In this document: one piece after another, positions 1-64,000 of the stretch
How the letters are laid out: every line of letters starts with the position of its first letter
How positions within the stretch are numbered: position 1 is the stretch's first letter
Assembly (NCBI RefSeq): GCF_039645995.1
Contig: NZ_CP147920.1
Span: 2,108,001-2,172,000, forward strand
From: Sulfurimonas sp. HSL3-1
GTDB taxonomy: Bacteria; Campylobacterota; Campylobacteria; Campylobacterales; Sulfurimonadaceae
DNA: 64,000 bases
Direction of reading: 5' to 3'
The notes under the pieces: generated by a model
Database searches by the model: none
Told to the model about the DNA's origin: nothing
Seen by the model: only the letters and a program-made list of their open reading frames with translations
Made by a program: the position numbers and the translations under genes

Positions 1-568
1 GGCTGACGAAAATACTGATCACCGTATCGACCTGCGTGGCACCCTTCTCCAGTCCCCAGGCGAAGGAGTTGGCACAGGCCAAAGCCTGCGCCTTGGAGAA
101 GATCAATGTCGCGTTGACGGGGGTACCTTCGCTGACGAGAGTCTCCATGGCGACATACCCTGCGTCCGTTGCGGGCACTTTAATCATCACATTGGGACGG
201 CTGATCTCTCTGAAGAGGCGGCGCCCCTCCTCGATCGTGCCGACGGCATCGTCGCAGAGATAGGGGTCGACCTCGATACTGACATAGCCGTCATTGCCCT
301 GATCGAACAGCGGCCGCAGCGCATCCGCCGCTTTCTGGATATCCGTAATCGCCAGGGCCTCGTACTTCGACTTGGGGCTATGATTCTGCAGCGTCTCGAG
401 CTGCATCTGGTACGCCGGCGACGTCAAAATAGCGTTTTTAAAAATGGCGGGGTTGGACGTCGCTCCGTTGACAATTCCCTGTTCAACAAGCCGTTTCAGA
501 CCCGTATCGATAAAATCGCGTTCAATGAAATCGGCCCAGAGGGAAAACTCTATTTGCGGGATGTACAT
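1..568 (-). CDS. tal: Transaldolase, 3' end cut by the window edge
   Basis: Transaldolase of the pentose phosphate pathway, moving a dihydroxyacetone unit between sugar phosphates in the cytoplasm. About 189 N-terminal residues are visible, starting MYIPQIEFSLWADFI. They contain the family block NGATSNPAIFKNAI near residues 32-45 and the VMIKVPATDAG block, whose lysine is the expected Schiff-base residue. The length and the VNATLIFS motif fit the long bacterial transaldolase family. The ATG at 566-568 is preceded by a purine-rich AGAAGAGAG. The gene runs off the left edge, so the C-terminus is not seen. A good sigma70-type promoter lies 32-60 bp upstream. The family call is secure. Confidence 0.9.
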   Translation of the reverse strand, partial: MYIPQIEFSLWADFIERDFIDTGLKRLVEQGIVNGATSNPAIFKNAILTSPAYQMQLETLQNHSPKSKYEALAITDIQKAADALRPLFDQGNDGYVSIEVDPYLCDDAVGTIEEGRRLFREISRPNVMIKVPATDAGYVAMETLVSEGTPVNATLIFSKAQALACANSFAWGLEKGATQVDTVISIFVS

Positions 569-599
569 CGTCTCTCTTCTTTTCTGATATAGTCTACTG

Positions 600-628
600 A
601 TTATAACCGAAAGCGGCACCGGTGTCTA
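600..628 (-). promoter_or_regulatory. Sigma70-type promoter for transaldolase
   Basis: On the minus strand, TAGACA (623-628) and TATAAT (600-605) are separated by exactly 17 bp. This is 5/6 and 6/6 to consensus and lies about 30 bp upstream of the transaldolase ATG. Confidence 0.7.
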
Positions 629-638
629 TAAAAGCATG

Positions 639-2453
639 TTAATAATAGTGCACGAATGCGGCGCTGAAACTGCGTTGCGCTCCCGCCGTTTTATCCGTGT
701 AGTCGAAGGAAAGTTTCAGGGCGTTGTTTTGTGAGAGGCGGCTGGTGTGTTCCACCAGTCCCGTCCACTGGCGCATCCCGTCCGCATAGAAACGGTACCC
801 CCCTTCCGCGGCCAGCTTGGAACCTCCCCCCACTTTGAAAAGGAGCCCGAGCGTCGTTTTGAGCGCGCCGTACCCTTTGTCCGTCACGAACAGTTCCGGC
901 TCCGCCAGTACATACCCGTACCCCCAGGAACCTCCCGCCGCGACGCCCGCTCCCACGGCCGTACTGAAGACCGTGTCCCGGGTAACGAAGTTCTGGTCCC
1001 ACCCCGCGTGCATCCGCCAGGAGAAGGGTTTGAAAAAGGCGCTCTGCGGGGCGAGGGACGTAATGGAGACGATGGTCGCCCGCTCAACCGCGGCACCGTC
1101 TTGGTCATAGCGCGCCAGAAGGTCCAAAAACTCAATCTGCGTTCCCGGCATGAATCCGATGTCACTGTCGCCGAGGTCGTGATAGGCCGGGCGGATGCCG
1201 AGCTGCTGATAGGGGTGGCCGTCCCGCCATCCCGTCCCCAGCCGCGCCCGGGTCGCCCGGTGCCCCTCGTCGGGATTGCGGGGCGTTGCCACCGGCAGCT
1301 GCTCCCCCTTCCCCAGCGACGCCCGGGCAGAGAGGATGGCGTGGAAACGCTCCGAATAGGTCGCCTTGTCCACTTCCCCTTTCATCAAGCGGTACTCGGC
1401 AAGCTCCGATGCGGCTTCAAGGGTGTAGCGTTTCATCTGCGTGGCATGCGCCGGGTCGTTCAAGACTGCTCTGGGGGCAAGCGTCCCGTCGGCCAGGGCC
1501 ATGGCTTCGGCTTCGCCCCGGCGGTCCAGAACCTTTTCATAGGCCAGCAGCAGCGTCCGTTTCGACGGCCGGTAGTGCTTGGCCCGGACCAGCCTCTCCT
1601 CCTCGGTGGCATGCACGGTCTCCATCGGGATGATGTGATAGGCGAAATGGCCGCGCACATCGACGTCCGGCCGGGCAATCTCCATTAGCCAGAGCATGTT
1701 GTACGAACAGTTCTCGTCGAAGAAAAAATACCAGTTGTACACCCCCTTGAGCTCCCAGATATGGCGGATCATCGCCATCACCTCATCATGATGGAGGTCC
1801 AGATCATACTCCCAGACGTCGCGCTGTTCCGTATCCCGGTACTCTTTGAGCTTCTCATAATAGGGCAGCAGGGAGTAAAAACCGGGGTAGCCCCCGAAGA
1901 GCCCTTTGACCGCGAAGACGACACCGTTCTCTTTGTCGGGGTCTGCACCGGCAGCGTAATTGATGGCGTAGGAGAGCATCTTCGACTCATAGGAGGAGTC
2001 GATGCGCAAAAAGGTATGACCGAACATGGATGCCGGGGAGTTGATATGCGCCGAGGAGAAGACCAGCGTCACCGACTGCGGGTCCATCTTACGCACCAGC
2101 GTCTCGTAGGCGCTGCAGTGCAGTTCCGGCAACCCCTCGAGCCCCAGCTGCTTTTGCAGCCAAGCGCGGCGGGCGGGGAAACGGCATCCCGTCGCGTTGT
2201 CATCGAAACGGGTCTCGCCGTAGAGCGCCGTGAGCGTTGCGTTGAGTTCGGCTTCCGCATCGCTTTTGCCGCCCGGTGCGAGAAAAAATGCCGGGTCGTC
2301 GACTTCGCTGACGTCCCCGGGCATATGCAGCAGCAGATGCCAGTAGCGGCTGTGGGCCAGGCCCGTCGCCGCCGCCTTATCAAGGGCGTTTTCCAATACG
2401 TCTGCCTGCAGTATACACGGCAATATCATCAGCATAAGAAGGAAACGGTACAA
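639..2453 (-). CDS. DUF4105 domain exported protein (Lnb-like N-terminal domain)
   Basis: Predicted exported envelope protein of 604 residues with a short signal peptide (MYRFLLMLMILPCILQA). The middle (about residues 125-270) has the DUF4105 hallmark blocks: SSAHINSPASMFGHTFLRI, an NY-rich stretch, and WYFFFDENCSYN with a conserved Asn-Cys. This Cys/His pattern resembles the N-terminal papain-like fold of lacto-N-biosidase-type proteins, but the substrate is unknown. The last 200 residues alternate polar and aromatic residues as in an outer-membrane beta-barrel and end HYY. The start is a TTG at 2451-2453 with AAGGG 8 nt upstream; the internal ATG at 2435 has no ribosome site. Function is not known. 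Confidence 0.8.
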   Translation of the reverse strand: MYRFLLMLMILPCILQADVLENALDKAAATGLAHSRYWHLLLHMPGDVSEVDDPAFFLAPGGKSDAEAELNATLTALYGETRFDDNATGCRFPARRAWLQKQLGLEGLPELHCSAYETLVRKMDPQSVTLVFSSAHINSPASMFGHTFLRIDSSYESKMLSYAINYAAGADPDKENGVVFAVKGLFGGYPGFYSLLPYYEKLKEYRDTEQRDVWEYDLDLHHDEVMAMIRHIWELKGVYNWYFFFDENCSYNMLWLMEIARPDVDVRGHFAYHIIPMETVHATEEERLVRAKHYRPSKRTLLLAYEKVLDRRGEAEAMALADGTLAPRAVLNDPAHATQMKRYTLEAASELAEYRLMKGEVDKATYSERFHAILSARASLGKGEQLPVATPRNPDEGHRATRARLGTGWRDGHPYQQLGIRPAYHDLGDSDIGFMPGTQIEFLDLLARYDQDGAAVERATIVSITSLAPQSAFFKPFSWRMHAGWDQNFVTRDTVFSTAVGAGVAAGGSWGYGYVLAEPELFVTDKGYGALKTTLGLLFKVGGGSKLAAEGGYRFYADGMRQWTGLVEHTSRLSQNNALKLSFDYTDKTAGAQRSFSAAFVHYY

Positions 2454-2515
2454 GAAAAAGCCCTTTTGGGGAAGATGGGAGGATGGGCCGGGAGACCGGC
2501 CCGGTAAAAGTAGAC

Positions 2516-2962
2516 TCAGCCCTCGACGGTTGCGATGTTGTCGAGAACGTCAGCCATCTTGACGTCGCCGGACGTGTAGATGCTGTTGTAGTTTTGCTGC
2601 AGGGAGGCTGCAAAAGCCGCTTTGTCGTCGACTTTGAGCAGTTCCGCGAGCGTATCGACGCTTTCGCCGCCACCGATCGCCGCCTCTTTTGCGAGCTGAT
2701 CCATGTTGGATGCAACGAATTCGGCCGCACGGTCGTTCATCACCAGCGGCATGCGCTTACAGCCGGATGTACCGGACGTAATACCGAAGGTCTGGTTAGC
2801 AGAGGTTCCGTTCGTTGTCGCCTGCAGGGCGAGCATCAGCGCGGAGCTGTCATCTTTGATGATCATCGCGCCGAGACCGCAGCCTGTCTGGCTATTGACA
2901 CCGGCGAATGCTGCCGAACTGAGTGCCGCAACCGCAGCAAGACTTACAAGTACTTTTTTCAT
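2516..2962 (-). CDS. DUF3015 family exported protein
   Basis: Small periplasmic protein of 148 residues with a clear cleavable signal peptide (MKKVLVSLAAVAALSSAAFAG). The mature part begins with a CGLGAMI block and continues with a conserved Cys in SGTSGCKR, matching the DUF3015 family of small Gram-negative secreted proteins. The two cysteines may form a disulfide. AAGGAG lies 7 nt before the ATG, and a TATACT -10 element is at 2993-2998. The family has no established function. Confidence 0.8.
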   Translation of the reverse strand: MKKVLVSLAAVAALSSAAFAGVNSQTGCGLGAMIIKDDSSALMLALQATTNGTSANQTFGITSGTSGCKRMPLVMNDRAAEFVASNMDQLAKEAAIGGGESVDTLAELLKVDDKAAFAASLQQNYNSIYTSGDVKMADVLDNIATVEG

Positions 2963-3057
2963 AGTGACTCCTTCATCGTTTGATGATGGTTCAGTATAGG
3001 AATTGTTTCCTTAAAGCGGTCTAATAACCCACACTTTATCACCGCCATTAGCAGCGG

Positions 3058-3630
3058 CTATTCGTTGAGCTCGTCATCTTTCCAGTACTTCGTGCCCTGG
3101 ATCGTCGCCTGCAGCGCCAGGCCCGTCTTGGTCAGCTGATAGAGGCGGATGCCGGGCGCCACGGTGATCGCCCCACCGAACGCCGCACCTTTATCATCCG
3201 CTTTGGCCGCAGCATCCGCCTGGGCATTGGCTTCCCACCCTTTGTTGATGAAGCCCTCGTAAACCTCCTTGTTTTCGAACAGGAAAACGCCGCGGAAGTC
3301 CTTGATGCCGATACCGAGGCCCACGCCGACGGTCCCCATATTCATATAGGTATCCTTGCCCGTCTTGTTGTCGTGCGCCACGCCGGAACCGCCGCCGGCG
3401 GAGACGAGGATGATATTCACCCCGATGTTGCTGAAGACCGCGTAGCCGTACGCTTTTTTAATGATCGCTTTCGCTTCCGGCGCCTCTTTGTAGAGCATCG
3501 CCAGCGTCTCCGTTCGCATCTTCTGCACCTCCTGGCGCTTCTCCTCGGCCGTCTTTCCGCTCCAGAATCCTGAAAGCAGCATGACGCCCAGCAGTGCCAG
3601 AACCGTTGCCTTGATCGTTTGCCGTTTCAT
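3058..3630 (-). CDS. SYLF / YSC84-type lipid-binding exported protein
   Basis: Protein of 190 residues with an N-terminal hydrophobic segment (residues 7-22), probably a signal peptide. The rest matches the SYLF (YSC84/DUF500-like) domain: KKAYGYAVFSNIGVNI, glycine-rich AGGGSGVAHDNKTGK, and FRGVFLFENKEVYEGF. SYLF domains bind phosphoinositides in eukaryotes; the bacterial role is unknown and probably at the envelope. AGGAG precedes the ATG. It sits between two other small exported proteins and the aat gene. Confidence 0.82.
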   Translation of the reverse strand: MKRQTIKATVLALLGVMLLSGFWSGKTAEEKRQEVQKMRTETLAMLYKEAPEAKAIIKKAYGYAVFSNIGVNIILVSAGGGSGVAHDNKTGKDTYMNMGTVGVGLGIGIKDFRGVFLFENKEVYEGFINKGWEANAQADAAAKADDKGAAFGGAITVAPGIRLYQLTKTGLALQATIQGTKYWKDDELNE

Positions 3631-3642
3631 GCCCGCTCCTTT

Positions 3643-4314
3643 TTATGCTTGCATGAAACCCATTATACCTTTATCACGTAACTGTTCAAGACGCAACAGA
3701 AAATAATTGCGGCTCACTTCGATCGCCCCCAGACTCTTGAGGTGCTCCGTCGGTACCTGCGCATCGATCATTTCGAAACCGCGGGCTTTCAGATGTTCGA
3801 CGAGCGCGGCGAACGCGGCCTTGGAGGCGTCGCTGACATGGGCGAACATTGATTCGCCGCAGAACATACCGCCGACCTCGACCCCGTAGAGCCCGCCGAC
3901 GAGCCGCCCCTCCTGCCACGCCTCGACGGAGTGCGCATGACCCATCGCGTGAAGGACCTCATAGGCCTCGACCATCTCCGGAAGGATCCAGCTCCCCTCC
4001 TGGCCCGGTCGCGGCGTCGTCGCACAGGCACGGACCACGTCGCCGAAGGCCGTATTGAAACGGATCTCGAAATGTTTAAGCCGCTTTCGCAAAGAGCGGC
4101 GCAGCACGAAGTCGTCAAGATTGAGAATGAACCGGGGATCGGGGGACCACCACAAAATGGGATCGCCTTTGCTGTACCAGGGGAAAATGCCGCTGCGGTA
4201 GGCCAGCAGCAGCCGCGAGGGCGAGAGGTCGCCGCCGAAGGCGACGATACCGGATTCGTCGGCGTCCCTCGGGTCGGGAAATGCCAGTTCGTATCGGATC
4301 TGCTGCGGAATCAC
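3643..4314 (-). CDS. aat: Leucyl/phenylalanyl-tRNA-protein transferase
   Basis: Transfers Leu or Phe from aminoacyl-tRNA to proteins with N-terminal Lys or Arg, making N-degrons for ClpS. The 223-residue protein shows the Aat signatures FPDPRDADESGIVAFGGDL, RSGIFPWYSKGDPILWWSPDPR, and GGLYGVEVGGMFCGESMF. These are full length and intact. It starts at GTG 4312-4314, overlapping the clpA stop as GTGA, so it is translationally coupled to clpA. Having aat, clpA and clpS in one operon puts substrate marking, adaptor and unfoldase under common control. Confidence 0.95.
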   Translation of the reverse strand: MIPQQIRYELAFPDPRDADESGIVAFGGDLSPSRLLLAYRSGIFPWYSKGDPILWWSPDPRFILNLDDFVLRRSLRKRLKHFEIRFNTAFGDVVRACATTPRPGQEGSWILPEMVEAYEVLHAMGHAHSVEAWQEGRLVGGLYGVEVGGMFCGESMFAHVSDASKAAFAALVEHLKARGFEMIDAQVPTEHLKSLGAIEVSRNYFLLRLEQLRDKGIMGFMQA

Positions 4315-6515
4315 ACCGCCGCCTCTTCCTCCGCATGTTCGTCGTACGTGAAAACGATCTCGTTTTTGTAATCGACGTGGACCGTTCCGCCCGCCTTCAG
4401 ACGGCCGAACAGCATTTCGTTGGTAAGGGGATCTTTGATCTTTTCCTGGATGATCCGGCCGAGCGGGCGGGCACCCATCGCTTTGTCGTAACCCATCTCC
4501 GCGAGGTAGCCGCGGGCTTTTTCGCCCAGGGTAATTGTAATACCCTTCGGCGCCAGCTGCGTATTGAGCTCGCCGATGAACTTGTCGACGATCCCCTCGA
4601 CGATATCGCGGTCCAACGGCGCGAACTCGATGACGGCGTCGAGACGGTTACGGAACTCCGGCGTAAAGAAGGCCTTGAGCGCCTCGCCGCGGGCCAGGCT
4701 GCTGTCGGCATTGAAGCCCATGACACTGCGCTCCGTCGCGCCGACATTGGAGGTCATGATCAAGATGACATTCTTGAAGTTCGCCTTGTAGCCGTTGTTG
4801 TCCGTCAGCGTTGCGTTGTCCATCACCTGCAGCAGCACGTTGATCAGCTCCGGGTGCGCTTTTTCGATCTCGTCGAGCAACAGAACCGTATAGGGGTGCT
4901 TGCGGATTGCCTCTGTCAGCAGCCCGCCCTGCTCGTAGCCTACATAGCCCGGAGGAGCACCGACCAGGCGCGAAAGCGCGTGTTTCTCCATATATTCGCT
5001 CATATCGAAACGCTCGAAGTGGACCCCCAGCGTCTCCGCCAGGGACTTGGCCAGTTCGGTTTTGCCGACGCCCGTCGGCCCCGCAAAGAGGAACGACGCG
5101 ATCGGCCGCTCTTCGGGGTTAAGCCCGGCGCGGCTGCGCTTGATCGCCAGGGCGACTTTTTCGACCGCCGCATCCTGCCCGATCACCCTGCTGCGCAGGT
5201 CGCGTTCCAGGTGTTCAAGCCGCAGCGTATCGTCTTCGCACACTTGCGAGGTCGGGATCCCTGTCATCTTCGCGATAACGTTTTCGATATCGAGGGCTTC
5301 GACGACGTTGCGGTCATGTTTTTTCAGATGGAACGACGCCCCCGCCTCGTCGATGAGATCGATAGCGACATCGGGCAGGAAGCGGTCGGAGATATACTTC
5401 TTCGACAGCGACACCGCCACTTCAAGGGCCTTGTCCTCGTAGGTCAGCTTGTGGTGCTTTTCATATTTCGGACGGAGTCCCTTGAGGATCTCGACGCTCT
5501 CCGCCTGGCTCGGCTCATCCACATCGATTTTCGCAAAGCGTCGGCTCAGCGCGCGGTCTTTCTCGAAAACGTTGCGGTACTCGGCATAGGTCGTCGCCCC
5601 CATACACTTCATCGCCCCTGAGGCCAGGGCCGGTTTGAGCTGGTTGGAGGCGTCCATGCTGCCGCCGTTGACGGCACCCGCGCCGACAAGAGTATGGATC
5701 TCGTCAATAAACATGATGGCGTTCTTGTGCGCCGTCACCTCATCAATAACCCCTTTGAGGCGCTTTTCGAAGTCGCCCCGGTACTTCGTCCCGGCAAGCA
5801 TCGCCCCGAGGTCCAGGGCGTAGACGGGGGCCTCCTCGAGCAGTTCGGGGACCTCGCCGTCGGCGATGCGAATCGCCAGCCCTTCGGCGATGGCCGTCTT
5901 GCCGACGCCGGGTTCACCCACGAGGAGCGGGTTATTCTTTTTCCGGCGGCAGAGCGTCTGCACGACCCGCTCGATCTCATCGGTCCGGCCGATGACCGGG
6001 TCGATGCGGCCGGCGCGCGCCTGCGCCACCAGCTCCACCGTATACTTCTCAAGGTAGCTCTCCTCCGCGTCCGACACGGACTGCGGCTGCACATCCTTGT
6101 GCGAAATCACCTCCAGAACGTCGACGCGGTTGATATCGCTCTCGAGCAGTACCTGGCAGGCGTAGGTGTGTTTCTCTTCGTAAATCGCCGCCACGAGGTC
6201 ACCGACTTCCGCCTGCTGCTTCTGCGCGCTCTGGATATGGCGGATCATCTGGTCGATCATCCGTGAAAGCGCAACGGTCTCGAAGGGCTCCTGAGTTACA
6301 TCTTCAGGCAGGGGGTCCATCGTCATGGAGAGGTAACGGCTGACCATCGCGCGCATCGCCGCGACATCGCCGCCGCACTCCCGGATGATGGCGATCCCCT
6401 CTTTTGAACCGAGCAGGGCATAAAAGACATGCTCGATCGTCAGATATTCATGCCGCTGATCTTTGGCATACAGCAGCGCTTTTTGAAAGACGGCATTAAG
6501 TTCGGCACTGATCAT
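4311..6515 (-). CDS. clpA: ATP-dependent Clp protease ATP-binding subunit ClpA
   Basis: AAA+ unfoldase that feeds substrates into ClpP. The roughly 734-residue protein has an N-domain (about 1-140) for ClpS binding. AAA-1 carries Walker [16 protein letters not shown] and Walker [17 protein letters not shown]-2 carries Walker [16 protein letters not shown] and [12 protein letters not shown]. No long middle coiled-coil is present, so this is ClpA rather than ClpB or ClpC. The ATG at 6513-6515 lies 7 nt after GGAGGAAGC; an in-frame GTG sits just before it, overlapping the clpS stop. It overlaps aat at its 3' end. Confidence 0.95.
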
Positions 6516-6814
6516 CACGCTTCCTCCATCGTTGCCTTGAGCGGGTACCCATGCTCCCGGGCCAGGCGGCTAACTTGCATCACTTTGGTCTCTGCCACTT
6601 CATAGGTATAGACGCCGCAGAGTCCGCGGTCCTGGCGGTGGATATCGAGCATAATCTGCTCCGCTTCCTGATAATTTTTATGAAAAATACTCATCAAAAC
6701 CTCGACGACGAAATCCATCGATGTGTAGTCGTCGTTAAGCAAAATCACTTTGTATTGTCCCGGCTCCTTGAGCAGCAGTTCACCCTCAAGTTCAAGCTCT
6801 TTTTTGGTACTCAA
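6515..6814 (-). CDS. clpS: ATP-dependent Clp protease adaptor ClpS
   Basis: N-recognin that delivers N-degron proteins to ClpA. The 99-residue protein has the ClpS core: YKVILLNDDYTSMDFVVEVL (N-degron pocket with the Asp-Asp pair), the Q-x-I-M-x-D-I-H-x-Q helix, and GLCGVYTYEVAETK. It starts at TTG 6812-6814 with AAGGACAAGG upstream. It is the first gene of a clpS-clpA-aat operon with overlapping junctions. Confidence 0.94.
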   Translation of the reverse strand: MSTKKELELEGELLLKEPGQYKVILLNDDYTSMDFVVEVLMSIFHKNYQEAEQIMLDIHRQDRGLCGVYTYEVAETKVMQVSRLAREHGYPLKATMEEA

Positions 6815-6987
6815 ACCTTGTCCTTAAAACGTACATTCCACTGCCTCTGCGGTGAAAATGCATAAATCGATCTTGTTTATTACTTCTTTTAGTTACGTCA
6901 GTTAGATTAGCAGGGATTGTGTAAGCAACGACTTAAAAATGCAGATTAACGGCAGAGGCCCCGGAAAAGCCTGCCGCGCGAAGGGGC

Positions 6988-7701
6988 TCAGAGTTTGACG
7001 ATGTCCCGGGTATAGTCGCTCAGCAGAACGGTTTCGGCACGTTCGGCCACTTTGGCTTTTGCCTTGCGTTTGCTTCCGAACTGTTCTTTCAGCTCGCGGC
7101 GGAAACTGCCGAAAAACTCGTGGAACTTGTCTTTGCCCAGGACGCCTACCGCCCAGAGGGTGTTGTCGCTGCCGACTTCGAGCACGATGGCCGCCAGCGG
7201 CTGCGGCGCCTTGCCCTCCTTAACCCGGCAGCCGCGCTCCGCGTCGTAGACGGAAGTATGCCCGTCGCAGACGATATCCCCCGCAAAACGCTCTCCGGGA
7301 TTTCGGAACGTGATGAAACTGTCATTTTTGTTAATGTGCGTCAACTGGTGCGGGCAGATCCCGCTGTAGGCAACAATCGTTCCCTTGCTGCCGACGCCGC
7401 CCTTCCAGACGTATTCGTTCCCGAATTCGTCGGTCAGCTCAACGTCTTTCGCCGTCGGCATCGGCAGGTTGACCAACAGGCATGATGTGCCGGCATAGGG
7501 GTAGTTAAAGACATAATTCTCGCCTGTTTTCAGCGCATCGGCCTTCAAAGGAGCGCCGCTGCCGTCGACGAGCTGCACCTTGGCGTAACGTTTGTACAGA
7601 GCGCCGTCCTTGGCCATCAGGGTCTGCCCGATCGTGGAAGGGTTGATCGCGATCACCGCACCCGTTGCACTGAGTACCTTTAAAAAATTTCTGCGTTCCA
7701 T
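6988..7701 (-). CDS. Tat-exported Rieske [2Fe-2S] protein
   Basis: Predicted periplasmic or membrane-anchored Rieske iron-sulfur protein of 237 residues. The N-terminus MERRNFLKVLSATGAVIA is a twin-arginine signal. Cluster ligands are visible as C116-P-H118 and C145-DG-H148. The extra disulfide cysteines of cytochrome bc1 Rieske proteins (CTHLGC / CPCHGS) are absent, so it is closer to non-bc1 Rieske proteins. The C-terminal 60 residues are rich in Lys/Arg. A strong AGGAGG precedes the ATG. It lies 10 bp downstream of the FccB-like gene and is probably co-transcribed, suggesting an electron-transfer partnership. The exact acceptor is unknown. Confidence 0.88.
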   Translation of the reverse strand: MERRNFLKVLSATGAVIAINPSTIGQTLMAKDGALYKRYAKVQLVDGSGAPLKADALKTGENYVFNYPYAGTSCLLVNLPMPTAKDVELTDEFGNEYVWKGGVGSKGTIVAYSGICPHQLTHINKNDSFITFRNPGERFAGDIVCDGHTSVYDAERGCRVKEGKAPQPLAAIVLEVGSDNTLWAVGVLGKDKFHEFFGSFRRELKEQFGSKRKAKAKVAERAETVLLSDYTRDIVKL

Positions 7702-7711
7702 TCCTTGCCTC

Positions 7712-9076
7712 CTATGCGTTGAACATGTCGCGGTACATGCCTTTGGCCCACTCCATCAGGCCACGACCGTTGTTGATGCCGACACGCCCGTCCCATGTCT
7801 CGTTGGTGTAGACATTGGCAAACGTAAAGCGTTTGGCCTTCGCATCATAAGCGTACCCGGCGTTGATCGAAATGGCCAGGACCGGATCGCTGGCAACGGC
7901 CGAGTAGCAGATTGTCAGCGGCGATTCCCACGGCGTTTCCTCTTCCCCATTGATTTTGGCGGCGATCCGTTTGGCGATGTAGACGCCTTCCGTATTGGCG
8001 GTATTGCCGGACTTGCTGAAGCCCATCGGGCGGACGTCGCCCCCGCAGTAGATCTCCGGATGGCCGTTGACCTCGTAGGTCAGCACGTTGATATCGGCCT
8101 CCATCTTGTTGAAGATACTATCTTTCGCGACCCCCGCGACCTCCAGGATCTTACCGCCGCGTACATGCGGATAAAACGCGGCATCCTCAAAGGCGATAAC
8201 ATCATCGTAATCGGTCATCACCTCTTTTTTGTCCAGATCGAACGTCGCGATCTTCGTCCCTGGGTGATACTCGATGTAGTCCTTATAGAGCTTCTCAAAG
8301 GCCGAGTGGAACCCTTCTGCCTTGATCGTGATATCGTCATTTTCATCGATCAGGACCACCTTGCCTTCGATGCCCTCTTTTTTGAAATAATCTGCGATGA
8401 GACAGGCCCGTTCGTAGGGTGCGGGAAGGCAGCGGTAGTTTCCGCCGGGCACCGTCAGGATGAAGTTGCCCTCTTCAAAATCAAGCACTTTGTTGCGCAG
8501 GGTGAGGTGTTCCGAACCCGGTTTGAAGCCCGCCGGGTACTCCGTACGGAGCCGACGTTCCAGCGCCGGGTCCTTCGTCCATCCCGAATAGTCGTAATCG
8601 ATGCCGGGCGCAAGGACGAGGTAATCATAGGTAAGATCGCCGTCGCTCGTCATGACCGTGCGCTTTGCCTTGTCCACCCCGACGACCGTGGCGTTGAAAA
8701 AGGTGTAATTGTTTTCCCGAGCGGCCTGAAGGTAATCGTGTATCAGGAAGTCAAGCTCCACCGCCTCGACCAGCCAAAGGTTGCTGACCGGGCAGGACAT
8801 GAATTCACCGCGCTGTTCGACCAGCACGACGTCGGCGTTCGGCGCATACTTTTTAACGTACTTGGCCACCGTCAGACCGGACCATCCCCCGCCGACGACG
8901 ACCACCCGCGGTGCACCGGTTTTCGGCAGCGCCGCTTCCGTGCCGACACCGACGCTCCCGACATTCGTCATCTCCTCTTCATCCGGCCCGAGTCCCATCT
9001 GCGAGCACCCCGCAGCCCCTATCGCGGCAGCGGCGGCACCGGAAAGTTTGAGCAGATCTCTGCGTGACAATCCCAT
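7712..9076 (-). CDS. fccB: FccB/SoxF-like sulfide dehydrogenase flavoprotein, Tat-exported
   Basis: FAD-dependent sulfide oxidoreductase of about 454 residues. The N-terminus MGLSRRDLLKLSG is a Tat signal, and AAGCS looks like a lipobox, so it may be a Tat lipoprotein. The FAD-binding Rossmann motif VVVVGGGWSGLTVAKY follows. Two redox cysteines expected in flavocytochrome c flavoproteins are visible, in YRCLPAPYERA and in the C-terminal LTICYS block, and CGGDVRP is the second FAD contact. The ATG at 9076 has AAGGAGGGA directly upstream; a longer ORF reading to 9139 lacks this. The next gene is a Rieske protein, not the usual FccA cytochrome c. The upstream 188 bp is very AT-rich and probably holds the promoter. 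Confidence 0.87.
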   Translation of the reverse strand: MGLSRRDLLKLSGAAAAAIGAAGCSQMGLGPDEEEMTNVGSVGVGTEAALPKTGAPRVVVVGGGWSGLTVAKYVKKYAPNADVVLVEQRGEFMSCPVSNLWLVEAVELDFLIHDYLQAARENNYTFFNATVVGVDKAKRTVMTSDGDLTYDYLVLAPGIDYDYSGWTKDPALERRLRTEYPAGFKPGSEHLTLRNKVLDFEEGNFILTVPGGNYRCLPAPYERACLIADYFKKEGIEGKVVLIDENDDITIKAEGFHSAFEKLYKDYIEYHPGTKIATFDLDKKEVMTDYDDVIAFEDAAFYPHVRGGKILEVAGVAKDSIFNKMEADINVLTYEVNGHPEIYCGGDVRPMGFSKSGNTANTEGVYIAKRIAAKINGEEETPWESPLTICYSAVASDPVLAISINAGYAYDAKAKRFTFANVYTNETWDGRVGINNGRGLMEWAKGMYRDMFNA

Positions 9077-9264
9077 GATTCCCTCCTTGTACAATTCGTG
9101 TGGCATACTCAACCATTTTTGGTGAACACCCATTGTCACTTCTTCAAGCTTAAAGGAAGAAGAAACTATTACTGAAAATAATATATTACATTTTACTTAT
9201 TATTTTAAATTTATAAATATTATTTTTAGTGATAGTAAGAATTGTGAGATGGCATGGAGCCCGT

Positions 9265-10956
9265 TCAGGGCTCGAGGATGAGCCTGAAACCGACGGTTTC
9301 GCTCCGGAAAGCGGGAATATTGGAATCGCGGTAGGAGGGCGAGAGTTCCTCTGCACTGCTCTTGATGGATCCCCCGCGGATGATCTTCATTGCCTCATTG
9401 TCGGAAACGAGACTCTCCGCTTTGGAAGGGGCGCTTTTATAATCGGGGGTTGCCCCGTCCTGACACCACTCGGCCACATTTCCGGCCATGTCGAAAAGAC
9501 CGAAGGCGTTGGGCTGCAGCAGACCGCGGGAGTGCACGAATCCGTGGGCATTCGTTGCCATCCAACCATACTGGGCGGCATTAGAGGCACTGTCACCCCA
9601 GGCATAAAGCGTATCGCTGCCGGCACGGGCGGCGTACTCCCACTCCGCTTCCGTCGGCAGGCGGTAATGCTTGCCCGACATTTTGCTCAGCCACTCGGCA
9701 TACGCGATGGCCTCTTCCCAGCTGACGTACGCCACCGCCGCACTCTCGTTTTTGAGCAGTTTTTTCTTGCGGTACTTTGCCCCCGATGCCTTCAAAAAGG
9801 CGCTGTAGGCTTTATTGCCGACTTCATAGGCACTCATTTTCAGCCCCGCTTTAACCGTCACCATATGCACGGGTTTGCTGTTTTCAAACTGCTCGGCACC
9901 CATCAGGAAAACGCCTTCGGGGATCGCCACCATCTCCGCCGGTTCAATGTATTGCGGAGCTTCCGCTGCGGCCGCTGTACCGTCGACCAGTGCCTTCTGC
10001 TCCGCTTTCAGGCGTGCGAGGGCTTCTTGCTGCGCTTTGAGTTCGGCTTCCACCTTCTCCAGCTCCTGGTTCTTGGAAGTGACCGCCCCTTTGTCGTCGG
10101 CAGCACTCTTCTCTTTGGCTTTGAGCGCATTGATGCGGTTGGCTGCCGTCTGCTTATATGCTGATTCGGGATAGGCGATCAGGAAGGCTTCATATCCGAC
10201 GACACTGTTTTTGGCCTCTGCACGCTGCCACGCCTTGTCCGCGGGCGTCAGCAGCTTGGCGGGAACATTGAAATAGAAATCCGCCGCGGCAATACGGGAG
10301 TGGACCCCCGCTTTGGAGAGCTTGTCGGCCAGCGCATCCATATCGTCATGGCCTTTTCCGACCGTTTGCATGAGGTGGCTGAAAAACGGCGAACTGACCG
10401 ATTTTCCGTTCCAGCGTACGAGGGTATCCGCCTCCTTGACATCCTTGACGGCGTCAAGAATCAGCTCTCCGTCCGTCGTATTCGCTTTGCCGCTGTAACG
10501 GAACGCATCGACGACGCCCAGGCTGACCCGGGGCGTGTGGCGCTGCAGCTTCTGCAGCAGAAAGTCAAAACTGACCGCGGAGAGACGCAGTTGGGGCAAC
10601 CCCTCCAGCTTCATCCGAGCCGGCATCATCCACGCCTGTGAATCGTGTACGACCATCCGTCCGCTGTAAACAAGGGTGATGACGGCATTGGGGGTAATCC
10701 CTTTGTCAAAACTGCGGAAGGTTTTAATCAGCTCCGCCCGGTCAAGATTAAAGGCCGTGACCGTCGTGAAGCCCTTGGATTTCAGAAAAGACGCCAGCGC
10801 CTGTGCCGACGAAACTGCCCTGTCATCATTCGTCTCGGTGGTCAGTCCGTTCGCGATCACCAGCGCATAACGCTTCTCACTCTTCATCTGCTCTACGGTG
10901 GCGGAAAAGAGTAATGAAACACCCAGGAACAAAAAGAGGAAAATAGTACGCATCAT
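9265..10956 (-). CDS. Exported caspase-like (pseudo-protease) domain fused to FGE/SUMF1-like domain
   Basis: Protein of 563 residues with a signal peptide (residues 1-19). Residues 28-250 follow the peptidase C14 (caspase/metacaspase) pattern: RYALVIAN at 29-36, LVYSGRM at 95-101, VVDAFR at 148-153. In active members these last two read Y-(S/A)-G-H-G and (L/V)-D-A-C-R. Here His is replaced by R100 and Cys by F152, so the domain should be proteolytically dead. A coiled coil rich in Glu/Lys/Gln spans about 283-322. Residues 335-563 form an FGE-sulfatase/SUMF1-like domain: GVFLMGAE, YRLPTEAEWEYAARAG, NAFGLFDMAGNVAEWC, IIRGGS, VGFRLI. Most bacterial proteins of this kind are not true formylglycine generators, and the role is unknown. 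Upstream is AT-rich. Confidence 0.82.
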   Translation of the reverse strand: MMRTIFLFLFLGVSLLFSATVEQMKSEKRYALVIANGLTTETNDDRAVSSAQALASFLKSKGFTTVTAFNLDRAELIKTFRSFDKGITPNAVITLVYSGRMVVHDSQAWMMPARMKLEGLPQLRLSAVSFDFLLQKLQRHTPRVSLGVVDAFRYSGKANTTDGELILDAVKDVKEADTLVRWNGKSVSSPFFSHLMQTVGKGHDDMDALADKLSKAGVHSRIAAADFYFNVPAKLLTPADKAWQRAEAKNSVVGYEAFLIAYPESAYKQTAANRINALKAKEKSAADDKGAVTSKNQELEKVEAELKAQQEALARLKAEQKALVDGTAAAAEAPQYIEPAEMVAIPEGVFLMGAEQFENSKPVHMVTVKAGLKMSAYEVGNKAYSAFLKASGAKYRKKKLLKNESAAVAYVSWEEAIAYAEWLSKMSGKHYRLPTEAEWEYAARAGSDTLYAWGDSASNAAQYGWMATNAHGFVHSRGLLQPNAFGLFDMAGNVAEWCQDGATPDYKSAPSKAESLVSDNEAMKIIRGGSIKSSAEELSPSYRDSNIPAFRSETVGFRLILEP

Positions 10957-11078
10957 AAGCCTTGCAGGGGTATCAAAAGGCCTATATTATCATTTCCTTA
11001 AGCTTACAACCTAATTAAATATAACAATCCATGTCTGCTAACGGCTTTTGTGACTCCCCTTGACGCACCCGCGCGCCG

Positions 11079-12314
11079 TTACTCGGCGGCCGCGATAAAG
11101 TCGCGGATAAGGTCATCAGGGTTCTCCAGCCCGACCGACACACGGATCAGCCCCGGTGTGATCCCGAGAAACGCGCGTTCATTGTCGCCGAAGTCACTGT
11201 AGATCGTCGAAGCCATATGCAGCGCCAGTGTCCGGCTGTCGCCGATGTTGGCCGTGATCGTCACCAGTTTCGTTTTGCGCAGAAAGTCGTAGGCGGCCTC
11301 CGCACTTCCCATATCGATGGTAAAGAGCGGCCCCGTCCCGTTGCCAAACTGCGTGGCATAGCGGTCGCGGTGCGGGTGGTCCCGCAGCGCAGGGTGATTG
11401 ACATTCAGCCCCGCCTCTTTCAGCGCATGCACCACTGTTTCGACACTGTCAATGATCCGATTCAGCCGCAAGGGGAGCGTCTCAAGTCCCAGCATCGTCA
11501 GATAGCTGTTGAATGCCGACGGGCTCATGCCGAAGTCACGCATCGCCCGTTTTTTGCCGACCGCGACGAGGGCCATCGCCCCCATCTTGTCAATGAACTT
11601 GTGGATCGACGCATAGCGCGGCGTCTTGAACTTGTCTTTGCCCTCGCCGATCGCCCGGAAAACGGCGGCACCGCCCAGGGCCGACGCGTTTCCGGCGATC
11701 AGTTTTGTCGTCGAATAGACGACGACATCCGCACCGAGTTTCAACGGCTGGATGCTCAAAGGCGTCACGGTATTGTCCACCATCAGGGCAATCCCGTGTG
11801 CATCGGCGATCGCTGCGACAGCCTCAATGTCCGGCAGACGCATGTTCGGGTTCCCGACACTTTCGAGGTAGATCAGCTTCGTTTTTGCAGTGATGACCGC
11901 CTCGACCTCTTCGAGGGCATCAACGTCAAAAAAGGCGGTACGGATGCCGAAGCGTGTCAGGGTCTCCTCAAAAAAGGAGTACGTTCCCCCGAACAGACCG
12001 CCGATACTGATGATCTCATCCCCGCTCTCCAGCAGCGACATGACCGCCAGAGTCGTCGCGGCCATGCCCGAACTTGTTGCGATGGCACCGACGCCACCGT
12101 CCATCTGGGCCAGGAGGCTCTCCAGTTTCCCTGACGTCGGATTGCCCACACGAGCATACAGCGGCTTTTTCACACTGCCGTCAAAGATCCCTTCCGCCGT
12201 CTCCGGGTCTCCGTACGCAAAGGCCGCCGAGTTGGCGATCACGGGCGAGACTGCCCCCTCTTTCGCTCCCGCTCCTTGCACGAACTGTGTCGTAAACGCT
12301 TCAAAACGATTCAT
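11079..12314 (-). CDS. metY: O-acetylhomoserine sulfhydrylase-type PLP enzyme
   Basis: Cys/Met-metabolism PLP enzyme of 411 residues, full length. Motifs: YARVGNPTSGKLESLLAQM near residue 52, SGMAATTLAVMSLL, the Asp-containing LMVDNTVTPLSIQPL, and VVYSTTKLIAGN, where the lysine binds PLP. The substrate-contacting pattern and neighbours favour O-acetyl- or O-succinylhomoserine sulfhydrylase, incorporating sulfide into homocysteine. Cystathionine gamma-synthase or MetZ activity cannot be excluded. It diverges from bioD across 54 bp that hold a TATAAT on this strand. Confidence 0.85.
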   Translation of the reverse strand: MNRFEAFTTQFVQGAGAKEGAVSPVIANSAAFAYGDPETAEGIFDGSVKKPLYARVGNPTSGKLESLLAQMDGGVGAIATSSGMAATTLAVMSLLESGDEIISIGGLFGGTYSFFEETLTRFGIRTAFFDVDALEEVEAVITAKTKLIYLESVGNPNMRLPDIEAVAAIADAHGIALMVDNTVTPLSIQPLKLGADVVVYSTTKLIAGNASALGGAAVFRAIGEGKDKFKTPRYASIHKFIDKMGAMALVAVGKKRAMRDFGMSPSAFNSYLTMLGLETLPLRLNRIIDSVETVVHALKEAGLNVNHPALRDHPHRDRYATQFGNGTGPLFTIDMGSAEAAYDFLRKTKLVTITANIGDSRTLALHMASTIYSDFGDNERAFLGITPGLIRVSVGLENPDDLIRDFIAAAE

Positions 12315-12368
12315 TGCTTTAAACCTGTTGATTGTAGAATTGGCACATTATAGCCGAAAGAGGATTAG

Positions 12369-13010
12369 TTGGCCCAACACATTTTTATCACAGCGACCAA
12401 TACGGAGATAGGCAAAACTTATACGACAGTCAAACTGATGCATGCACTGAGTGCGCGCGGCCTTCATGTCGGTGTTGTCAAGCCGATCGAAACCGGTGTC
12501 ACGACTGCCCCCGAGGACGGCACCCTGCTGCTGCAGGAGCTCAAACAGCTCAACCCCCAGGCGTGGCCCCTCGACATCGACGATATCGTTCCCGTACAGT
12601 TCCCGCTGCCCGCAGCCCCCTATGTCGCCAGGGGAAGTGCTTCCATCGACTGGCATGCCATTGACAGTGCCGTCGAAGCGATGGACGCGATCTGCGACGT
12701 CTGTCTGATCGAAGGGGCCGGCGGACTGCTGGTGCCCGTTGACGCCCAGACCGACATGATCGACCTGATCCCCCGGTACCGCGCCAAAGCGCTGCTGGTT
12801 GCCCACTGCCGTCTCGGCGGCATCAACGACCTGCGTCTCAGCCTCGAAGCGCTTGAACGGCGCGGCATCGCAGCCGAATGGGTGTTGAACTGCCGGGAAG
12901 GTGACGCGGGGTTCGATGAGACCTCCCGCCCCTGGTTCGATACCGTCGTGCCCGGATGGCACCGTCTCAAAGAGGATATTGAGCAACTTTGCGACGCGCT
13001 TTTGCTATAA
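12369..13010 (+). CDS. bioD: Dethiobiotin synthetase
   Basis: ATP-dependent carboxylase that closes the ureido ring of dethiobiotin in biotin synthesis. The 213-residue protein starts with the P-loop ITATNTEIGKTYTTVKL. It also has KPIETGV for diaminopelargonate binding and LIEGAGGLLVPVD for the second nucleotide motif, all typical of BioD. The start is TTG 12369 with AGAGGAT 4 nt upstream; no nearby ATG gives the full P-loop. It is followed 23 bp later by pyrB. Confidence 0.93.
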   Translation: MAQHIFITATNTEIGKTYTTVKLMHALSARGLHVGVVKPIETGVTTAPEDGTLLLQELKQLNPQAWPLDIDDIVPVQFPLPAAPYVARGSASIDWHAIDSAVEAMDAICDVCLIEGAGGLLVPVDAQTDMIDLIPRYRAKALLVAHCRLGGINDLRLSLEALERRGIAAEWVLNCREGDAGFDETSRPWFDTVVPGWHRLKEDIEQLCDALLL

Positions 13011-13033
13011 TTCTCCAAAAATAAAGAGGGTCC

Positions 13034-13915
13034 ATGCAGCATCTCATCCGTACCGACGACTTCAGCACAGAAGAGATTCTTGCCCTCTACAACGATGCGG
13101 ATCTCTACGCGCAGGGCGGATTTCACCGTATTCTACAGGACCGCATTATCATCACCCTCTTTTTTGAAAACTCTACACGGACCCGCAGCTCCTTCGAAAT
13201 CGCCGCAAAACGGCTTGGGGCCGAAGTCGTCCACCTCGATGTCGGCAAAAGCTCCACGAAAAAAGGGGAGACCCTCGTTGATACGGCAATGAACCTTGAC
13301 GCGATGGGGCCGGATGCCATCATCGTCCGTCATGCCAATGCCGGGGTACCGAAGATCCTCTCCAACCATACCCGTGCCGCCATCATCAACGCCGGCGACG
13401 GGGCCCATGCCCACCCGACACAGGCCCTGCTCGATCTGTTTACCCTGCGCAAACATTTCGGGGACGTGGGCGGCAAACGCATCGCCATCGTCGGCGATAT
13501 CAAGAACTCCCGGGTTGCGAACTCCAATATTGAACTACTGCAGCGCTTCGGTATGAAGGTGACCCTCGTCAGCCCGCCCCAGTTCATGCCGCAGACCGAC
13601 CTGCCTTCCACTTACCACCTGCAAGACGTGATTGACAACGTCGACGCCATCATGAGCCTCCGCACCCAGACGGAGCGCCACTCCCAGCCCAGCTACGCAT
13701 CACTGCAGGATTATGCCAGCGACTTCTGCATCACCAAAGAGCTTGTCGGCGACCGTGACATCATTATCCTGCACCCGGGGCCTGTACACCGCAATATCGA
13801 TATTGATGACGACCTTCTGGCCGATGAGCGATGCAAAGTCCTTGAACAGGTCTCCAACGGCGTTTCCGTACGCATGGCCGTGCTCAAAAAACTGATCCTT
13901 GATGGCAACCGCTAG
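13034..13915 (+). CDS. pyrB: Aspartate carbamoyltransferase catalytic subunit
   Basis: Condenses carbamoyl phosphate with aspartate in pyrimidine synthesis. The 293-residue protein carries the carbamoyl-phosphate motif [13 protein letters not shown] (residues 37-49), [15 protein letters not shown], and [11 protein letters not shown] near the C-terminus. AGAGGGTCC precedes the ATG. No regulatory subunit gene (pyrI) is adjacent. Its 3' end overlaps pabB by about 14 bp. Confidence 0.95.
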
Positions 13916-14834
13916 TCTCAACGCCCTCTGCACGCAATCCGTTCCCTTCTTTTTTCTTTCCGATTTTGAAGGGAAGGATCTCGCCTGCTATCCCCTCGAT
14001 ACCCTGGCGGATGAGGACATCGAATTTGCATTCCATGCAACAGGCACCCCCCATGATACCAGGGTAGACAAACAGCCTGTCGGGTTTGAAACCTATAAAG
14101 AGAAGCTGCTAAGGGTTCAGGAGTACATTAGAAACGGCGAAACTTATCTGCTGAACCTGACCCAACCCACGCCAATCGAATGCAGCGATAGCCTGCATAC
14201 CATTTACACCAAAGCCAACGCACCCTTCAAACTCCGCTTCAAAGATCAATTCGTCTGCTTCTCCCCGGAGAAATTCATTGAGATCATCGATGATAAGATC
14301 TATACCTACCCTATGAAAGGGACCATCGACGCGTCCATCCCCCATGCGGAAGCGACGATTCTCAGCGATGAAAAAGAGATGGCGGAACACCTAATGGTCG
14401 TCGATCTCCTTCGTAACGACCTCGGCATCGTAGCGACCAATATACAAGTCGAAAAATTCCGTTATATCGACAGAATTAAAGCCGGAGCCAAAACACTTCT
14501 TCAGGTCAGTTCCAAGATCTCGGGACAGCTGGAAAACACATGGCCGTCACGCATCGAAGAGATACTGCATTCACTGCTGCCCGCAGGGAGTATCAGCGGT
14601 ACACCGAAAAAACGTACCGTGGAAATCATCAAAGAGGTCGAAGGATACGAACGCGGCTATTTTACAGGGGTATTTGGCTATTTTGACGGCACGAACCTCT
14701 ACAGTGCCGTTTCCATCCGCTTTATCGAAAATACGCCGTATGGGCGCGTCTACAAGAGCGGCGGCGGCATCACAATAGACAGTGATGCACAAAAAGAGTA
14801 TGAAGAGCTTATCGACAAGATCTATATTCCCTGA
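13902..14834 (+). CDS. pabB: Aminodeoxychorismate synthase component I
   Basis: Chorismate-binding enzyme of folate biosynthesis that makes 4-amino-4-deoxychorismate with a glutaminase partner. About 310 residues. The family blocks are YPMKGTIDA, a [10 protein letters not shown] helix, the active-site loop [13 protein letters not shown], and the terminal [12 protein letters not shown]. The N-terminal subdomain is short, as in the compact PabB of Campylobacterota, and no aminodeoxychorismate lyase domain is fused. The start chosen is ATG 13902, just after an in-frame TTG, overlapping pyrB. The likely glutaminase partner is at 25592-26161. Confidence 0.88.
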
Positions 14835-14963
14835 GCATGAGTGAGTACATTGATATTAAGTAGACAGATTGCTAAGATAATGTAGTTTGCATCCAGTGAT
14901 TGTTTAGAAGAAAAAGGGTTTTAGTGATTGTGATTGATGTTGTAAAGGAGGTAAATCCGAGAA

Positions 14964-15079
14964 CCAGGCGGCGACCTACGTTCCCAACCCTGAAAGGGTC
15001 AGTATTATCAGCGATGAGAGGCTTAGCTTCCGGGTTCGGAATGGGGCCGGGCGTTTCCCTCTCTCTATAGCCACCTGGA
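14964..15079 (-). rRNA. rrf: 5S ribosomal RNA
   Basis: Minus-strand sequence has the 5S pattern: a terminal helix formed by CCAGGTGGC and GCCGCCTGG, the internal CCGAACCCGGAAG loop and the GGGAACGTAGGTC block. It is last in the rRNA operon, about 125 bp after the 23S. Ends are estimated from the closing helix. Confidence 0.92.
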
Positions 15080-15083
15080 CAAT

Positions 15084-15117
15084 CGGATCTAAAGGCTCCG
15101 GAGAGCGCTTAGATCCG
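15084..15117 (-). repeat. Hairpin between 23S and 5S genes
   Basis: CGGATCTAA (15084-15092) and TTAGATCCG (15109-15117) form a perfect 9-bp stem just upstream of the 5S gene. This is a likely processing signal for release of the 5S precursor. Confidence 0.6.
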
Positions 15118-15134
15118 ACTGTGTCGGTATTAAG

Positions 15135-15198
15135 ATTGTTAAAGTCAACGGGTGCAACTACTTTGATTACAGCCTCTCATATTCAGTAAGGCAGTAAG
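15135..15198 (-). repeat. 3' arm of the 23S precursor processing stem
   Basis: The 21 bases at 15178-15198 are the reverse complement of 18089-18109 with one mismatch. Further short blocks (ATTACAG, TGCAACTAC, TTGTTAAAGTCAAC) pair with matching blocks out to 18187. The arms flank the 23S gene as expected for an RNase III processing stem. Confidence 0.7.
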
Positions 15199-15204
15199 AC
15201 ACTA

Positions 15205-18085
<2,881 letters not shown>

Positions 18086-18088
18086 GCG

Positions 18089-18187
18089 CTTACTGCCTTA
18101 CTCAATATGAATAAGACTGTAATATTTAATTGTAGTTGCAATACTCATGAATTTTACTTCATAAATATTTGTTGACTTTAACAATGA
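18089..18187 (-). repeat. 5' arm of the 23S precursor processing stem
   Basis: Reverse complement of the 15135-15198 arm in several blocks, the longest being 18089-18109 (20 of 21). It lies between tRNA-Ala and the 23S 5' end. Confidence 0.7.
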
Positions 18188-18271
18188 TAATTCAATGAAC
18201 GATTTAGACTCTTAGACACTAAGAAGTCTAATATGAATACTTCATCAAGTACTCGTATTAGGCTTCGTCCG

Positions 18272-18347
18272 TGGTGGAGAATAGCGGGATCGAACCGCTG
18301 ACCTCCTGCGTGCAAAGCAGGCGCTCTCCCAGCTGAGCTAATTCCCC
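18272..18347 (-). tRNA. tRNA-Ala (TGC)
   Basis: 76-nt cloverleaf on the minus strand starting GGGGAAT, with D-arm AGCTCAGCTGGGAGAGC, anticodon loop CTTTGCACG (anticodon TGC), TTCGATCC T-loop and encoded CCA. It lies in the 16S-23S spacer. Confidence 0.96.
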
Positions 18348-18359
18348 ACATAGTGATCC

Positions 18360-18436
18360 TGGTGGGCCTAGGAGGACTTGAACCTCCGACCTCACCCTTA
18401 TCAGGGGTGCACTCTAACCAGCTGAGCTATAGGCCC
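18360..18436 (-). tRNA. tRNA-Ile (GAT)
   Basis: 77-nt cloverleaf on the minus strand with acceptor GGGCCTA/TAGGCCC, anticodon loop CTGATAAG (anticodon GAT), TTCAAGTCC T-loop and encoded CCA. It is the first tRNA after 16S. Confidence 0.96.
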
Positions 18437-18467
18437 CTTCTCGGCATTTCTAATTCAATAGAACACA

Positions 18468-18508
18468 GATCACTGAAAACTAAGCAAGTAAGCGGACAGA
18501 CACAATCT
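18468..18508 (-). repeat. 3' arm of the 16S precursor processing stem
   Basis: Pairs with 20201-20244 with few mismatches; the core CTGAAAACTAAGCAAGT is the complement of the other arm apart from one base. The two arms bracket the 16S gene. Confidence 0.7.
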
Positions 18509-18559
18509 GAAATGTGAGATTTTCTCTTCGGGCCCTCAAACGAATGAGGCCCGGTTACT

Positions 18560-20067
<1,508 letters not shown>

Positions 20068-20200
20068 TGAAAAGACGCTCCATAAATGAAGCGATTACTG
20101 ATCCAGCCCAAGATATAAAATCATTGGCTGTATAGTGTCTATACTTTGTCTCCAAAGTTATAGACGGTTATGTATTGTGTCTTATCTAAGTAAGACTTCC

Positions 20201-20244
20201 AGACCTTGTCTGTCCATCCCACTTGCTTAGTTTTCAATGATCTC
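20201..20244 (-). repeat. 5' arm of the 16S precursor processing stem
   Basis: Leader segment complementary to 18468-18508 downstream of 16S, forming the long helix cut by RNase III in 16S maturation. Confidence 0.7.
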
Positions 20245-20319
20245 AAACTCTCGCGATCTTCAACCCGAAGTACCGCTAGATCGGCTTCTTTCGATGCCTC
20301 TCATCGTTTGTGGACGGGA

Positions 20320-20400
20320 ATTATAGGGGATTCCTAAAGCAATGTCAAGAGGTTTCTGCGCAAATTTTCGAATTTCGCGAAATTTCTAAAATTTGCCCGA
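20320..20400 (-). promoter_or_regulatory. rRNA operon promoter with AT-rich upstream element
   Basis: On the minus strand TTGACA (20343-20348) and TATAAT (20320-20325) are both perfect consensus with a 17-bp spacer. Runs of A and T at about 20356-20400 sit where an UP element would bind the RNA polymerase alpha subunits. The 350-bp stretch 20068-20414 holds only this promoter and the 16S leader. Confidence 0.88.
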
Positions 20401-20414
20401 AAAAGCGCCCCTAT

Positions 20415-21026
20415 TTACAGGCCTGTAGCGTCTATTTTCGTCACTTTGACAAAACCGGTCTCTTTATAGACTGTGATCTCAGCACTATGCCCATCTTTGG
20501 TTCCCAGTGTTATCACACAATTGTTGTTTACTAAAAGGTTCCCTGCACTCCCGTATGGTCTGCCTAAATGATCAAACAGGATCTGATTGTTCGTTCCGCA
20601 ATTCGTCAGTGTCAGACTGTCAACGCCGAACTTCTTCCACAGTAGCACATCGTCCGTTGTAGCCGTATTCTCATTACAGTTGATGTCCGAATAAAGGCGT
20701 TTACGCGTCAGTGGGTCAACCGCAGACTCGTTTTGATCCGCCTGAGTCCCCCCGGTAGCGTAGTCCTGGTTATTATAGACGGCATAACAGTTTTTGGTCG
20801 TCCGAAATGTAATGGCCCACATTCCTTTCCACCAGTCGCTGTCCGTCGTACTGAATTTGTCTTCCACCAATGCATGGTGCTGTGCCAGACGAATATGGCG
20901 CGCGATCTGATAAGCGGCTTCTCCCGCATTGTCACGTTCAAAACGCGGAATAAATACGGCAGCAAGAATACCGATGACAACGATAACGAATACAAGTTCC
21001 AGCATTGTGAATGCAGATTTTTTCAT
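20415..21026 (-). CDS. Type II secretion / type IV pilus-like pseudopilin
   Basis: Pseudopilin of 203 residues. The N-terminus MKKSAFTMLELVFVIVVIGILAA is a type III signal: short basic leader, predicted cleavage between Ala and Phe (Ala instead of the more usual Gly at -1), Glu at +5, then a hydrophobic helix. The rest is a soluble domain with several Cys residues (NCYAVYNN, DINCNENTAT, LTNCGTNNQ, NNNCVITL), which may pair as disulfides. A longer reading to 21359 is rejected because the leader motif fixes the start at 21026. No other secretion or pilus gene lies beside it, so it is an orphan here. Confidence 0.86.
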   Translation of the reverse strand: MKKSAFTMLELVFVIVVIGILAAVFIPRFERDNAGEAAYQIARHIRLAQHHALVEDKFSTTDSDWWKGMWAITFRTTKNCYAVYNNQDYATGGTQADQNESAVDPLTRKRLYSDINCNENTATTDDVLLWKKFGVDSLTLTNCGTNNQILFDHLGRPYGSAGNLLVNNNCVITLGTKDGHSAEITVYKETGFVKVTKIDATGL

Positions 21027-21111
21027 AGAAAACCCTATCGCAAATTTGTATGATAGGTCATTATAACATAAGAAAACAGAAGCGGGGATGGTGAAGATTC
21101 TGGGAAGAAAT

Positions 21112-21140
21112 CCGGGGGAGCGCGCGTTGCGCTTCCCCGG
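21112..21140 (-). terminator. Probable terminator hairpin after aclA
   Basis: GC-rich inverted repeat about 30 bp downstream of the aclA stop, with arms CCGGGG-AGCGC and GCGCT-CCCCGG, followed on the minus strand by a weakly T-rich ATTTCTT. Confidence 0.55.
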
Positions 21141-21168
21141 GGCATTACATTTTGTCGAACGGTGCTTT

Positions 21169-22986
21169 TTAGAGCTCTTCCGCTTTTTCGACGTTGTAAA
21201 GAATGTCGTCCATCGGGTGGCGGTACATCGGCATACCGAGACGTTTTTCGTCCAGGATGTGACCGATAAAGCCGATAGAGCGGCCGACAACGAAGAAGGC
21301 GTTAAGGGCACCCGCATCGATGAAGCCGTCGATCTCTTCTTCGGAGTAACCGAGGGCACGCCACATGTCGACCATGAGGATACCGATCGTACCGTCGACG
21401 TTCAGGATCAGGTTGTCTTTCTTGGACGTTGTCAGCTTCTCGACTTCGAGGGCGAAGTCAAGCAGCGGAGTCGCCGGGAAGTTCTCAGCCGCGAATTTCT
21501 TCAGACCGGAAACGCGCAGGTCCGGGTTGCGGACAGATTTGATACGGTGACCGATACCGGAGATAGGCTTCCCTTCTTTTTTCATATAAGAGATGAATTC
21601 CGACGGACTCATACCGTTGTCGTTCGCATACTTGAAGTAACGCGCCGCGTCATCGATCGCACCGCCGAAACGCGGTCCGATTGTCAGAAGGCCTGTAACC
21701 AGTGACGAGATAACGTCTTTACCGGCACGTGCAGTGACTTTACAGTTATGCGCACCGGAAACCGCCGGGCCGTGGTCCGCAACGGTTTTCATAACCGTTT
21801 CGATGTAATCCGTCGCCCATTTCGGGTAGCGTTTCTTGAACCACAGCAGGGAGATGACGTCGCCGATACCGAAACCGGTATCCGGTGTTGCGACAGAGCT
21901 GATCGGGTGGCCGGCATAAGTCGCTTCTTCGCCGCGGTCGTCGGAAATCGTACAGATAAACTGTTTTGCGCGGCGGACTTTCGGCACTTCGCGCAGTGCA
22001 GGCTCTTCGATTTCACCGATAACGCCTTCAGCTTTAAGCTTCGTGTACACCTCGTTGATCTTCGCCGGAAGGTCGTTGAAGGATTCCGGTACGTAGATGC
22101 CGGCTTCCGCCATCGCTTTGTTTTTCGCCGCAGCTGTTTCAGCGTCAGCATTTGCAGAAGCACCAGCGTGACCGAACTGGACACCGGAGCTGAAGTGCTT
22201 CGCGATCGTACCGATACACCATGCGATGATCGGCTTCTTGATCTTGCCGGATTTAACCGCTTCGATTACTTTATACTCTTCCGTACCGCCGACTTCGCCG
22301 AGGAGGATCATATATTTGACCTGCGGGTTGTTCTCCATACGCAGGAGGTTGTCGATGAAGACGGAACCGACGAAACGGTCACCACCGATCGCTACACCCT
22401 CTGCAATACCGTCGGCATTGATGGAGATGATGTTGGAGAGTTCATTGAACAGACCGCCGGAACGTGTCACCAGACCGCAGGAACCTGCACGGTGCAGTTT
22501 GGAGTTGATAATGTTCTCGATCGTACCACCGACGTTGGCGATCTTAAATGCGCCCGGTGCGATACCGCCGACCGTTGCCGGCCCGATAACTGTGACACCT
22601 GCGTCACGCGCCGCCTGGTTCATACCGCGGGCAAGACGCTCAGGAATACCTTCAGCGGTGACCATGATCGTTTTGAACTGACCGTTCAGACCGATCGCTT
22701 CCATCGTAACGTCGTACGCCGTACGGAAAGAGGCGAAGTTCAGAAGAACGTCTGCGTTCGGATGCGCTTCTGCCGCTTCTGTAGTGGAGCGGTAAAGCGG
22801 TACCATGATCTCGTCCGGTCCGTAGAAGAACTTTTCGAACTTGTTTCCGGATGTCGGAGCGACGATCGCTGCGACGGAAGGTGTAGCGCGGTTGATAACA
22901 TAGTCATAGTCCAGCATACGCTGGATCGCGCTTTTGTTGTTATTCCAGAAAATTGCCTGTGTGTCTTTTGTAAACAGTGCACCCAT
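21169..22986 (-). CDS. aclA: ATP citrate lyase alpha subunit
   Basis: Large subunit of ATP citrate lyase, which splits citrate into acetyl-CoA and oxaloacetate in the reductive TCA cycle. 605 residues. The succinyl-CoA-synthetase-like half carries the phospho-histidine block GVQFGHAGA (H273). The C-terminal half is a citrate-synthase-like domain with SGAHNCKVTARAGKD, IGPRFGGAIDDA and ISGIGHR. The start is ATG 22986 with AAGGAGAGAAGA upstream; a reading to 23136 would run into aclB and is rejected. It lies 10 bp behind aclB in an aclBA operon. Confidence 0.96.
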   Translation of the reverse strand: MGALFTKDTQAIFWNNNKSAIQRMLDYDYVINRATPSVAAIVAPTSGNKFEKFFYGPDEIMVPLYRSTTEAAEAHPNADVLLNFASFRTAYDVTMEAIGLNGQFKTIMVTAEGIPERLARGMNQAARDAGVTVIGPATVGGIAPGAFKIANVGGTIENIINSKLHRAGSCGLVTRSGGLFNELSNIISINADGIAEGVAIGGDRFVGSVFIDNLLRMENNPQVKYMILLGEVGGTEEYKVIEAVKSGKIKKPIIAWCIGTIAKHFSSGVQFGHAGASANADAETAAAKNKAMAEAGIYVPESFNDLPAKINEVYTKLKAEGVIGEIEEPALREVPKVRRAKQFICTISDDRGEEATYAGHPISSVATPDTGFGIGDVISLLWFKKRYPKWATDYIETVMKTVADHGPAVSGAHNCKVTARAGKDVISSLVTGLLTIGPRFGGAIDDAARYFKYANDNGMSPSEFISYMKKEGKPISGIGHRIKSVRNPDLRVSGLKKFAAENFPATPLLDFALEVEKLTTSKKDNLILNVDGTIGILMVDMWRALGYSEEEIDGFIDAGALNAFFVVGRSIGFIGHILDEKRLGMPMYRHPMDDILYNVEKAEEL

Positions 22987-22996
22987 TCTTCTCTCC

Positions 22997-24316
22997 TTAC
23001 TTCTCAAGTGCCATACGCACGATATCAGTGACGTGTGTTTCCGGCCCATAAACTTCGATGGACAGGCCGAGGCGGTCCGCCGCTTCTTTAATATCTTTAA
23101 GACCTTTTTCGTAGTTCGGTCCGCCGCGACGTACATAAATACGCGTATTGTGCGCTTTCATCTTCTCAGCATACTCTTCGAAAGACTGGATGATACCCGT
23201 AAAGGTCTTCGCAACGTCCGTAAAGTTCGCAATCGCACCGCCGATGATAAGGATCTTGTCACGACCCTGGGCATCTTTGTGACGTGTCATCAGGTCAAGC
23301 AGCGTATCGGCGTAGAACTTCGTTTCGCCCGTTGTCGGTCCACCGGAGTATTCGCCGTAGTTCGCCAGGTCTTTGACGTCGCCGGAAAGGTCTGCGATCG
23401 TATCGGCATACACAACAGAAGCACCGCCCCCGGCGACCATCGTCCAGATGCGGCCCATCGGGTTGAGGATCGTCAGTTTCAGGGATGCACCGGATTTCGC
23501 ATCCGCTTCCGCGATCGCTTTCTCTTCCGGAGACTGGTCTTCCATACCGAATGCCGTCGGGAACTCGATCTCGCCCCAGGCATCCGCCATCATGAAGCCC
23601 GCTGTGTCATCGAGGCGTGCGACGAGGTCGAGGATCGCCATATCGTTGTCTTTAAGCATAACGATCGGGTTGATTTCAAGGTAGGCGAAGTTCAGGTCGC
23701 GGTAGAACTTGAAGAAAGCGATGGCAAAAGAGGTGAAAGACTCTTTGTTCTCTGCCGGGATGTCAGCAGGCACGTTGGCGCGGACCGCGTGTTCCATGTC
23801 CGCATCGCTCATCGTGATCGGGATATGAACTTCGTTGACTTTCTCGTCCCATCCCTCTTCGACTTCCATACCGCCTTCTGCAGACATGTACAGGACGTCG
23901 TCTTCGCCGACGGTCGTTGCAGAGATGTAGTACTCCTGCTCCTGGGTATGCGGAGTGAACGGCTCTACGACGAAGTGTGTCAGTCTGCCGTGCTGGCCGG
24001 AAAGCAGTGTGACGTCATGGGAGATCTTCTCGTCGATCCATGCCGCTGCGTCATCCAGCGTTACATCACCGGGTTTGTTCGTCTTAAAGAGAACGAGATC
24101 GTTTTTACCGCGCTTACCGAACAGCATATCCGGTTTCGCTACGAGCGGCTCCTGCTTCAACCACTCAAAACCGTGCTCCTCGGCTTTCGCTTTCAGTTCC
24201 GCACCGCTGGTAACAAGAACCGATTTGAATCCATAGTGAAAACCGCTGAAATATTTTTCCCAGTGGCGGGCAAAGATGGCTTTACCGTCGTATTCACGAA
24301 TCGCTCTTTGAGCCAT
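22997..24316 (-). CDS. aclB: ATP citrate lyase beta subunit
   Basis: Small ATP citrate lyase subunit, 439 residues, homologous to the ATP-grasp half of succinyl-CoA synthetase beta. Motifs include KPDMLFGKRGKNDLVLFKTN, YLEINPIVMLKDNDMAILDL (metal and nucleotide site), and a glycine-rich NPMGRIWTMVAGGGASVV near the C-terminal half. AAGGAGTTGAA precedes the ATG. Split AclA/AclB subunits are typical of Campylobacterota and Chlorobi that fix CO2 by the reductive TCA cycle. Confidence 0.96.
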   Translation of the reverse strand: MAQRAIREYDGKAIFARHWEKYFSGFHYGFKSVLVTSGAELKAKAEEHGFEWLKQEPLVAKPDMLFGKRGKNDLVLFKTNKPGDVTLDDAAAWIDEKISHDVTLLSGQHGRLTHFVVEPFTPHTQEQEYYISATTVGEDDVLYMSAEGGMEVEEGWDEKVNEVHIPITMSDADMEHAVRANVPADIPAENKESFTSFAIAFFKFYRDLNFAYLEINPIVMLKDNDMAILDLVARLDDTAGFMMADAWGEIEFPTAFGMEDQSPEEKAIAEADAKSGASLKLTILNPMGRIWTMVAGGGASVVYADTIADLSGDVKDLANYGEYSGGPTTGETKFYADTLLDLMTRHKDAQGRDKILIIGGAIANFTDVAKTFTGIIQSFEEYAEKMKAHNTRIYVRRGGPNYEKGLKDIKEAADRLGLSIEVYGPETHVTDIVRMALEK

Positions 24317-24344
24317 TTCAACTCCTTGAAAATCTTTTGGCTGG

Positions 24345-24350
24345 ATTATA
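24345..24350 (-). promoter_or_regulatory. -10 element of the aclBA operon
   Basis: TATAAT on the minus strand in the context GTGATATAATCC, 29 bp upstream of the aclB ATG. No convincing -35 box is seen, which is common in Campylobacterota promoters. Confidence 0.5.
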
Positions 24351-24401
24351 TCACGTATGATCTCCCAGCCCGGCTTGAGACTTTCTCAGCGGATCGTGGA
24401 A

Positions 24402-25595
24402 TTAATTTTTGGGTATATTTGTAACACCAAAAACAGCTACTGGAACATTATAGTAACGAATTGTTACATTTTGGGGGTCTGCTAGGCGCTCGGAGCGGAC
24501 GACCGTCCCTTCGCACTCCTCCACACCGTAGAACCGTACCCGCAGCTGCATGGAGCGGTTATGCGGAAAGGTTGCGCAGGTGATATCCCGCGCCTTCAGG
24601 GCATCCGCCAGCTCCTTGGCGACATGAGCGCGGTAGGCAAAATAGCGGGAGGGCTCGTCCAGGAAAAGGTAGGCCGCTTTATTAAAAAAGACAGCCCCCG
24701 CATTGATCACAAGCAACGCGGTTGCAAGGGTAAACAGCAGGCGGTAACGTTTGCGGAAAGGCCGCAGCCGCACCCGGTAGGAGTGGTAGAAGGTCTGCAT
24801 ACCCAGCGGCAGGGCCGCCATCAGGAAAGGCGCGAACTGTTCGATCTCGATCCGTTGCCTGAAAGAGAGCAGCAGCGAAAGGACCAGCGCCGTCGCTGCA
24901 ATAGAACAGAGCAGGTCAGCCTGCCCCGTCACGTAACGCCGGTAAAGCACGTAAACAAGGTAGACAAAAACGACAGGAGAAAAGACCGCGGCATAGAGCC
25001 CCATCATATCAAGGAACTGGTTCTGCGGCAGTCCTCCTGTATTGAAGCCCAATACCCAGACCGTGACCACGGTGAGGAGCAGATAAGCACCGACGTAGCG
25101 GTAGCGCTGCTCCCTGTAAGCCTGTACAGCCAATCCCATAAACAGCAGTGCAAACGCGACATCCATCAATGCCAGCAGCGGCAGCAGCAGGTCTGCCCGC
25201 CTGCCGAACCGCTGCTCCAGGAAGAGGTAGAGGAAAAGTCCGAGTGTCACCAGTGCGGCCTCGTCCACCAGGAGTGAAGAGCTGATCACCCCCGGCAGCA
25301 GCAGAAAAACCGCCACGAGCCAGACACGTTCCCGGGCATGTCTGCCGTAGGGTTTCGCCACGTTGTAGAGCAGCAGCGCACTGATAAGGTTCATCACGAT
25401 CATCGGCAGGCGCAGCGCCACGTCGTTCTGCCCGAACAGCGCAATCGAGGCTTGAATGATCCGCGTCATGACGGAAGGCTCATAATCATACAGGAGCCTG
25501 GCTCCGTGGAAGGTCAGTGAGAGGGAGGAGGCTTCAAACAGGAGAATGGCGGCATCGATCCCGAGCAGGAGAAAGAGCGCCAGACGAGGGGTCAT
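24402..25595 (-). CDS. GT39-like integral membrane glycosyltransferase
   Basis: Polytopic membrane protein of 397 residues with about nine or ten hydrophobic helices. It resembles the PMT/ArnT-like (GT39/GT-C) family: an acidic-aromatic LLYDYEPSVMTRIIQAS motif in the first periplasmic loop and a block ALRLPMIVMNLISALLLYNV. Such enzymes use polyprenyl-phosphate sugars to modify lipid or protein on the periplasmic side. Donor and acceptor cannot be told from sequence. It overlaps the pabA/trpG gene by 4 bp (ATGA), so it is coupled to it. The last 100 residues are soluble. Confidence 0.72.
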   Translation of the reverse strand: MTPRLALFLLLGIDAAILLFEASSLSLTFHGARLLYDYEPSVMTRIIQASIALFGQNDVALRLPMIVMNLISALLLYNVAKPYGRHARERVWLVAVFLLLPGVISSSLLVDEAALVTLGLFLYLFLEQRFGRRADLLLPLLALMDVAFALLFMGLAVQAYREQRYRYVGAYLLLTVVTVWVLGFNTGGLPQNQFLDMMGLYAAVFSPVVFVYLVYVLYRRYVTGQADLLCSIAATALVLSLLLSFRQRIEIEQFAPFLMAALPLGMQTFYHSYRVRLRPFRKRYRLLFTLATALLVINAGAVFFNKAAYLFLDEPSRYFAYRAHVAKELADALKARDITCATFPHNRSMQLRVRFYGVEECEGTVVRSERLADPQNVTIRYYNVPVAVFGVTNIPKN

Positions 25596-26161
25596 AGTTT
25601 GAGGAAGTTGTCCAGAATCTCGTGCCCGAACTCGCTCATGATCGATTCGGGGTGGAACTGTACGCCGTAGATCGGCTTGTCTTTGATCTGCAGGGCCATG
25701 ATCTCACGATCGTCCTGGCTATAGGCCATCGGTTCAATCGACTCTGGCAGTCCCGCTTTTTCAACGATCAGCGAGTGGTAACGGGTAGCCGTGAAGTACT
25801 CCGGCAGATGCTTGAAGATCGCACATCCGGGTTCGCACTCCATCACCGACGTCTTGCCGTGCATCATCTTCCCCGCCCGCACGACTTTGCCGCCGAAGAC
25901 CTGGGCAATGCTCTGATGCCCCAGGCAGATACCGAGGATCGGCACCTCATCCTTGAAACGGTCGATGACGGCGAGGCTTACCCCCGCTTCGTCCGGCGTC
26001 GCCGGCCCCGGGGAGATGATGATCTTCTCCGGCTGCAGCGCCGCGATCTCTTCCACCGTCATCTCGTCGTTTCGGATGACCTTCAGGTCTGCGCCGAGCT
26101 CGAGGCAGTATTGCACGATGTTGTACGTAAAACTGTCATAGTTGTCGATCATTAATACCAT
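25592..26161 (-). CDS. pabA: Aminodeoxychorismate/anthranilate synthase glutaminase subunit
   Basis: Class I glutamine amidotransferase of 189 residues. It supplies ammonia to PabB or TrpE. The catalytic triad is visible as Cys in GICLGHQSIAQ and His and Glu in VQFHPESIMSE, and IDNYDSFTYNIVQY is the typical N-terminus. It is not next to trpE; a compact pabB lies at 13902-14834, so PabA is the preferred name, but a dual PabA/TrpG role is possible. A TATAAT sits at about 26165-26170 just after the mqnE stop. Confidence 0.85.
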   Translation of the reverse strand: MVLMIDNYDSFTYNIVQYCLELGADLKVIRNDEMTVEEIAALQPEKIIISPGPATPDEAGVSLAVIDRFKDEVPILGICLGHQSIAQVFGGKVVRAGKMMHGKTSVMECEPGCAIFKHLPEYFTATRYHSLIVEKAGLPESIEPMAYSQDDREIMALQIKDKPIYGVQFHPESIMSEFGHEILDNFLKL

Positions 26162-26175
26162 GGGCTGATTATACC

Positions 26176-27225
26176 TTACCAGACTTTCAGTTCGTTATAG
26201 AGGCTGTCGCGCTCGACAGGGGTGAACCCGCTCTCTTTAATCAGGTGCACAAACTCCTCGAGATCGACGCCGTTGGCGCTTTTGGCGCCAGCGGCGGAGT
26301 TGATGGACTCTTTCTCGATCGTACCGTCAAGATCGTTCGCGCCGAACTCCTGCGCTACCAGGGCCAGGTTCACCGTCGAGGTCACCCAGTAGGCTTTGAG
26401 ATTGGGAACGTTGTCGAGCACGATACGGCTGATCGCCATCGTCTTGAGGATCTCGTTAGCCGTGATGAACTCCTTGACATTGAGGAAGTTGTTCTCGGAC
26501 TGGTACACGAGCGGGATAAAGCAGTTGAATCCGCCGGTTTCGTCCTGCAGATCGCGGATGCGCATCATGTGGTCGATGCGGTGTTTGCGCTCCTCGACGT
26601 GGCCGAAAAGCATCGTTACATTGCTCTTTTTGCCCCGCTGGTGCCATTTGCGGTGGATCTCGAGCCACTGTTCGGAGGTGACTTTCCCCTTGCAGATATA
26701 GTCGCGGACCCCTTCGTCAAAGATCTCCGCCCCGCCGCCGGGCATCGAGTCAACCCCGTTTTCGACCATCAGGTCGAGGATCTCGTCGTAACTTTTGCCG
26801 TACTCCTCGGCGAGGAAATGCACCTCCGCCGCCGTCAGTGCCTTGACGTGCAGCTGCGGGTATTTCTCCTTGATCTTGCGGAAGACATCAAGATACCACT
26901 GCAGTCCCGTTTCGGGGTTGTGGGCCGAGACGATGTGCACCTCTTTGATATCACGCGAAACGATCTCATCGACAATCCCGAGAATCTCTTCGTGGCTCAT
27001 CGTATAGGGGTTGGGGTTTTTGCGACTGGCACTATAGGCGCAGAATTTGCAGACATCCTTACAGACATTAGTCGGATTGATATGACGGTTGATATTGAAG
27101 TAGGTCTTGTCGCCGTGCAGCTCGCGCCGCAGTGCATCCGCGCTTTCGCCGAGGCTGAAAAGATCTTCGTCGTACAGTGCCAGCGCCTCTTCGAAACCGA
27201 TGCGGCGGTTTGCAATTTTCGTCAT
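26176..27225 (-). CDS. mqnE: Aminodeoxyfutalosine synthase, radical SAM
   Basis: Radical SAM enzyme of the futalosine route to menaquinone, joining SAM to 3-[(1-carboxyvinyl)oxy]benzoate. About 349 residues. The cluster motif is C-KDV-C-KF-C in HINPTNVCKDVCKFCAYS, followed by the EVHIVSAHNPE and SMPGGGAEIFDE blocks found in MqnE/MqnC. MqnE is preferred over MqnC because of the HINPTNVC and GGGAEIFD patterns. The start is ATG 27225 with GAGAGAAAGC upstream; a longer reading to 27546 overlaps the divergent glnD and is rejected. Confidence 0.85.
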   Translation of the reverse strand: MTKIANRRIGFEEALALYDEDLFSLGESADALRRELHGDKTYFNINRHINPTNVCKDVCKFCAYSASRKNPNPYTMSHEEILGIVDEIVSRDIKEVHIVSAHNPETGLQWYLDVFRKIKEKYPQLHVKALTAAEVHFLAEEYGKSYDEILDLMVENGVDSMPGGGAEIFDEGVRDYICKGKVTSEQWLEIHRKWHQRGKKSNVTMLFGHVEERKHRIDHMMRIRDLQDETGGFNCFIPLVYQSENNFLNVKEFITANEILKTMAISRIVLDNVPNLKAYWVTSTVNLALVAQEFGANDLDGTIEKESINSAAGAKSANGVDLEEFVHLIKESGFTPVERDSLYNELKVW

Positions 27226-27252
27226 GCTTTCTCTCTGCTTTTCTTTTCGCGC

Positions 27253-27296
27253 ATTATAGCCAGATGAGCACCTCCAAAGGCTAAAAGCACTATAAT
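27253..27296. promoter_or_regulatory. Divergent promoters between mqnE and glnD
   Basis: Two TATAAT boxes face apart in the 100-bp gap: one on the minus strand at 27253-27258 (context GGCTATAATG) for mqnE and one on the plus strand at 27291-27296 for glnD. Neither has a clear -35. Confidence 0.55.
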
Positions 27297-27325
27297 AATA
27301 AGAATTCATCAGAGGAAAAGCCCCC

Positions 27326-29842
27326 TTGCAGACACTTGTAGAAGATATCGAGACCCTTATCGAGACGAACGCCAGCGATTTCGAGATTTCGAAACGGTTC
27401 AAACAGGCGATCAGCGTGTACCTCGATTCCCTGCCCGACCTCTTCGCACAAACCCAGGGGAAAGATTTCCTTGTCCGCCATACCAAAGCCCTCGACCAGT
27501 TCATCACCCAAATGTACAAAACGGTGCTTCGGCGGATGTTCGGCAACTATCTGCCGATGCGCAACGCCATCCCCATCTCCCTGATGGCCCTGGGCAGCTA
27601 CGGGCGCGAACAGCTCTCCGTCTACAGTGACATCGACCTGATGATCGTCTACGTCCCCCTGGACGGCTACAATACCGAGGCGATCATCGAGAAGTTCCTC
27701 TACCTGGCCTGGGATGCCGGACTGAAACTCGGCCACCGGGTCCACAAGGTCTCCGAACTTTTCGATGCCGCCGACGAGGACATTACCATCCGGACGGCGA
27801 TGATGGAGGCCCGTTTTATCGTCGGTTCCAACTTCACCTGGCACTCCACCCAGCGGGAGCTCGGACGTATCCGCCGCTATGAACCGCGCCGCTTCATCGA
27901 GGCCAAGCTCGCCGAAGCAGAAACGCGCCAGGCGAAATACCCCGTCTCCATGCAGCCCAACATCAAAGAGGGCGTCGGCGGAATGCGGGATTCCCAGCTG
28001 CTCTACTGGGTCGCCAAAACCCGCTATGACGTCACCAACCTCAAGGAGCTCGACGGCACGATTTTCACCGAGGAGTCCTACCGCGCCTACCGGATTGCGC
28101 TGGAGCTGATCTTCCGGGTGCGCAGCGCCCTGCACCTCGCCTCCGGCAAACAGAACGACCAGCTCAACTTGGAGTATCTGCCCAAGGTGCGGAAGATGCT
28201 GGGCTTTTCCGACGATATGAAACTCGCGACCCAGGTGATCGAAGCGATGTGGCGGATCCACAACTTCAGCAGCATCTTCGTGACCAAAATGATCCGGCCG
28301 ATGTTTTACGACGCCTCACGTCTGCCTGCACTGCGGGGCCAATGGGTGCATCGCGGTGTCTTTGTCTCTGAAGACAAAGTACTCGCCTCCTTCCACCTCA
28401 AGGCACAGCCGATCGAATCCCTGCTGAACATCCTGATCAACCTCGATGACCGTCCCTACTGTTTTGACGACAGCTTTGTCAGCCAGTTTACCTATACCAC
28501 CGTGCCGCACCCCCGGAGCAAAACCGTCAAACAGCTGCTCCGCAAGCTCTTCGAACGTGAACACACCTACGGTTTTCTCCGCCTCTTTTATGACGCCGGC
28601 GTCCTCGCGGAGCTGATCCCCGCGCTGAAAAAGGCACTCTTCCTGCCGCAGTTCGACGGCTACCACCACTACCCCGTCGGCCTGCACTCCATCCAGTGCG
28701 TCAAGGCCTTTGAATCCATCGATGATCCCGATGTCAAGGCCCTCTATGACACGATCAGCCTTGAAGACAGGACCATGCTCAAGATCATCGTCCTCCTGCA
28801 CGACGCGGGCAAGGGACGGAAACTCGACCACAGCGAGGTCGGTGTCAAACTGATCCGCCCGGTCATGCAGAAGATGGGCTTCAGTGCTGACATCACCGAT
28901 GACGCCGCTCTGCTCGTGCGCCATCACATCCTGATGAGCATCATTGCCCAGCGGCACAATATCCACAGCGAAAAGACACTCTACAAATTCATGTCGATCA
29001 TCAAAACGCCGCGGCTGCTGACCCTGCTCTACATTCTCACTTATGCCGATATGAGCGGCGTCGGCCCCGGGACGTACAATGCGTTCAATGCGAAACTGCT
29101 CAACGAGCTCTACCACTCTTCCCTGGAGGTCGCCCAGGAGAAAGAGCGGATCACCGACGCCGCACGCCGCCTCAAAGTCGAGCAACGCATCCAGCGCCTC
29201 GACACCTTCAAGGCCCTCCCCCGCCTGTTGCAGAAAAAGATACTCTCCGTTGAATCGAATATCTTCTTCTCCCTTCACAGCCCGGAGGAGATCCTGCAGA
29301 TCGCGCAGCGCGCCCGCGAAGTCAAGACCTACCAGTATGCCCTGGATTTCAGCACGGGGCTGAGCATCGAGATCCTCCGGAAGATCCCCCTGAACCTCAC
29401 CTACCTGCTGGGACGGCTCGGCTACCTCGATGTCGTCTCGATGGAGGTCTTTACCCTCTTTGACGATGTCAAGTATTTCAAAATCGACTTCCTTCAGACG
29501 CCGACACCGGATATGTACGAAAGCATCCGGGAGGTCGTCGAGGAGTCCTTCGATATGCAAAAGAGCGTCTCTCTCGAAGCGCCCGACATCAAACCCGACC
29601 AGATCACCATCGACTGCGAACACTCCAAGAGCCTCGCCGAACTCGCCGTCCATACGGCAAACCAGCGCGGGCTACTGGCCTTTATCATCCAGTGCCTCGA
29701 TGCCCTGGATATGCAGATTGTCACGGCCAAAATCCATACGACGAAGCGTCGTGCCCGCGACCATTTCTTAATCGAGAAGACACCGCAGATGTGCAATAAT
29801 GCGGACCGATTAATCCCCCTGCTCTGTAAAGGAAAAGCATAA
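27326..29842 (+). CDS. glnD: [Protein-PII] uridylyltransferase/uridylyl-removing enzyme
   Basis: Nitrogen sensor that adds and removes UMP on PII proteins according to glutamine level. 838 residues. The nucleotidyltransferase motif is GSYGREQLSVYSDIDLM (residues 92-108). The central HD domain has HHYPVGLHS and LLHDAGKGRK with LVRHH. At the C-terminus one ACT-like block (LAVHTANQRGLLAFIIQCLD) is clear, whereas E. coli GlnD (about 890 residues) has two. The start is TTG 27326 with AGAGGA 9-10 nt upstream. Its stop overlaps the glmS ATG as TAATG. Two PII genes lie within 7 kb. Confidence 0.93.
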   Translation: MQTLVEDIETLIETNASDFEISKRFKQAISVYLDSLPDLFAQTQGKDFLVRHTKALDQFITQMYKTVLRRMFGNYLPMRNAIPISLMALGSYGREQLSVYSDIDLMIVYVPLDGYNTEAIIEKFLYLAWDAGLKLGHRVHKVSELFDAADEDITIRTAMMEARFIVGSNFTWHSTQRELGRIRRYEPRRFIEAKLAEAETRQAKYPVSMQPNIKEGVGGMRDSQLLYWVAKTRYDVTNLKELDGTIFTEESYRAYRIALELIFRVRSALHLASGKQNDQLNLEYLPKVRKMLGFSDDMKLATQVIEAMWRIHNFSSIFVTKMIRPMFYDASRLPALRGQWVHRGVFVSEDKVLASFHLKAQPIESLLNILINLDDRPYCFDDSFVSQFTYTTVPHPRSKTVKQLLRKLFEREHTYGFLRLFYDAGVLAELIPALKKALFLPQFDGYHHYPVGLHSIQCVKAFESIDDPDVKALYDTISLEDRTMLKIIVLLHDAGKGRKLDHSEVGVKLIRPVMQKMGFSADITDDAALLVRHHILMSIIAQRHNIHSEKTLYKFMSIIKTPRLLTLLYILTYADMSGVGPGTYNAFNAKLLNELYHSSLEVAQEKERITDAARRLKVEQRIQRLDTFKALPRLLQKKILSVESNIFFSLHSPEEILQIAQRAREVKTYQYALDFSTGLSIEILRKIPLNLTYLLGRLGYLDVVSMEVFTLFDDVKYFKIDFLQTPTPDMYESIREVVEESFDMQKSVSLEAPDIKPDQITIDCEHSKSLAELAVHTANQRGLLAFIIQCLDALDMQIVTAKIHTTKRRARDHFLIEKTPQMCNNADRLIPLLCKGKA

Positions 29843-31656
29843 TGTGCGGCATCGTCGGCTACCTCGGAAAACACGATACGAAAGCGATCCTGCTCGACGG
29901 CCTCAAAGAGCTCGAATACCGCGGCTACGACTCCGCGGGGATCGCCGTCCTGCAGGCGGAGGAGTTCTCCTACTTCAAAGCGGTCGGTAAGCTCGCCAAC
30001 CTCGAAGCAAAAACGGCAGACTTCACAACCAGCGGTTTTGCCGCGGGCATAGGACATACCCGCTGGGCGACCCACGGAAAGCCGACAGAGATCAATGCCC
30101 ATCCCCACCTGGGCGACGCCTCTTACGTTGTGCACAACGGCATCATCGAGAACTATCAGGAACTCAAGAACGCCCTGATCTCAGAAGGTGCCCATTTTCT
30201 GAGCCAGACCGACACGGAAGTGATCGTCCACCTTTTCGAATCCCTGTTGAACGGCGGGCTGAAGCCTTTCGATGCCTTCCGCGAAACCGTGAGCCGCCTC
30301 AAAGGAGCATACGCGATCCTGCTCGTCACCAAGCAGATGCCTGAAACGATCTTTTTTGCAAAGCACGGCTCCCCGATGATCGTCGGCGTGAACGAGAGCG
30401 ATGAGAAGTTCTTCGGCTCCTCCGATGCGGCACTGATCGGCAAATGCCACCGTGTCATCTACCTCGAAGACGGCCAGCTTGGATTCGTGTCGCGCACGGG
30501 GATCCATCTCGAAGATGCGCATGCCGCTGCGGTCGTACCGCACTTTGCCTCGCTGCCGGAGTCGAAGCTCTCCGCGCAGAAAGAGGGATTCCGGTTCTTC
30601 ATGGAAAAGGAGATCTACGAACAGAGCGAAGTGCTCTCCGATACTCTGATCGGCCGGCTCGCGGAGGACGCGATCCTCTTCGACGAACTCAACCCATCCC
30701 TGCTTGAGGGGATCAACGAGATCAAACTCTGCGCCTGCGGGACGAGTTACCATGCCGCCCTCGCTTCAAGCTACCTCTTCGAACGCCTCGGAAAGATCCG
30801 TACCTCCGTCGAGATCGCCAGCGAACTGCGCTACAAAGAGCCCCTGCTCTGCACCGACACGCTCTTCGTCGTTATCAGCCAAAGCGGTGAGACCGCCGAT
30901 ACCCTGGAGACGCTCAAGATGGCCAAGGCTGCAGGGCTGAAGACCCTTGTCGTCTGCAACGTCGACAACTCCTCCATGGTCCGCGAGGCGGACGCCGCCA
31001 TTCTCACCCGCGCCGGGATCGAAAAGGGGGTCGCCTCCACCAAAGCCTTCGCGACGCAGATGGCGGTACTCTGGATGTTCTCCCTCTATGTCGCCCAGAC
31101 CAAAGACACGATCGATGCCGAAACCCTGCGGAAGCAGATCGGTCTGCTGCGCGAAGTGCCGGCCGTCGTCCGGGTCCACGACGACCTGCACGAACGTATC
31201 CGCCGTCTCTCCAAGCGTTATCTGCACGGTCACGGCTTCTTCTTTATCGGGCGGGACATCTTCTTCCCCCTCGCCCTCGAGGGTGCGCTCAAGCTCAAGG
31301 AGATCAGCTATCTCCATGCCGAAGGGTACCCCAGCGGTGAAATGAAACACGGCCCCATCGCCCTGGCCGACCCGGAACTCTTTACGATTGCCCTGATGCC
31401 GAAGAACCTGCTCTATGACAAAACGAAGAGCAACGTCGAAGAGCTGAGTGCCCGCGATGCCACCATCTGCGCCATCAGCGATGTCCCCTTTGAAAAGGCG
31501 GACGATTTCATCCCCATCGCCGCGCATGACCACTATATGCTCGAATTCTTTGAAACGATGGTCGTCCTGCAGCTGCTCTCCATGGAGATCGCCATCCGCC
31601 TCGGCAACGACGTCGATATGCCGAGAAACCTCGCGAAAAGCGTGACCGTAGAATAA
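29842..31656 (+). CDS. glmS: Glutamine-fructose-6-phosphate aminotransferase
   Basis: Makes glucosamine-6-phosphate, the entry to peptidoglycan and lipid A amino sugars. 604 residues. The N-terminal glutaminase begins MCGIVGYLG with the nucleophile Cys2; HTRWATHG and the NGIIENY block follow. Two SIS isomerase domains carry CGTSYHAAL, ISQSGETADTLETL and EGALKLKEISYLHAEGY, and the C-terminus is the conserved NLAKSVTVE. The start overlaps the glnD stop, so the two are coupled. There is no ribozyme-like leader, as glnD precedes it directly. Confidence 0.97.
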   Translation: MCGIVGYLGKHDTKAILLDGLKELEYRGYDSAGIAVLQAEEFSYFKAVGKLANLEAKTADFTTSGFAAGIGHTRWATHGKPTEINAHPHLGDASYVVHNGIIENYQELKNALISEGAHFLSQTDTEVIVHLFESLLNGGLKPFDAFRETVSRLKGAYAILLVTKQMPETIFFAKHGSPMIVGVNESDEKFFGSSDAALIGKCHRVIYLEDGQLGFVSRTGIHLEDAHAAAVVPHFASLPESKLSAQKEGFRFFMEKEIYEQSEVLSDTLIGRLAEDAILFDELNPSLLEGINEIKLCACGTSYHAALASSYLFERLGKIRTSVEIASELRYKEPLLCTDTLFVVISQSGETADTLETLKMAKAAGLKTLVVCNVDNSSMVREADAAILTRAGIEKGVASTKAFATQMAVLWMFSLYVAQTKDTIDAETLRKQIGLLREVPAVVRVHDDLHERIRRLSKRYLHGHGFFFIGRDIFFPLALEGALKLKEISYLHAEGYPSGEMKHGPIALADPELFTIALMPKNLLYDKTKSNVEELSARDATICAISDVPFEKADDFIPIAAHDHYMLEFFETMVVLQLLSMEIAIRLGNDVDMPRNLAKSVTVE

Positions 31657-31941
31657 GTGCTATCCCCCAAGGGGACTTCCTCCGGGGCGAGTGCTAAGTG
31701 AAGCATGTCACTGTCCGCTTCATCTGTCAAGCCAGCAACGGTATTTAGCGTGTCAACCGGATCACCGGGGCGTGGAATGTCCCGAAAGCGACAGCCTTTC
31801 GCACTTTCTTCTTTCGGGTTCGGTTTCTTCTTTGTGCGCACAAAGAAGAAAGGGAACAATTAAAACAAAAGTATTCGTTGAGAACACCCTAAGGTGCAAG
31901 AAGGAAGGATCGCCTTCCCAAGCTATTGCCCGGGAAAGAGA
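31657..31941. other. Non-coding, hairpin-rich stretch downstream of glmS
   Basis: 285 bp between convergent glmS and amt with no credible gene. It holds TGAAGC/GCTTCA (31699-31704 and 31717-31722), CGAAAG/CTTTCG (31783-31788 and 31796-31801), a long perfect palindrome (31824-31851) and GGAAGG/CCTTCC (31903-31918). The last could end the amt transcript on the minus strand. The segment just after glmS is the classic position for Tn7-type insertion, but no Tn7 end was recognised. Confidence 0.5.
31824..31851. repeat. 28-bp perfect palindrome
   Basis: The left arm TTTCTTCTTTGTGC is followed immediately by its exact reverse complement. A related half copy (TTTCTTCTTTCGGG) lies 20 bp to the left. 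It resembles dispersed intergenic hairpins, or it may serve as a bidirectional terminator for glmS and amt. Confidence 0.6.
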
Positions 31942-33123
31942 TCAAAATGCCCGTTTGAACTCCGGATAGGCTTCAAGACCGCATTCGGTCACGTCAAGCC
32001 CTTCAACCTGCTCATCGTCTCCCGCACGGAACGGCAGGAATCTATTGATGATATAGATCGCCGCGTACGACACGGTGAAAACGAACACCGCAACGACTGC
32101 GACCCCTTTGAGCTGTCCAAGCAGGGTGATCCCCGCTTCGGGCTCGGCGGCAAAGATGCCGACGGCCAGGGTTCCCCAGATGCCGTTTACCAGGTGGACC
32201 GACAGGGCACCGACCGGGTCATCCAGTTTCAGCCTGTCAAACAGCGGGACGGCAATGACAACCAGCGCGCCGCCGACGGCACCGATGATGATCGGTGTGT
32301 GGATATCGTAAAGATCAGGGCCAGCCGTAATGGCAACAAGCCCGCCCAGCGCACCGTTTAGGATCATCGTGATATCGAACTTGCGGTAGCGCAGATACAT
32401 AAAGATCCCCGCGATCAGCGCCCCCGCCAGGCCGGCGGTATTGGTGTTCATGATCGTCAAAGCCACGGTATCCGCATTCTCTTTGCTCGCGATGGAACCG
32501 ACGGAACCGCCGTTGAAACCGAACCAGCCGATCCACAGCAACAGTGCACCCAACACGACCAGGGGGATGTTCGACGCCGGGATGACATGGATCTTTCCGT
32601 CTTTATAACGCCCTTTACGGGGTCCCATGATCATGATAGCCGCCAGCAGCGCCCAGCCGCCCGTCGAGTGGATGACGGTCGAACCGGCGAGGTCGTACAT
32701 CGTCAGATCCAGCACGGTCCCGGCCAGCAGATCCGCGCCCCAGGAGACGTTGACAACGAGCGGATAGATAAACCCTCCCATCAGAACGGTAAAAAGGGCT
32801 ATCGGCAGAATCCGCACCCGCTCGCTCACCCCGCCGCTCATGATATTGACGGTCTTTCCGACGAAGGCCATCTGGAACAAAAAGGCGGCATAGATGCTCA
32901 TTCCGCTGTTCTCCCAGCCGCCGAAGGCCAGTTGGTAGCCCACGAGCAGGAACATCACCGATGCAACAGCATAGATCATCGTATTGACGGTGAGAACGGA
33001 AGTGACGTTTTTCGTACGGACAAGCCCCGCTTCGAGCATGGCAAAGCCGGGCACCATAAAGATGATCAGCGTCATCGCAAAGAGGGCGAAGAGTGTGTCG
33101 ACAATATAACCGAAATTTTCCAT
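31942..33123 (-). CDS. amt: Ammonium transporter (Amt), first copy
   Basis: Ammonium channel of 393 residues with about eleven membrane helices. The twin pore histidines are visible in STVIHSTGGW and LSVHLVNGIWG, and the Phe-gate region MLEAGLVRTKN is present. It has no cleavable signal peptide, unlike the other Amt copy in this window. It lies 8 bp downstream of a PII gene and is expected to be blocked by the unmodified PII T-loop when nitrogen is plentiful. Confidence 0.93.
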   Translation of the reverse strand: MENFGYIVDTLFALFAMTLIIFMVPGFAMLEAGLVRTKNVTSVLTVNTMIYAVASVMFLLVGYQLAFGGWENSGMSIYAAFLFQMAFVGKTVNIMSGGVSERVRILPIALFTVLMGGFIYPLVVNVSWGADLLAGTVLDLTMYDLAGSTVIHSTGGWALLAAIMIMGPRKGRYKDGKIHVIPASNIPLVVLGALLLWIGWFGFNGGSVGSIASKENADTVALTIMNTNTAGLAGALIAGIFMYLRYRKFDITMILNGALGGLVAITAGPDLYDIHTPIIIGAVGGALVVIAVPLFDRLKLDDPVGALSVHLVNGIWGTLAVGIFAAEPEAGITLLGQLKGVAVVAVFVFTVSYAAIYIINRFLPFRAGDDEQVEGLDVTECGLEAYPEFKRAF

Positions 33124-33131
33124 CGCGATGC

Positions 33132-33479
<348 letters not shown>

Positions 33480-33536
33480 TCATAAGACTAAATGAAATCT
33501 TATCAAGAAAACCATGATCTTTTTTTAGACAAATGA

Positions 33537-33565
33537 TTATTAATTAATCATCAAACTCTTGACAA
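33537..33565 (-). promoter_or_regulatory. Promoter of the first PII-amt pair
   Basis: Minus strand TTGTCA (33560-33565) and TAATAA (33537-33542) with a 17-bp spacer, about 70 bp upstream of the PII ATG. The core is AT-rich (ATTAATTAAT). No sigma54 -24/-12 site was seen. Confidence 0.6.
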
Positions 33566-33580
33566 TGGTACCGGATGTAC

Positions 33581-33607
33581 AAAATCAAGGCAGAAAGCTC
33601 TGCCCTG
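33581..33607 (-). terminator. Terminator after the second PII gene
   Basis: Minus strand stem CAGGGCAGA/TCTGCCTTG (8 of 9 paired, 4-nt loop) followed by ATTTT, 10 bp past the PII stop at 33618. It separates the two PII-amt transcription units. Confidence 0.65.
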
Positions 33608-33617
33608 ATGGAAAAGG

Positions 33618-34019
<402 letters not shown>

Positions 34020-34023
34020 TCAA

Positions 34024-35328
34024 TTAGAGGTTGAACCCGCGCTCGCCGTGGATGGATTCGTCCAGACCCATTGTCTCTGTCTCTTCGTCAACGCGTGCAC
34101 CGCCGGTGATCGCAGAGGAGATCAGGTAGACAATGACCGTACCGACCAGGGTCCACAGACCGACGATCAGGACAGATTCGAACTGCACAAAGAGCTGACC
34201 CATACGGTCGCCGCTTGCTTTGAGCGGACCGTCCCAGAGGAGGTCCTGATCGTTCAGAGCGAAGATACCCGTTGCGATCGCACCCCACAGACCCGCGAGG
34301 AAGTGGATACCGAACGCGTCGAGGCTGTCGTCGTAGCCCAGTTTCTTTTTCAGGATCGCCACACCGAAGAAGCCGATGAGTGCACCGACGATACCGACGA
34401 TGAAGGCACCGCCGACACCGACGAAGCCGGCTGCCGGCGTGATCGCGACGAGACCGGCAACGATACCGGAAGCGACACCGAGCAGGGTCGGTTTCTTGAA
34501 CATGAACCATTCAATCAGCATCCAGGTGACACCGGCAGCTGCCGTAGCAATGGTCGTTGTCAGAACCGCCAGGCCTGCAACAGCGTTCGCACCGAATGCG
34601 GAACCGCCGTTGAAGCCGTACCAGCCGAACCAGAGGATCGCCGCACCGGCAGCGGTGAGGATAATGCTCGCCGGTTTCATGGCTGTCTTAGGATAGCCTG
34701 CGCGCTTGCCGAGCATGATTGCCAGGACCAGACCGGCCAGACCGCCGTTCATGTGGACAACCGTACCGCCGGCGAAGTCAAGGGCACCCTCATCGAAGAG
34801 GTAGGCACCGTCGCCGCCCCATACCATGTGCGTGATCGGTGCGTAAACCACCAGGCCCCACAGGACAACGAAGAGCATCCATGTTGAGAACTTCATACGC
34901 TCGATCGCGGAACCGGATGCGATCGCAACGGTGATCGCTGCAAACGTACCCTGGAACGCGATGAAGACGAAGGTCGGGTAGCTGCCGGAAAGGTCAGACC
35001 AGTTGATACCGGAAAGGAAGACGTTCCCGAAGCCGCCGAACACGTTCTGCAGTGCCGCGCTCTCGTTCGCGCCGAAGGCGATGGAGTAGCCTGCAATGAC
35101 CCAGACCACAAACGCTACCACGAACGCACCCATTACCATTGCATAGGTATTAAGTACATTCTTTGTACGCGTCATCCCGGCGTAAAAGAGTGCCAGACCT
35201 GCCGGCGTCATCAGCAGTACGAACGCTGTTGACACCATCATCCAGGCCGTATCACCTGTATCGAGCGTATCCTCTGCCAGCGCCAGCGTCGGCAGAAGCA
35301 TCATCATGGACAAAAGCCACTTCTTCAT
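34024..35328 (-). CDS. amt: Ammonium transporter (Amt) with signal peptide, second copy
   Basis: Ammonium channel of 434 residues. Unlike the other copy it begins with a cleavable signal peptide (MKKWLLSMMMLLPTLALAE), as in E. coli AmtB. Pore histidines are in GTVVHMNGGLAGL and FGIHFLAGLWGA, and LFYAGMTRTKNVLN is the Phe-gate helix. AAAGGATTAACC precedes the ATG. It is the first gene of an amt-PII unit. The 210 bp upstream, shared with divergent gyrA, holds a TATACC at about 35377-35382 as a possible -10. Confidence 0.94.
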   Translation of the reverse strand: MKKWLLSMMMLLPTLALAEDTLDTGDTAWMMVSTAFVLLMTPAGLALFYAGMTRTKNVLNTYAMVMGAFVVAFVVWVIAGYSIAFGANESAALQNVFGGFGNVFLSGINWSDLSGSYPTFVFIAFQGTFAAITVAIASGSAIERMKFSTWMLFVVLWGLVVYAPITHMVWGGDGAYLFDEGALDFAGGTVVHMNGGLAGLVLAIMLGKRAGYPKTAMKPASIILTAAGAAILWFGWYGFNGGSAFGANAVAGLAVLTTTIATAAAGVTWMLIEWFMFKKPTLLGVASGIVAGLVAITPAAGFVGVGGAFIVGIVGALIGFFGVAILKKKLGYDDSLDAFGIHFLAGLWGAIATGIFALNDQDLLWDGPLKASGDRMGQLFVQFESVLIVGLWTLVGTVIVYLISSAITGGARVDEETETMGLDESIHGERGFNL

Positions 35329-35552
35329 TGGTTAATCCTTTTTTCGCAGCCTTGACTGCGGAAGTTTCATGAAAATGGTATACAATTTTGTCGGTAATCT
35401 GCTCTATAAGATTGTTTAATTTTTAGGCACCCTTCTCTTTCCGTCGTCCATCCCCAGCGCCCCCGTCGTGTTTAAGTATATATAGGTTAATATAAGCGCC
35501 AAAAATCTTAGAACATGGGGCCTGCGGGCTCCTGTGCGAGGTGGGACAAGCC

Positions 35553-38072
35553 ATGAGCGAACCGTTGGATAACAGCGAAATCGAAAATATCAATATTGAA
35601 GAGAGTCTGCAGAGCAGCTACCTCGACTACTCCATGAGTGTCATCATCGGCCGTGCGCTCCCGGACGTACGCGACGGTCTCAAGCCGGTTCACCGCCGTA
35701 TCCTCTACGCGATGGACAAACTCAATCTCTCCGCAGGGGCGAAATACAAGAAATCCGCCCGTATTGTCGGGGACGTTATCGGTCAGTACCATCCCCACGG
35801 TGATACGGCGGTTTACGATGCCCTGGTCCGGATGGCCCAACCCTTCTCCATGCGTATGACCCTGGTCGACGGCCAGGGGAACTTCGGTTCCATCGACGGC
35901 GACAACGCGGCGGCGATGCGTTATACCGAAGCGCGTATGACCAAATACGCCGGGGAGCTTCTCAAGGACCTCGACAAAGAGACCGTCAATATGATCGACA
36001 ACTACGACGCGACGACCCAGGAGCCCGAAATCCTGCCGACCCGCGTCCCGAACCTGCTGATCAACGGTTCATCCGGTATCGCCGTCGGTATGGCCACCAA
36101 CATCCCGCCGCACAACCCCAAAGAGGTCCTGTCGGCCCTCGTGCACCTTGTCGATAACCCCAAAGCGACCCTGCCGGACATCATGCACTACATCAAGGCT
36201 CCGGACTTCCCAACCGGCGGTACGATTTTCGGCAAAAAAGGGATCATCGACGCCTATGAAACCGGCCGCGGCCGCATCAAGGTCCGTGCGAAGACCCATA
36301 TCGAGCAGACCCGCAAAAAAGAGATCATCGTCATCGATGAACTCCCCTACATGGTCAACAAGGCGCGCCTGATCGAAAGCATTGCCAACCTTGTGAAGGA
36401 CAAGCAGATCGAGGGGATCAGCGAGATCCGCGACGAATCCGACCGCGAAGGTATCCGTGTCGTCATCGAGCTCAAACGCGACGCGATGAGCGAGATCGTC
36501 CTCAACAACCTTTTCAAATCGACCAATATGCAGACGACCTTCGGGATCATCATGCTCTCCATCCTCAACCAGGAACCGCGCGTTTTCCCGATCCTGGAGA
36601 TGTTGAACCACTTTATCAACCACCGCAAAACGGTCATTATCCGCCGTACGATCTTCGACCTTGAAAAGGCTAAGGCGCGTGCGCACATTCTCGAAGGTCT
36701 GAAGAAGGCGCTGGACCACATCGATGCGATCATCAAGCTGATCCGCGCCAGCAAAGACACCGAAAGCGCCAAAGAGGGGCTTATTTCCGAGTTCGATTTC
36801 AGCCCGGTCCAGGCCCAGGCGATCCTCGATATGCGCCTGCAGAAGCTGACCGGGCTTGAGCGTGAAAAGATCGAGAACGAACTCAAAGAGCTGCTTGAAC
36901 TCATCGAGTATCTCGAGAGCGTTCTGCGCAGCGAAGATGTGCTCCGCGGCATCATCAAAGAGGAGTTCAACGAGGTGATGGAGGTCTACGACGATCCGCG
37001 CCGTACGGACATCGAAGACGACTACGACGATATCGATATCGAGGACCTGATCCCGAACGAGCCGATGGTCGTTACCATCACCCACCGCGGCTACATCAAA
37101 CGCGTGCCGCTGGTGAACTATGAGAAACAGCGCCGCGGCGGCAAAGGCAAGACCGCCGTCACGACTTACGAGGATGACTTCATCGAAAGCTTCTTCACCT
37201 GCAACACCCACGATACGCTGATGTTCGTCACCGACCGCGGGCAGCTGCACTGGCTGAAGGTCTACCGCATTCCGGAGGGCTCCCGTACCGCCAAAGGCAA
37301 AGCGGTCGTCAACCTGATCCAGCTCCAACCGGACGAAAAGATCCAGTCGATCATCCCGACGGAGGACTTCAGCGAGGAGAAATCCCTGGTCTTCTTTACC
37401 GAGAACGGTATCGTCAAGCGTACCAACCTCAGCGAATTCTCCAACATCCGCAGCAACGGGGTGCGCGCCATCGTCCTCGACGACGAGGATACGCTCATTA
37501 CGGCGAAGATCGCCACGACGGAGACGAAGTACCTCTTCATCCTGACCAAGTACGCGCAGTGCATCAAGTTCGAGATCGACAAGACCCGCGATCAGGGCCG
37601 CAGTACCCGCGGGGTACGCGGTATCAAGTTCAAGCATGACGGCGACCGTGTCGTCGACGCGAACATCATCGACAGTGACGAGCAGGAGATCCTCACCGTC
37701 AGCGAGAAGGGGATCGGCAAGCGCACGACGGCGGGCGAATACCGCCTGACCAACCGCGCCGGCAGCGGGGTCATCGCCATGAAACTCAATGCCAAGACCG
37801 GCCAGCATGTCGTCGGTTGTGTGATCGTTAACGAAAATATGGACATGATGGCGCTGACCAAAGCCGGCAAGATGATCCGCGTCGATATGGAGAGCATCTC
37901 CAAATCGAGCCGTAATACGAGCGGCGTCTACATCGTCAAGGGCGATGATGTCGTCAGCATCTCCCGCTGTCCGAAAAAAGAGCCCGTGACCGACGAAGAG
38001 GATGACGGTGAAGAGGGCGGATCGGAGAGTGTCCAGATCGAGCCCGAACAGCAATCTTTTGATTTAGAATAA
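35553..38072 (+). CDS. gyrA: DNA gyrase subunit A
   Basis: Type II topoisomerase breakage-reunion subunit of about 839 residues. The catalytic tyrosine lies in [10 protein letters not shown], and the quinolone-resistance region reads [17 protein letters not shown]. The C-terminal beta-pinwheel carries the GyrA box QRRGGKGK, which separates gyrase from ParC. The tail is very acidic. The ATG at 35553 is preceded by GAGGTGGGAC; an in-frame GTG lies 12 bp upstream. Thr at the position after GD in the QRDR is normal in Campylobacterota. TA-rich sequence around 35470-35495 probably holds the promoter. Confidence 0.97.
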
Positions 38073-38094
38073 TTTTACAAGGTAGTAAGCAGTA

Positions 38095-39129
38095 ATGAAA
38101 CAATACAACGTAGCCGTCGTCGGCGCCAGCGGTGCCGTCGGCGAAGAGATCCTGCGCATTTTTGAAGAGATCGATTTCCCCCTGGCCAAGCTCGTACCGA
38201 TGGCCAGCAGCCGCAGTGCCGGCAATACCGTTGAATTTCGCGGGAATGAGCTCGTCATCAAGGAGCTGACGGAGACCGTCTTTGACGAAGAGGAGATCGA
38301 GATCGCCCTCTTCAGCGCCGGCGGTTCGGTTTCGGCGAAATTCGCCCCCTTCGCCGCCGCGGCCGGTGCCGTCGTCATCGACAACACCAGCCACTACCGG
38401 ATGGACGAAGAGGTCCCTCTCGTCGTCCCGGAGGTCAATCCCGAAGATATCCGCGAGTGGAAGAAGAAAGGGATCATCGCCAATCCGAACTGTTCGACCA
38501 TCCAGATGGTCCAGGCCCTCAAGCCCCTCGACGATGCCTTCGACCTACTCCGCGTCGACGTCAGTACCTACCAGGCGACCTCGGGCGCGGGCAAAGCGGC
38601 AATGGAAGAGCTTGTGCAGCAGATGCAGGACTTCTTCGCCTTCCGCCTGGACGAAAGCGAACACAACAAGTTCCCCCACCAGATCGCGCTGAACCTTATT
38701 CCGCAGATTGACGTCTTCACTGACAACGGCTATACGAAAGAGGAGATCAAAATGGTCAACGAGACCAAGAAGATCATGCACAAAGCCGTCGAACTGAGCG
38801 CTACCTGCGTCCGGGTCCCTGTGCTTCGCGGCCACTCCGAAGCGATCACGATGACCTTCGACGGCGCCCTCAGTGCCGCCGAAGCTCGCGAGGTCCTCTC
38901 CAAGGCGCCGAACATCGTCATCCAGGACGAACCCCAGGAGGGTGTCTACCCGATGCCGGCGGCCTGTATCGACCGCAACGAAACCTTTGTCGGGCGCATC
39001 AGAAGCGACCTCTACCGCGACAATATGCTCCACATGTGGGTCGTCGCGGACAACCTCCGCGTCGGTGCCGCGACCAATGCCGTGCGCATTGCGCAGAAAT
39101 GGGTAGAGATGGGGGGTGCCGATGTTTGA
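38095..39129 (+). CDS. asd: Aspartate-semialdehyde dehydrogenase
   Basis: NADPH-dependent enzyme making aspartate semialdehyde for lysine, diaminopimelate, threonine and methionine. 344 residues. VAVVGASGAVGEEILRI is the NADP site, the catalytic Cys lies in IANPNCSTIQM, and QATSGAGKAAMEEL and CVRVPVLRGHSEAI are substrate blocks. It starts 22 bp after gyrA and overlaps the next gene by 8 bp. Confidence 0.96.
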   Translation: MKQYNVAVVGASGAVGEEILRIFEEIDFPLAKLVPMASSRSAGNTVEFRGNELVIKELTETVFDEEEIEIALFSAGGSVSAKFAPFAAAAGAVVIDNTSHYRMDEEVPLVVPEVNPEDIREWKKKGIIANPNCSTIQMVQALKPLDDAFDLLRVDVSTYQATSGAGKAAMEELVQQMQDFFAFRLDESEHNKFPHQIALNLIPQIDVFTDNGYTKEEIKMVNETKKIMHKAVELSATCVRVPVLRGHSEAITMTFDGALSAAEAREVLSKAPNIVIQDEPQEGVYPMPAACIDRNETFVGRIRSDLYRDNMLHMWVVADNLRVGAATNAVRIAQKWVEMGGADV

Positions 39130-39640
39130 GAAGATGTTTGAATCCGGTCTCTGGAACAGCCGCCTTTTCACTCTGTTCGCCGTTGTCTTTTCGCTGATCG
39201 GCGCCATCATCCTCTTCGTCGTCGCCAGCCTCGACATCTGGGGCGTCCTGGTACTGGTATGGGACGTTGTCGCGCACCACGCCCACCCCGAACACCTGCA
39301 CGAAGACGTCGTGGCGAGCATCATCGGGGCCATCGACCTCTACCTCATTGCCATTGTGCTGCTGATCTTCAGCCTTGGGGTTTACGAGCTCTTCGTCTCC
39401 AAGATCGATGCGGCCGAAGACGAGGACGGCAAAAGCTCCTCGGTGCTTCAGATCCACTCCCTTGACCAGCTCAAAGACAAGATCGCCAAGGTCATCGTCA
39501 TGGTCCTGGTCGTCAACTTCTTCCAGCGCGTGCTACACACCCAGTTCAACGGGGCGCTGGAGATGCTTTACTTTTCGGGGTCGATCCTGCTGCTCGCACT
39601 CGCCCTCTACTTTCTGCACAAAGGCGATCAGCCCCACTGA
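39122..39640 (+). CDS. YqhA / UPF0114 family membrane protein
   Basis: Inner-membrane protein of about 172 residues with four predicted helices (about residues 15-40, 60-90, 122-140, 150-167). The block ESGLWNSRLFTLFAVVFSLIGAI, the central ASIIGAIDLYLIAIVLLIFSLGVYELFVSKI and IAKVIVMVLVVNFF match the UPF0114 (YqhA) family. Its function is unknown; a channel role has been suggested for relatives. The ATG at 39122 overlaps the asd stop; a GTG two codons earlier is possible. G-rich sequence provides the ribosome site. Confidence 0.85.
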   Translation: MFEKMFESGLWNSRLFTLFAVVFSLIGAIILFVVASLDIWGVLVLVWDVVAHHAHPEHLHEDVVASIIGAIDLYLIAIVLLIFSLGVYELFVSKIDAAEDEDGKSSSVLQIHSLDQLKDKIAKVIVMVLVVNFFQRVLHTQFNGALEMLYFSGSILLLALALYFLHKGDQPH

Positions 39641-39673
39641 TCGCCGGCAAAATCAATACCCATAGGAATATAA

Positions 39674-40723
39674 ATGAGTAAAATCTTCGTCGATGCCTGC
39701 CTCGGAAAAGAGACACCGTATACCCCTGTCTGGATGATGCGCCAGGCCGGCCGCTACCTGCCCGAATACATGGAAGTCCGTGCCAAAGCGGGCAGTTTCC
39801 TCAACCTCTGCCACGACCCGGAAAAAGCGGCGGAAGTTACGCTCCAGCCCCTTGATATCGTCGGCGTCGACGCAGCGATCCTCTTTAGCGACATCCTCGT
39901 CATTCCCGACGAGATGGGAATGGACCTCTCCTTCGTCAAGGGTGAGGGTCCGAAGTTCAGCGACCCGATCGAAACGCAGGCGGACGTCGACCGCCTCATC
40001 GGCGGCGAGGAAGCAGCGGACAAGCTCACCTACGTTTACGACACGATCAAGCTGCTGCGTCAGCAGCTCGACGAGCGCAGCGACGAGAAAGCACTGATCG
40101 GCTTTACCGGTGCCCCCTGGACCCTGGCGACCTACATGATCGAAGGCCAGGGCACGAAGACCTACAACATCTGCAAGAAGATGATGTACTCCAACCCGGA
40201 ACTGCTGCACAGCGTCCTCAAAAAAGTCACCGAGGTCGTCAAGTACTACATGGAGAAGCAGATCCAAAGCGGCGTTGACGTCGTGCAGATCTTCGACTCC
40301 TGGGCCGCGGCGATCGAACCGGGCAAATACGACGAGTTCTCCTGGCAGTACATGGTCGAGATCGCCGAGTATCTCAAAGAGAAGTATCCGCACGTGCCGG
40401 TCATCATGTTCCCCAAGGGGATCGCGGCCTTCATCGAGCGCGGCCTCGTCTACGGCAACTTTGATGTCATGGGCATCGACTGGGGTACCCCGATGGCCCT
40501 GGCCAAGGAGAAGCTCGGCGACAAGTACGTCCTGCAGGGCAATATGGAGCCGTGCCGCCTTTACTCCAAGGAGGCCACGACAGCCTGCATCGAAGTGATC
40601 CAGAAGACGATGGGCGGCAAACGCCATATCTTCAACCTCGGCCACGGCATCCTGCCCGACGTTCCCGTCGAAAACGCCATCCACTTCGTCAACGAGTGCC
40701 ACCGCGTCAGCACCAAAGCCTGA
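39674..40723 (+). CDS. hemE: Uroporphyrinogen decarboxylase
   Basis: Decarboxylates uroporphyrinogen III to coproporphyrinogen III in heme synthesis. 349 residues. The N-terminal signature [16 protein letters not shown] contains the conserved Arg and Tyr substrate contacts. [15 protein letters not shown] holds the key Asp, and IDWGTPM and [15 protein letters not shown] are also family blocks. It is full length and follows the YqhA-like gene by 33 bp. Confidence 0.97.
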
Positions 40724-40746
40724 CGCCTAAGAAGCAGGAGCAAGGG

Positions 40747-41691
40747 ATGAGTGCGATCTTCGGCCCGGTCAACTCCCGCCGTTTCGGTACCTCCCTCGGT
40801 ATCGACCTCTCCCCCGGTCTCAAACAGTGTAACTTCGACTGTCTCTACTGCGAGCTTGCCCCCGCTGCGCCTGTCACCGTACAGACTCAGCGCAGCGGTG
40901 TCGACGAGATCATCGCCGAACTGCGAAGCGCCCTGGCCGAACATCCCGGCATCGACGACATCACTGTCACCGCCAACGGCGAACCGACCCTCTACCCCGA
41001 CCTGGCTACACTGGTAGACCGTATTGACGCCGTCAAAGGTAATACGAAGACCCTCATTCTGACCAACAGTGCTACCCTCACCGACCCGAAGACCTTTGCC
41101 ACCCTGCTCAAGTTCGACCAGGTCAAGCTCTCCCTCGATGCGGTCACCCCGGAAGTCTTCCGCAAGATAGACCGCCCCGCCGAAGGGATCGAGATCGTTG
41201 CGCTCGTGGATGCCGTCAAAACATTCGCCACAGCGTACAAAGGTGACCTCTACCTGGAGATCCTCTTCGTCCACGGCCTCAATGACACGGACGAAGAGAT
41301 CGCCGCGCTCAACAGCGTCCTGCACGACATCCCCTGCAAACGGGTCGATATCGGGACGATCGACCGCCCACCGGCGTACCCCGTACAGGGGCTTAGCTAC
41401 GGCGAGCTGCACGAGGTCGCCTCCAAATTCGACCCCGACCTCCCGATCCACATCGCCTCGCGCACCCATGCCGAATCGTGCCAGGGACGCTACAGCGATG
41501 ATGCGATCCTCAACACCCTCGACAAACGGCCGCTGAGCATGGAGGACATCGCCCTGCTCTTTGATGACGAGAGCCGGGAGCGGTTCCACTCCCTCGTTGA
41601 AACGGGACGTATCGTCGCCGAAGACAGCTCGGGAATCACCTTCTACATGCCCGCCAAAAACCTTCACCGTAAACGCGCCAAAAATCCTTGA
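40747..41691 (+). CDS. Radical SAM protein (COG0731-like Fe-S oxidoreductase)
   Basis: Radical SAM protein of 314 residues. IFGPVNSRRFGTSLGIDLSP leads into the cluster motif C-NFD-C-LY-C, then the TVTANGEPTLYPDL and KLSLDAVTPEVF blocks of the COG0731 group, related to wyosine-type tRNA modification enzymes. The last 60 residues form a small winged-helix-like extension. The substrate is unknown. ATG 40747 has AGGAGCAAGGG upstream; the ORF open back to 40552 overlaps hemE and is rejected. Confidence 0.82.
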   Translation: MSAIFGPVNSRRFGTSLGIDLSPGLKQCNFDCLYCELAPAAPVTVQTQRSGVDEIIAELRSALAEHPGIDDITVTANGEPTLYPDLATLVDRIDAVKGNTKTLILTNSATLTDPKTFATLLKFDQVKLSLDAVTPEVFRKIDRPAEGIEIVALVDAVKTFATAYKGDLYLEILFVHGLNDTDEEIAALNSVLHDIPCKRVDIGTIDRPPAYPVQGLSYGELHEVASKFDPDLPIHIASRTHAESCQGRYSDDAILNTLDKRPLSMEDIALLFDDESRERFHSLVETGRIVAEDSSGITFYMPAKNLHRKRAKNP

Positions 41692-41716
41692 CTTTTCAGG
41701 GAGTTTTCCTTATAAT
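41688..41716 (+). promoter_or_regulatory. tRNA-Asn promoter
   Basis: TTGACT (41688-41693), 17-bp spacer and TATAAT (41711-41716), 18 bp before the tRNA. The -35 overlaps the stop codon of the radical SAM gene. Confidence 0.85.
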
Positions 41717-41733
41717 TTCGGCCTCTTAACGAT

Positions 41734-41808
41734 TCCGGATTAGCTCAGCGGTAGAGTAGGTGACTGTTAATCACTTGGTCACTGGTTCGAATCCAGTATC
41801 CGGAGCCA
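41734..41808 (+). tRNA. tRNA-Asn (GTT)
   Basis: 75-nt cloverleaf with acceptor TCCGGAT/ATCCGGA, D-arm TAGCTCAGCGGTAGAGTA, anticodon loop CTGTTAA (anticodon GTT), T-loop TTCGAAT and encoded CCA. It has its own strong promoter. Confidence 0.96.
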
Positions 41809-41837
41809 TTTTCTTCGACGCTTTTTCCTTTACTCTT

Positions 41838-41902
41838 CGTTGTCAACAAGCTCATGTACATGAGTACACTTCACTTGTCTCCGCCTCGATTAAAGAAAAA
41901 AT
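41838..41902. repeat. Imperfect direct repeat, copy 1
   Basis: About 65 bp starting CGTTGTCAACAAGCTCATG and ending in CCTCGATTAAAGAAAAAA, repeated 126 bp downstream with roughly 80% identity. Copy 1 contains the perfect 14-bp palindrome CTCATGTACATGAG. The 248 bp between tRNA-Asn and the ABC transporter hold only these repeats. Confidence 0.65.
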
Positions 41903-41963
41903 CGTCTTCGAAAATTTGCTTATCCAAAAAAACATGCATTTAGCATCTTTTTTATCGGTATAT

Positions 41964-42028
41964 CGTTGTCGACAAGTTCATGTACAGCAGTACACTTCGC
42001 CTATCTGCCTCGATTAAAAAAAAATTGC
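41964..42028. repeat. Imperfect direct repeat, copy 2
   Basis: Starts CGTTGTCGACAAGTTCATG, keeps GTAC...GTACACTTCG and CCTCGATTAAA, and ends in an A9 run. The palindrome of copy 1 is degraded here. Confidence 0.65.
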
Positions 42029-42056
42029 CTGTAAAAGACTTATCGCTTCAGAACCT

Positions 42057-43766
42057 TTACCCTTCGTAGCTGCGGGCGATGCGCTGAAAATCCTCCGAAC
42101 GCTCCATCAGCTCTGCGAAGCTTCCCGCGTCCGTGATCTCACCCGCCTTGAAGAAGTAGAGCCTGTCGGCGTGTTCGACAGTGGTGAGGCGGTGGGCGAT
42201 CATGATGGTGATCTTGTCTTTCGTATAGGACGCCAGCGCCTTCTGAATGCGGAGTTCGCTCTCGTTGTCCAGTGCGCTGGTCGCCTCGTCGAGGATCAGT
42301 ACGGAAGCGTTCTTGTAGATCGCCCGCGCGATGGCGATGCGCTGGCGCTGGCCGCCTGAGAGGTTCGCACCCCCCTCTTCCATCAGCGTATGGATCCCCT
42401 CCGGCAATCCCTGGGCAAAATCATAGGCATCGGCCAGCTTCAGCGCCTCGATGACCCTCGCTTCGTCCAGTTCCAGACCGTAGGCGACGTTTTCGGCGAG
42501 GCTGTCCTGCATGACGTAGACGCGCTGGGAGACGACGGCCATCTGCTTGAGCAGAGAACGGTGGTCATACTCCCGCACGTCCCTGCCGTTGATGCGCAGC
42601 TCTCCCTCTGATGGATCGTAAAAGCGGAGCAGGAGATTGACCAACGAACTCTTCCCGCCCCCGCTGTCGCCGACGAGGGCGATCTGCTCGGAAGGGTGGA
42701 TGGAGAGCGACACATCCCGCAATGCGTGTGTCTCTCCATAATCGAGCGCGACATGACTGAATCCGATCTCCCGGATCGGTTCCTCCAGAAGCGCACTCCC
42801 CTCTTCTATCATGCTTTCGCGGTCGAGGACGCTGAAGATCCGCTCGCTGGCGGCGATGGCATTCTGGATCTTCCCGTAGATAGAGCTGACGCGCCGCAGC
42901 GGCTGAAAAGTGAGCCCCACGGCCGTCAGGAACGCCGTAAACTCCCCGACGGTCATCTGGTTGTTAAAGACCTGCTGCCCCGCGATAAAGATGACGGCGG
43001 CCAGGCCTGTGGCGCCCAGGACCTCCATCATCGGCGAGACGATCTCGTTCGTATAGACCGCTTTCATATTCAGCTTGAAGAACTTGTTGTTCTCCGCATC
43101 GAAGCGTCCCATCTCGTAGGCTTCGGTGCCGTTGGCCTTGATGATCTCCGCGTTGTTGAAGACCTCGGTCAGGCGCGTGACGACGTCGGCATTCTTCTCC
43201 TGCGACCGGTGCGAGAGGCGGCGCAGGCGCTTGGCAATGAGAATCAGCGGATAGATCGCCAGCGGCAGCACGACCAGTGAATAGAAGGCCAGTTCGGCGT
43301 TGAGGTAGATGACGTAGACGATCAGGCCGAGTGCCGTCAGAGACTCCCGGACCAGTTCGGGCAGCATGTTGGAGACAAAGTACTGCACCCGGTTAATATC
43401 GTTGGTGATGCGGCTGATCAGCTCCCCGCTTCGGTTGGCGTGCAGGAAGGCCATATCCAGATGCAGCATATGGTCGAGCAGCTGCGAACGCAGCCGGGTA
43501 ATGATATGCTGGCCGATATAGTTCATAAAGACGGCCTGCAGGTAGCGCCCGACCGATTTGACGACGTAGATGCCGATCATCATCAAGGGGATGTAGTAGA
43601 GCATCTGCGGGTCTTTCTCGATGAACATCTTGTCCATCAGCGGCTGCATGATCTGCGCCGTCGCCACGGTGGCAAGTACCGTCATGATGATCCCGATGAG
43701 GACGATGAAGTAGTAGCCTTTATACCCCTTGATGTACGGCCAGAACCGCCTAAAAGTCTGTTTCAT
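42057..43766 (-). CDS. msbA: MsbA-like ABC exporter (lipid A flippase type)
   Basis: Half-size ABC exporter of 569 residues. The N-terminal transmembrane domain has six helices, with LNAELAFYSLVVLPLAIYPLI among them. The ATPase domain has Walker A GDSGGGKSSLV, signature LSGGQRQRIAIARA, Walker B VLILDEATSALD and switch His in IAHRLTT. Length, architecture and position in an LPS region favour MsbA, which flips lipid A-core across the inner membrane. A different lipid-linked glycan could also be the substrate. It overlaps the LtaS-like gene upstream as ATGA. Confidence 0.85.
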   Translation of the reverse strand: MKQTFRRFWPYIKGYKGYYFIVLIGIIMTVLATVATAQIMQPLMDKMFIEKDPQMLYYIPLMMIGIYVVKSVGRYLQAVFMNYIGQHIITRLRSQLLDHMLHLDMAFLHANRSGELISRITNDINRVQYFVSNMLPELVRESLTALGLIVYVIYLNAELAFYSLVVLPLAIYPLILIAKRLRRLSHRSQEKNADVVTRLTEVFNNAEIIKANGTEAYEMGRFDAENNKFFKLNMKAVYTNEIVSPMMEVLGATGLAAVIFIAGQQVFNNQMTVGEFTAFLTAVGLTFQPLRRVSSIYGKIQNAIAASERIFSVLDRESMIEEGSALLEEPIREIGFSHVALDYGETHALRDVSLSIHPSEQIALVGDSGGGKSSLVNLLLRFYDPSEGELRINGRDVREYDHRSLLKQMAVVSQRVYVMQDSLAENVAYGLELDEARVIEALKLADAYDFAQGLPEGIHTLMEEGGANLSGGQRQRIAIARAIYKNASVLILDEATSALDNESELRIQKALASYTKDKITIMIAHRLTTVEHADRLYFFKAGEITDAGSFAELMERSEDFQRIARSYEG

Positions 43767-45769
43767 TCACTCCCCTTTTCCCATACGGGTTTCGCCTGTT
43801 CATGCGCCTGCCGCACCAGGTACTCGGTCACCGCCAGCGCGGCGTTGTACTTCTGCTCGCAGGCACGCTGCTGCGCATTGGCGGCATGGCCGGTTTTGAA
43901 CGCTCCCCCCGCCGAGACGATGACCCCCGCGTCGTTATAGCCGCAGTGCAGCGCCGCAGGATCGTAGAGGTCCTCCCCGACGGCTATATAGGCCGTGTTG
44001 GAAAGGGTACGGCCGTAAAGCGTCGGGAAGAGGTCATTATGCGATGCGCTGACGTTGCGGTCGAACGGTTCGGTCTTCAAATACGGCGGCAGGTAGAGGT
44101 AGAACGGTACCTGCTTGCCTTCCTGTGGGGGGTTATCGTAATGCATGATCCCCTCGATGGTGTTGTTATCCGCGGTGATCGCAACGACAGTCCGTTCCCC
44201 CAGATCGGAGGCTTTGACCCCATCCATGAAACGCCCGGCCATATCGAGGGCGTACTGGTAATCCTGCAGCCGCCGGTGCGCCAGCTCCATATCCCCGGTA
44301 ATGTGCGCCTGCAGTGCTTCCGTGAACTGCAGCGGCTTGGAGTCGTAGCTTTTGGAGAGGACATAGGGGGGATGGTTGTTCGTCGTCAGAATGTAGACGA
44401 ACTGCGGCTTTTCCGCCTGCTCCAGCTTGTGCAGCACGAAGTCGTAGGTATACCGGTCGTAGACGCCGTAATCATGCTCCTCCGCCCCGGGATAGAGGCG
44501 TTCAATATCGCTTTTTCCTTCGACATGGTCAAACCCCTGCTCTTTGAAAAAACTGCCGACGTTGCGCCACGAAAGGTCCCCGCCATAGACGAAATTCGTC
44601 TCGTACCCCGCCTTTTTGTAGACCCGCGCCGCCGCCTGGGGGAAAGCGGTACGCTGGTAACGGCTCTGCCCGTAGGCGATACTGCCCGGGCGGGCGACGA
44701 CGTTGAGCAAGAACGGTTCCATCGACGCGATCGTCCCGTTGCCGCCGGAGATGAAATCGGTAAAGAGGATATCCTCGTCAAAGTGCCGCTTGAGCCGGCG
44801 CAGGATGTCGAACGTAGGGCTTTGGTACTGCAGGATCGGCGCCCCGAAACTCTCCACCATGACAACGACGACATGGGGCGGTTTCGCCGCTGCCGCTTCA
44901 TTTTGCTGCGTCGTACGCACGAGGTTCGACGCGAGATCGGCCGTATTGATCCGGTCCCGACCGAGATAGTCCCTAAAGGCTTGCGGCACTCTGCCTTTGT
45001 AACCGCTGCGCTTGATCAGATCGTAACCGCCGTTTTTATCCTTCAGATACTGTTTGAGCGCTTTTTCGAAGGCAAAAACGCCGCTGCGCGGGATGGCGTT
45101 CACAAAAACGTCCGTCGAAACCTCCGGGACATCCTTGAGCAGGGGAAAAAGCCCGAGGCTGCCCCGCGCACCCACCCCGACCAGCAGCAGCAGCACAAGA
45201 TAGACGGCTGCCGTTTTCATCGAACCGGTCTTGGCAACGGAAGGACGGAGCTCACGGAAGAATCGGCCGACGAGCCAGACCAGCGCAAGGGTGTAAATGA
45301 GGATCAGCCCTGTGATCAGGGTGACATTGTAGTTTTTGAGCCCGATCTGCACGAGGGCCCAGGTATCGTCGTCGAAGAAGCCGAAGAGCATTATTGTGAT
45401 GTGTTCGCCGAAATAGGAGTAGAACCCGAAATCGATCCCGACCAGGGCACTTACGATCAGGTAGACGGCGGTGAAGTATCCGCGAAAAAGCCGCGGCAGC
45501 CACGGCAGCGGTACGACATTGCGGGCCAGGTGGTTCAGGATGATCACCAGCAGCGGCAGTGCCATGAGGTAGCAGACAAGCACCAGGTCGATCCGCAGCC
45601 CCAGGAAGAACGCTTCCGCCAACTCCCGGCCGGGGAAGGAAGCCTTCGAAGGCGAAAACTGCCAAAAGAAAAGCAGACGGGAAAGGGAGAGCAGCAGCAG
45701 GAAAATCAGCTGGAGTTTCACCGTCTGCCGCAGCAGACCGAAATAGTATTGCGCCGGCGAGTATGTCAC
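43763..45769 (-). CDS. LtaS-like membrane sulfatase-fold phosphotransferase
   Basis: Protein of 668 residues with five predicted membrane helices in the first 200 residues and a periplasmic sulfatase-fold domain. The metal ligand is E306 (VVVMVESFGAP) and the likely nucleophile is T346 (SGGNGTIASMEPFL); ITADNNTIEG supplies another metal ligand. A threonine nucleophile without the C/S-x-P-x-R sulfatase motif indicates a phosphoglycerol or phosphoethanolamine transferase of the LtaS/OpgB type rather than a sulfatase. It is coupled to the MsbA-like gene by a 4-bp overlap and diverges from the PbgA-like gene. The acceptor is unknown, probably LPS or a periplasmic glucan. Confidence 0.84.
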   Translation of the reverse strand: MTYSPAQYYFGLLRQTVKLQLIFLLLLSLSRLLFFWQFSPSKASFPGRELAEAFFLGLRIDLVLVCYLMALPLLVIILNHLARNVVPLPWLPRLFRGYFTAVYLIVSALVGIDFGFYSYFGEHITIMLFGFFDDDTWALVQIGLKNYNVTLITGLILIYTLALVWLVGRFFRELRPSVAKTGSMKTAAVYLVLLLLVGVGARGSLGLFPLLKDVPEVSTDVFVNAIPRSGVFAFEKALKQYLKDKNGGYDLIKRSGYKGRVPQAFRDYLGRDRINTADLASNLVRTTQQNEAAAAKPPHVVVVMVESFGAPILQYQSPTFDILRRLKRHFDEDILFTDFISGGNGTIASMEPFLLNVVARPGSIAYGQSRYQRTAFPQAAARVYKKAGYETNFVYGGDLSWRNVGSFFKEQGFDHVEGKSDIERLYPGAEEHDYGVYDRYTYDFVLHKLEQAEKPQFVYILTTNNHPPYVLSKSYDSKPLQFTEALQAHITGDMELAHRRLQDYQYALDMAGRFMDGVKASDLGERTVVAITADNNTIEGIMHYDNPPQEGKQVPFYLYLPPYLKTEPFDRNVSASHNDLFPTLYGRTLSNTAYIAVGEDLYDPAALHCGYNDAGVIVSAGGAFKTGHAANAQQRACEQKYNAALAVTEYLVRQAHEQAKPVWEKGSE

Positions 45770-45843
45770 GCGTCTATGCCCTTTTTAAGGCGTATTATAC
45801 AGTGTTGGCCCCCTCTGGTATACTTTCACAAAAAAGTGACACC

Positions 45844-47667
45844 ATGACATCGCAGCATCTTGCCCTCTTTTTCAAAGCCAATCTGCTTCTGACCGGTCTG
45901 CTCTCACTGGCTTTTGCCCTCTTCAACAGCCACTACACCCCCTCTGCCCTGCTCTTCACCGCGGCGGCCCTGCTCTCGACGGCGGCGACGCTTTACCTGA
46001 TCTACTGGCTGCTTCTGCGCGCTTTTTTCCGCCTGACCCGTCTGGCGGTGGTGCTGCTTCTGCTGCTGTTCTTTCTCACCGATCTCCTGCTCATGACCGA
46101 CTTTGCCATCTACCGCATCTGGAACTTCCATATCAACGGCATGGTGCTCAATATCCTCTTTTCGCCGGCCGCCTACGACAGCCTGCAGATGACGGGCCAG
46201 GCCGTCGTGATCGTCTTCATCGTCATTGCCGTCCTGGCGGCGCTGCTGCTCCTTGGACTGAAACGGATCGCCCGGATTCCTGCCCAGAAGGCATTGCGGG
46301 TCAACCGCCGGCTGAACCGCAGCCTCGTGCCCCTGCTCTTCCTCGTCATCGTCGGCGAAAAGCTGACCTACGCCGTCGCCAACCTTCACCTGGACGGCAA
46401 CATCCTCGAACGCACGAAGGTCGTCCCCCTCTACCAGCCGCTGCTGATGGACGACCTGCTCATCGGCACTTTCGGCATGAAAAAAGCCCAAAACGACGGG
46501 ATCAGCGTCAATATCAAAAAGATCACCAACATCCGCTACCCGCTGCACCCCATCAGCGTCACCCATCCCAAAACGCCCAACATCTTCATCTTCGGCGTCG
46601 ACGCCCTCCGCCCCGATATCGTCAACGACGACAACATGCCGAACATGGCCGCGTTCAAACGCGAGGCCGTCGATTTCGAGCGCCACTACAGCGGCGGGAA
46701 CAATACCCGTTTCGGTTTCTTCTCGATCTTCTACGGCATCAACTCCAGCTACTGGTTCGGCTTCCTCAATGCCAAAAAGGGGCCGGTACTCTTCGAGACC
46801 CTCAAGAAACTGGGCTACCAGATCAGCATCGACTCCAGCGTCAACACGGCGTGGCCGGAGTTCCGGCAGACGATCTTTTTCGACGTCCAGGACGAAATCA
46901 AGGATGACTACAACGGCACCAAGACCGAGAACGACCTGGCGACCGTCACCTATTTCGACGACTGGCTCGGAAAACAGGAAATGGACAAACCCATGTTCGC
47001 CTTCGTCTGGCTCGATTCGGTCCACAGCCGCGCCTACGACGACGCTTTCCGGAAATACACCCCCGACCAGGTCAGCAGCCAGTACCTGACGGCGACCGCC
47101 GAGGAGAGAACGGAGCTCTTCAACATGTACAAAAACGCCGCCTACGAAGTCGACGACCGCTTCGCGCGCTTCATTGCCGCCCTCAAAGCAAAGGGGCTCT
47201 ACGACGACGCCGTCATCATCGTCCTCTCCGACCACGGGCAGGAGTTCTTCGAACACGACCACTACGGGCACAACTCCGCCTATGACCGCGAACAGGTCGG
47301 TACGCCGCTGTATATCCGCATCCCGGGCACGGCACCGAAAAAGGTGACCCGTCTCACCTCGCACCTCGATATCGCCCCGACGCTGATGGCGATGCTGGGA
47401 GCGGACAACCCTACAAGCGACTACGCCCACGGCTACGACCTCTTCGCCCCGGACTATAACCGCGAATGCGCCTTCGTGGGGAACTGGAATGAAAACGCCA
47501 TTATCTGCGGAAAAGAGACCTTCGTCATCTCCGACGTCATCTCCAAAGCCTTCAACAACGAGATACGGGATACAGAGACCTACAAAAAGATCAAACTGAA
47601 CGATAAAAAAAGGATGAATGAAATCCTGATCAAAAGTCTGGAGGAGAACCGGCAGTTCAGCCGGTAA
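45844..47667 (+). CDS. PbgA/YejM (LapC)-like inner-membrane protein
   Basis: About 607 residues, five predicted helices in the first 170 (DUF3413-type region), then a sulfatase-fold periplasmic domain. The domain starts PNIFIFGVDALRPDIV (D253), followed by HYSGGNNTRFGFFSIFYG with T288, a block closely resembling E. coli PbgA/YejM, and VIIVLSDHGQEFFEHD. In Enterobacteria PbgA senses periplasmic LPS and restrains LpxC turnover through LapB. Whether this copy is a regulator or an active transferase is unknown; the DHG and Thr residues are retained. ATG 45844 is preferred over the open frame from 45763, which overlaps the divergent gene. Confidence 0.8.
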   Translation: MTSQHLALFFKANLLLTGLLSLAFALFNSHYTPSALLFTAAALLSTAATLYLIYWLLLRAFFRLTRLAVVLLLLLFFLTDLLLMTDFAIYRIWNFHINGMVLNILFSPAAYDSLQMTGQAVVIVFIVIAVLAALLLLGLKRIARIPAQKALRVNRRLNRSLVPLLFLVIVGEKLTYAVANLHLDGNILERTKVVPLYQPLLMDDLLIGTFGMKKAQNDGISVNIKKITNIRYPLHPISVTHPKTPNIFIFGVDALRPDIVNDDNMPNMAAFKREAVDFERHYSGGNNTRFGFFSIFYGINSSYWFGFLNAKKGPVLFETLKKLGYQISIDSSVNTAWPEFRQTIFFDVQDEIKDDYNGTKTENDLATVTYFDDWLGKQEMDKPMFAFVWLDSVHSRAYDDAFRKYTPDQVSSQYLTATAEERTELFNMYKNAAYEVDDRFARFIAALKAKGLYDDAVIIVLSDHGQEFFEHDHYGHNSAYDREQVGTPLYIRIPGTAPKKVTRLTSHLDIAPTLMAMLGADNPTSDYAHGYDLFAPDYNRECAFVGNWNENAIICGKETFVISDVISKAFNNEIRDTETYKKIKLNDKKRMNEILIKSLEENRQFSR

Positions 47668-47684
47668 TACGCGGGACTGGAGGT

Positions 47685-48815
47685 CTAGTCACCGTAGAAG
47701 GATGTGACGACGTCGATGACGCGCTGACGCGTCGCCTCGCCCATCCCGTAATAGAGCGGCAGGCGGACAAGACGCTCGCTCTCGACGGTCGTAAAGCGGT
47801 CTTCGCCGTGGAAACGGCTGAACCGTTTACCCGCCGGCGATGCATGCAGCGGGATGTAGTGGAATACAGCCAGTATCTCTTCCGTTTTGCAGTGCTCCAA
47901 GAAAGCGGTACGCTCCTCGAACGAAGTGCACTTTAAGTAGAACATATGGGCATTGTGCTCGCAGTGTGCCGGTATCGCCGGCAGGTCGATACCCTTTTTT
48001 TCCAGTGCGGCAAACGCGTCGTAATAGTGACGCCAGCTTGCCAGACGATCCGCATTGACGGCATCGGCCGACTCCAGCTGCGCATAGAGATAGGCCGCGT
48101 TGATGTCCGCCGGAAGGTACGATGAACCGATATCGACCCAGGTGTACTTGTCCACCATCCCCCGAAAGAACTGGCTGCGGTTTGTCCCCTTCTCCCGGAT
48201 GACCTCCGCCCGCTCAGCGAAACGCTCGTCGTTGATGATCAGCAGTCCGCCCTCGCCGCCGGCGGTGTAGTTCTTCGTCTCGTGGAAACTATAGGTTCCG
48301 ATGTGCCCGATGGTACCCAGCGCACGCCCCTTATAGGTCGCCTGCATCCCCTGCGCGGCATCCTCGATGACGTAGAGGCCGTGGCGTTCAGCGATCGCCA
48401 TGATCGTATCCATCTCGCAGCCGACGCCGGCATAGTGGACCGGCACGATCGCCTTCGTTTTGTCGGTGATCGCCGCTTCGATCTTCGTCTCGTCGATATT
48501 GAGCGTATCGGGACGGACATCGACGAAAACGATCTTTGCCCCTCTCAGGACAAACGCGTTGGCCGTCGACACGAAGGTGTAACTCGGCATGATCACCTCA
48601 TCGCCCGGCTGGATCTCTATCAGCATGGCCGCCATCTCCAGGGCATGGGTGCATGACGTCGTCAAGAGCGCTTTGGCACACCCGAGCTCCCGCTCGAACC
48701 ATTCGTGGCACTTCTTCGTGAACAGGCCGTCACCGGATATCTTCCCGCTCCGAACCGCTTCGAGCATATAGGCATCTTCTTTGCCGGTGTACGCCGGTAC
48801 ATTAAAAAAAATCAT
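47685..48815 (-). CDS. wecE: dTDP-4-amino-4,6-dideoxygalactose transaminase
   Basis: PLP enzyme (DegT/DnrJ family) that converts dTDP-4-keto-6-deoxyglucose to dTDP-4-amino-4,6-dideoxygalactose (dTDP-Fuc4N) using glutamate. 376 residues, very close to E. coli WecE across the whole length: PGDEVIMPSYTFVSTANAFV, VPVHYAGVGCEMDTIMA, K181 in SFHETKNYTAGGEGG for PLP, and REKGTNRSQFFRGMVDKY. It is the last gene of a five-gene operon and overlaps the formyltransferase by 4 bp. No wecD-type acetyltransferase is present. Confidence 0.93.
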   Translation of the reverse strand: MIFFNVPAYTGKEDAYMLEAVRSGKISGDGLFTKKCHEWFERELGCAKALLTTSCTHALEMAAMLIEIQPGDEVIMPSYTFVSTANAFVLRGAKIVFVDVRPDTLNIDETKIEAAITDKTKAIVPVHYAGVGCEMDTIMAIAERHGLYVIEDAAQGMQATYKGRALGTIGHIGTYSFHETKNYTAGGEGGLLIINDERFAERAEVIREKGTNRSQFFRGMVDKYTWVDIGSSYLPADINAAYLYAQLESADAVNADRLASWRHYYDAFAALEKKGIDLPAIPAHCEHNAHMFYLKCTSFEERTAFLEHCKTEEILAVFHYIPLHASPAGKRFSRFHGEDRFTTVESERLVRLPLYYGMGEATRQRVIDVVTSFYGD

Positions 48816-49711
48816 GAGGGTCTGTCCACCTTTTCAAATCGGGATCGAAACTGTTTCAGGGGCAATACGCTTTCACCCGTTTTGCTCTTTCGGGCATCGA
48901 GGATCCTGAGCAATCCCCGCTTGCAAACAACGACCGGGTACCCCTCCGCGTAAAAGACCACTTTGCCGATATGGCTGTCGCGGTCCTCAATCGTCACATC
49001 GGAGCACACTTCGACGCTGACCAGCGTGATCATCTCACCGTTCAGCGACAGCTTGGCACCATCGTACGGCGAACCGAGGGCGTCCACTTCGCGTTTGATG
49101 CGTTCGGCGTCTTTATGCAGGTCAATACAGTAATCTTCCGCATCCCGCCAGAGGCTGTAGGTGGCTTCCGACTCCCTTTGCGGCGTCCCCGCAACCCCTT
49201 TGCCGCCGATAATGGCCGCACTGATGGTGTTAACCAGCTTGGAATAGAGCGGCGCAACCTTTTCAATCGCCTGCTGGATGGTCATAGGATAAACGATATC
49301 GATCGCTTCCTGAGCGACGATATCCCCTTTGTCATACTCGTCTGCGGCGAATATGGCCGTGACGCCGAGACGCTCTTCCCCGTTGATCAGGGCGTTGACG
49401 AGCGGCGCGAACCCCCGGTATGCCGGCAGAAGAGAGTCATGGAAGATGATCAGGTTCGCCGAGGAAGGCAGCAGCCAGCGCCAGCCGATCGTAAACGCAT
49501 AGGTCTCCGCCGCTCTTGCCGGCTCTTCACCGCGTGTAAAAAATGCGATGCCGTGTGTAGCGCAGAGTTGCCGGATCCTGTCAAAATAATCCGTCTCCAT
49601 CTGTGCATCCCTCGCCGAACAGACATAGGTGATCTTCTCTGTGCCGTATACTTCGACAAAGTTTTGAAGGGTGACATACCCTTTTTCCGTCATAAGGTAA
49701 AAGACGATCAT
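48812..49711 (-). CDS. Sugar-nucleotide N-formyltransferase, putative
   Basis: 299-residue protein of the methionyl-tRNA formyltransferase fold, the group that N-formylates amino sugar nucleotides with N10-formyltetrahydrofolate. Core blocks are LIIFHDSLLPAYRGFAPLVN (H91) and TAIFAADEYDKGDIVAQ (catalytic Asp probably D127). The Asn that usually sits two residues before the His (N-x-H) is Ile here, yet His and Asp are kept. It lies between wecE and a wecF-like gene, overlapping both by 4 bp, so its substrate is probably dTDP-Fuc4N. ATG 49711 gives ATGA coupling; the reading from 49744 is rejected. Confidence 0.8.
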   Translation of the reverse strand: MIVFYLMTEKGYVTLQNFVEVYGTEKITYVCSARDAQMETDYFDRIRQLCATHGIAFFTRGEEPARAAETYAFTIGWRWLLPSSANLIIFHDSLLPAYRGFAPLVNALINGEERLGVTAIFAADEYDKGDIVAQEAIDIVYPMTIQQAIEKVAPLYSKLVNTISAAIIGGKGVAGTPQRESEATYSLWRDAEDYCIDLHKDAERIKREVDALGSPYDGAKLSLNGEMITLVSVEVCSDVTIEDRDSHIGKVVFYAEGYPVVVCKRGLLRILDARKSKTGESVLPLKQFRSRFEKVDRPS

Positions 49712-50775
49712 CGCTGTTCGCTTTCCTGAAAAATCTCTGCCCACTGCGTTTGCAAGACGGCATCCGAGAAAAGCGTTTGGATGCGTTGGCAGTTCGCTGC
49801 TTCTGTCTCAGCGGGCAACCGCTCAATCGAAAGCGGACCGCAGCTGTCAAACAGCCGCACCCCTTTCTCCTCGAAAAGCCCCCACGTGGAGATGTCGCTG
49901 CGCAGATAGACTTTCTTGCCAAGGCCAAGCAGCGTGATGATGTTTCCCATTGCCTGCTGCCGTTTATGGTTGAACACCGCGATGTCAATCTCGGCAAGGG
50001 AGTTCAGGTACTCTTCATAGGGGAGAAACGTCATCAACGGCTGGAACTTGTCGCCGAACCACGCTTTTCCCGTCGCCGCCACCTTCTTTGCATGCTGTTT
50101 GCTTCCGTACGAAAGCGGACAGATGATTTTGATCTTTTCATCGGCATAGGGGCGGAGCTTCTGCAAAATCTCCAGATGGTTGTTCGTGGGGTTCGCCGAA
50201 TTCCCGACCTGGATACAGACCTCCTCTTTCGCCGTTTCGGGAAGCGGGATCGCCTTGTAGGTATTGCTTTGGTACATCAGACATTCATGATAGCTGCCCT
50301 CGGCGCCGTACCAGCGCCTCGCAAGCTCGTAATCGCCGCGAATGTAGGTGATGAGACCCGCAATGCGCTTGATCACCTGACGCTTCTTATACAGATAAAA
50401 TTGCCGCTTGAGCTTCTTTTTCTTGGCGGGGTAGTCATAGAGGTCTCCCCCCCATACGACCCAATACGCTTTGGTGCAGAACCGCAGGTTGTAAAAGAAA
50501 AAGTCGATGATCCCGCGGATCAGCAGACTGTGGATGATCACCTTTTCCGCCTGTTCAAAATAGGGCTTCAGCTGCTTGACGGCCGAGAAATAGCGCAAAG
50601 GGCTGTTCATACTCTTGATAACGATCACATTGGGATGATCCGGTACCGGGTGCTTCTCCTGCGACACGCCCCCCAGGATGATGAACAGATGTTCATCGGG
50701 GTTGAAATGGGTGTGGATGAAGGTGATGAAAGAGGCGATGAACTTCTCGTTCTTCATGATGTGCAGGTACTTCAT
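49708..50775 (-). CDS. wecF: Fuc4NAc-transferase-like glycosyltransferase (WecF/RffT family)
   Basis: 355-residue protein of family GT56, the group of TDP-Fuc4NAc:lipid-II Fuc4NAc transferases. Recognisable blocks are AYWVVWGGDLYDYP, VCIQVGNSANPTNNHLEIL, IICPLSYGSKQHAKKV and FNHKRQQAMGNIITLLGLGKK (similar to FARQQGIGTLCLLIQAGIP in E. coli WecF). It is probably peripheral at the inner membrane. Given its neighbours, the donor should be a TDP-Fuc4N derivative, probably formylated; the acceptor is unknown because other enterobacterial common antigen genes are absent from the window. Confidence 0.82.
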   Translation of the reverse strand: MKYLHIMKNEKFIASFITFIHTHFNPDEHLFIILGGVSQEKHPVPDHPNVIVIKSMNSPLRYFSAVKQLKPYFEQAEKVIIHSLLIRGIIDFFFYNLRFCTKAYWVVWGGDLYDYPAKKKKLKRQFYLYKKRQVIKRIAGLITYIRGDYELARRWYGAEGSYHECLMYQSNTYKAIPLPETAKEEVCIQVGNSANPTNNHLEILQKLRPYADEKIKIICPLSYGSKQHAKKVAATGKAWFGDKFQPLMTFLPYEEYLNSLAEIDIAVFNHKRQQAMGNIITLLGLGKKVYLRSDISTWGLFEEKGVRLFDSCGPLSIERLPAETEAANCQRIQTLFSDAVLQTQWAEIFQESEQR

Positions 50776-51539
50776 GCCGACGTCTCTTCCTCTGCTTCAT
50801 TCTCCTGCATCTCGATCAGGATCATGTATTTCATATAGGTGTTGAACCCGGAGATGATGGAGACGGTCCAGCCGGGCATGCCGTGGAACATCCCCCCTTT
50901 GACGACCAGCTTTTTGAAGAACGTCAGTCCGCCGTGCAGGAACGGGTCGTACCATCGGGCCCGCTTCCCCTTCGCGTGCAGCATACGCGCACCGCGGGCG
51001 GCAAACTTTTCGATGTTGTTGATCATCTGCCCGTAGCTCTTATAGGAGTAGTGCAGCAGGTCCGCGTCAAGTTCCTTGACCTTCTCCGCCTCGACTTTCG
51101 CATGGCCGATCGCCTGCGTGAACCCGGCGCTGTTGCGGTTGTAGAGCCGCACGAGCCGGTCCGGATACCACAGCTTGATGAAGTGTCTTCCGATAAAACT
51201 CTTCCGGCGGAAGGCGTAGGCGTCATACCCGCTGTTCGCCAGGTCAAGGCCGGCGATCGCTTCGACCGCATTTGCGTCAAGCCGCTCATCGGCATCGAGG
51301 CTCAAGATCCAGTCGTTCGCCGCCAGCGGTGCGCCGAATGCTTTTTGCGGTCCGTCCCCGAGGTAGGGCTGGACGACGACCTTGGCCCCGAGGGATTCGG
51401 CGATCTCCCTCGTTTTGTCCGTGCTTTGCGAATCGACGACGAGGACCTCATCGCAGACGGCCTGAACGGAACGGATCGCATCCGCTATGTTCTCCTCTTC
51501 ATTCAGTGTAATGATATTTGCTGTAATTTTCTGCTTCAT
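50772..51539 (-). CDS. Family 2 glycosyltransferase (WaaE/LgtF-like)
   Basis: 255-residue GT2 enzyme. ITANIITLNEEENIADAI and VLVVDSQSTDKTREIAE form the nucleotide-sugar site, and the DXD-type motif is in WILSLDADERLD. The block FIGRHFIKLWYPDRLVRLYNR is typical of the LPS-core beta-1,4-glucosyltransferase group (WaaE/KdtX, LgtF). It has no clear membrane helix. It overlaps the wecF-like gene by 4 bp. Confidence 0.82.
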   Translation of the reverse strand: MKQKITANIITLNEEENIADAIRSVQAVCDEVLVVDSQSTDKTREIAESLGAKVVVQPYLGDGPQKAFGAPLAANDWILSLDADERLDANAVEAIAGLDLANSGYDAYAFRRKSFIGRHFIKLWYPDRLVRLYNRNSAGFTQAIGHAKVEAEKVKELDADLLHYSYKSYGQMINNIEKFAARGARMLHAKGKRARWYDPFLHGGLTFFKKLVVKGGMFHGMPGWTVSIISGFNTYMKYMILIEMQENEAEEETSA

Positions 51540-51554
51540 TCAATCCGTTCTTCG

Positions 51555-52094
51555 TTAATTAGGTAGTGCTTTTTTATAGGCGACGGGGATACCCGCGTAG
51601 ATGCCCGCATGCTCCAGCGGACGGTTGACGACCCCTTTGGCCGCGACGACGCTGTTCGCCGGAAGCACGCTCCCTTTGAGCACATTGACGTCGTTCGCCA
51701 ACCAGCACCCCTCTCCGATCTCAACGCTGCCCAGCGTATAGTCGCTTTTCGAGACCTTCCCGCCGGCAAGCCTGTGATCGTGGTCGTAGATCTTGACGCT
51801 CTCCCCGAAAAGGCAGTCCGCCCCGATACAAATCGCGTCGCGGCAGACGATCGTGCAGTTGCGGTTGAAGAAACACCCCTCGCCGATACGGAGCGAAGCG
51901 TTTTTGCGGACGCCGATCAGCGTGCCCGACTTCAGGGTGATGTCGCCCTCAATCGTCAGGGTCGCCCCCCTGGCGACTTCGATCGTAAAAAAACCGTTTG
52001 CGTGTATGCGCCCCATAAGCTTCACCCTCTTGGAATAGAAGAGCTTGAGATAATATGAATAAATAAATGTGTAGAGCCGTGCAATCGATTTCAA
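51555..52094 (-). CDS. Left-handed beta-helix (hexapeptide) acyltransferase
   Basis: 179-residue protein with irregular hexapeptide repeats across its length (for example IHANGFFTIEVARGATLTIEG, NASLRIGEGCFFNRNCTIV, VEIGEGCWLANDVNVLKGS), matching trimeric sugar O-acetyltransferases of the WbbJ/maltose acetyltransferase group. The catalytic His is probably in YDHDHRL. It is first in the glycan operon; the next gene begins 15 bp later. The acceptor sugar is unknown. Confidence 0.8.
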   Translation of the reverse strand: MKSIARLYTFIYSYYLKLFYSKRVKLMGRIHANGFFTIEVARGATLTIEGDITLKSGTLIGVRKNASLRIGEGCFFNRNCTIVCRDAICIGADCLFGESVKIYDHDHRLAGGKVSKSDYTLGSVEIGEGCWLANDVNVLKGSVLPANSVVAAKGVVNRPLEHAGIYAGIPVAYKKALPN

Positions 52095-52204
52095 TCGGTG
52101 TCCCAGTCTTGTATAGTGATAGCTAATTTTATCAGATTACCGGCCCAACAATCCTTGCGCAGGCCCTTGTGCGTTGTGAAAACATTCGGATTCAATATTC
52201 TTTT

Positions 52205-52223
52205 CCCCCCCGGTTGTTATAAT
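52205..52223 (+). promoter_or_regulatory. -10 box with a C7 tract in the spacer, upstream of the LPS kinase-like gene
   Basis: TATAAT at 52218-52223 follows a run of seven C at 52205-52211, with only weak -35 matches further left. The -10 overlaps an in-frame ATG at 52222, which argues for a start further downstream. Confidence 0.4.
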
Positions 52224-52314
52224 GCTGCCCATCGTCCGTTATTTCCATCGCGGCCCCGCTGTGACGCAAGTCAGAAGCACATCACCATTCCACTCACCTA
52301 CAAAAGGGTTGCCG

Positions 52315-53070
52315 TTGTCTGTCAGCTATACGATCCATCCCGACTATGCCGAGTTTGAAGCAGAACTGCTCTCGGTCGAAGCGCAATTCTCCTCCTCGGA
52401 TGAGAGCATCCACAAAGCGCGCAACGAACTGCGGATCGTCCCCATGCACGGTATCAAGACCGTCATCAAGGCCTTCAAGGTCCCCCACCTGCTCAACCGT
52501 TTCGTCTACGCCTATCTGCGCGATTCGAAGGCGAAAAAGTCCTACAACAATGGCGTCCGGCTTCTGGAACTGGGCGTGCCGACCCCCCAGCCCATCGGCT
52601 ACATCGAGTTCTTCCGGGGCGGACTCTTCGCGCAGAGCTATTTCATCTCCACATACGAGCCCTACGACTTCACCATCCGCGAAGTGCTGCACCACCGTGT
52701 CGGCGACGTTGAGGCCATTCTGAAGGCCTTCACCGCATTTACCCATATGCTGCATCAAAAAGGGGTTTGGCACGAGGACTATTCGCCGGGCAATATCCTT
52801 ATACGGAAGACGGCGGAGGGGTACGGTTTCATGCTCGTCGATATCAACCGGATGCAGTTCCGTCCGATCCCGCCGGCGGAGGGGATCAAGAACTTCGGTA
52901 AACTCTGGGCCAAGGCGCCCGAACGCGCCCTGATCGCCCGGGAGTACGCACGGCTCAGCGGGATGGATGAAGCCGCGACTCTGCAGGCCATTGAGAGCTG
53001 CACCCGCAAAACCGAGGCCGCCGTCGCCCTGAAAAAGCGGCTCCGGGGCAAAAAGAAAAAAGCCTCCTAG
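52315..53070 (+). CDS. LPS-core kinase-like protein (KdkA/WaaP/InaA group)
   Basis: Protein-kinase-like fold of about 251 residues. VIKAFKVPHLLNRFVYAYL contains the ATP lysine, WHEDYSPGNIL is the catalytic loop (H-x-D-x4-N), and LVDINRMQF is the DFG-like metal site. This group phosphorylates Kdo or heptose in the LPS inner core. The lysine-rich C-terminus suggests membrane surface binding. The start is uncertain: TTG 52315 follows AAAAGGG at good distance, whereas ATG 52222 sits on a TATAAT box. It converges with the GT90 gene and shares stop-codon bases with it. Confidence 0.75.
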   Translation: MSVSYTIHPDYAEFEAELLSVEAQFSSSDESIHKARNELRIVPMHGIKTVIKAFKVPHLLNRFVYAYLRDSKAKKSYNNGVRLLELGVPTPQPIGYIEFFRGGLFAQSYFISTYEPYDFTIREVLHHRVGDVEAILKAFTAFTHMLHQKGVWHEDYSPGNILIRKTAEGYGFMLVDINRMQFRPIPPAEGIKNFGKLWAKAPERALIAREYARLSGMDEAATLQAIESCTRKTEAAVALKKRLRGKKKKAS

Positions 53071-54113
53071 ATCCCCAGGGCGGCCAGACGCGGCCGCTTC
53101 AGACGCCATGCCGGCCGTGACCTTCTGCGCGGATGCGGCGTGCCCGCTTCCAACTGTCCCGAACGCTCGAAATATTTCTCCATCACCGACAGGGATACGA
53201 CCGCTTCGCGTTCCGCATCCCGGAAGCGTGCGACGTGGCGGTGGGCATTGGCAATGATCGCCTTCGCCTCCTCCGGATGGGCGCTGTAGTAGGCGATCTT
53301 CTCCTCCAGATCGGAGTAGTCGTCTTTGAGCAGCACATAGTGGTAATCGGGGATGAGGGTCCCCTCCATAAACCAGGTCTCGTACTTCGGGCGGGCCATC
53401 AGCGCCAGGGAGTTGGAGGACATGATCCATTTGAGGTTCGACGCGACGTCGTTTCCTTCGATGGAGATGACGAACTTGTACCGTAGCTGTTCTTTGAGCG
53501 TCATCCGTCCCTTCTGCCACGGCACCTCTGTCTCGAACTTCGTATTCGTCTGCCCGATATCGCAGCGCGGATGGTTGTAAAAGCGCTTGACAAAAGCCCT
53601 ACGGTGTTTACCGTACGCCTTCCCCCGCCAGACGGCCATGTTTTTTTTCGCCTCGAAGGGAAGCGCATCGTTCACAAAGACGAAATGGCGCACTTTATTG
53701 AGATTCATCAGGACAGAGTTGCGGTTGTCCCCGGCGATGGGACGGCTCTTGACCAGCGTCGGCTGCGGCGGCACATGGGTGATGTCGCCGAAGAGGTAGG
53801 CGCTGCGGCACTCGGGACGGAAATAGCGCCACCAGCCGTAAAGGTCGAAAAAGTAGGTCTTTTTTTTCACCTTTCTGAAGGCGTCCAGCGACTGGGCTTC
53901 ACTGCCGAGACGAAACGCGGCATCGCACCGGTTGTAATAGTGCAGTCTCTCTTGCACCTCCCTGTCCGTTTTCCCTTTCTCCAGCAGCGCGTCCCGGCGC
54001 GGCCGGAAAAGCACCCCCGGCAGCGGGTAAGCGAGCACGTTTTGAAGATAATAGGTAAACTTGCTGTTCCTGTCCACGTCGATCCGCAGATAGCGGGAGT
54101 TCCACATCGCCAT
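53067..54113 (-). CDS. GT90 family glycosyltransferase (CAP10/LPS-modifying)
   Basis: About 348 residues of the CAP10/GT90 family. NRNSVLMNLNKVRHFVFVND, AVWRGKAYGKHRRAFVKRF and YKFVISIEGNDVASNLKWIMSS are the family blocks, the last being the nucleotide-sugar site. Bacterial members add glucose or xylose to LPS or capsule. ATG 54113 or 54107 follows GAAGGG; ATG 54176 is also possible. Two runs of eight A (53641-53648 and 53860-53867, read on the minus strand) lie inside the gene. Confidence 0.78.
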   Translation of the reverse strand: MAMWNSRYLRIDVDRNSKFTYYLQNVLAYPLPGVLFRPRRDALLEKGKTDREVQERLHYYNRCDAAFRLGSEAQSLDAFRKVKKKTYFFDLYGWWRYFRPECRSAYLFGDITHVPPQPTLVKSRPIAGDNRNSVLMNLNKVRHFVFVNDALPFEAKKNMAVWRGKAYGKHRRAFVKRFYNHPRCDIGQTNTKFETEVPWQKGRMTLKEQLRYKFVISIEGNDVASNLKWIMSSNSLALMARPKYETWFMEGTLIPDYHYVLLKDDYSDLEEKIAYYSAHPEEAKAIIANAHRHVARFRDAEREAVVSLSVMEKYFERSGQLEAGTPHPRRRSRPAWRLKRPRLAALGI

Positions 54114-54242
54114 GCACCCTTCGGCCCCGGCGCGGGGCATCGTGATTTTTGGCAATGTTACAGTACCATACGGCATCCTTCCGACACGAACCGGTTACTG
54201 TTCGGATACGTCGGAAAAGCGCCGACGAGAGGACTTCCAACC

Positions 54243-55289
54243 ATGACGCATTCCGCCACCGGCATGCTGATCGCCCACGCCAACTTTGCCAAGGGGTTCC
54301 GCGGCGGCGAGCGGCAGACGCAGCTGCTGATCGAAACACTCTCGCAGCGGGGCTACCGCCAGCGGCTGCTCGTGCGTAAAGGTTCGGAACTGGGACGGCG
54401 CTGCCGGGGCATCGAAAACCTCTCCGTCATCGAAATCGGCAAACCCTACGCCCTCCACCTGGGCCATCTCAAAGGCGCGGGAGTGCTGCACGCCCATGAA
54501 ACAAAAGCGGCGCAGTTCGCCCTCTTTGGCAAATGGCTTCTCGGCGTCCCGTACATCGTCACGCGTCGGGTCGACCACGCCATCACGAACAACGCTTTCA
54601 ACCGGGCGATTTATGCCTCCGCCACGCAGTGCGTTGCCCTCTCCGAAGCCATCAAAACGGAGATCCGAAAGATCGTCCCGGAGACCGATGTTGCCACCAT
54701 CCCCAGCGCCTGGAGCAGGCTGGAGACCGATGAGGCACGTGTCCGACAGCTGAAAACCCGGTTTGAGGGGAAATTCGTCGTAGGGCAGATCGGCGCGCTT
54801 GTCGACGCCCACAAGGGGCAGGCCATCCTCATCGAAGCGGCCCGCATCCTGGAACGGAGGCACCCCGATATCCAGTTTATACTGCTCGGGGGCGGCAGCG
54901 ACGAGGCCATGCTGAAAGCGGCGGCGGCCGATCTTGGCAATATCACCTTTGAAGGGTTCGTCAACAACGTCGGCGACTATCTGGCATGTTTCGACCTCTT
55001 CGCCTTCCCCTCCCGCTACGAAGGGCTTGGATCCATCCTCTTCGACGCCATGCAGTTCGATGTGCCCATCGTCGCCTCGAACGTCGGCGGCATCCCCGAT
55101 ATCGTTCATCATGAGGACAACGGTCTGCTCGTGCCGCCCGGCGATGCCCGCGCCCTTGCCGAAGCCATCAAGCGCCTTTACGGCGATGCTGCCCTGCGCG
55201 AACGGTTGAGCGCCCGTGCCCGGGACGAACTCGACGCCTACTCGCCCGCCGCCATGACCGAAAAGTACGAACGGCTCTATCGGCGCTAG
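54243..55289 (+). CDS. Family 4 glycosyltransferase
   Basis: 348-residue GT4 enzyme with GT-B fold. The N-terminal half has the GFRGGERQTQLLIETL loop and the C-terminal half has FVVGQIGALVDAHKGQAILI, FILLGGGSDEAML and FAFPSRYEGLGSILFDAMQF. The last is the E-x7-E nucleotide-sugar motif. It probably builds LPS core or O-chain. ATG 54243 fits the family; the open frame extends back to 53571 but runs antisense to the GT90 gene. Confidence 0.85.
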   Translation: MTHSATGMLIAHANFAKGFRGGERQTQLLIETLSQRGYRQRLLVRKGSELGRRCRGIENLSVIEIGKPYALHLGHLKGAGVLHAHETKAAQFALFGKWLLGVPYIVTRRVDHAITNNAFNRAIYASATQCVALSEAIKTEIRKIVPETDVATIPSAWSRLETDEARVRQLKTRFEGKFVVGQIGALVDAHKGQAILIEAARILERRHPDIQFILLGGGSDEAMLKAAAADLGNITFEGFVNNVGDYLACFDLFAFPSRYEGLGSILFDAMQFDVPIVASNVGGIPDIVHHEDNGLLVPPGDARALAEAIKRLYGDAALRERLSARARDELDAYSPAAMTEKYERLYRR

Positions 55290-55359
55290 GCGCTGAAAAT
55301 CAGCGAACCCCAACACCCTTTACTGTATGATTATCACCACAAAAGCAAGGAAATACTCT

Positions 55360-56217
55360 ATGTTCGGAAACGTCAAAGCAAAGCTCGACCTGCTCAAAGA
55401 CTACTTTTATACGAAACAGGCGCTGAAAGCCGAGCCGCACCTTTTTGACCATGTCGAAACCTACTGCATGTTCGTCGGCTATCCGCGCAGCAGTCACAGC
55501 CTGATCGGTTCATTGATCGATGCCCATCCCCAAACCAATATCGCCCACGAGCAGGATGTGCTCAAGTATATCAAGTACGGGTTTTCGAAAGAGGCCATCT
55601 TCCACCTGCTGCTGCGCAACGCCAAGCAGTTCACCGAGGCCGGCCGAGAGTGGACGGGCTACTCCTATGCGGTCGAAGGCCAGTACCAGGGAAAATACAC
55701 CGACCTGAAGGTGATCGGCGACAAACGCGGGGGGAACAGCTCCAGGCGTTTCAGCCGCAACCCGGAACTGCTGAAGAAGCTGAAAAAGACGATCGACCTC
55801 CCGATCAAGTTCATTCACGTCATCCGCAACCCCTACGACAATATCAGCACCATGGCCTACCGGGCCGTCGGTTCGGACAAGAGCAAAGTGACGCCGGAGG
55901 CGCTAACGGGGGAACTCGAACACTACTTCTCCCTCGTGGAGACGGCGAATTCGGTCTTTGAGCAGGTGGATGTAGCGGACGTCATCCATGTCAAGATCGA
56001 AAACTTCATGGAACACCCGAAAGAGGAGCTGAAAAGAATATGCGATTTTCTCGGCCTTGAGACAACCGAGGAGTACCTCGACGCCTGCGCGGCGATCGTC
56101 TATACGAAACCGCATAAAACCCGCAATGACTATACATGGGACGAGGCGCTCAAAGCGCGGGTAAGTGGGGAGATCGAAAAGTACCCCTTCTTCGAAGGCT
56201 ACAGCTTTACGGCTTGA
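55360..56217 (+). CDS. PAPS-dependent sulfotransferase-like protein, first
   Basis: About 285 residues. The 5'-phosphosulfate loop is seen in YCMFVGYPRSSHSLIGSLID and the 3'-phosphate motif in FIHVIRNPYDNISTM; both are hallmarks of sulfotransferases. A KIENFMEHPKEELKRICDFLGL block matches the C-terminal part. The substrate is unknown, probably a glycan of the surrounding LPS locus. ATG 55360 has AAGGA 9 nt upstream; the earlier ATG at 55327 has none. It overlaps the convergent second sulfotransferase by 11 bp. Confidence 0.78.
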   Translation: MFGNVKAKLDLLKDYFYTKQALKAEPHLFDHVETYCMFVGYPRSSHSLIGSLIDAHPQTNIAHEQDVLKYIKYGFSKEAIFHLLLRNAKQFTEAGREWTGYSYAVEGQYQGKYTDLKVIGDKRGGNSSRRFSRNPELLKKLKKTIDLPIKFIHVIRNPYDNISTMAYRAVGSDKSKVTPEALTGELEHYFSLVETANSVFEQVDVADVIHVKIENFMEHPKEELKRICDFLGLETTEEYLDACAAIVYTKPHKTRNDYTWDEALKARVSGEIEKYPFFEGYSFTA

Positions 56218-56938
56218 AAGCGTAGCCGAGCTCTTCCATCTTTTCCCCGGCGATCTCCCAGAACTGCTCTTTCCAGTGGCGCGGCCATTCGTCATACTTC
56301 GGGAAGAACTCGATGCGGTTCCGGTTGACTTTCTTCTCCAGCGAAGCGCGGACCTTTGCTTCGTCATAGACCAGGCCGTCAAATTTCGCCAGGATGTCGA
56401 AGATGAGCTCCTTGTTCGTCTTAAAGAGCTCTTCGAACTTGATGATCATGTCCGGCTGGGTCTCGATGGCGCGGGTATTGACCGTTTTCCAGTACCAGGC
56501 CAGTTTCTGCAGCGCGTTCCAGTTCTCCCACAACGCCTGCGCCGGGTCGCCGGGAATATGGAAAGGGGTCATATGGTCGTTCGTGATATAGCGGCCGCGG
56601 TTGAGCCATGACGTGACCACGTCCCTGCCGTCGCGGACGATGTGGAACACCAGCGCGTCGGGAAAGGCGTCCCGGATCAGCGGAATGGCGGCGAAGAGGT
56701 GGTAGTTCGTTTCAACGTACCACTCTTCCGAATGCTTCATATGCCACCAGCGCCGCGGCAGCGCAAAGTAGTATTTTTCCCACATCGTGTGGGGGCGTGA
56801 CATCAGCTGATGCCCCCGCTTTCTGAATGCGGGTTTCGGTTCGTGCAGGCTCCAGGAGTTCTCAACGACATTATTGAAAAAATCGGTAAAAAAGTCGGTC
56901 CCGGTCCGTCCCGTAGAAACAAAAAAAGCTGTCTTCAA
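56207..56938 (-). CDS. PAPS-dependent sulfotransferase-like protein, second
   Basis: 243 residues. AFFVSTGRTGTDFFTDFFNN is the 5'-phosphosulfate loop, and ALVFHIVRDGRDVVTSW is the 3'-phosphate motif. The C-terminal WPRHWKEQFWEIAGEKMEELGY resembles the end of the sulfotransferase family 3 fold. The start is TTG 56938 with GGAGAAAGC directly upstream; the longer reading to 57193 overlaps ugd and is rejected. It lies 43 bp after ugd. Confidence 0.8.
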   Translation of the reverse strand: MKTAFFVSTGRTGTDFFTDFFNNVVENSWSLHEPKPAFRKRGHQLMSRPHTMWEKYYFALPRRWWHMKHSEEWYVETNYHLFAAIPLIRDAFPDALVFHIVRDGRDVVTSWLNRGRYITNDHMTPFHIPGDPAQALWENWNALQKLAWYWKTVNTRAIETQPDMIIKFEELFKTNKELIFDILAKFDGLVYDEAKVRASLEKKVNRNRIEFFPKYDEWPRHWKEQFWEIAGEKMEELGYAFKP

Positions 56939-56981
56939 GCTTTCTCCTTCTGTAGTTTTTTTCTTATCGGAAATAACGTTC

Positions 56982-58304
56982 TCAGACCCCGATCTGGAAG
57001 TATTCGAATCCGAGACGCGCCATACGCTCCTTGTCGAACTGGTTGCGGCCGTCGAAGAAGATCGGGCTGTTGAGGCGTTTGTCGATCTCGTCGAAGTCGG
57101 GGCTGCGGAACTCCTGCCACTCGGTGACGAGGATGAGCGCATCGGCGCCGGTGAGCGCGTCGTATTTGCTGTCGACGTATTCGACGCGCTCATTGCCCTT
57201 GAGGTAGTAGCTCTCCGCCTCGTGGCGGGCTTTCGGGTCGTAGGCCTTGATCTTCGCGCCGCGCGTTGTCAGGGCGTTGATGATCGTGATGGAGGAGGCT
57301 TCGCGCATATCGTCCGTTTCCGGTTTGAACGCCAGGCCCCAAACGGCGAAGGTAAGGCCCGAGAGCTCCTCGCCGAAACGTTTGATCACCTTGTCCGCCA
57401 TGACCATTTTCTGATCGTAGTTTACCGCTTCGACGGCGTCGAGGATCCGCGGGGTATAGCCGAAATCCTTGGCCGTTTTGGCCAGGGCCTGCACATCCTT
57501 CGGAAAGCAGCTGCCGCCGTAGCCGCAGCCCGGGTAGATGAAGCTGTAGCCGATGCGGCCGTCGCTACCGATACCGTGGCGCACCTTGTTGACGTCCGCG
57601 CCGACACGTTCGCAGATATTGGCCATCTCGTTCATAAAGCTGATCTTCGTCGCGAGCATCGCGTTCGCGGCGTACTTGGTCATCTCGGCGCTCTTGATAT
57701 CCATTCCGATAAAGCGGTCGCTTTTTTTCATGAAGGGGGCGTAGAGGTCGTGCATCACCTGCATCGCCGTCTCGCTCTCGGCACCGATGACGACGCGGTC
57801 TGGGTGCATGAAGTCCTCGATGGCCGCGCCCTCTTTGAGGAACTCAGGGTTGGAGACAACGTCAAATTCCAGGTCGACGCCGCGCTTGTCCAGTTCTGTC
57901 TGGATCGCGGCTTTGACCTTGTCGGCCGTACCGACGGGAACCGTCGATTTGTCGACGACGACCATGTAATGCTGCATATGCTCGCCGATGCTTTTGGCGA
58001 CGGCCAGCACGTACTGAAGGTCCGCGCTGCCGTCTTCGCCCATCGGGGTACCGACGGCGATAAAGGCGACATCCGTCGAAGCGATCGCCTCCTGGATATC
58101 GGTCGTGAACGCCAGGGTGCCCTTCTCATGATTCTCGAGGACCATCGTCTCCAGACCCGGTTCATAGATCGGGATGATCCCCTGGCGCAGTTTCGCGATC
58201 TTTCCCTCATCGATGTCCACACAGGTGACGCTGTTGCCCATCTGCGCAAAACAGGTCCCGCTGACCAGGCCGACATAGCCCGTGCCGATGACGGATATTT
58301 TCAT
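56982..58304 (-). CDS. ugd: UDP-glucose 6-dehydrogenase
   Basis: Oxidises UDP-glucose to UDP-glucuronate with two NAD. 440 residues. [20 protein letters not shown] is the NAD-binding motif, [16 protein letters not shown] and [15 protein letters not shown] are active-site blocks, and the catalytic Cys is in [26 protein letters not shown] precedes ATG 58304. UDP-glucuronate would give acidic sugars for the glycan made in this locus. The long ORF reading back to 59021 is a shadow of the divergent gene. Confidence 0.96.
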
Positions 58305-58405
58305 CTCTTCGCTCCTCGCGGTTTTCTTGGAGGTGATTGTACCCAATGGGGTATTAGAAATAGGATACAATAGGGTTACATTCTGACAACAAAACAGCGC
58401 ATTCC

Positions 58406-58450
58406 GGGGAGAACGTCCCCCGTACTCCCCCGATGCCGGTAACCGGGGAG
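58406..58450 (+). promoter_or_regulatory. Competing hairpins over the ribosome site of the LtaS-like gene
   Basis: GGGGAG at 58406-58411 can pair with CTCCCC at 58425-58430 or with TCCCC at 58416-58420. The same CTCCCC also pairs with GGGGAG at 58445-58450 beside the Shine-Dalgarno. The alternatives are mutually exclusive. Confidence 0.35.
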
Positions 58451-58460
58451 AGGGTAGTCC

Positions 58461-60347
58461 ATGATTTTTTTGCGCAACTACTTTACGCTGTTTGCACTCG
58501 CCTATCTGCTGCTGGCGGCGACCAAACTGCTTTTTCTCGCCTTCTACGCCGATCGTTTCGGCGGCTACCCCATCGCATCCCTGCTGCACGCCCTTGTATG
58601 GGGGTACCGTTTCGATTTCGCCGCCGCCGCCATCGTCACGCTGTTTGCGACGCTGGGGCAGTTTAATGCCCGGCTTCTGCACATCGGCGCCGCGCTGCTT
58701 CTCGGTTCGCTCGTCATGCTGCAACTCTCCGACATCCTCTACTTCGAGGATGCCTCCCGCCATATCGCCTACGAGATCACCGATGTTTTCAACGATGCCG
58801 GCGGACTTTTTATGACGGCGCTCGGGCAGAATACCCTCTTCACCCTCACCGCACTGACCGCCGTGCCGCTGATGGTATGGGGCTTCTACCGTTTTGGCCG
58901 CGCCCGGCTGCACCCGGTTCCCCTCGACCGCTACTACCTTCCGAAAACCCTGCTGCTGTTGGGCCTTTCCGTCTTCTTCATCCGCGGGATGTTCGCGCAC
59001 ATCCCCCTGACCCCCTGGCAATCAAGCCAGATCGGAGACGCCCGCCTGGCGCAGCTGGCGCTTAACGGGAGCTACAGCGCCCTCTTCTCCCTCGTCGACA
59101 CGGAAGGGCGTCTCCTCCCCCGACGCGTCGCCAAGCTTTCCCCACGGGAAGTCAAACGGGGATTTGCCGAAATCTATGACGACGGCCGTACCGTGACCGG
59201 CATGAACGCCACCCCGAACGTCATCTTCTTCTTCCTCGAAGGGTGGAGCGGCGTCAACATGCAGCCCTACGGGCATGCACTCCAAACAACACCCTTTTTT
59301 GACAGCATCCTTCCCCGCTCGCTCCGTCCGAAAGCCGCGATCGCCGGCGGTCACCGGACGACGGAAGGGATGTTCACCACCCTGGTCTCCTATCAGAACC
59401 CCCTTGCCAGGAGTGTCGCGAAAACTCAGCTGCAAAACTTCCGCTACCGTTCGGTCATCGACCTCTTTAATGCCCGCGGATACCGCAGTATCTTCTTCCA
59501 AGGGACGGCCAAAGAGACCAGCGGCACGGGCGCGCTGGCACAGAAACTGGGCTTTAGCGAAAGCTACGGCAAGGAGGACGTTACCGAACGCCGATTCGGG
59601 ACCAATTTCTGGGGCGTCTACGACCAGGACCTCTACGCCTTTGCCTTACAGAAGCTCGGGGAGAGTTCTTCGCCTTTCGTGCTCGGTATCAACGGTGCTA
59701 CAACCCATGACGACAAGCTCCCGGAGGGGGTCGGGAAAACCCGTTTCGCCGATGATGAAAAACAGAACAACCGCCTGAATGCGCTGCATTTTGCGGACGC
59801 AGCCCTGGGAGAGTTCGTCGCGGCGGTGCAGGCACACTACCCGAACACGCTCTTTGTCTTTTTCGCCGACCACTGCGGCGGAGGCGTCGACGGCACCTTT
59901 GAGAACTTTATGATCCCCCTTGCCTTCTACGGTGCCAGCATTGCACCGCACTACCTCGACCATTATGTGTCGCAGCGCGACATCGCCCCGACCGTCGTCG
60001 ACATCGTCTTCGGGGATTACAAAAAACTGATGCCGGATTTCAGCGGAAAATCGCTTGTCAGCGATCAGCATTTCGTCGCCGATTATTACCGCAACGGCAT
60101 CCTGGGATGGGTCGAGGGGATGCAGGCCGTCGAGTACCTTGCTGACACGGGAGAAGTCACCTGCTATGACGTCTCCCGATACAGGGCAAAGCCCGCAGCG
60201 TGCGAGCGCAATTCCGAAGACTATACCCTGCGCGCCGCCGCCTTTACCGACGTCTCCCAGCGACTGCTGTTTGCCGGAGAAACAGGCCGTTTCCATACCT
60301 ACCGCGCAACCCGGCCGGCGTACGCCTCTTTGGCGGGCAGACGCTGA
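58461..60347 (+). CDS. LtaS-like membrane sulfatase-fold phosphotransferase, second
   Basis: 628 residues, five predicted helices in the first 180, then a periplasmic sulfatase-fold domain. Metal ligand E260 ([11 protein letters not shown]), nucleophile probably T300 or T301 ([13 protein letters not shown]), and [10 protein letters not shown] for the remaining ligands. This is the LtaS/OpgB-type arrangement, expected to move a phosphoglycerol- or phosphoethanolamine-like group to a glycan. GGGGAGAGGG precedes the ATG. It is not closely similar to the copy at 43763, so they probably have different acceptors. Confidence 0.82.
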
Positions 60348-60372
60348 CACCCGCTTCGCTATAATACGTCCC

Positions 60373-61635
60373 ATGAAACCGCCGTACGCATGGGATTTCC
60401 ACTCCGATCAGCCTTATCAGCTCAAAGACCGCCCCCTCAAACGAAGGCTGCGAAAAGCACAGCGTGCCTCCCTCGTCAAAACGGCGCTCTCGGGCCTGCT
60501 GTGGCTGCCGCTGGCCCTCCTGGCCATGCCCTTCCTGCGCCGCCACCCTATTGACGCCCCCCACTTTGCCGGGCTGATCGTCGACCCCCTGCGCGCGCCG
60601 GACGCTACGCTGGAGGCACTTCCTTCGCTCGACGTGGAAGAGCTGCTGATCCGGGTCAAACTCTGGGAGCGCAGCGAACTGGATGCCATTGTTTCCTTCG
60701 TCAGGCAACTTGAGGGGAAACGGCTCTTTTTCGTCCTGATGCAGGACCGCGAACACATTGAGGACGCCGCGCTGCGAAAAGAGACGCTCGAACAGACCTT
60801 TACCGCCCTCGCCCCCTTCGGGAACCGCTTTCAGATCGGGACCACCCTCAACCGTGCCAAATGGGGGTTTGCCAGTGTCAACGAATACCTGGATTTTTTC
60901 AAAACGGCGCAGCAGCTCCGTGACGATGCTTTCCCGGAGCTGCAACTTATCGGCCCGGGTGTCATCGATTTTGAATACCACTTCGCCGCCCACGCCCTTT
61001 TCAACCTCCGCGGTGTCCGTTTCGACGCCGTCAATGCCCTGCTCTACGTCGACCGCCGCGGGGCGCCGGAAAACACCCAGGCCGGGTGCGACCTCCCCTG
61101 CAAGATCAACTTTCTCTCCTCCCTGACGATGCTCTCCCCCCGTGCAAAGCGTCCCCTTTACCTCACTGAAACGAACTGGCCGCTGACGGGGACGGCCCCC
61201 TACGCACCGACCAGCGAAAAAGAGTGCGTGGACGAGGAGACCTACGCCTCTTACATGGTGCGCTACTACCTGCTTGCCCTTGCCACGCAGCAGGTCGCGA
61301 CCGTCTACTGGCATCAGCTTGCCGCCCCGGGCTACGGTCTCGTCGATACGCGGGACGGTTGGCGGGAGCGCCCGGCATTTCACGCCTTCAAGACCATGAC
61401 CTCCTTGTTGAAGGAGGCGCGGCACATCGCCCTTCAGCAGCGCCGCGAACGGTTCGAAATGGTGCTGCAGCGCCCCGATGGCCTGCTGCGCATCTTCTGG
61501 ACGAACGACGAGGCATATACCCAGCACTTTGCCGAGCCCCGCCGCTTTATCGGCCGCGACGGCCGCACCTTTACGACGGATGCCCTCGCGGTCTCCGGCG
61601 CCCCGGTCTATCTGATTGAAAAGGACGAAGCGTGA
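60373..61635 (+). CDS. Membrane-anchored TIM-barrel glycosidase-like protein
   Basis: 420 residues. A basic N-terminus is followed by one membrane helix (about residues 37-55), giving an N-in anchor with a periplasmic domain. The rest looks like a clan-A glycosidase barrel: NRAKWGFASVNEYLDFF, IGPGVIDFEYHF and LYLTETNWPLTG, where the Glu is the likely nucleophile, plus VYWHQLAAPGYGLVD. The family (GH39-like) is a tentative call; the substrate may be a lipid-linked or LPS glycan. TATAAT at 60360-60365 lies so close to the ATG that the mRNA could be leaderless. It overlaps waaF by 4 bp. Confidence 0.6.
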   Translation: MKPPYAWDFHSDQPYQLKDRPLKRRLRKAQRASLVKTALSGLLWLPLALLAMPFLRRHPIDAPHFAGLIVDPLRAPDATLEALPSLDVEELLIRVKLWERSELDAIVSFVRQLEGKRLFFVLMQDREHIEDAALRKETLEQTFTALAPFGNRFQIGTTLNRAKWGFASVNEYLDFFKTAQQLRDDAFPELQLIGPGVIDFEYHFAAHALFNLRGVRFDAVNALLYVDRRGAPENTQAGCDLPCKINFLSSLTMLSPRAKRPLYLTETNWPLTGTAPYAPTSEKECVDEETYASYMVRYYLLALATQQVATVYWHQLAAPGYGLVDTRDGWRERPAFHAFKTMTSLLKEARHIALQQRRERFEMVLQRPDGLLRIFWTNDEAYTQHFAEPRRFIGRDGRTFTTDALAVSGAPVYLIEKDEA

Positions 61636-62603
61636 AACTGCTGATCATCCTGCCCAACTGGCTCGGCGACGCGGTCATGGCCACGGCCGCCATCGAATCG
61701 CTCTGCGAATGTTACCCCGAGGCACGTCTCACCCTGGTCGGATCCCATGTCGCTATCGAAGCCCTTAAACACCACCCGATGTGTGTCAATGCCTACGTTG
61801 ACGAGACAAAAAAGGGCGGGAACCGCCTCGCCAATACCTACCGCTTCGCCAAAACGATCGGCCGCCACGATGCCGCGGTCAGTTTCCGCAACCAGCTGCA
61901 CGCCTCGCTGCTGCTGCGCTGGACGGGAACCCCCAGAAGCGTCGCCCGTGCGAGCTGGCATGCGCGGCTGCTGCTCAGCGACGCCGTCGCCCTTTCGCGC
62001 GAGGAGCATCTTACGCAACAGTACCAGCGGCTGGCCGACCGCCTCTGCGGCACCGAAACCGCGCCGGGGCCGCTGCGCCTCTTCATCCCGCCCCGCACCT
62101 TTGAACGACCGACGCTCGGTATCAATCCCGGGGCGACCTACGGTTCGGCCAAACGGTGGTACCCCGAAAAGTTTGCCGCCGTCGCCGCCCATTTTTCAGA
62201 CCGCTACGACATCGTTATCTTCGGCGGTCCCGGCGAAACGGCCATGGCGGAGGCGATCGAAAAGGATCTGCAGGCACGGGAGGTCGAGAACTACCGCAAC
62301 CTTGCCGGAAAAACGACCATCACCGAACTCTGCGCCGCTGTCGGGGGACTTTCGCTCTTTGTCACCAACGACAGCGGTCCGATGCACGTCGCGGCCGCCT
62401 ACCGCGTCCCCACCGTCGCGATCTTCGGCCCGACACGCCACAAAGAGACCTGCCAATGGGGCAATCCTAAAAGCGCCATCGTCCGCCACGACCTGGAGTG
62501 CGCTCCCTGCATGAAACGCGAATGTCCGCTCAAACATCATGAATGTATGAAATCGATTGAAGCGTATGAAGTCATTGAGGCAGCAGAAAAACTTATTGTC
62601 TGA
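61632..62603 (+). CDS. waaF: ADP-heptose:LPS heptosyltransferase II
   Basis: GT9 enzyme of 323 residues that adds the second heptose to the LPS inner core. LLIILPNWLGDAVMATAAIESL is the N-terminal acceptor motif, GINPGATYGSAKRWY and FVTNDSGPMHVAAAYRVPTVAIFGPT bind ADP-heptose, and the Cys-rich CAPCMKRECPLKHHECM is characteristic of WaaF. The last 22 codons (62538-62603) are duplicated at 62695-62760. In this gene copy those codons are more AT-rich than the rest. It is coupled to the glycosidase-like gene. Confidence 0.92.
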   Translation: MKLLIILPNWLGDAVMATAAIESLCECYPEARLTLVGSHVAIEALKHHPMCVNAYVDETKKGGNRLANTYRFAKTIGRHDAAVSFRNQLHASLLLRWTGTPRSVARASWHARLLLSDAVALSREEHLTQQYQRLADRLCGTETAPGPLRLFIPPRTFERPTLGINPGATYGSAKRWYPEKFAAVAAHFSDRYDIVIFGGPGETAMAEAIEKDLQAREVENYRNLAGKTTITELCAAVGGLSLFVTNDSGPMHVAAAYRVPTVAIFGPTRHKETCQWGNPKSAIVRHDLECAPCMKRECPLKHHECMKSIEAYEVIEAAEKLIV

Positions 62604-62652
62604 TTCTGCCTTGTCAAAGGCTAGCTTCAGCGCCACAGCGGCCAGCGTAGCT

Positions 62653-62671
62653 CATGGGACTTGGTTCCATG
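62653..62671 (+). repeat. Hairpin in the segment between the two waaF 3' ends
   Basis: CATGGGAC-TTG-GTTCCATG forms an 8-bp stem (one G-U pair) with a 3-nt loop, followed by GGCGTTTTC. It may work as a terminator. It lies in the 91-bp insert-like segment. Confidence 0.4.
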
Positions 62672-62694
62672 GGCGTTTTCATCAATGGTGACAC

Positions 62695-62760
62695 CATGAA
62701 TGTATGAAATCGATCGAAGCGTATGAAGTCATTGAGGCGGCGGAGCGTCTGATCGTCTAG
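62695..62760 (+). pseudogene. Duplicated 3' end of waaF (22 codons and stop)
   Basis: 66 bp encoding HECMKSIEAYEVIEAAERLIV and a stop, matching the true waaF C-terminus (62538-62603) with one residue change (Lys to Arg) but about eleven base differences, mostly silent. It has no start or upstream coding region. It uses G/C-ending codons like the rest of waaF, so it may be the original end of the gene, displaced by inserted DNA. Confidence 0.85.
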
Positions 62761-62781
62761 CCCCGCCGAGAAAGAAAGTGT

Positions 62782-63384
62782 TTAAAAGCGGAATTTGACG
62801 CCGACGTACCACGCCTCGTTGAAGGTAAAATCTCCGCCGGAGAGATCGAAATCCGTATCGATTTTCCGGTAGCCCGCCGTCACCGCGGCGCGGTCGATGA
62901 TCCGGATATCGAGGGAGAGGTCGTATTCGAGGTAGTTCTTCGCATCCTGCCACGCCAGCACCTCCGGTGCGTAATAGAGCGCCCCGCCCACGATAAAGGG
63001 AACCGGTAGGTTCAGCGGCAGCTCGTAACGCGCAAAAACACCGATCGGCAGGGCGTCAAAATCGTACCCTTCGATCGAGGTATAGACGAATTTCACCCCG
63101 AGCCCGAGGGTCAGGGCATCGTTGCCCGAGAGACGCTGCGCTACGGCAAAGTGCGCATCGAAGAGATCGTGGTCCTTGTCGCGGAGTTCGTCGCTGTGAT
63201 GATAGGAGCCGCGGAGGTAACGGGCCCCGAGAAAGACCGTCTCCGGATCGACGGCATCGTTGAACTGTCCCATGTCAAAGTCGAGCTTCGCATTGAGATC
63301 GTAGTTGTTCAGGTTCAGTTCCGCTTCGTGCATCGCGAACAGCGAGCAGCCGAGCGCCAGCGTGGTTACCAAAGTTTTCAGCAT
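62782..63384 (-). CDS. YfaZ-like outer-membrane beta-barrel protein
   Basis: 200-residue protein with a signal peptide ([17 protein letters not shown]). The remainder alternates polar and hydrophobic residues, with strands such as [44 protein letters not shown] and a terminal Phe in YVGVKFRF, the usual outer-membrane sorting signal. It matches YfaZ-type small barrels. Function is unknown. Its start overlaps the 3' end of hldE by 7 bp, so the two are coupled. Confidence 0.8.
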
Positions 63385-64000
63385 GTTGTTCCCTCCTGGA
63401 TTCTTGCTATGGTCTTCGTCGTACTTTTGCCTTCGACGAAATCGACGAGTTTCAGCTCGCCTGCAAATTCGGTTCCGACGACGGCTTTACCCTCATAGTC
63501 CCCCCCTTTGACGAGGACGTCGGGGCAGAGCATCTTGATCAGCTCGTAGGGCGTATCGTCGCCGAACTTGACGACATAGTCCACCGACTCCAGCGCGGCG
63601 AGGATGTAGGCGCGGTCATCTTCGCTGTTGACCGGGCGCGAGGGGCCTTTGAGGGCGCGGACGGAGGCGTCGGAGTTGAGCCCGACGATCAGGATGTCGC
63701 CGAAGCTCTTGGCGACCTGGAGGTACTTGACGTGTCCGACGTGCAGAATGTCGAAACAGCCGTTGGTAAAGACGATGCGTTTCCCCCCGGCCCGGCAGCG
63801 GTTGACGATCCGGTCGATCTCCTCGAAGCTCTTGATGTGCGCATCGGAGCTGCTCTGGTGCAGCATCGCCTCGTACTCTTCGATCTCATCCAGGGTCACC
63901 GTTGCCGAACCGATCTTGCCGACGACGACCCCGGCGGCGAGGTTCGCGAAACGGGCCGCGTCGTCGATGCTGAGACCCGAACTCAGCCCAAACGCGATGG
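63378..64000 (-). CDS. hldE: Bifunctional heptose kinase/adenylyltransferase HldE, 5' part beyond the window
   Basis: C-terminal part of HldE, which makes ADP-heptose for the LPS core. The open frame continues past the right edge. Residues from the edge ([18 protein letters not shown], then [14 protein letters not shown]) are the end of the ribokinase-like heptose-7-phosphate kinase domain. A linker follows, then the adenylyltransferase domain with [19 protein letters not shown] (H-x-G-H), [17 protein letters not shown] and [15 protein letters not shown]. The internal Met at 63899 is not the start. It pairs functionally with waaF. Confidence 0.93.

Follow-up and report, generated by a model that had tools for sequence, protein, structure and literature searches.

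The window analysed here, a 64,000-nucleotide stretch of the Sulfurimonas sp. HSL3-1 genome (contig NZ_CP147920.1), contains an intact open reading frame for a 563-residue protein, whose parts and neighbours are listed in Table 1. Its coordinates, strand and length are exactly those first given in a preliminary description of this DNA, which had read the product as an exported pseudocaspase joined through a coiled coil to a C-terminal domain resembling formylglycine-generating enzyme (FGE). This layout was borne out: a Sec-type signal sequence stands at the N-terminus, from which we infer that the protein is exported, and the coiled coil lies between the two halves, at about residues 285–332 as read from the sequence, with a helix at residues 289–331 in a single-sequence model of the whole protein (model pLDDT 38.5). 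The genes for an FCSD-type flavoprotein and a Rieske protein follow downstream on the same strand. An rRNA operon (5S, 23S, two tRNAs and 16S; minus strand, window positions 14963–20067) is also found close to the gene. Its 16S gene shares 90.4% identity with that of Sulfurovum mangrovi and 85.8% with that of Aliarcobacter, which places the organism, a relative of marine sulphur oxidisers, in Campylobacterota.

Table 1. Position of the pseudocaspase gene, its parts and its neighbours in the window.
Feature	Position	Strand	Content or basis
Whole gene, 563 aa	9265..10956	(-)	Signal sequence, C14-like half, linker and coiled coil, FGE-like half
Sec-type signal sequence MMRTIFLFLFLGVSLLFSA, residues 1–19	10900..10956	(-)	Read from sequence
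Caspase-like (Peptidase_C14, p20-type) half, residues 20–240	10237..10899	(-)	Pfam, hhalign, MALT1 profile match, Foldseek
S50 at NDA-motif Asp column, putative S1 pocket	10807..10809	(-)	C14 alignment
R100-M101 at columns of catalytic His and next Gly	10654..10659	(-)	Alignment, hhalign
F152 at catalytic Cys column	10501..10503	(-)	Alignment, hhalign
Helical linker with W..YExFLxxYPxSxY segment, and coiled coil, residues 241–332	9961..10236	(-)	Sequence; single-sequence model
FGE/SUMF1-like half, residues 340–561, without FGE Cys pair	9274..9939	(-)	Pfam; PDB alignment
FCSD-type flavoprotein (sulfide dehydrogenase, flavoprotein chain)	7712..9139	(-)	Pfam FCSD_central, 83 bits
Rieske [2Fe-2S] protein, Tat-like signal	6988..7701	(-)	Pfam Rieske, 22.8 bits

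The N-terminal half belongs to the C14 fold family, with a profile match above the cut-off and a caspase-type core. The Peptidase_C14 match (residues 28–168) passes narrowly, with 22.1 bits (E = 1.4e-4) against a Pfam cut-off of 21.4, and the residues retained at fold-core positions of the C14 alignment are A31, N36, F63, F83, G99, D150, F227 and F229. When the five sequences that have lost both dyad residues were compared by hhalign with 11 intact relatives, the full domain was aligned (probability 99.2, E = 3.5e-19), YSG-R being paired with FAG-H and VDA-F with LDA-C. A PDB search with a profile of the dyad-defective clade described below hit the MALT1 paracaspase (E = 5.5e-11), whose YYAGH and DMCRK motifs align at the places of R100 and F152. 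A two-row AlphaFold model of this half is of low confidence (pLDDT 43.6, pTM 0.49), so its Foldseek matches, MALT1 first among PDB entries, then the bacterial C14 protein GSU0716 and caspases, count as supporting evidence only. MALT1 is thus the closest solved caspase-like fold by both profile and low-confidence model, but it differs in being an active protease which retains its GHG and DMCR motifs.

The replacement of the catalytic His by R100 and of the catalytic Cys by F152, as originally proposed, agrees with the hhalign pairing and with an alignment of 53 C14 domains: in the 33 domains with both dyad residues, the two columns hold His and Cys without exception (33/33 each). The loss is in fact wider than first reported, since the Gly following the His (33/33 in intact relatives) is replaced by M101 and both putative pocket Asp residues are also gone. 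S50 occupies the column of the NDA-motif Asp (33/33 in intact relatives), and a deletion has removed the segment with the ASDG-motif Asp, whose column is empty in every one of the 19 defective domains; these Asp residues were equated with the S1-pocket Asp on the basis of motif position and PMC6426788. The Arg after the Cys, also present in 33/33 intact relatives, is retained as R153 and is variable across the defective clade. An intact His/Cys pair elsewhere in the C14-like half was ruled out, as the only Cys of the protein, C498, sits in the FGE-like half. The protein therefore falls outside the active orthocaspases (peptidase C14B), having neither the catalytic His and Cys nor an acidic S1-pocket Asp, and its orthocaspase p20 domain with substituted dyad residues makes it a pseudo-orthocaspase by sequence. 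From the missing residues we infer that protease activity has been lost; an unconventional activity may nevertheless reside in either half.

Membership of the C-terminal half in the FGE-sulfatase superfamily is clear (residues 340–560, 163.8 bits, Pfam cut-off 23.3), as had been described, to which it can be added that the Cys pair of a true FGE (GGSxxCHxxYC region) is absent, the aligned stretch GGSIKSSAEELSPSYRD having no Cys. The protein thus lacks both textbook active sites. The best PDB match of this half is PvdO (E = 5.9e-23), which likewise has no FGE Cys pair in the corresponding position and goes by the name dihydropyoverdine dehydrogenase in its NCBIfam model. It could be argued from this that the FGE-like half is still a PvdO-type enzyme, with the dead caspase half reduced to binding or positioning the substrate. 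We regard this as rather unlikely, since the half scores 111.7 bits where the PvdO family cut-off is 500, no conserved metal site was identified in it, and the fold is shared with proteins not known as enzymes (TvpA and GldK/PorK are among the matches). PvdO, TvpA and GldK/PorK resemble it in having an FGE-like fold without the Cys pair, but wherever a family model exists the protein scores far below its cut-off, and it belongs to none of these families.

Within the genus, four of eight genomes carry the gene, with relatives at 95% and 84% identity. A further relative is encoded by a genome from another genus (G043, 49% identity), and more distant ones occur in the family. The loss of the dyad is shared by the three same-genus species and the genome from the other genus. 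With the trait columns excluded from tree building, the 19 dyad-defective domains form one clade (support 99/96), which includes a double-loss group of five (support 100/100; R/F four times and K/Y once) and 14 members that keep the His and have the Cys replaced by A, S, G, V or I. The preliminary claim that both dyad positions were lost together is accurate for the 563-residue protein itself but not for its relatives, many of which keep the His without the Cys, and the coexistence of the two types in one clade is better read as stepwise loss. The simplest reading is that the Cys was lost first and the His later. This order is based on parsimony, since a long stem (1.89 changes per column) leads to the double-loss group, making long-branch attraction a caveat, and the tree does not fix the placement of this group relative to two His-only groups. 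Among the genomes searched, 399 from the order and 397 from the phylum, no further double-loss form was found.

The preliminary description took caspase-like/FGE fusions to be usually active proteases. The sampled relatives include both dyad-intact and His-only C14-FGE fusions; a scan of genome contigs returned mostly FGE-only relatives, and a search of viral contigs returned nothing. Two genomes (G006 and G048) each carry two tandem His-only pseudocaspase-FGE genes (L112, 2001–5390; L113, 1517–4814), which suggests local duplication and diversification. Loci L114–L120 encode His-only pseudocaspases of 319–420 residues with no FGE domain, inside the same 19-member clade. Outside the main clade, one C14 domain (L165) has the His and a Ser in place of the Cys (AGH / LDSSRD), apparently a separate loss.

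Within the genus, dN/dS (Nei-Gojobori) is 0.04–0.10 for the C14-like half and 0.07–0.12 for the FGE-like half. The similarity of these values indicates that the dead C14-like domain is maintained as strictly as its partner and is not decaying. A non-functional gene drifting after the loss of activity, which the missing dyad and the long stem branch might suggest, is therefore highly improbable, all the more as the frame is open in five genomes and both the synteny and the R/F or K/Y pattern are kept. Some animal pseudocaspases act as decoys or dominant-negative regulators, and by this general precedent the protein could regulate an active caspase homologue. Such a homologue may exist in the closest relative, G027, which has a second, better-scoring C14 gene (L187, 539150–539785, 66 bits). 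This gene is however absent from the HSL3-1 genome, where, as in G010 and G036, a search at E <= 0.01 finds no C14 match besides the pseudocaspase; these genomes thus contain no recognisable paralogue to regulate. As the protein is also predicted to be exported, we consider a decoy role very unlikely. Finally, the resemblance of the FGE end to TvpA of Treponema denticola, together with the caspase-like variable proteins reported in cyanobacteria (PMC7517822), could indicate a hypervariable display protein of a diversity-generating retroelement, with its variable region in the FGE/C-type-lectin end. We give this almost no credence, since the genome contains no second copy of the final 250 bases that could be the near-identical template repeat of such an element, and the C-terminus is well conserved between species.

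The linkage to sulfide oxidation is the only specific clue to function, and a modest one. The FCSD and Rieske genes accompany the pseudocaspase in 5/5 double-loss genomes, among them the three same-genus species and G043; in G043 the outer neighbours differ, yet the pair is kept and is followed by a SoxY protein. It is conceivable, if doubtful, that a caspase fold, losing first the Cys and then the His in steps, was turned into a periplasmic accessory dedicated to a flavocytochrome-type sulfide dehydrogenase and its Rieske partner, as an assembly factor or a scaffold. Promoter-like sites lie between the pseudocaspase and its neighbour genes, which may therefore not be co-transcribed. Two genomes (G028 and G015) have an empty site (L181, 2651–2885; L182, 4236–4535), where the gene order is that of the window, with the same PLP enzyme of Cys/Met metabolism beside the FCSD gene, but with no pseudocaspase, which is thus an optional addition; as a second FCSD in the HSL3-1 genome also has none, it is not needed for FCSD generally. 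His-only members have other neighbours, such as the Mla-like operon and the transglycosylase of L137. In several genomes (loci L183, L184 and L185) the gene after FCSD and Rieske encodes a small conserved protein of about 134–143 residues, with MADGMGLIMNGLLYNYLDNV in L183 and L184. A literature search found nothing on the FCSD-Rieske pair, and there was no PADLOC match to anti-phage defence.

Pseudo-orthocaspases and C14-FGE fusions are already known, and what is new is a Campylobacterota lineage of them. The former were defined by Klemencic et al. in 2019 as 858 of 9,994 orthocaspases, 90% of them in Alphaproteobacteria and Cyanobacteria, with dyads commonly YS, YA, FS, QC or HA and a conserved pocket Asp, and their conserved clades suggest kept functions (PMC6426788). 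The present proteins share with them a bacterial p20/C14 domain in which the His-Cys dyad is replaced, but are from Campylobacterota, have R/F and K/Y dyads and a His-only sister group, have lost the pocket Asp positions, and are FGE-fused and, by their signal sequence, exported. The same domain order is found in the Metacaspase|FGE-sulfatase fusions of Asplund-Samuelsson et al. (2012), who list a dyad-negative C14|FGE protein for Trichodesmium erythraeum (PMC3501461); the difference lies in the selected double-loss clade, its predicted export and its link to sulfide-oxidation genes.

A fold that is retained although its active site is gone, the predicted export, and a coiled coil connecting two domains of enzyme type together favour binding or scaffolding, and the periplasmic role of this kind proposed in the preliminary description remains plausible. 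The protein is probably a secreted pseudo-orthocaspase serving as a binding part, in which a selected C14 fold without a cutting site is joined by a coiled coil to a non-catalytic FGE-like fold. Under this proposal, the protein-cutting site was dismantled while selection retained the caspase fold, and the helical linker and coiled coil join to it an FGE-like fold also without known catalytic residues. The two folds may then serve as recognition surfaces in the periplasm or at the surface, multimerised or spaced by the coiled coil, and in this lineage they could be of service to the neighbouring periplasmic sulfide-oxidation proteins. One family thus holds an intact, His-only and double-loss series in which a protease fold stays under strong selection after the loss of its active site. 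The function of a pseudo-orthocaspase thereby becomes testable, with several genomes offering no recognisable active paralogue to confuse the result.
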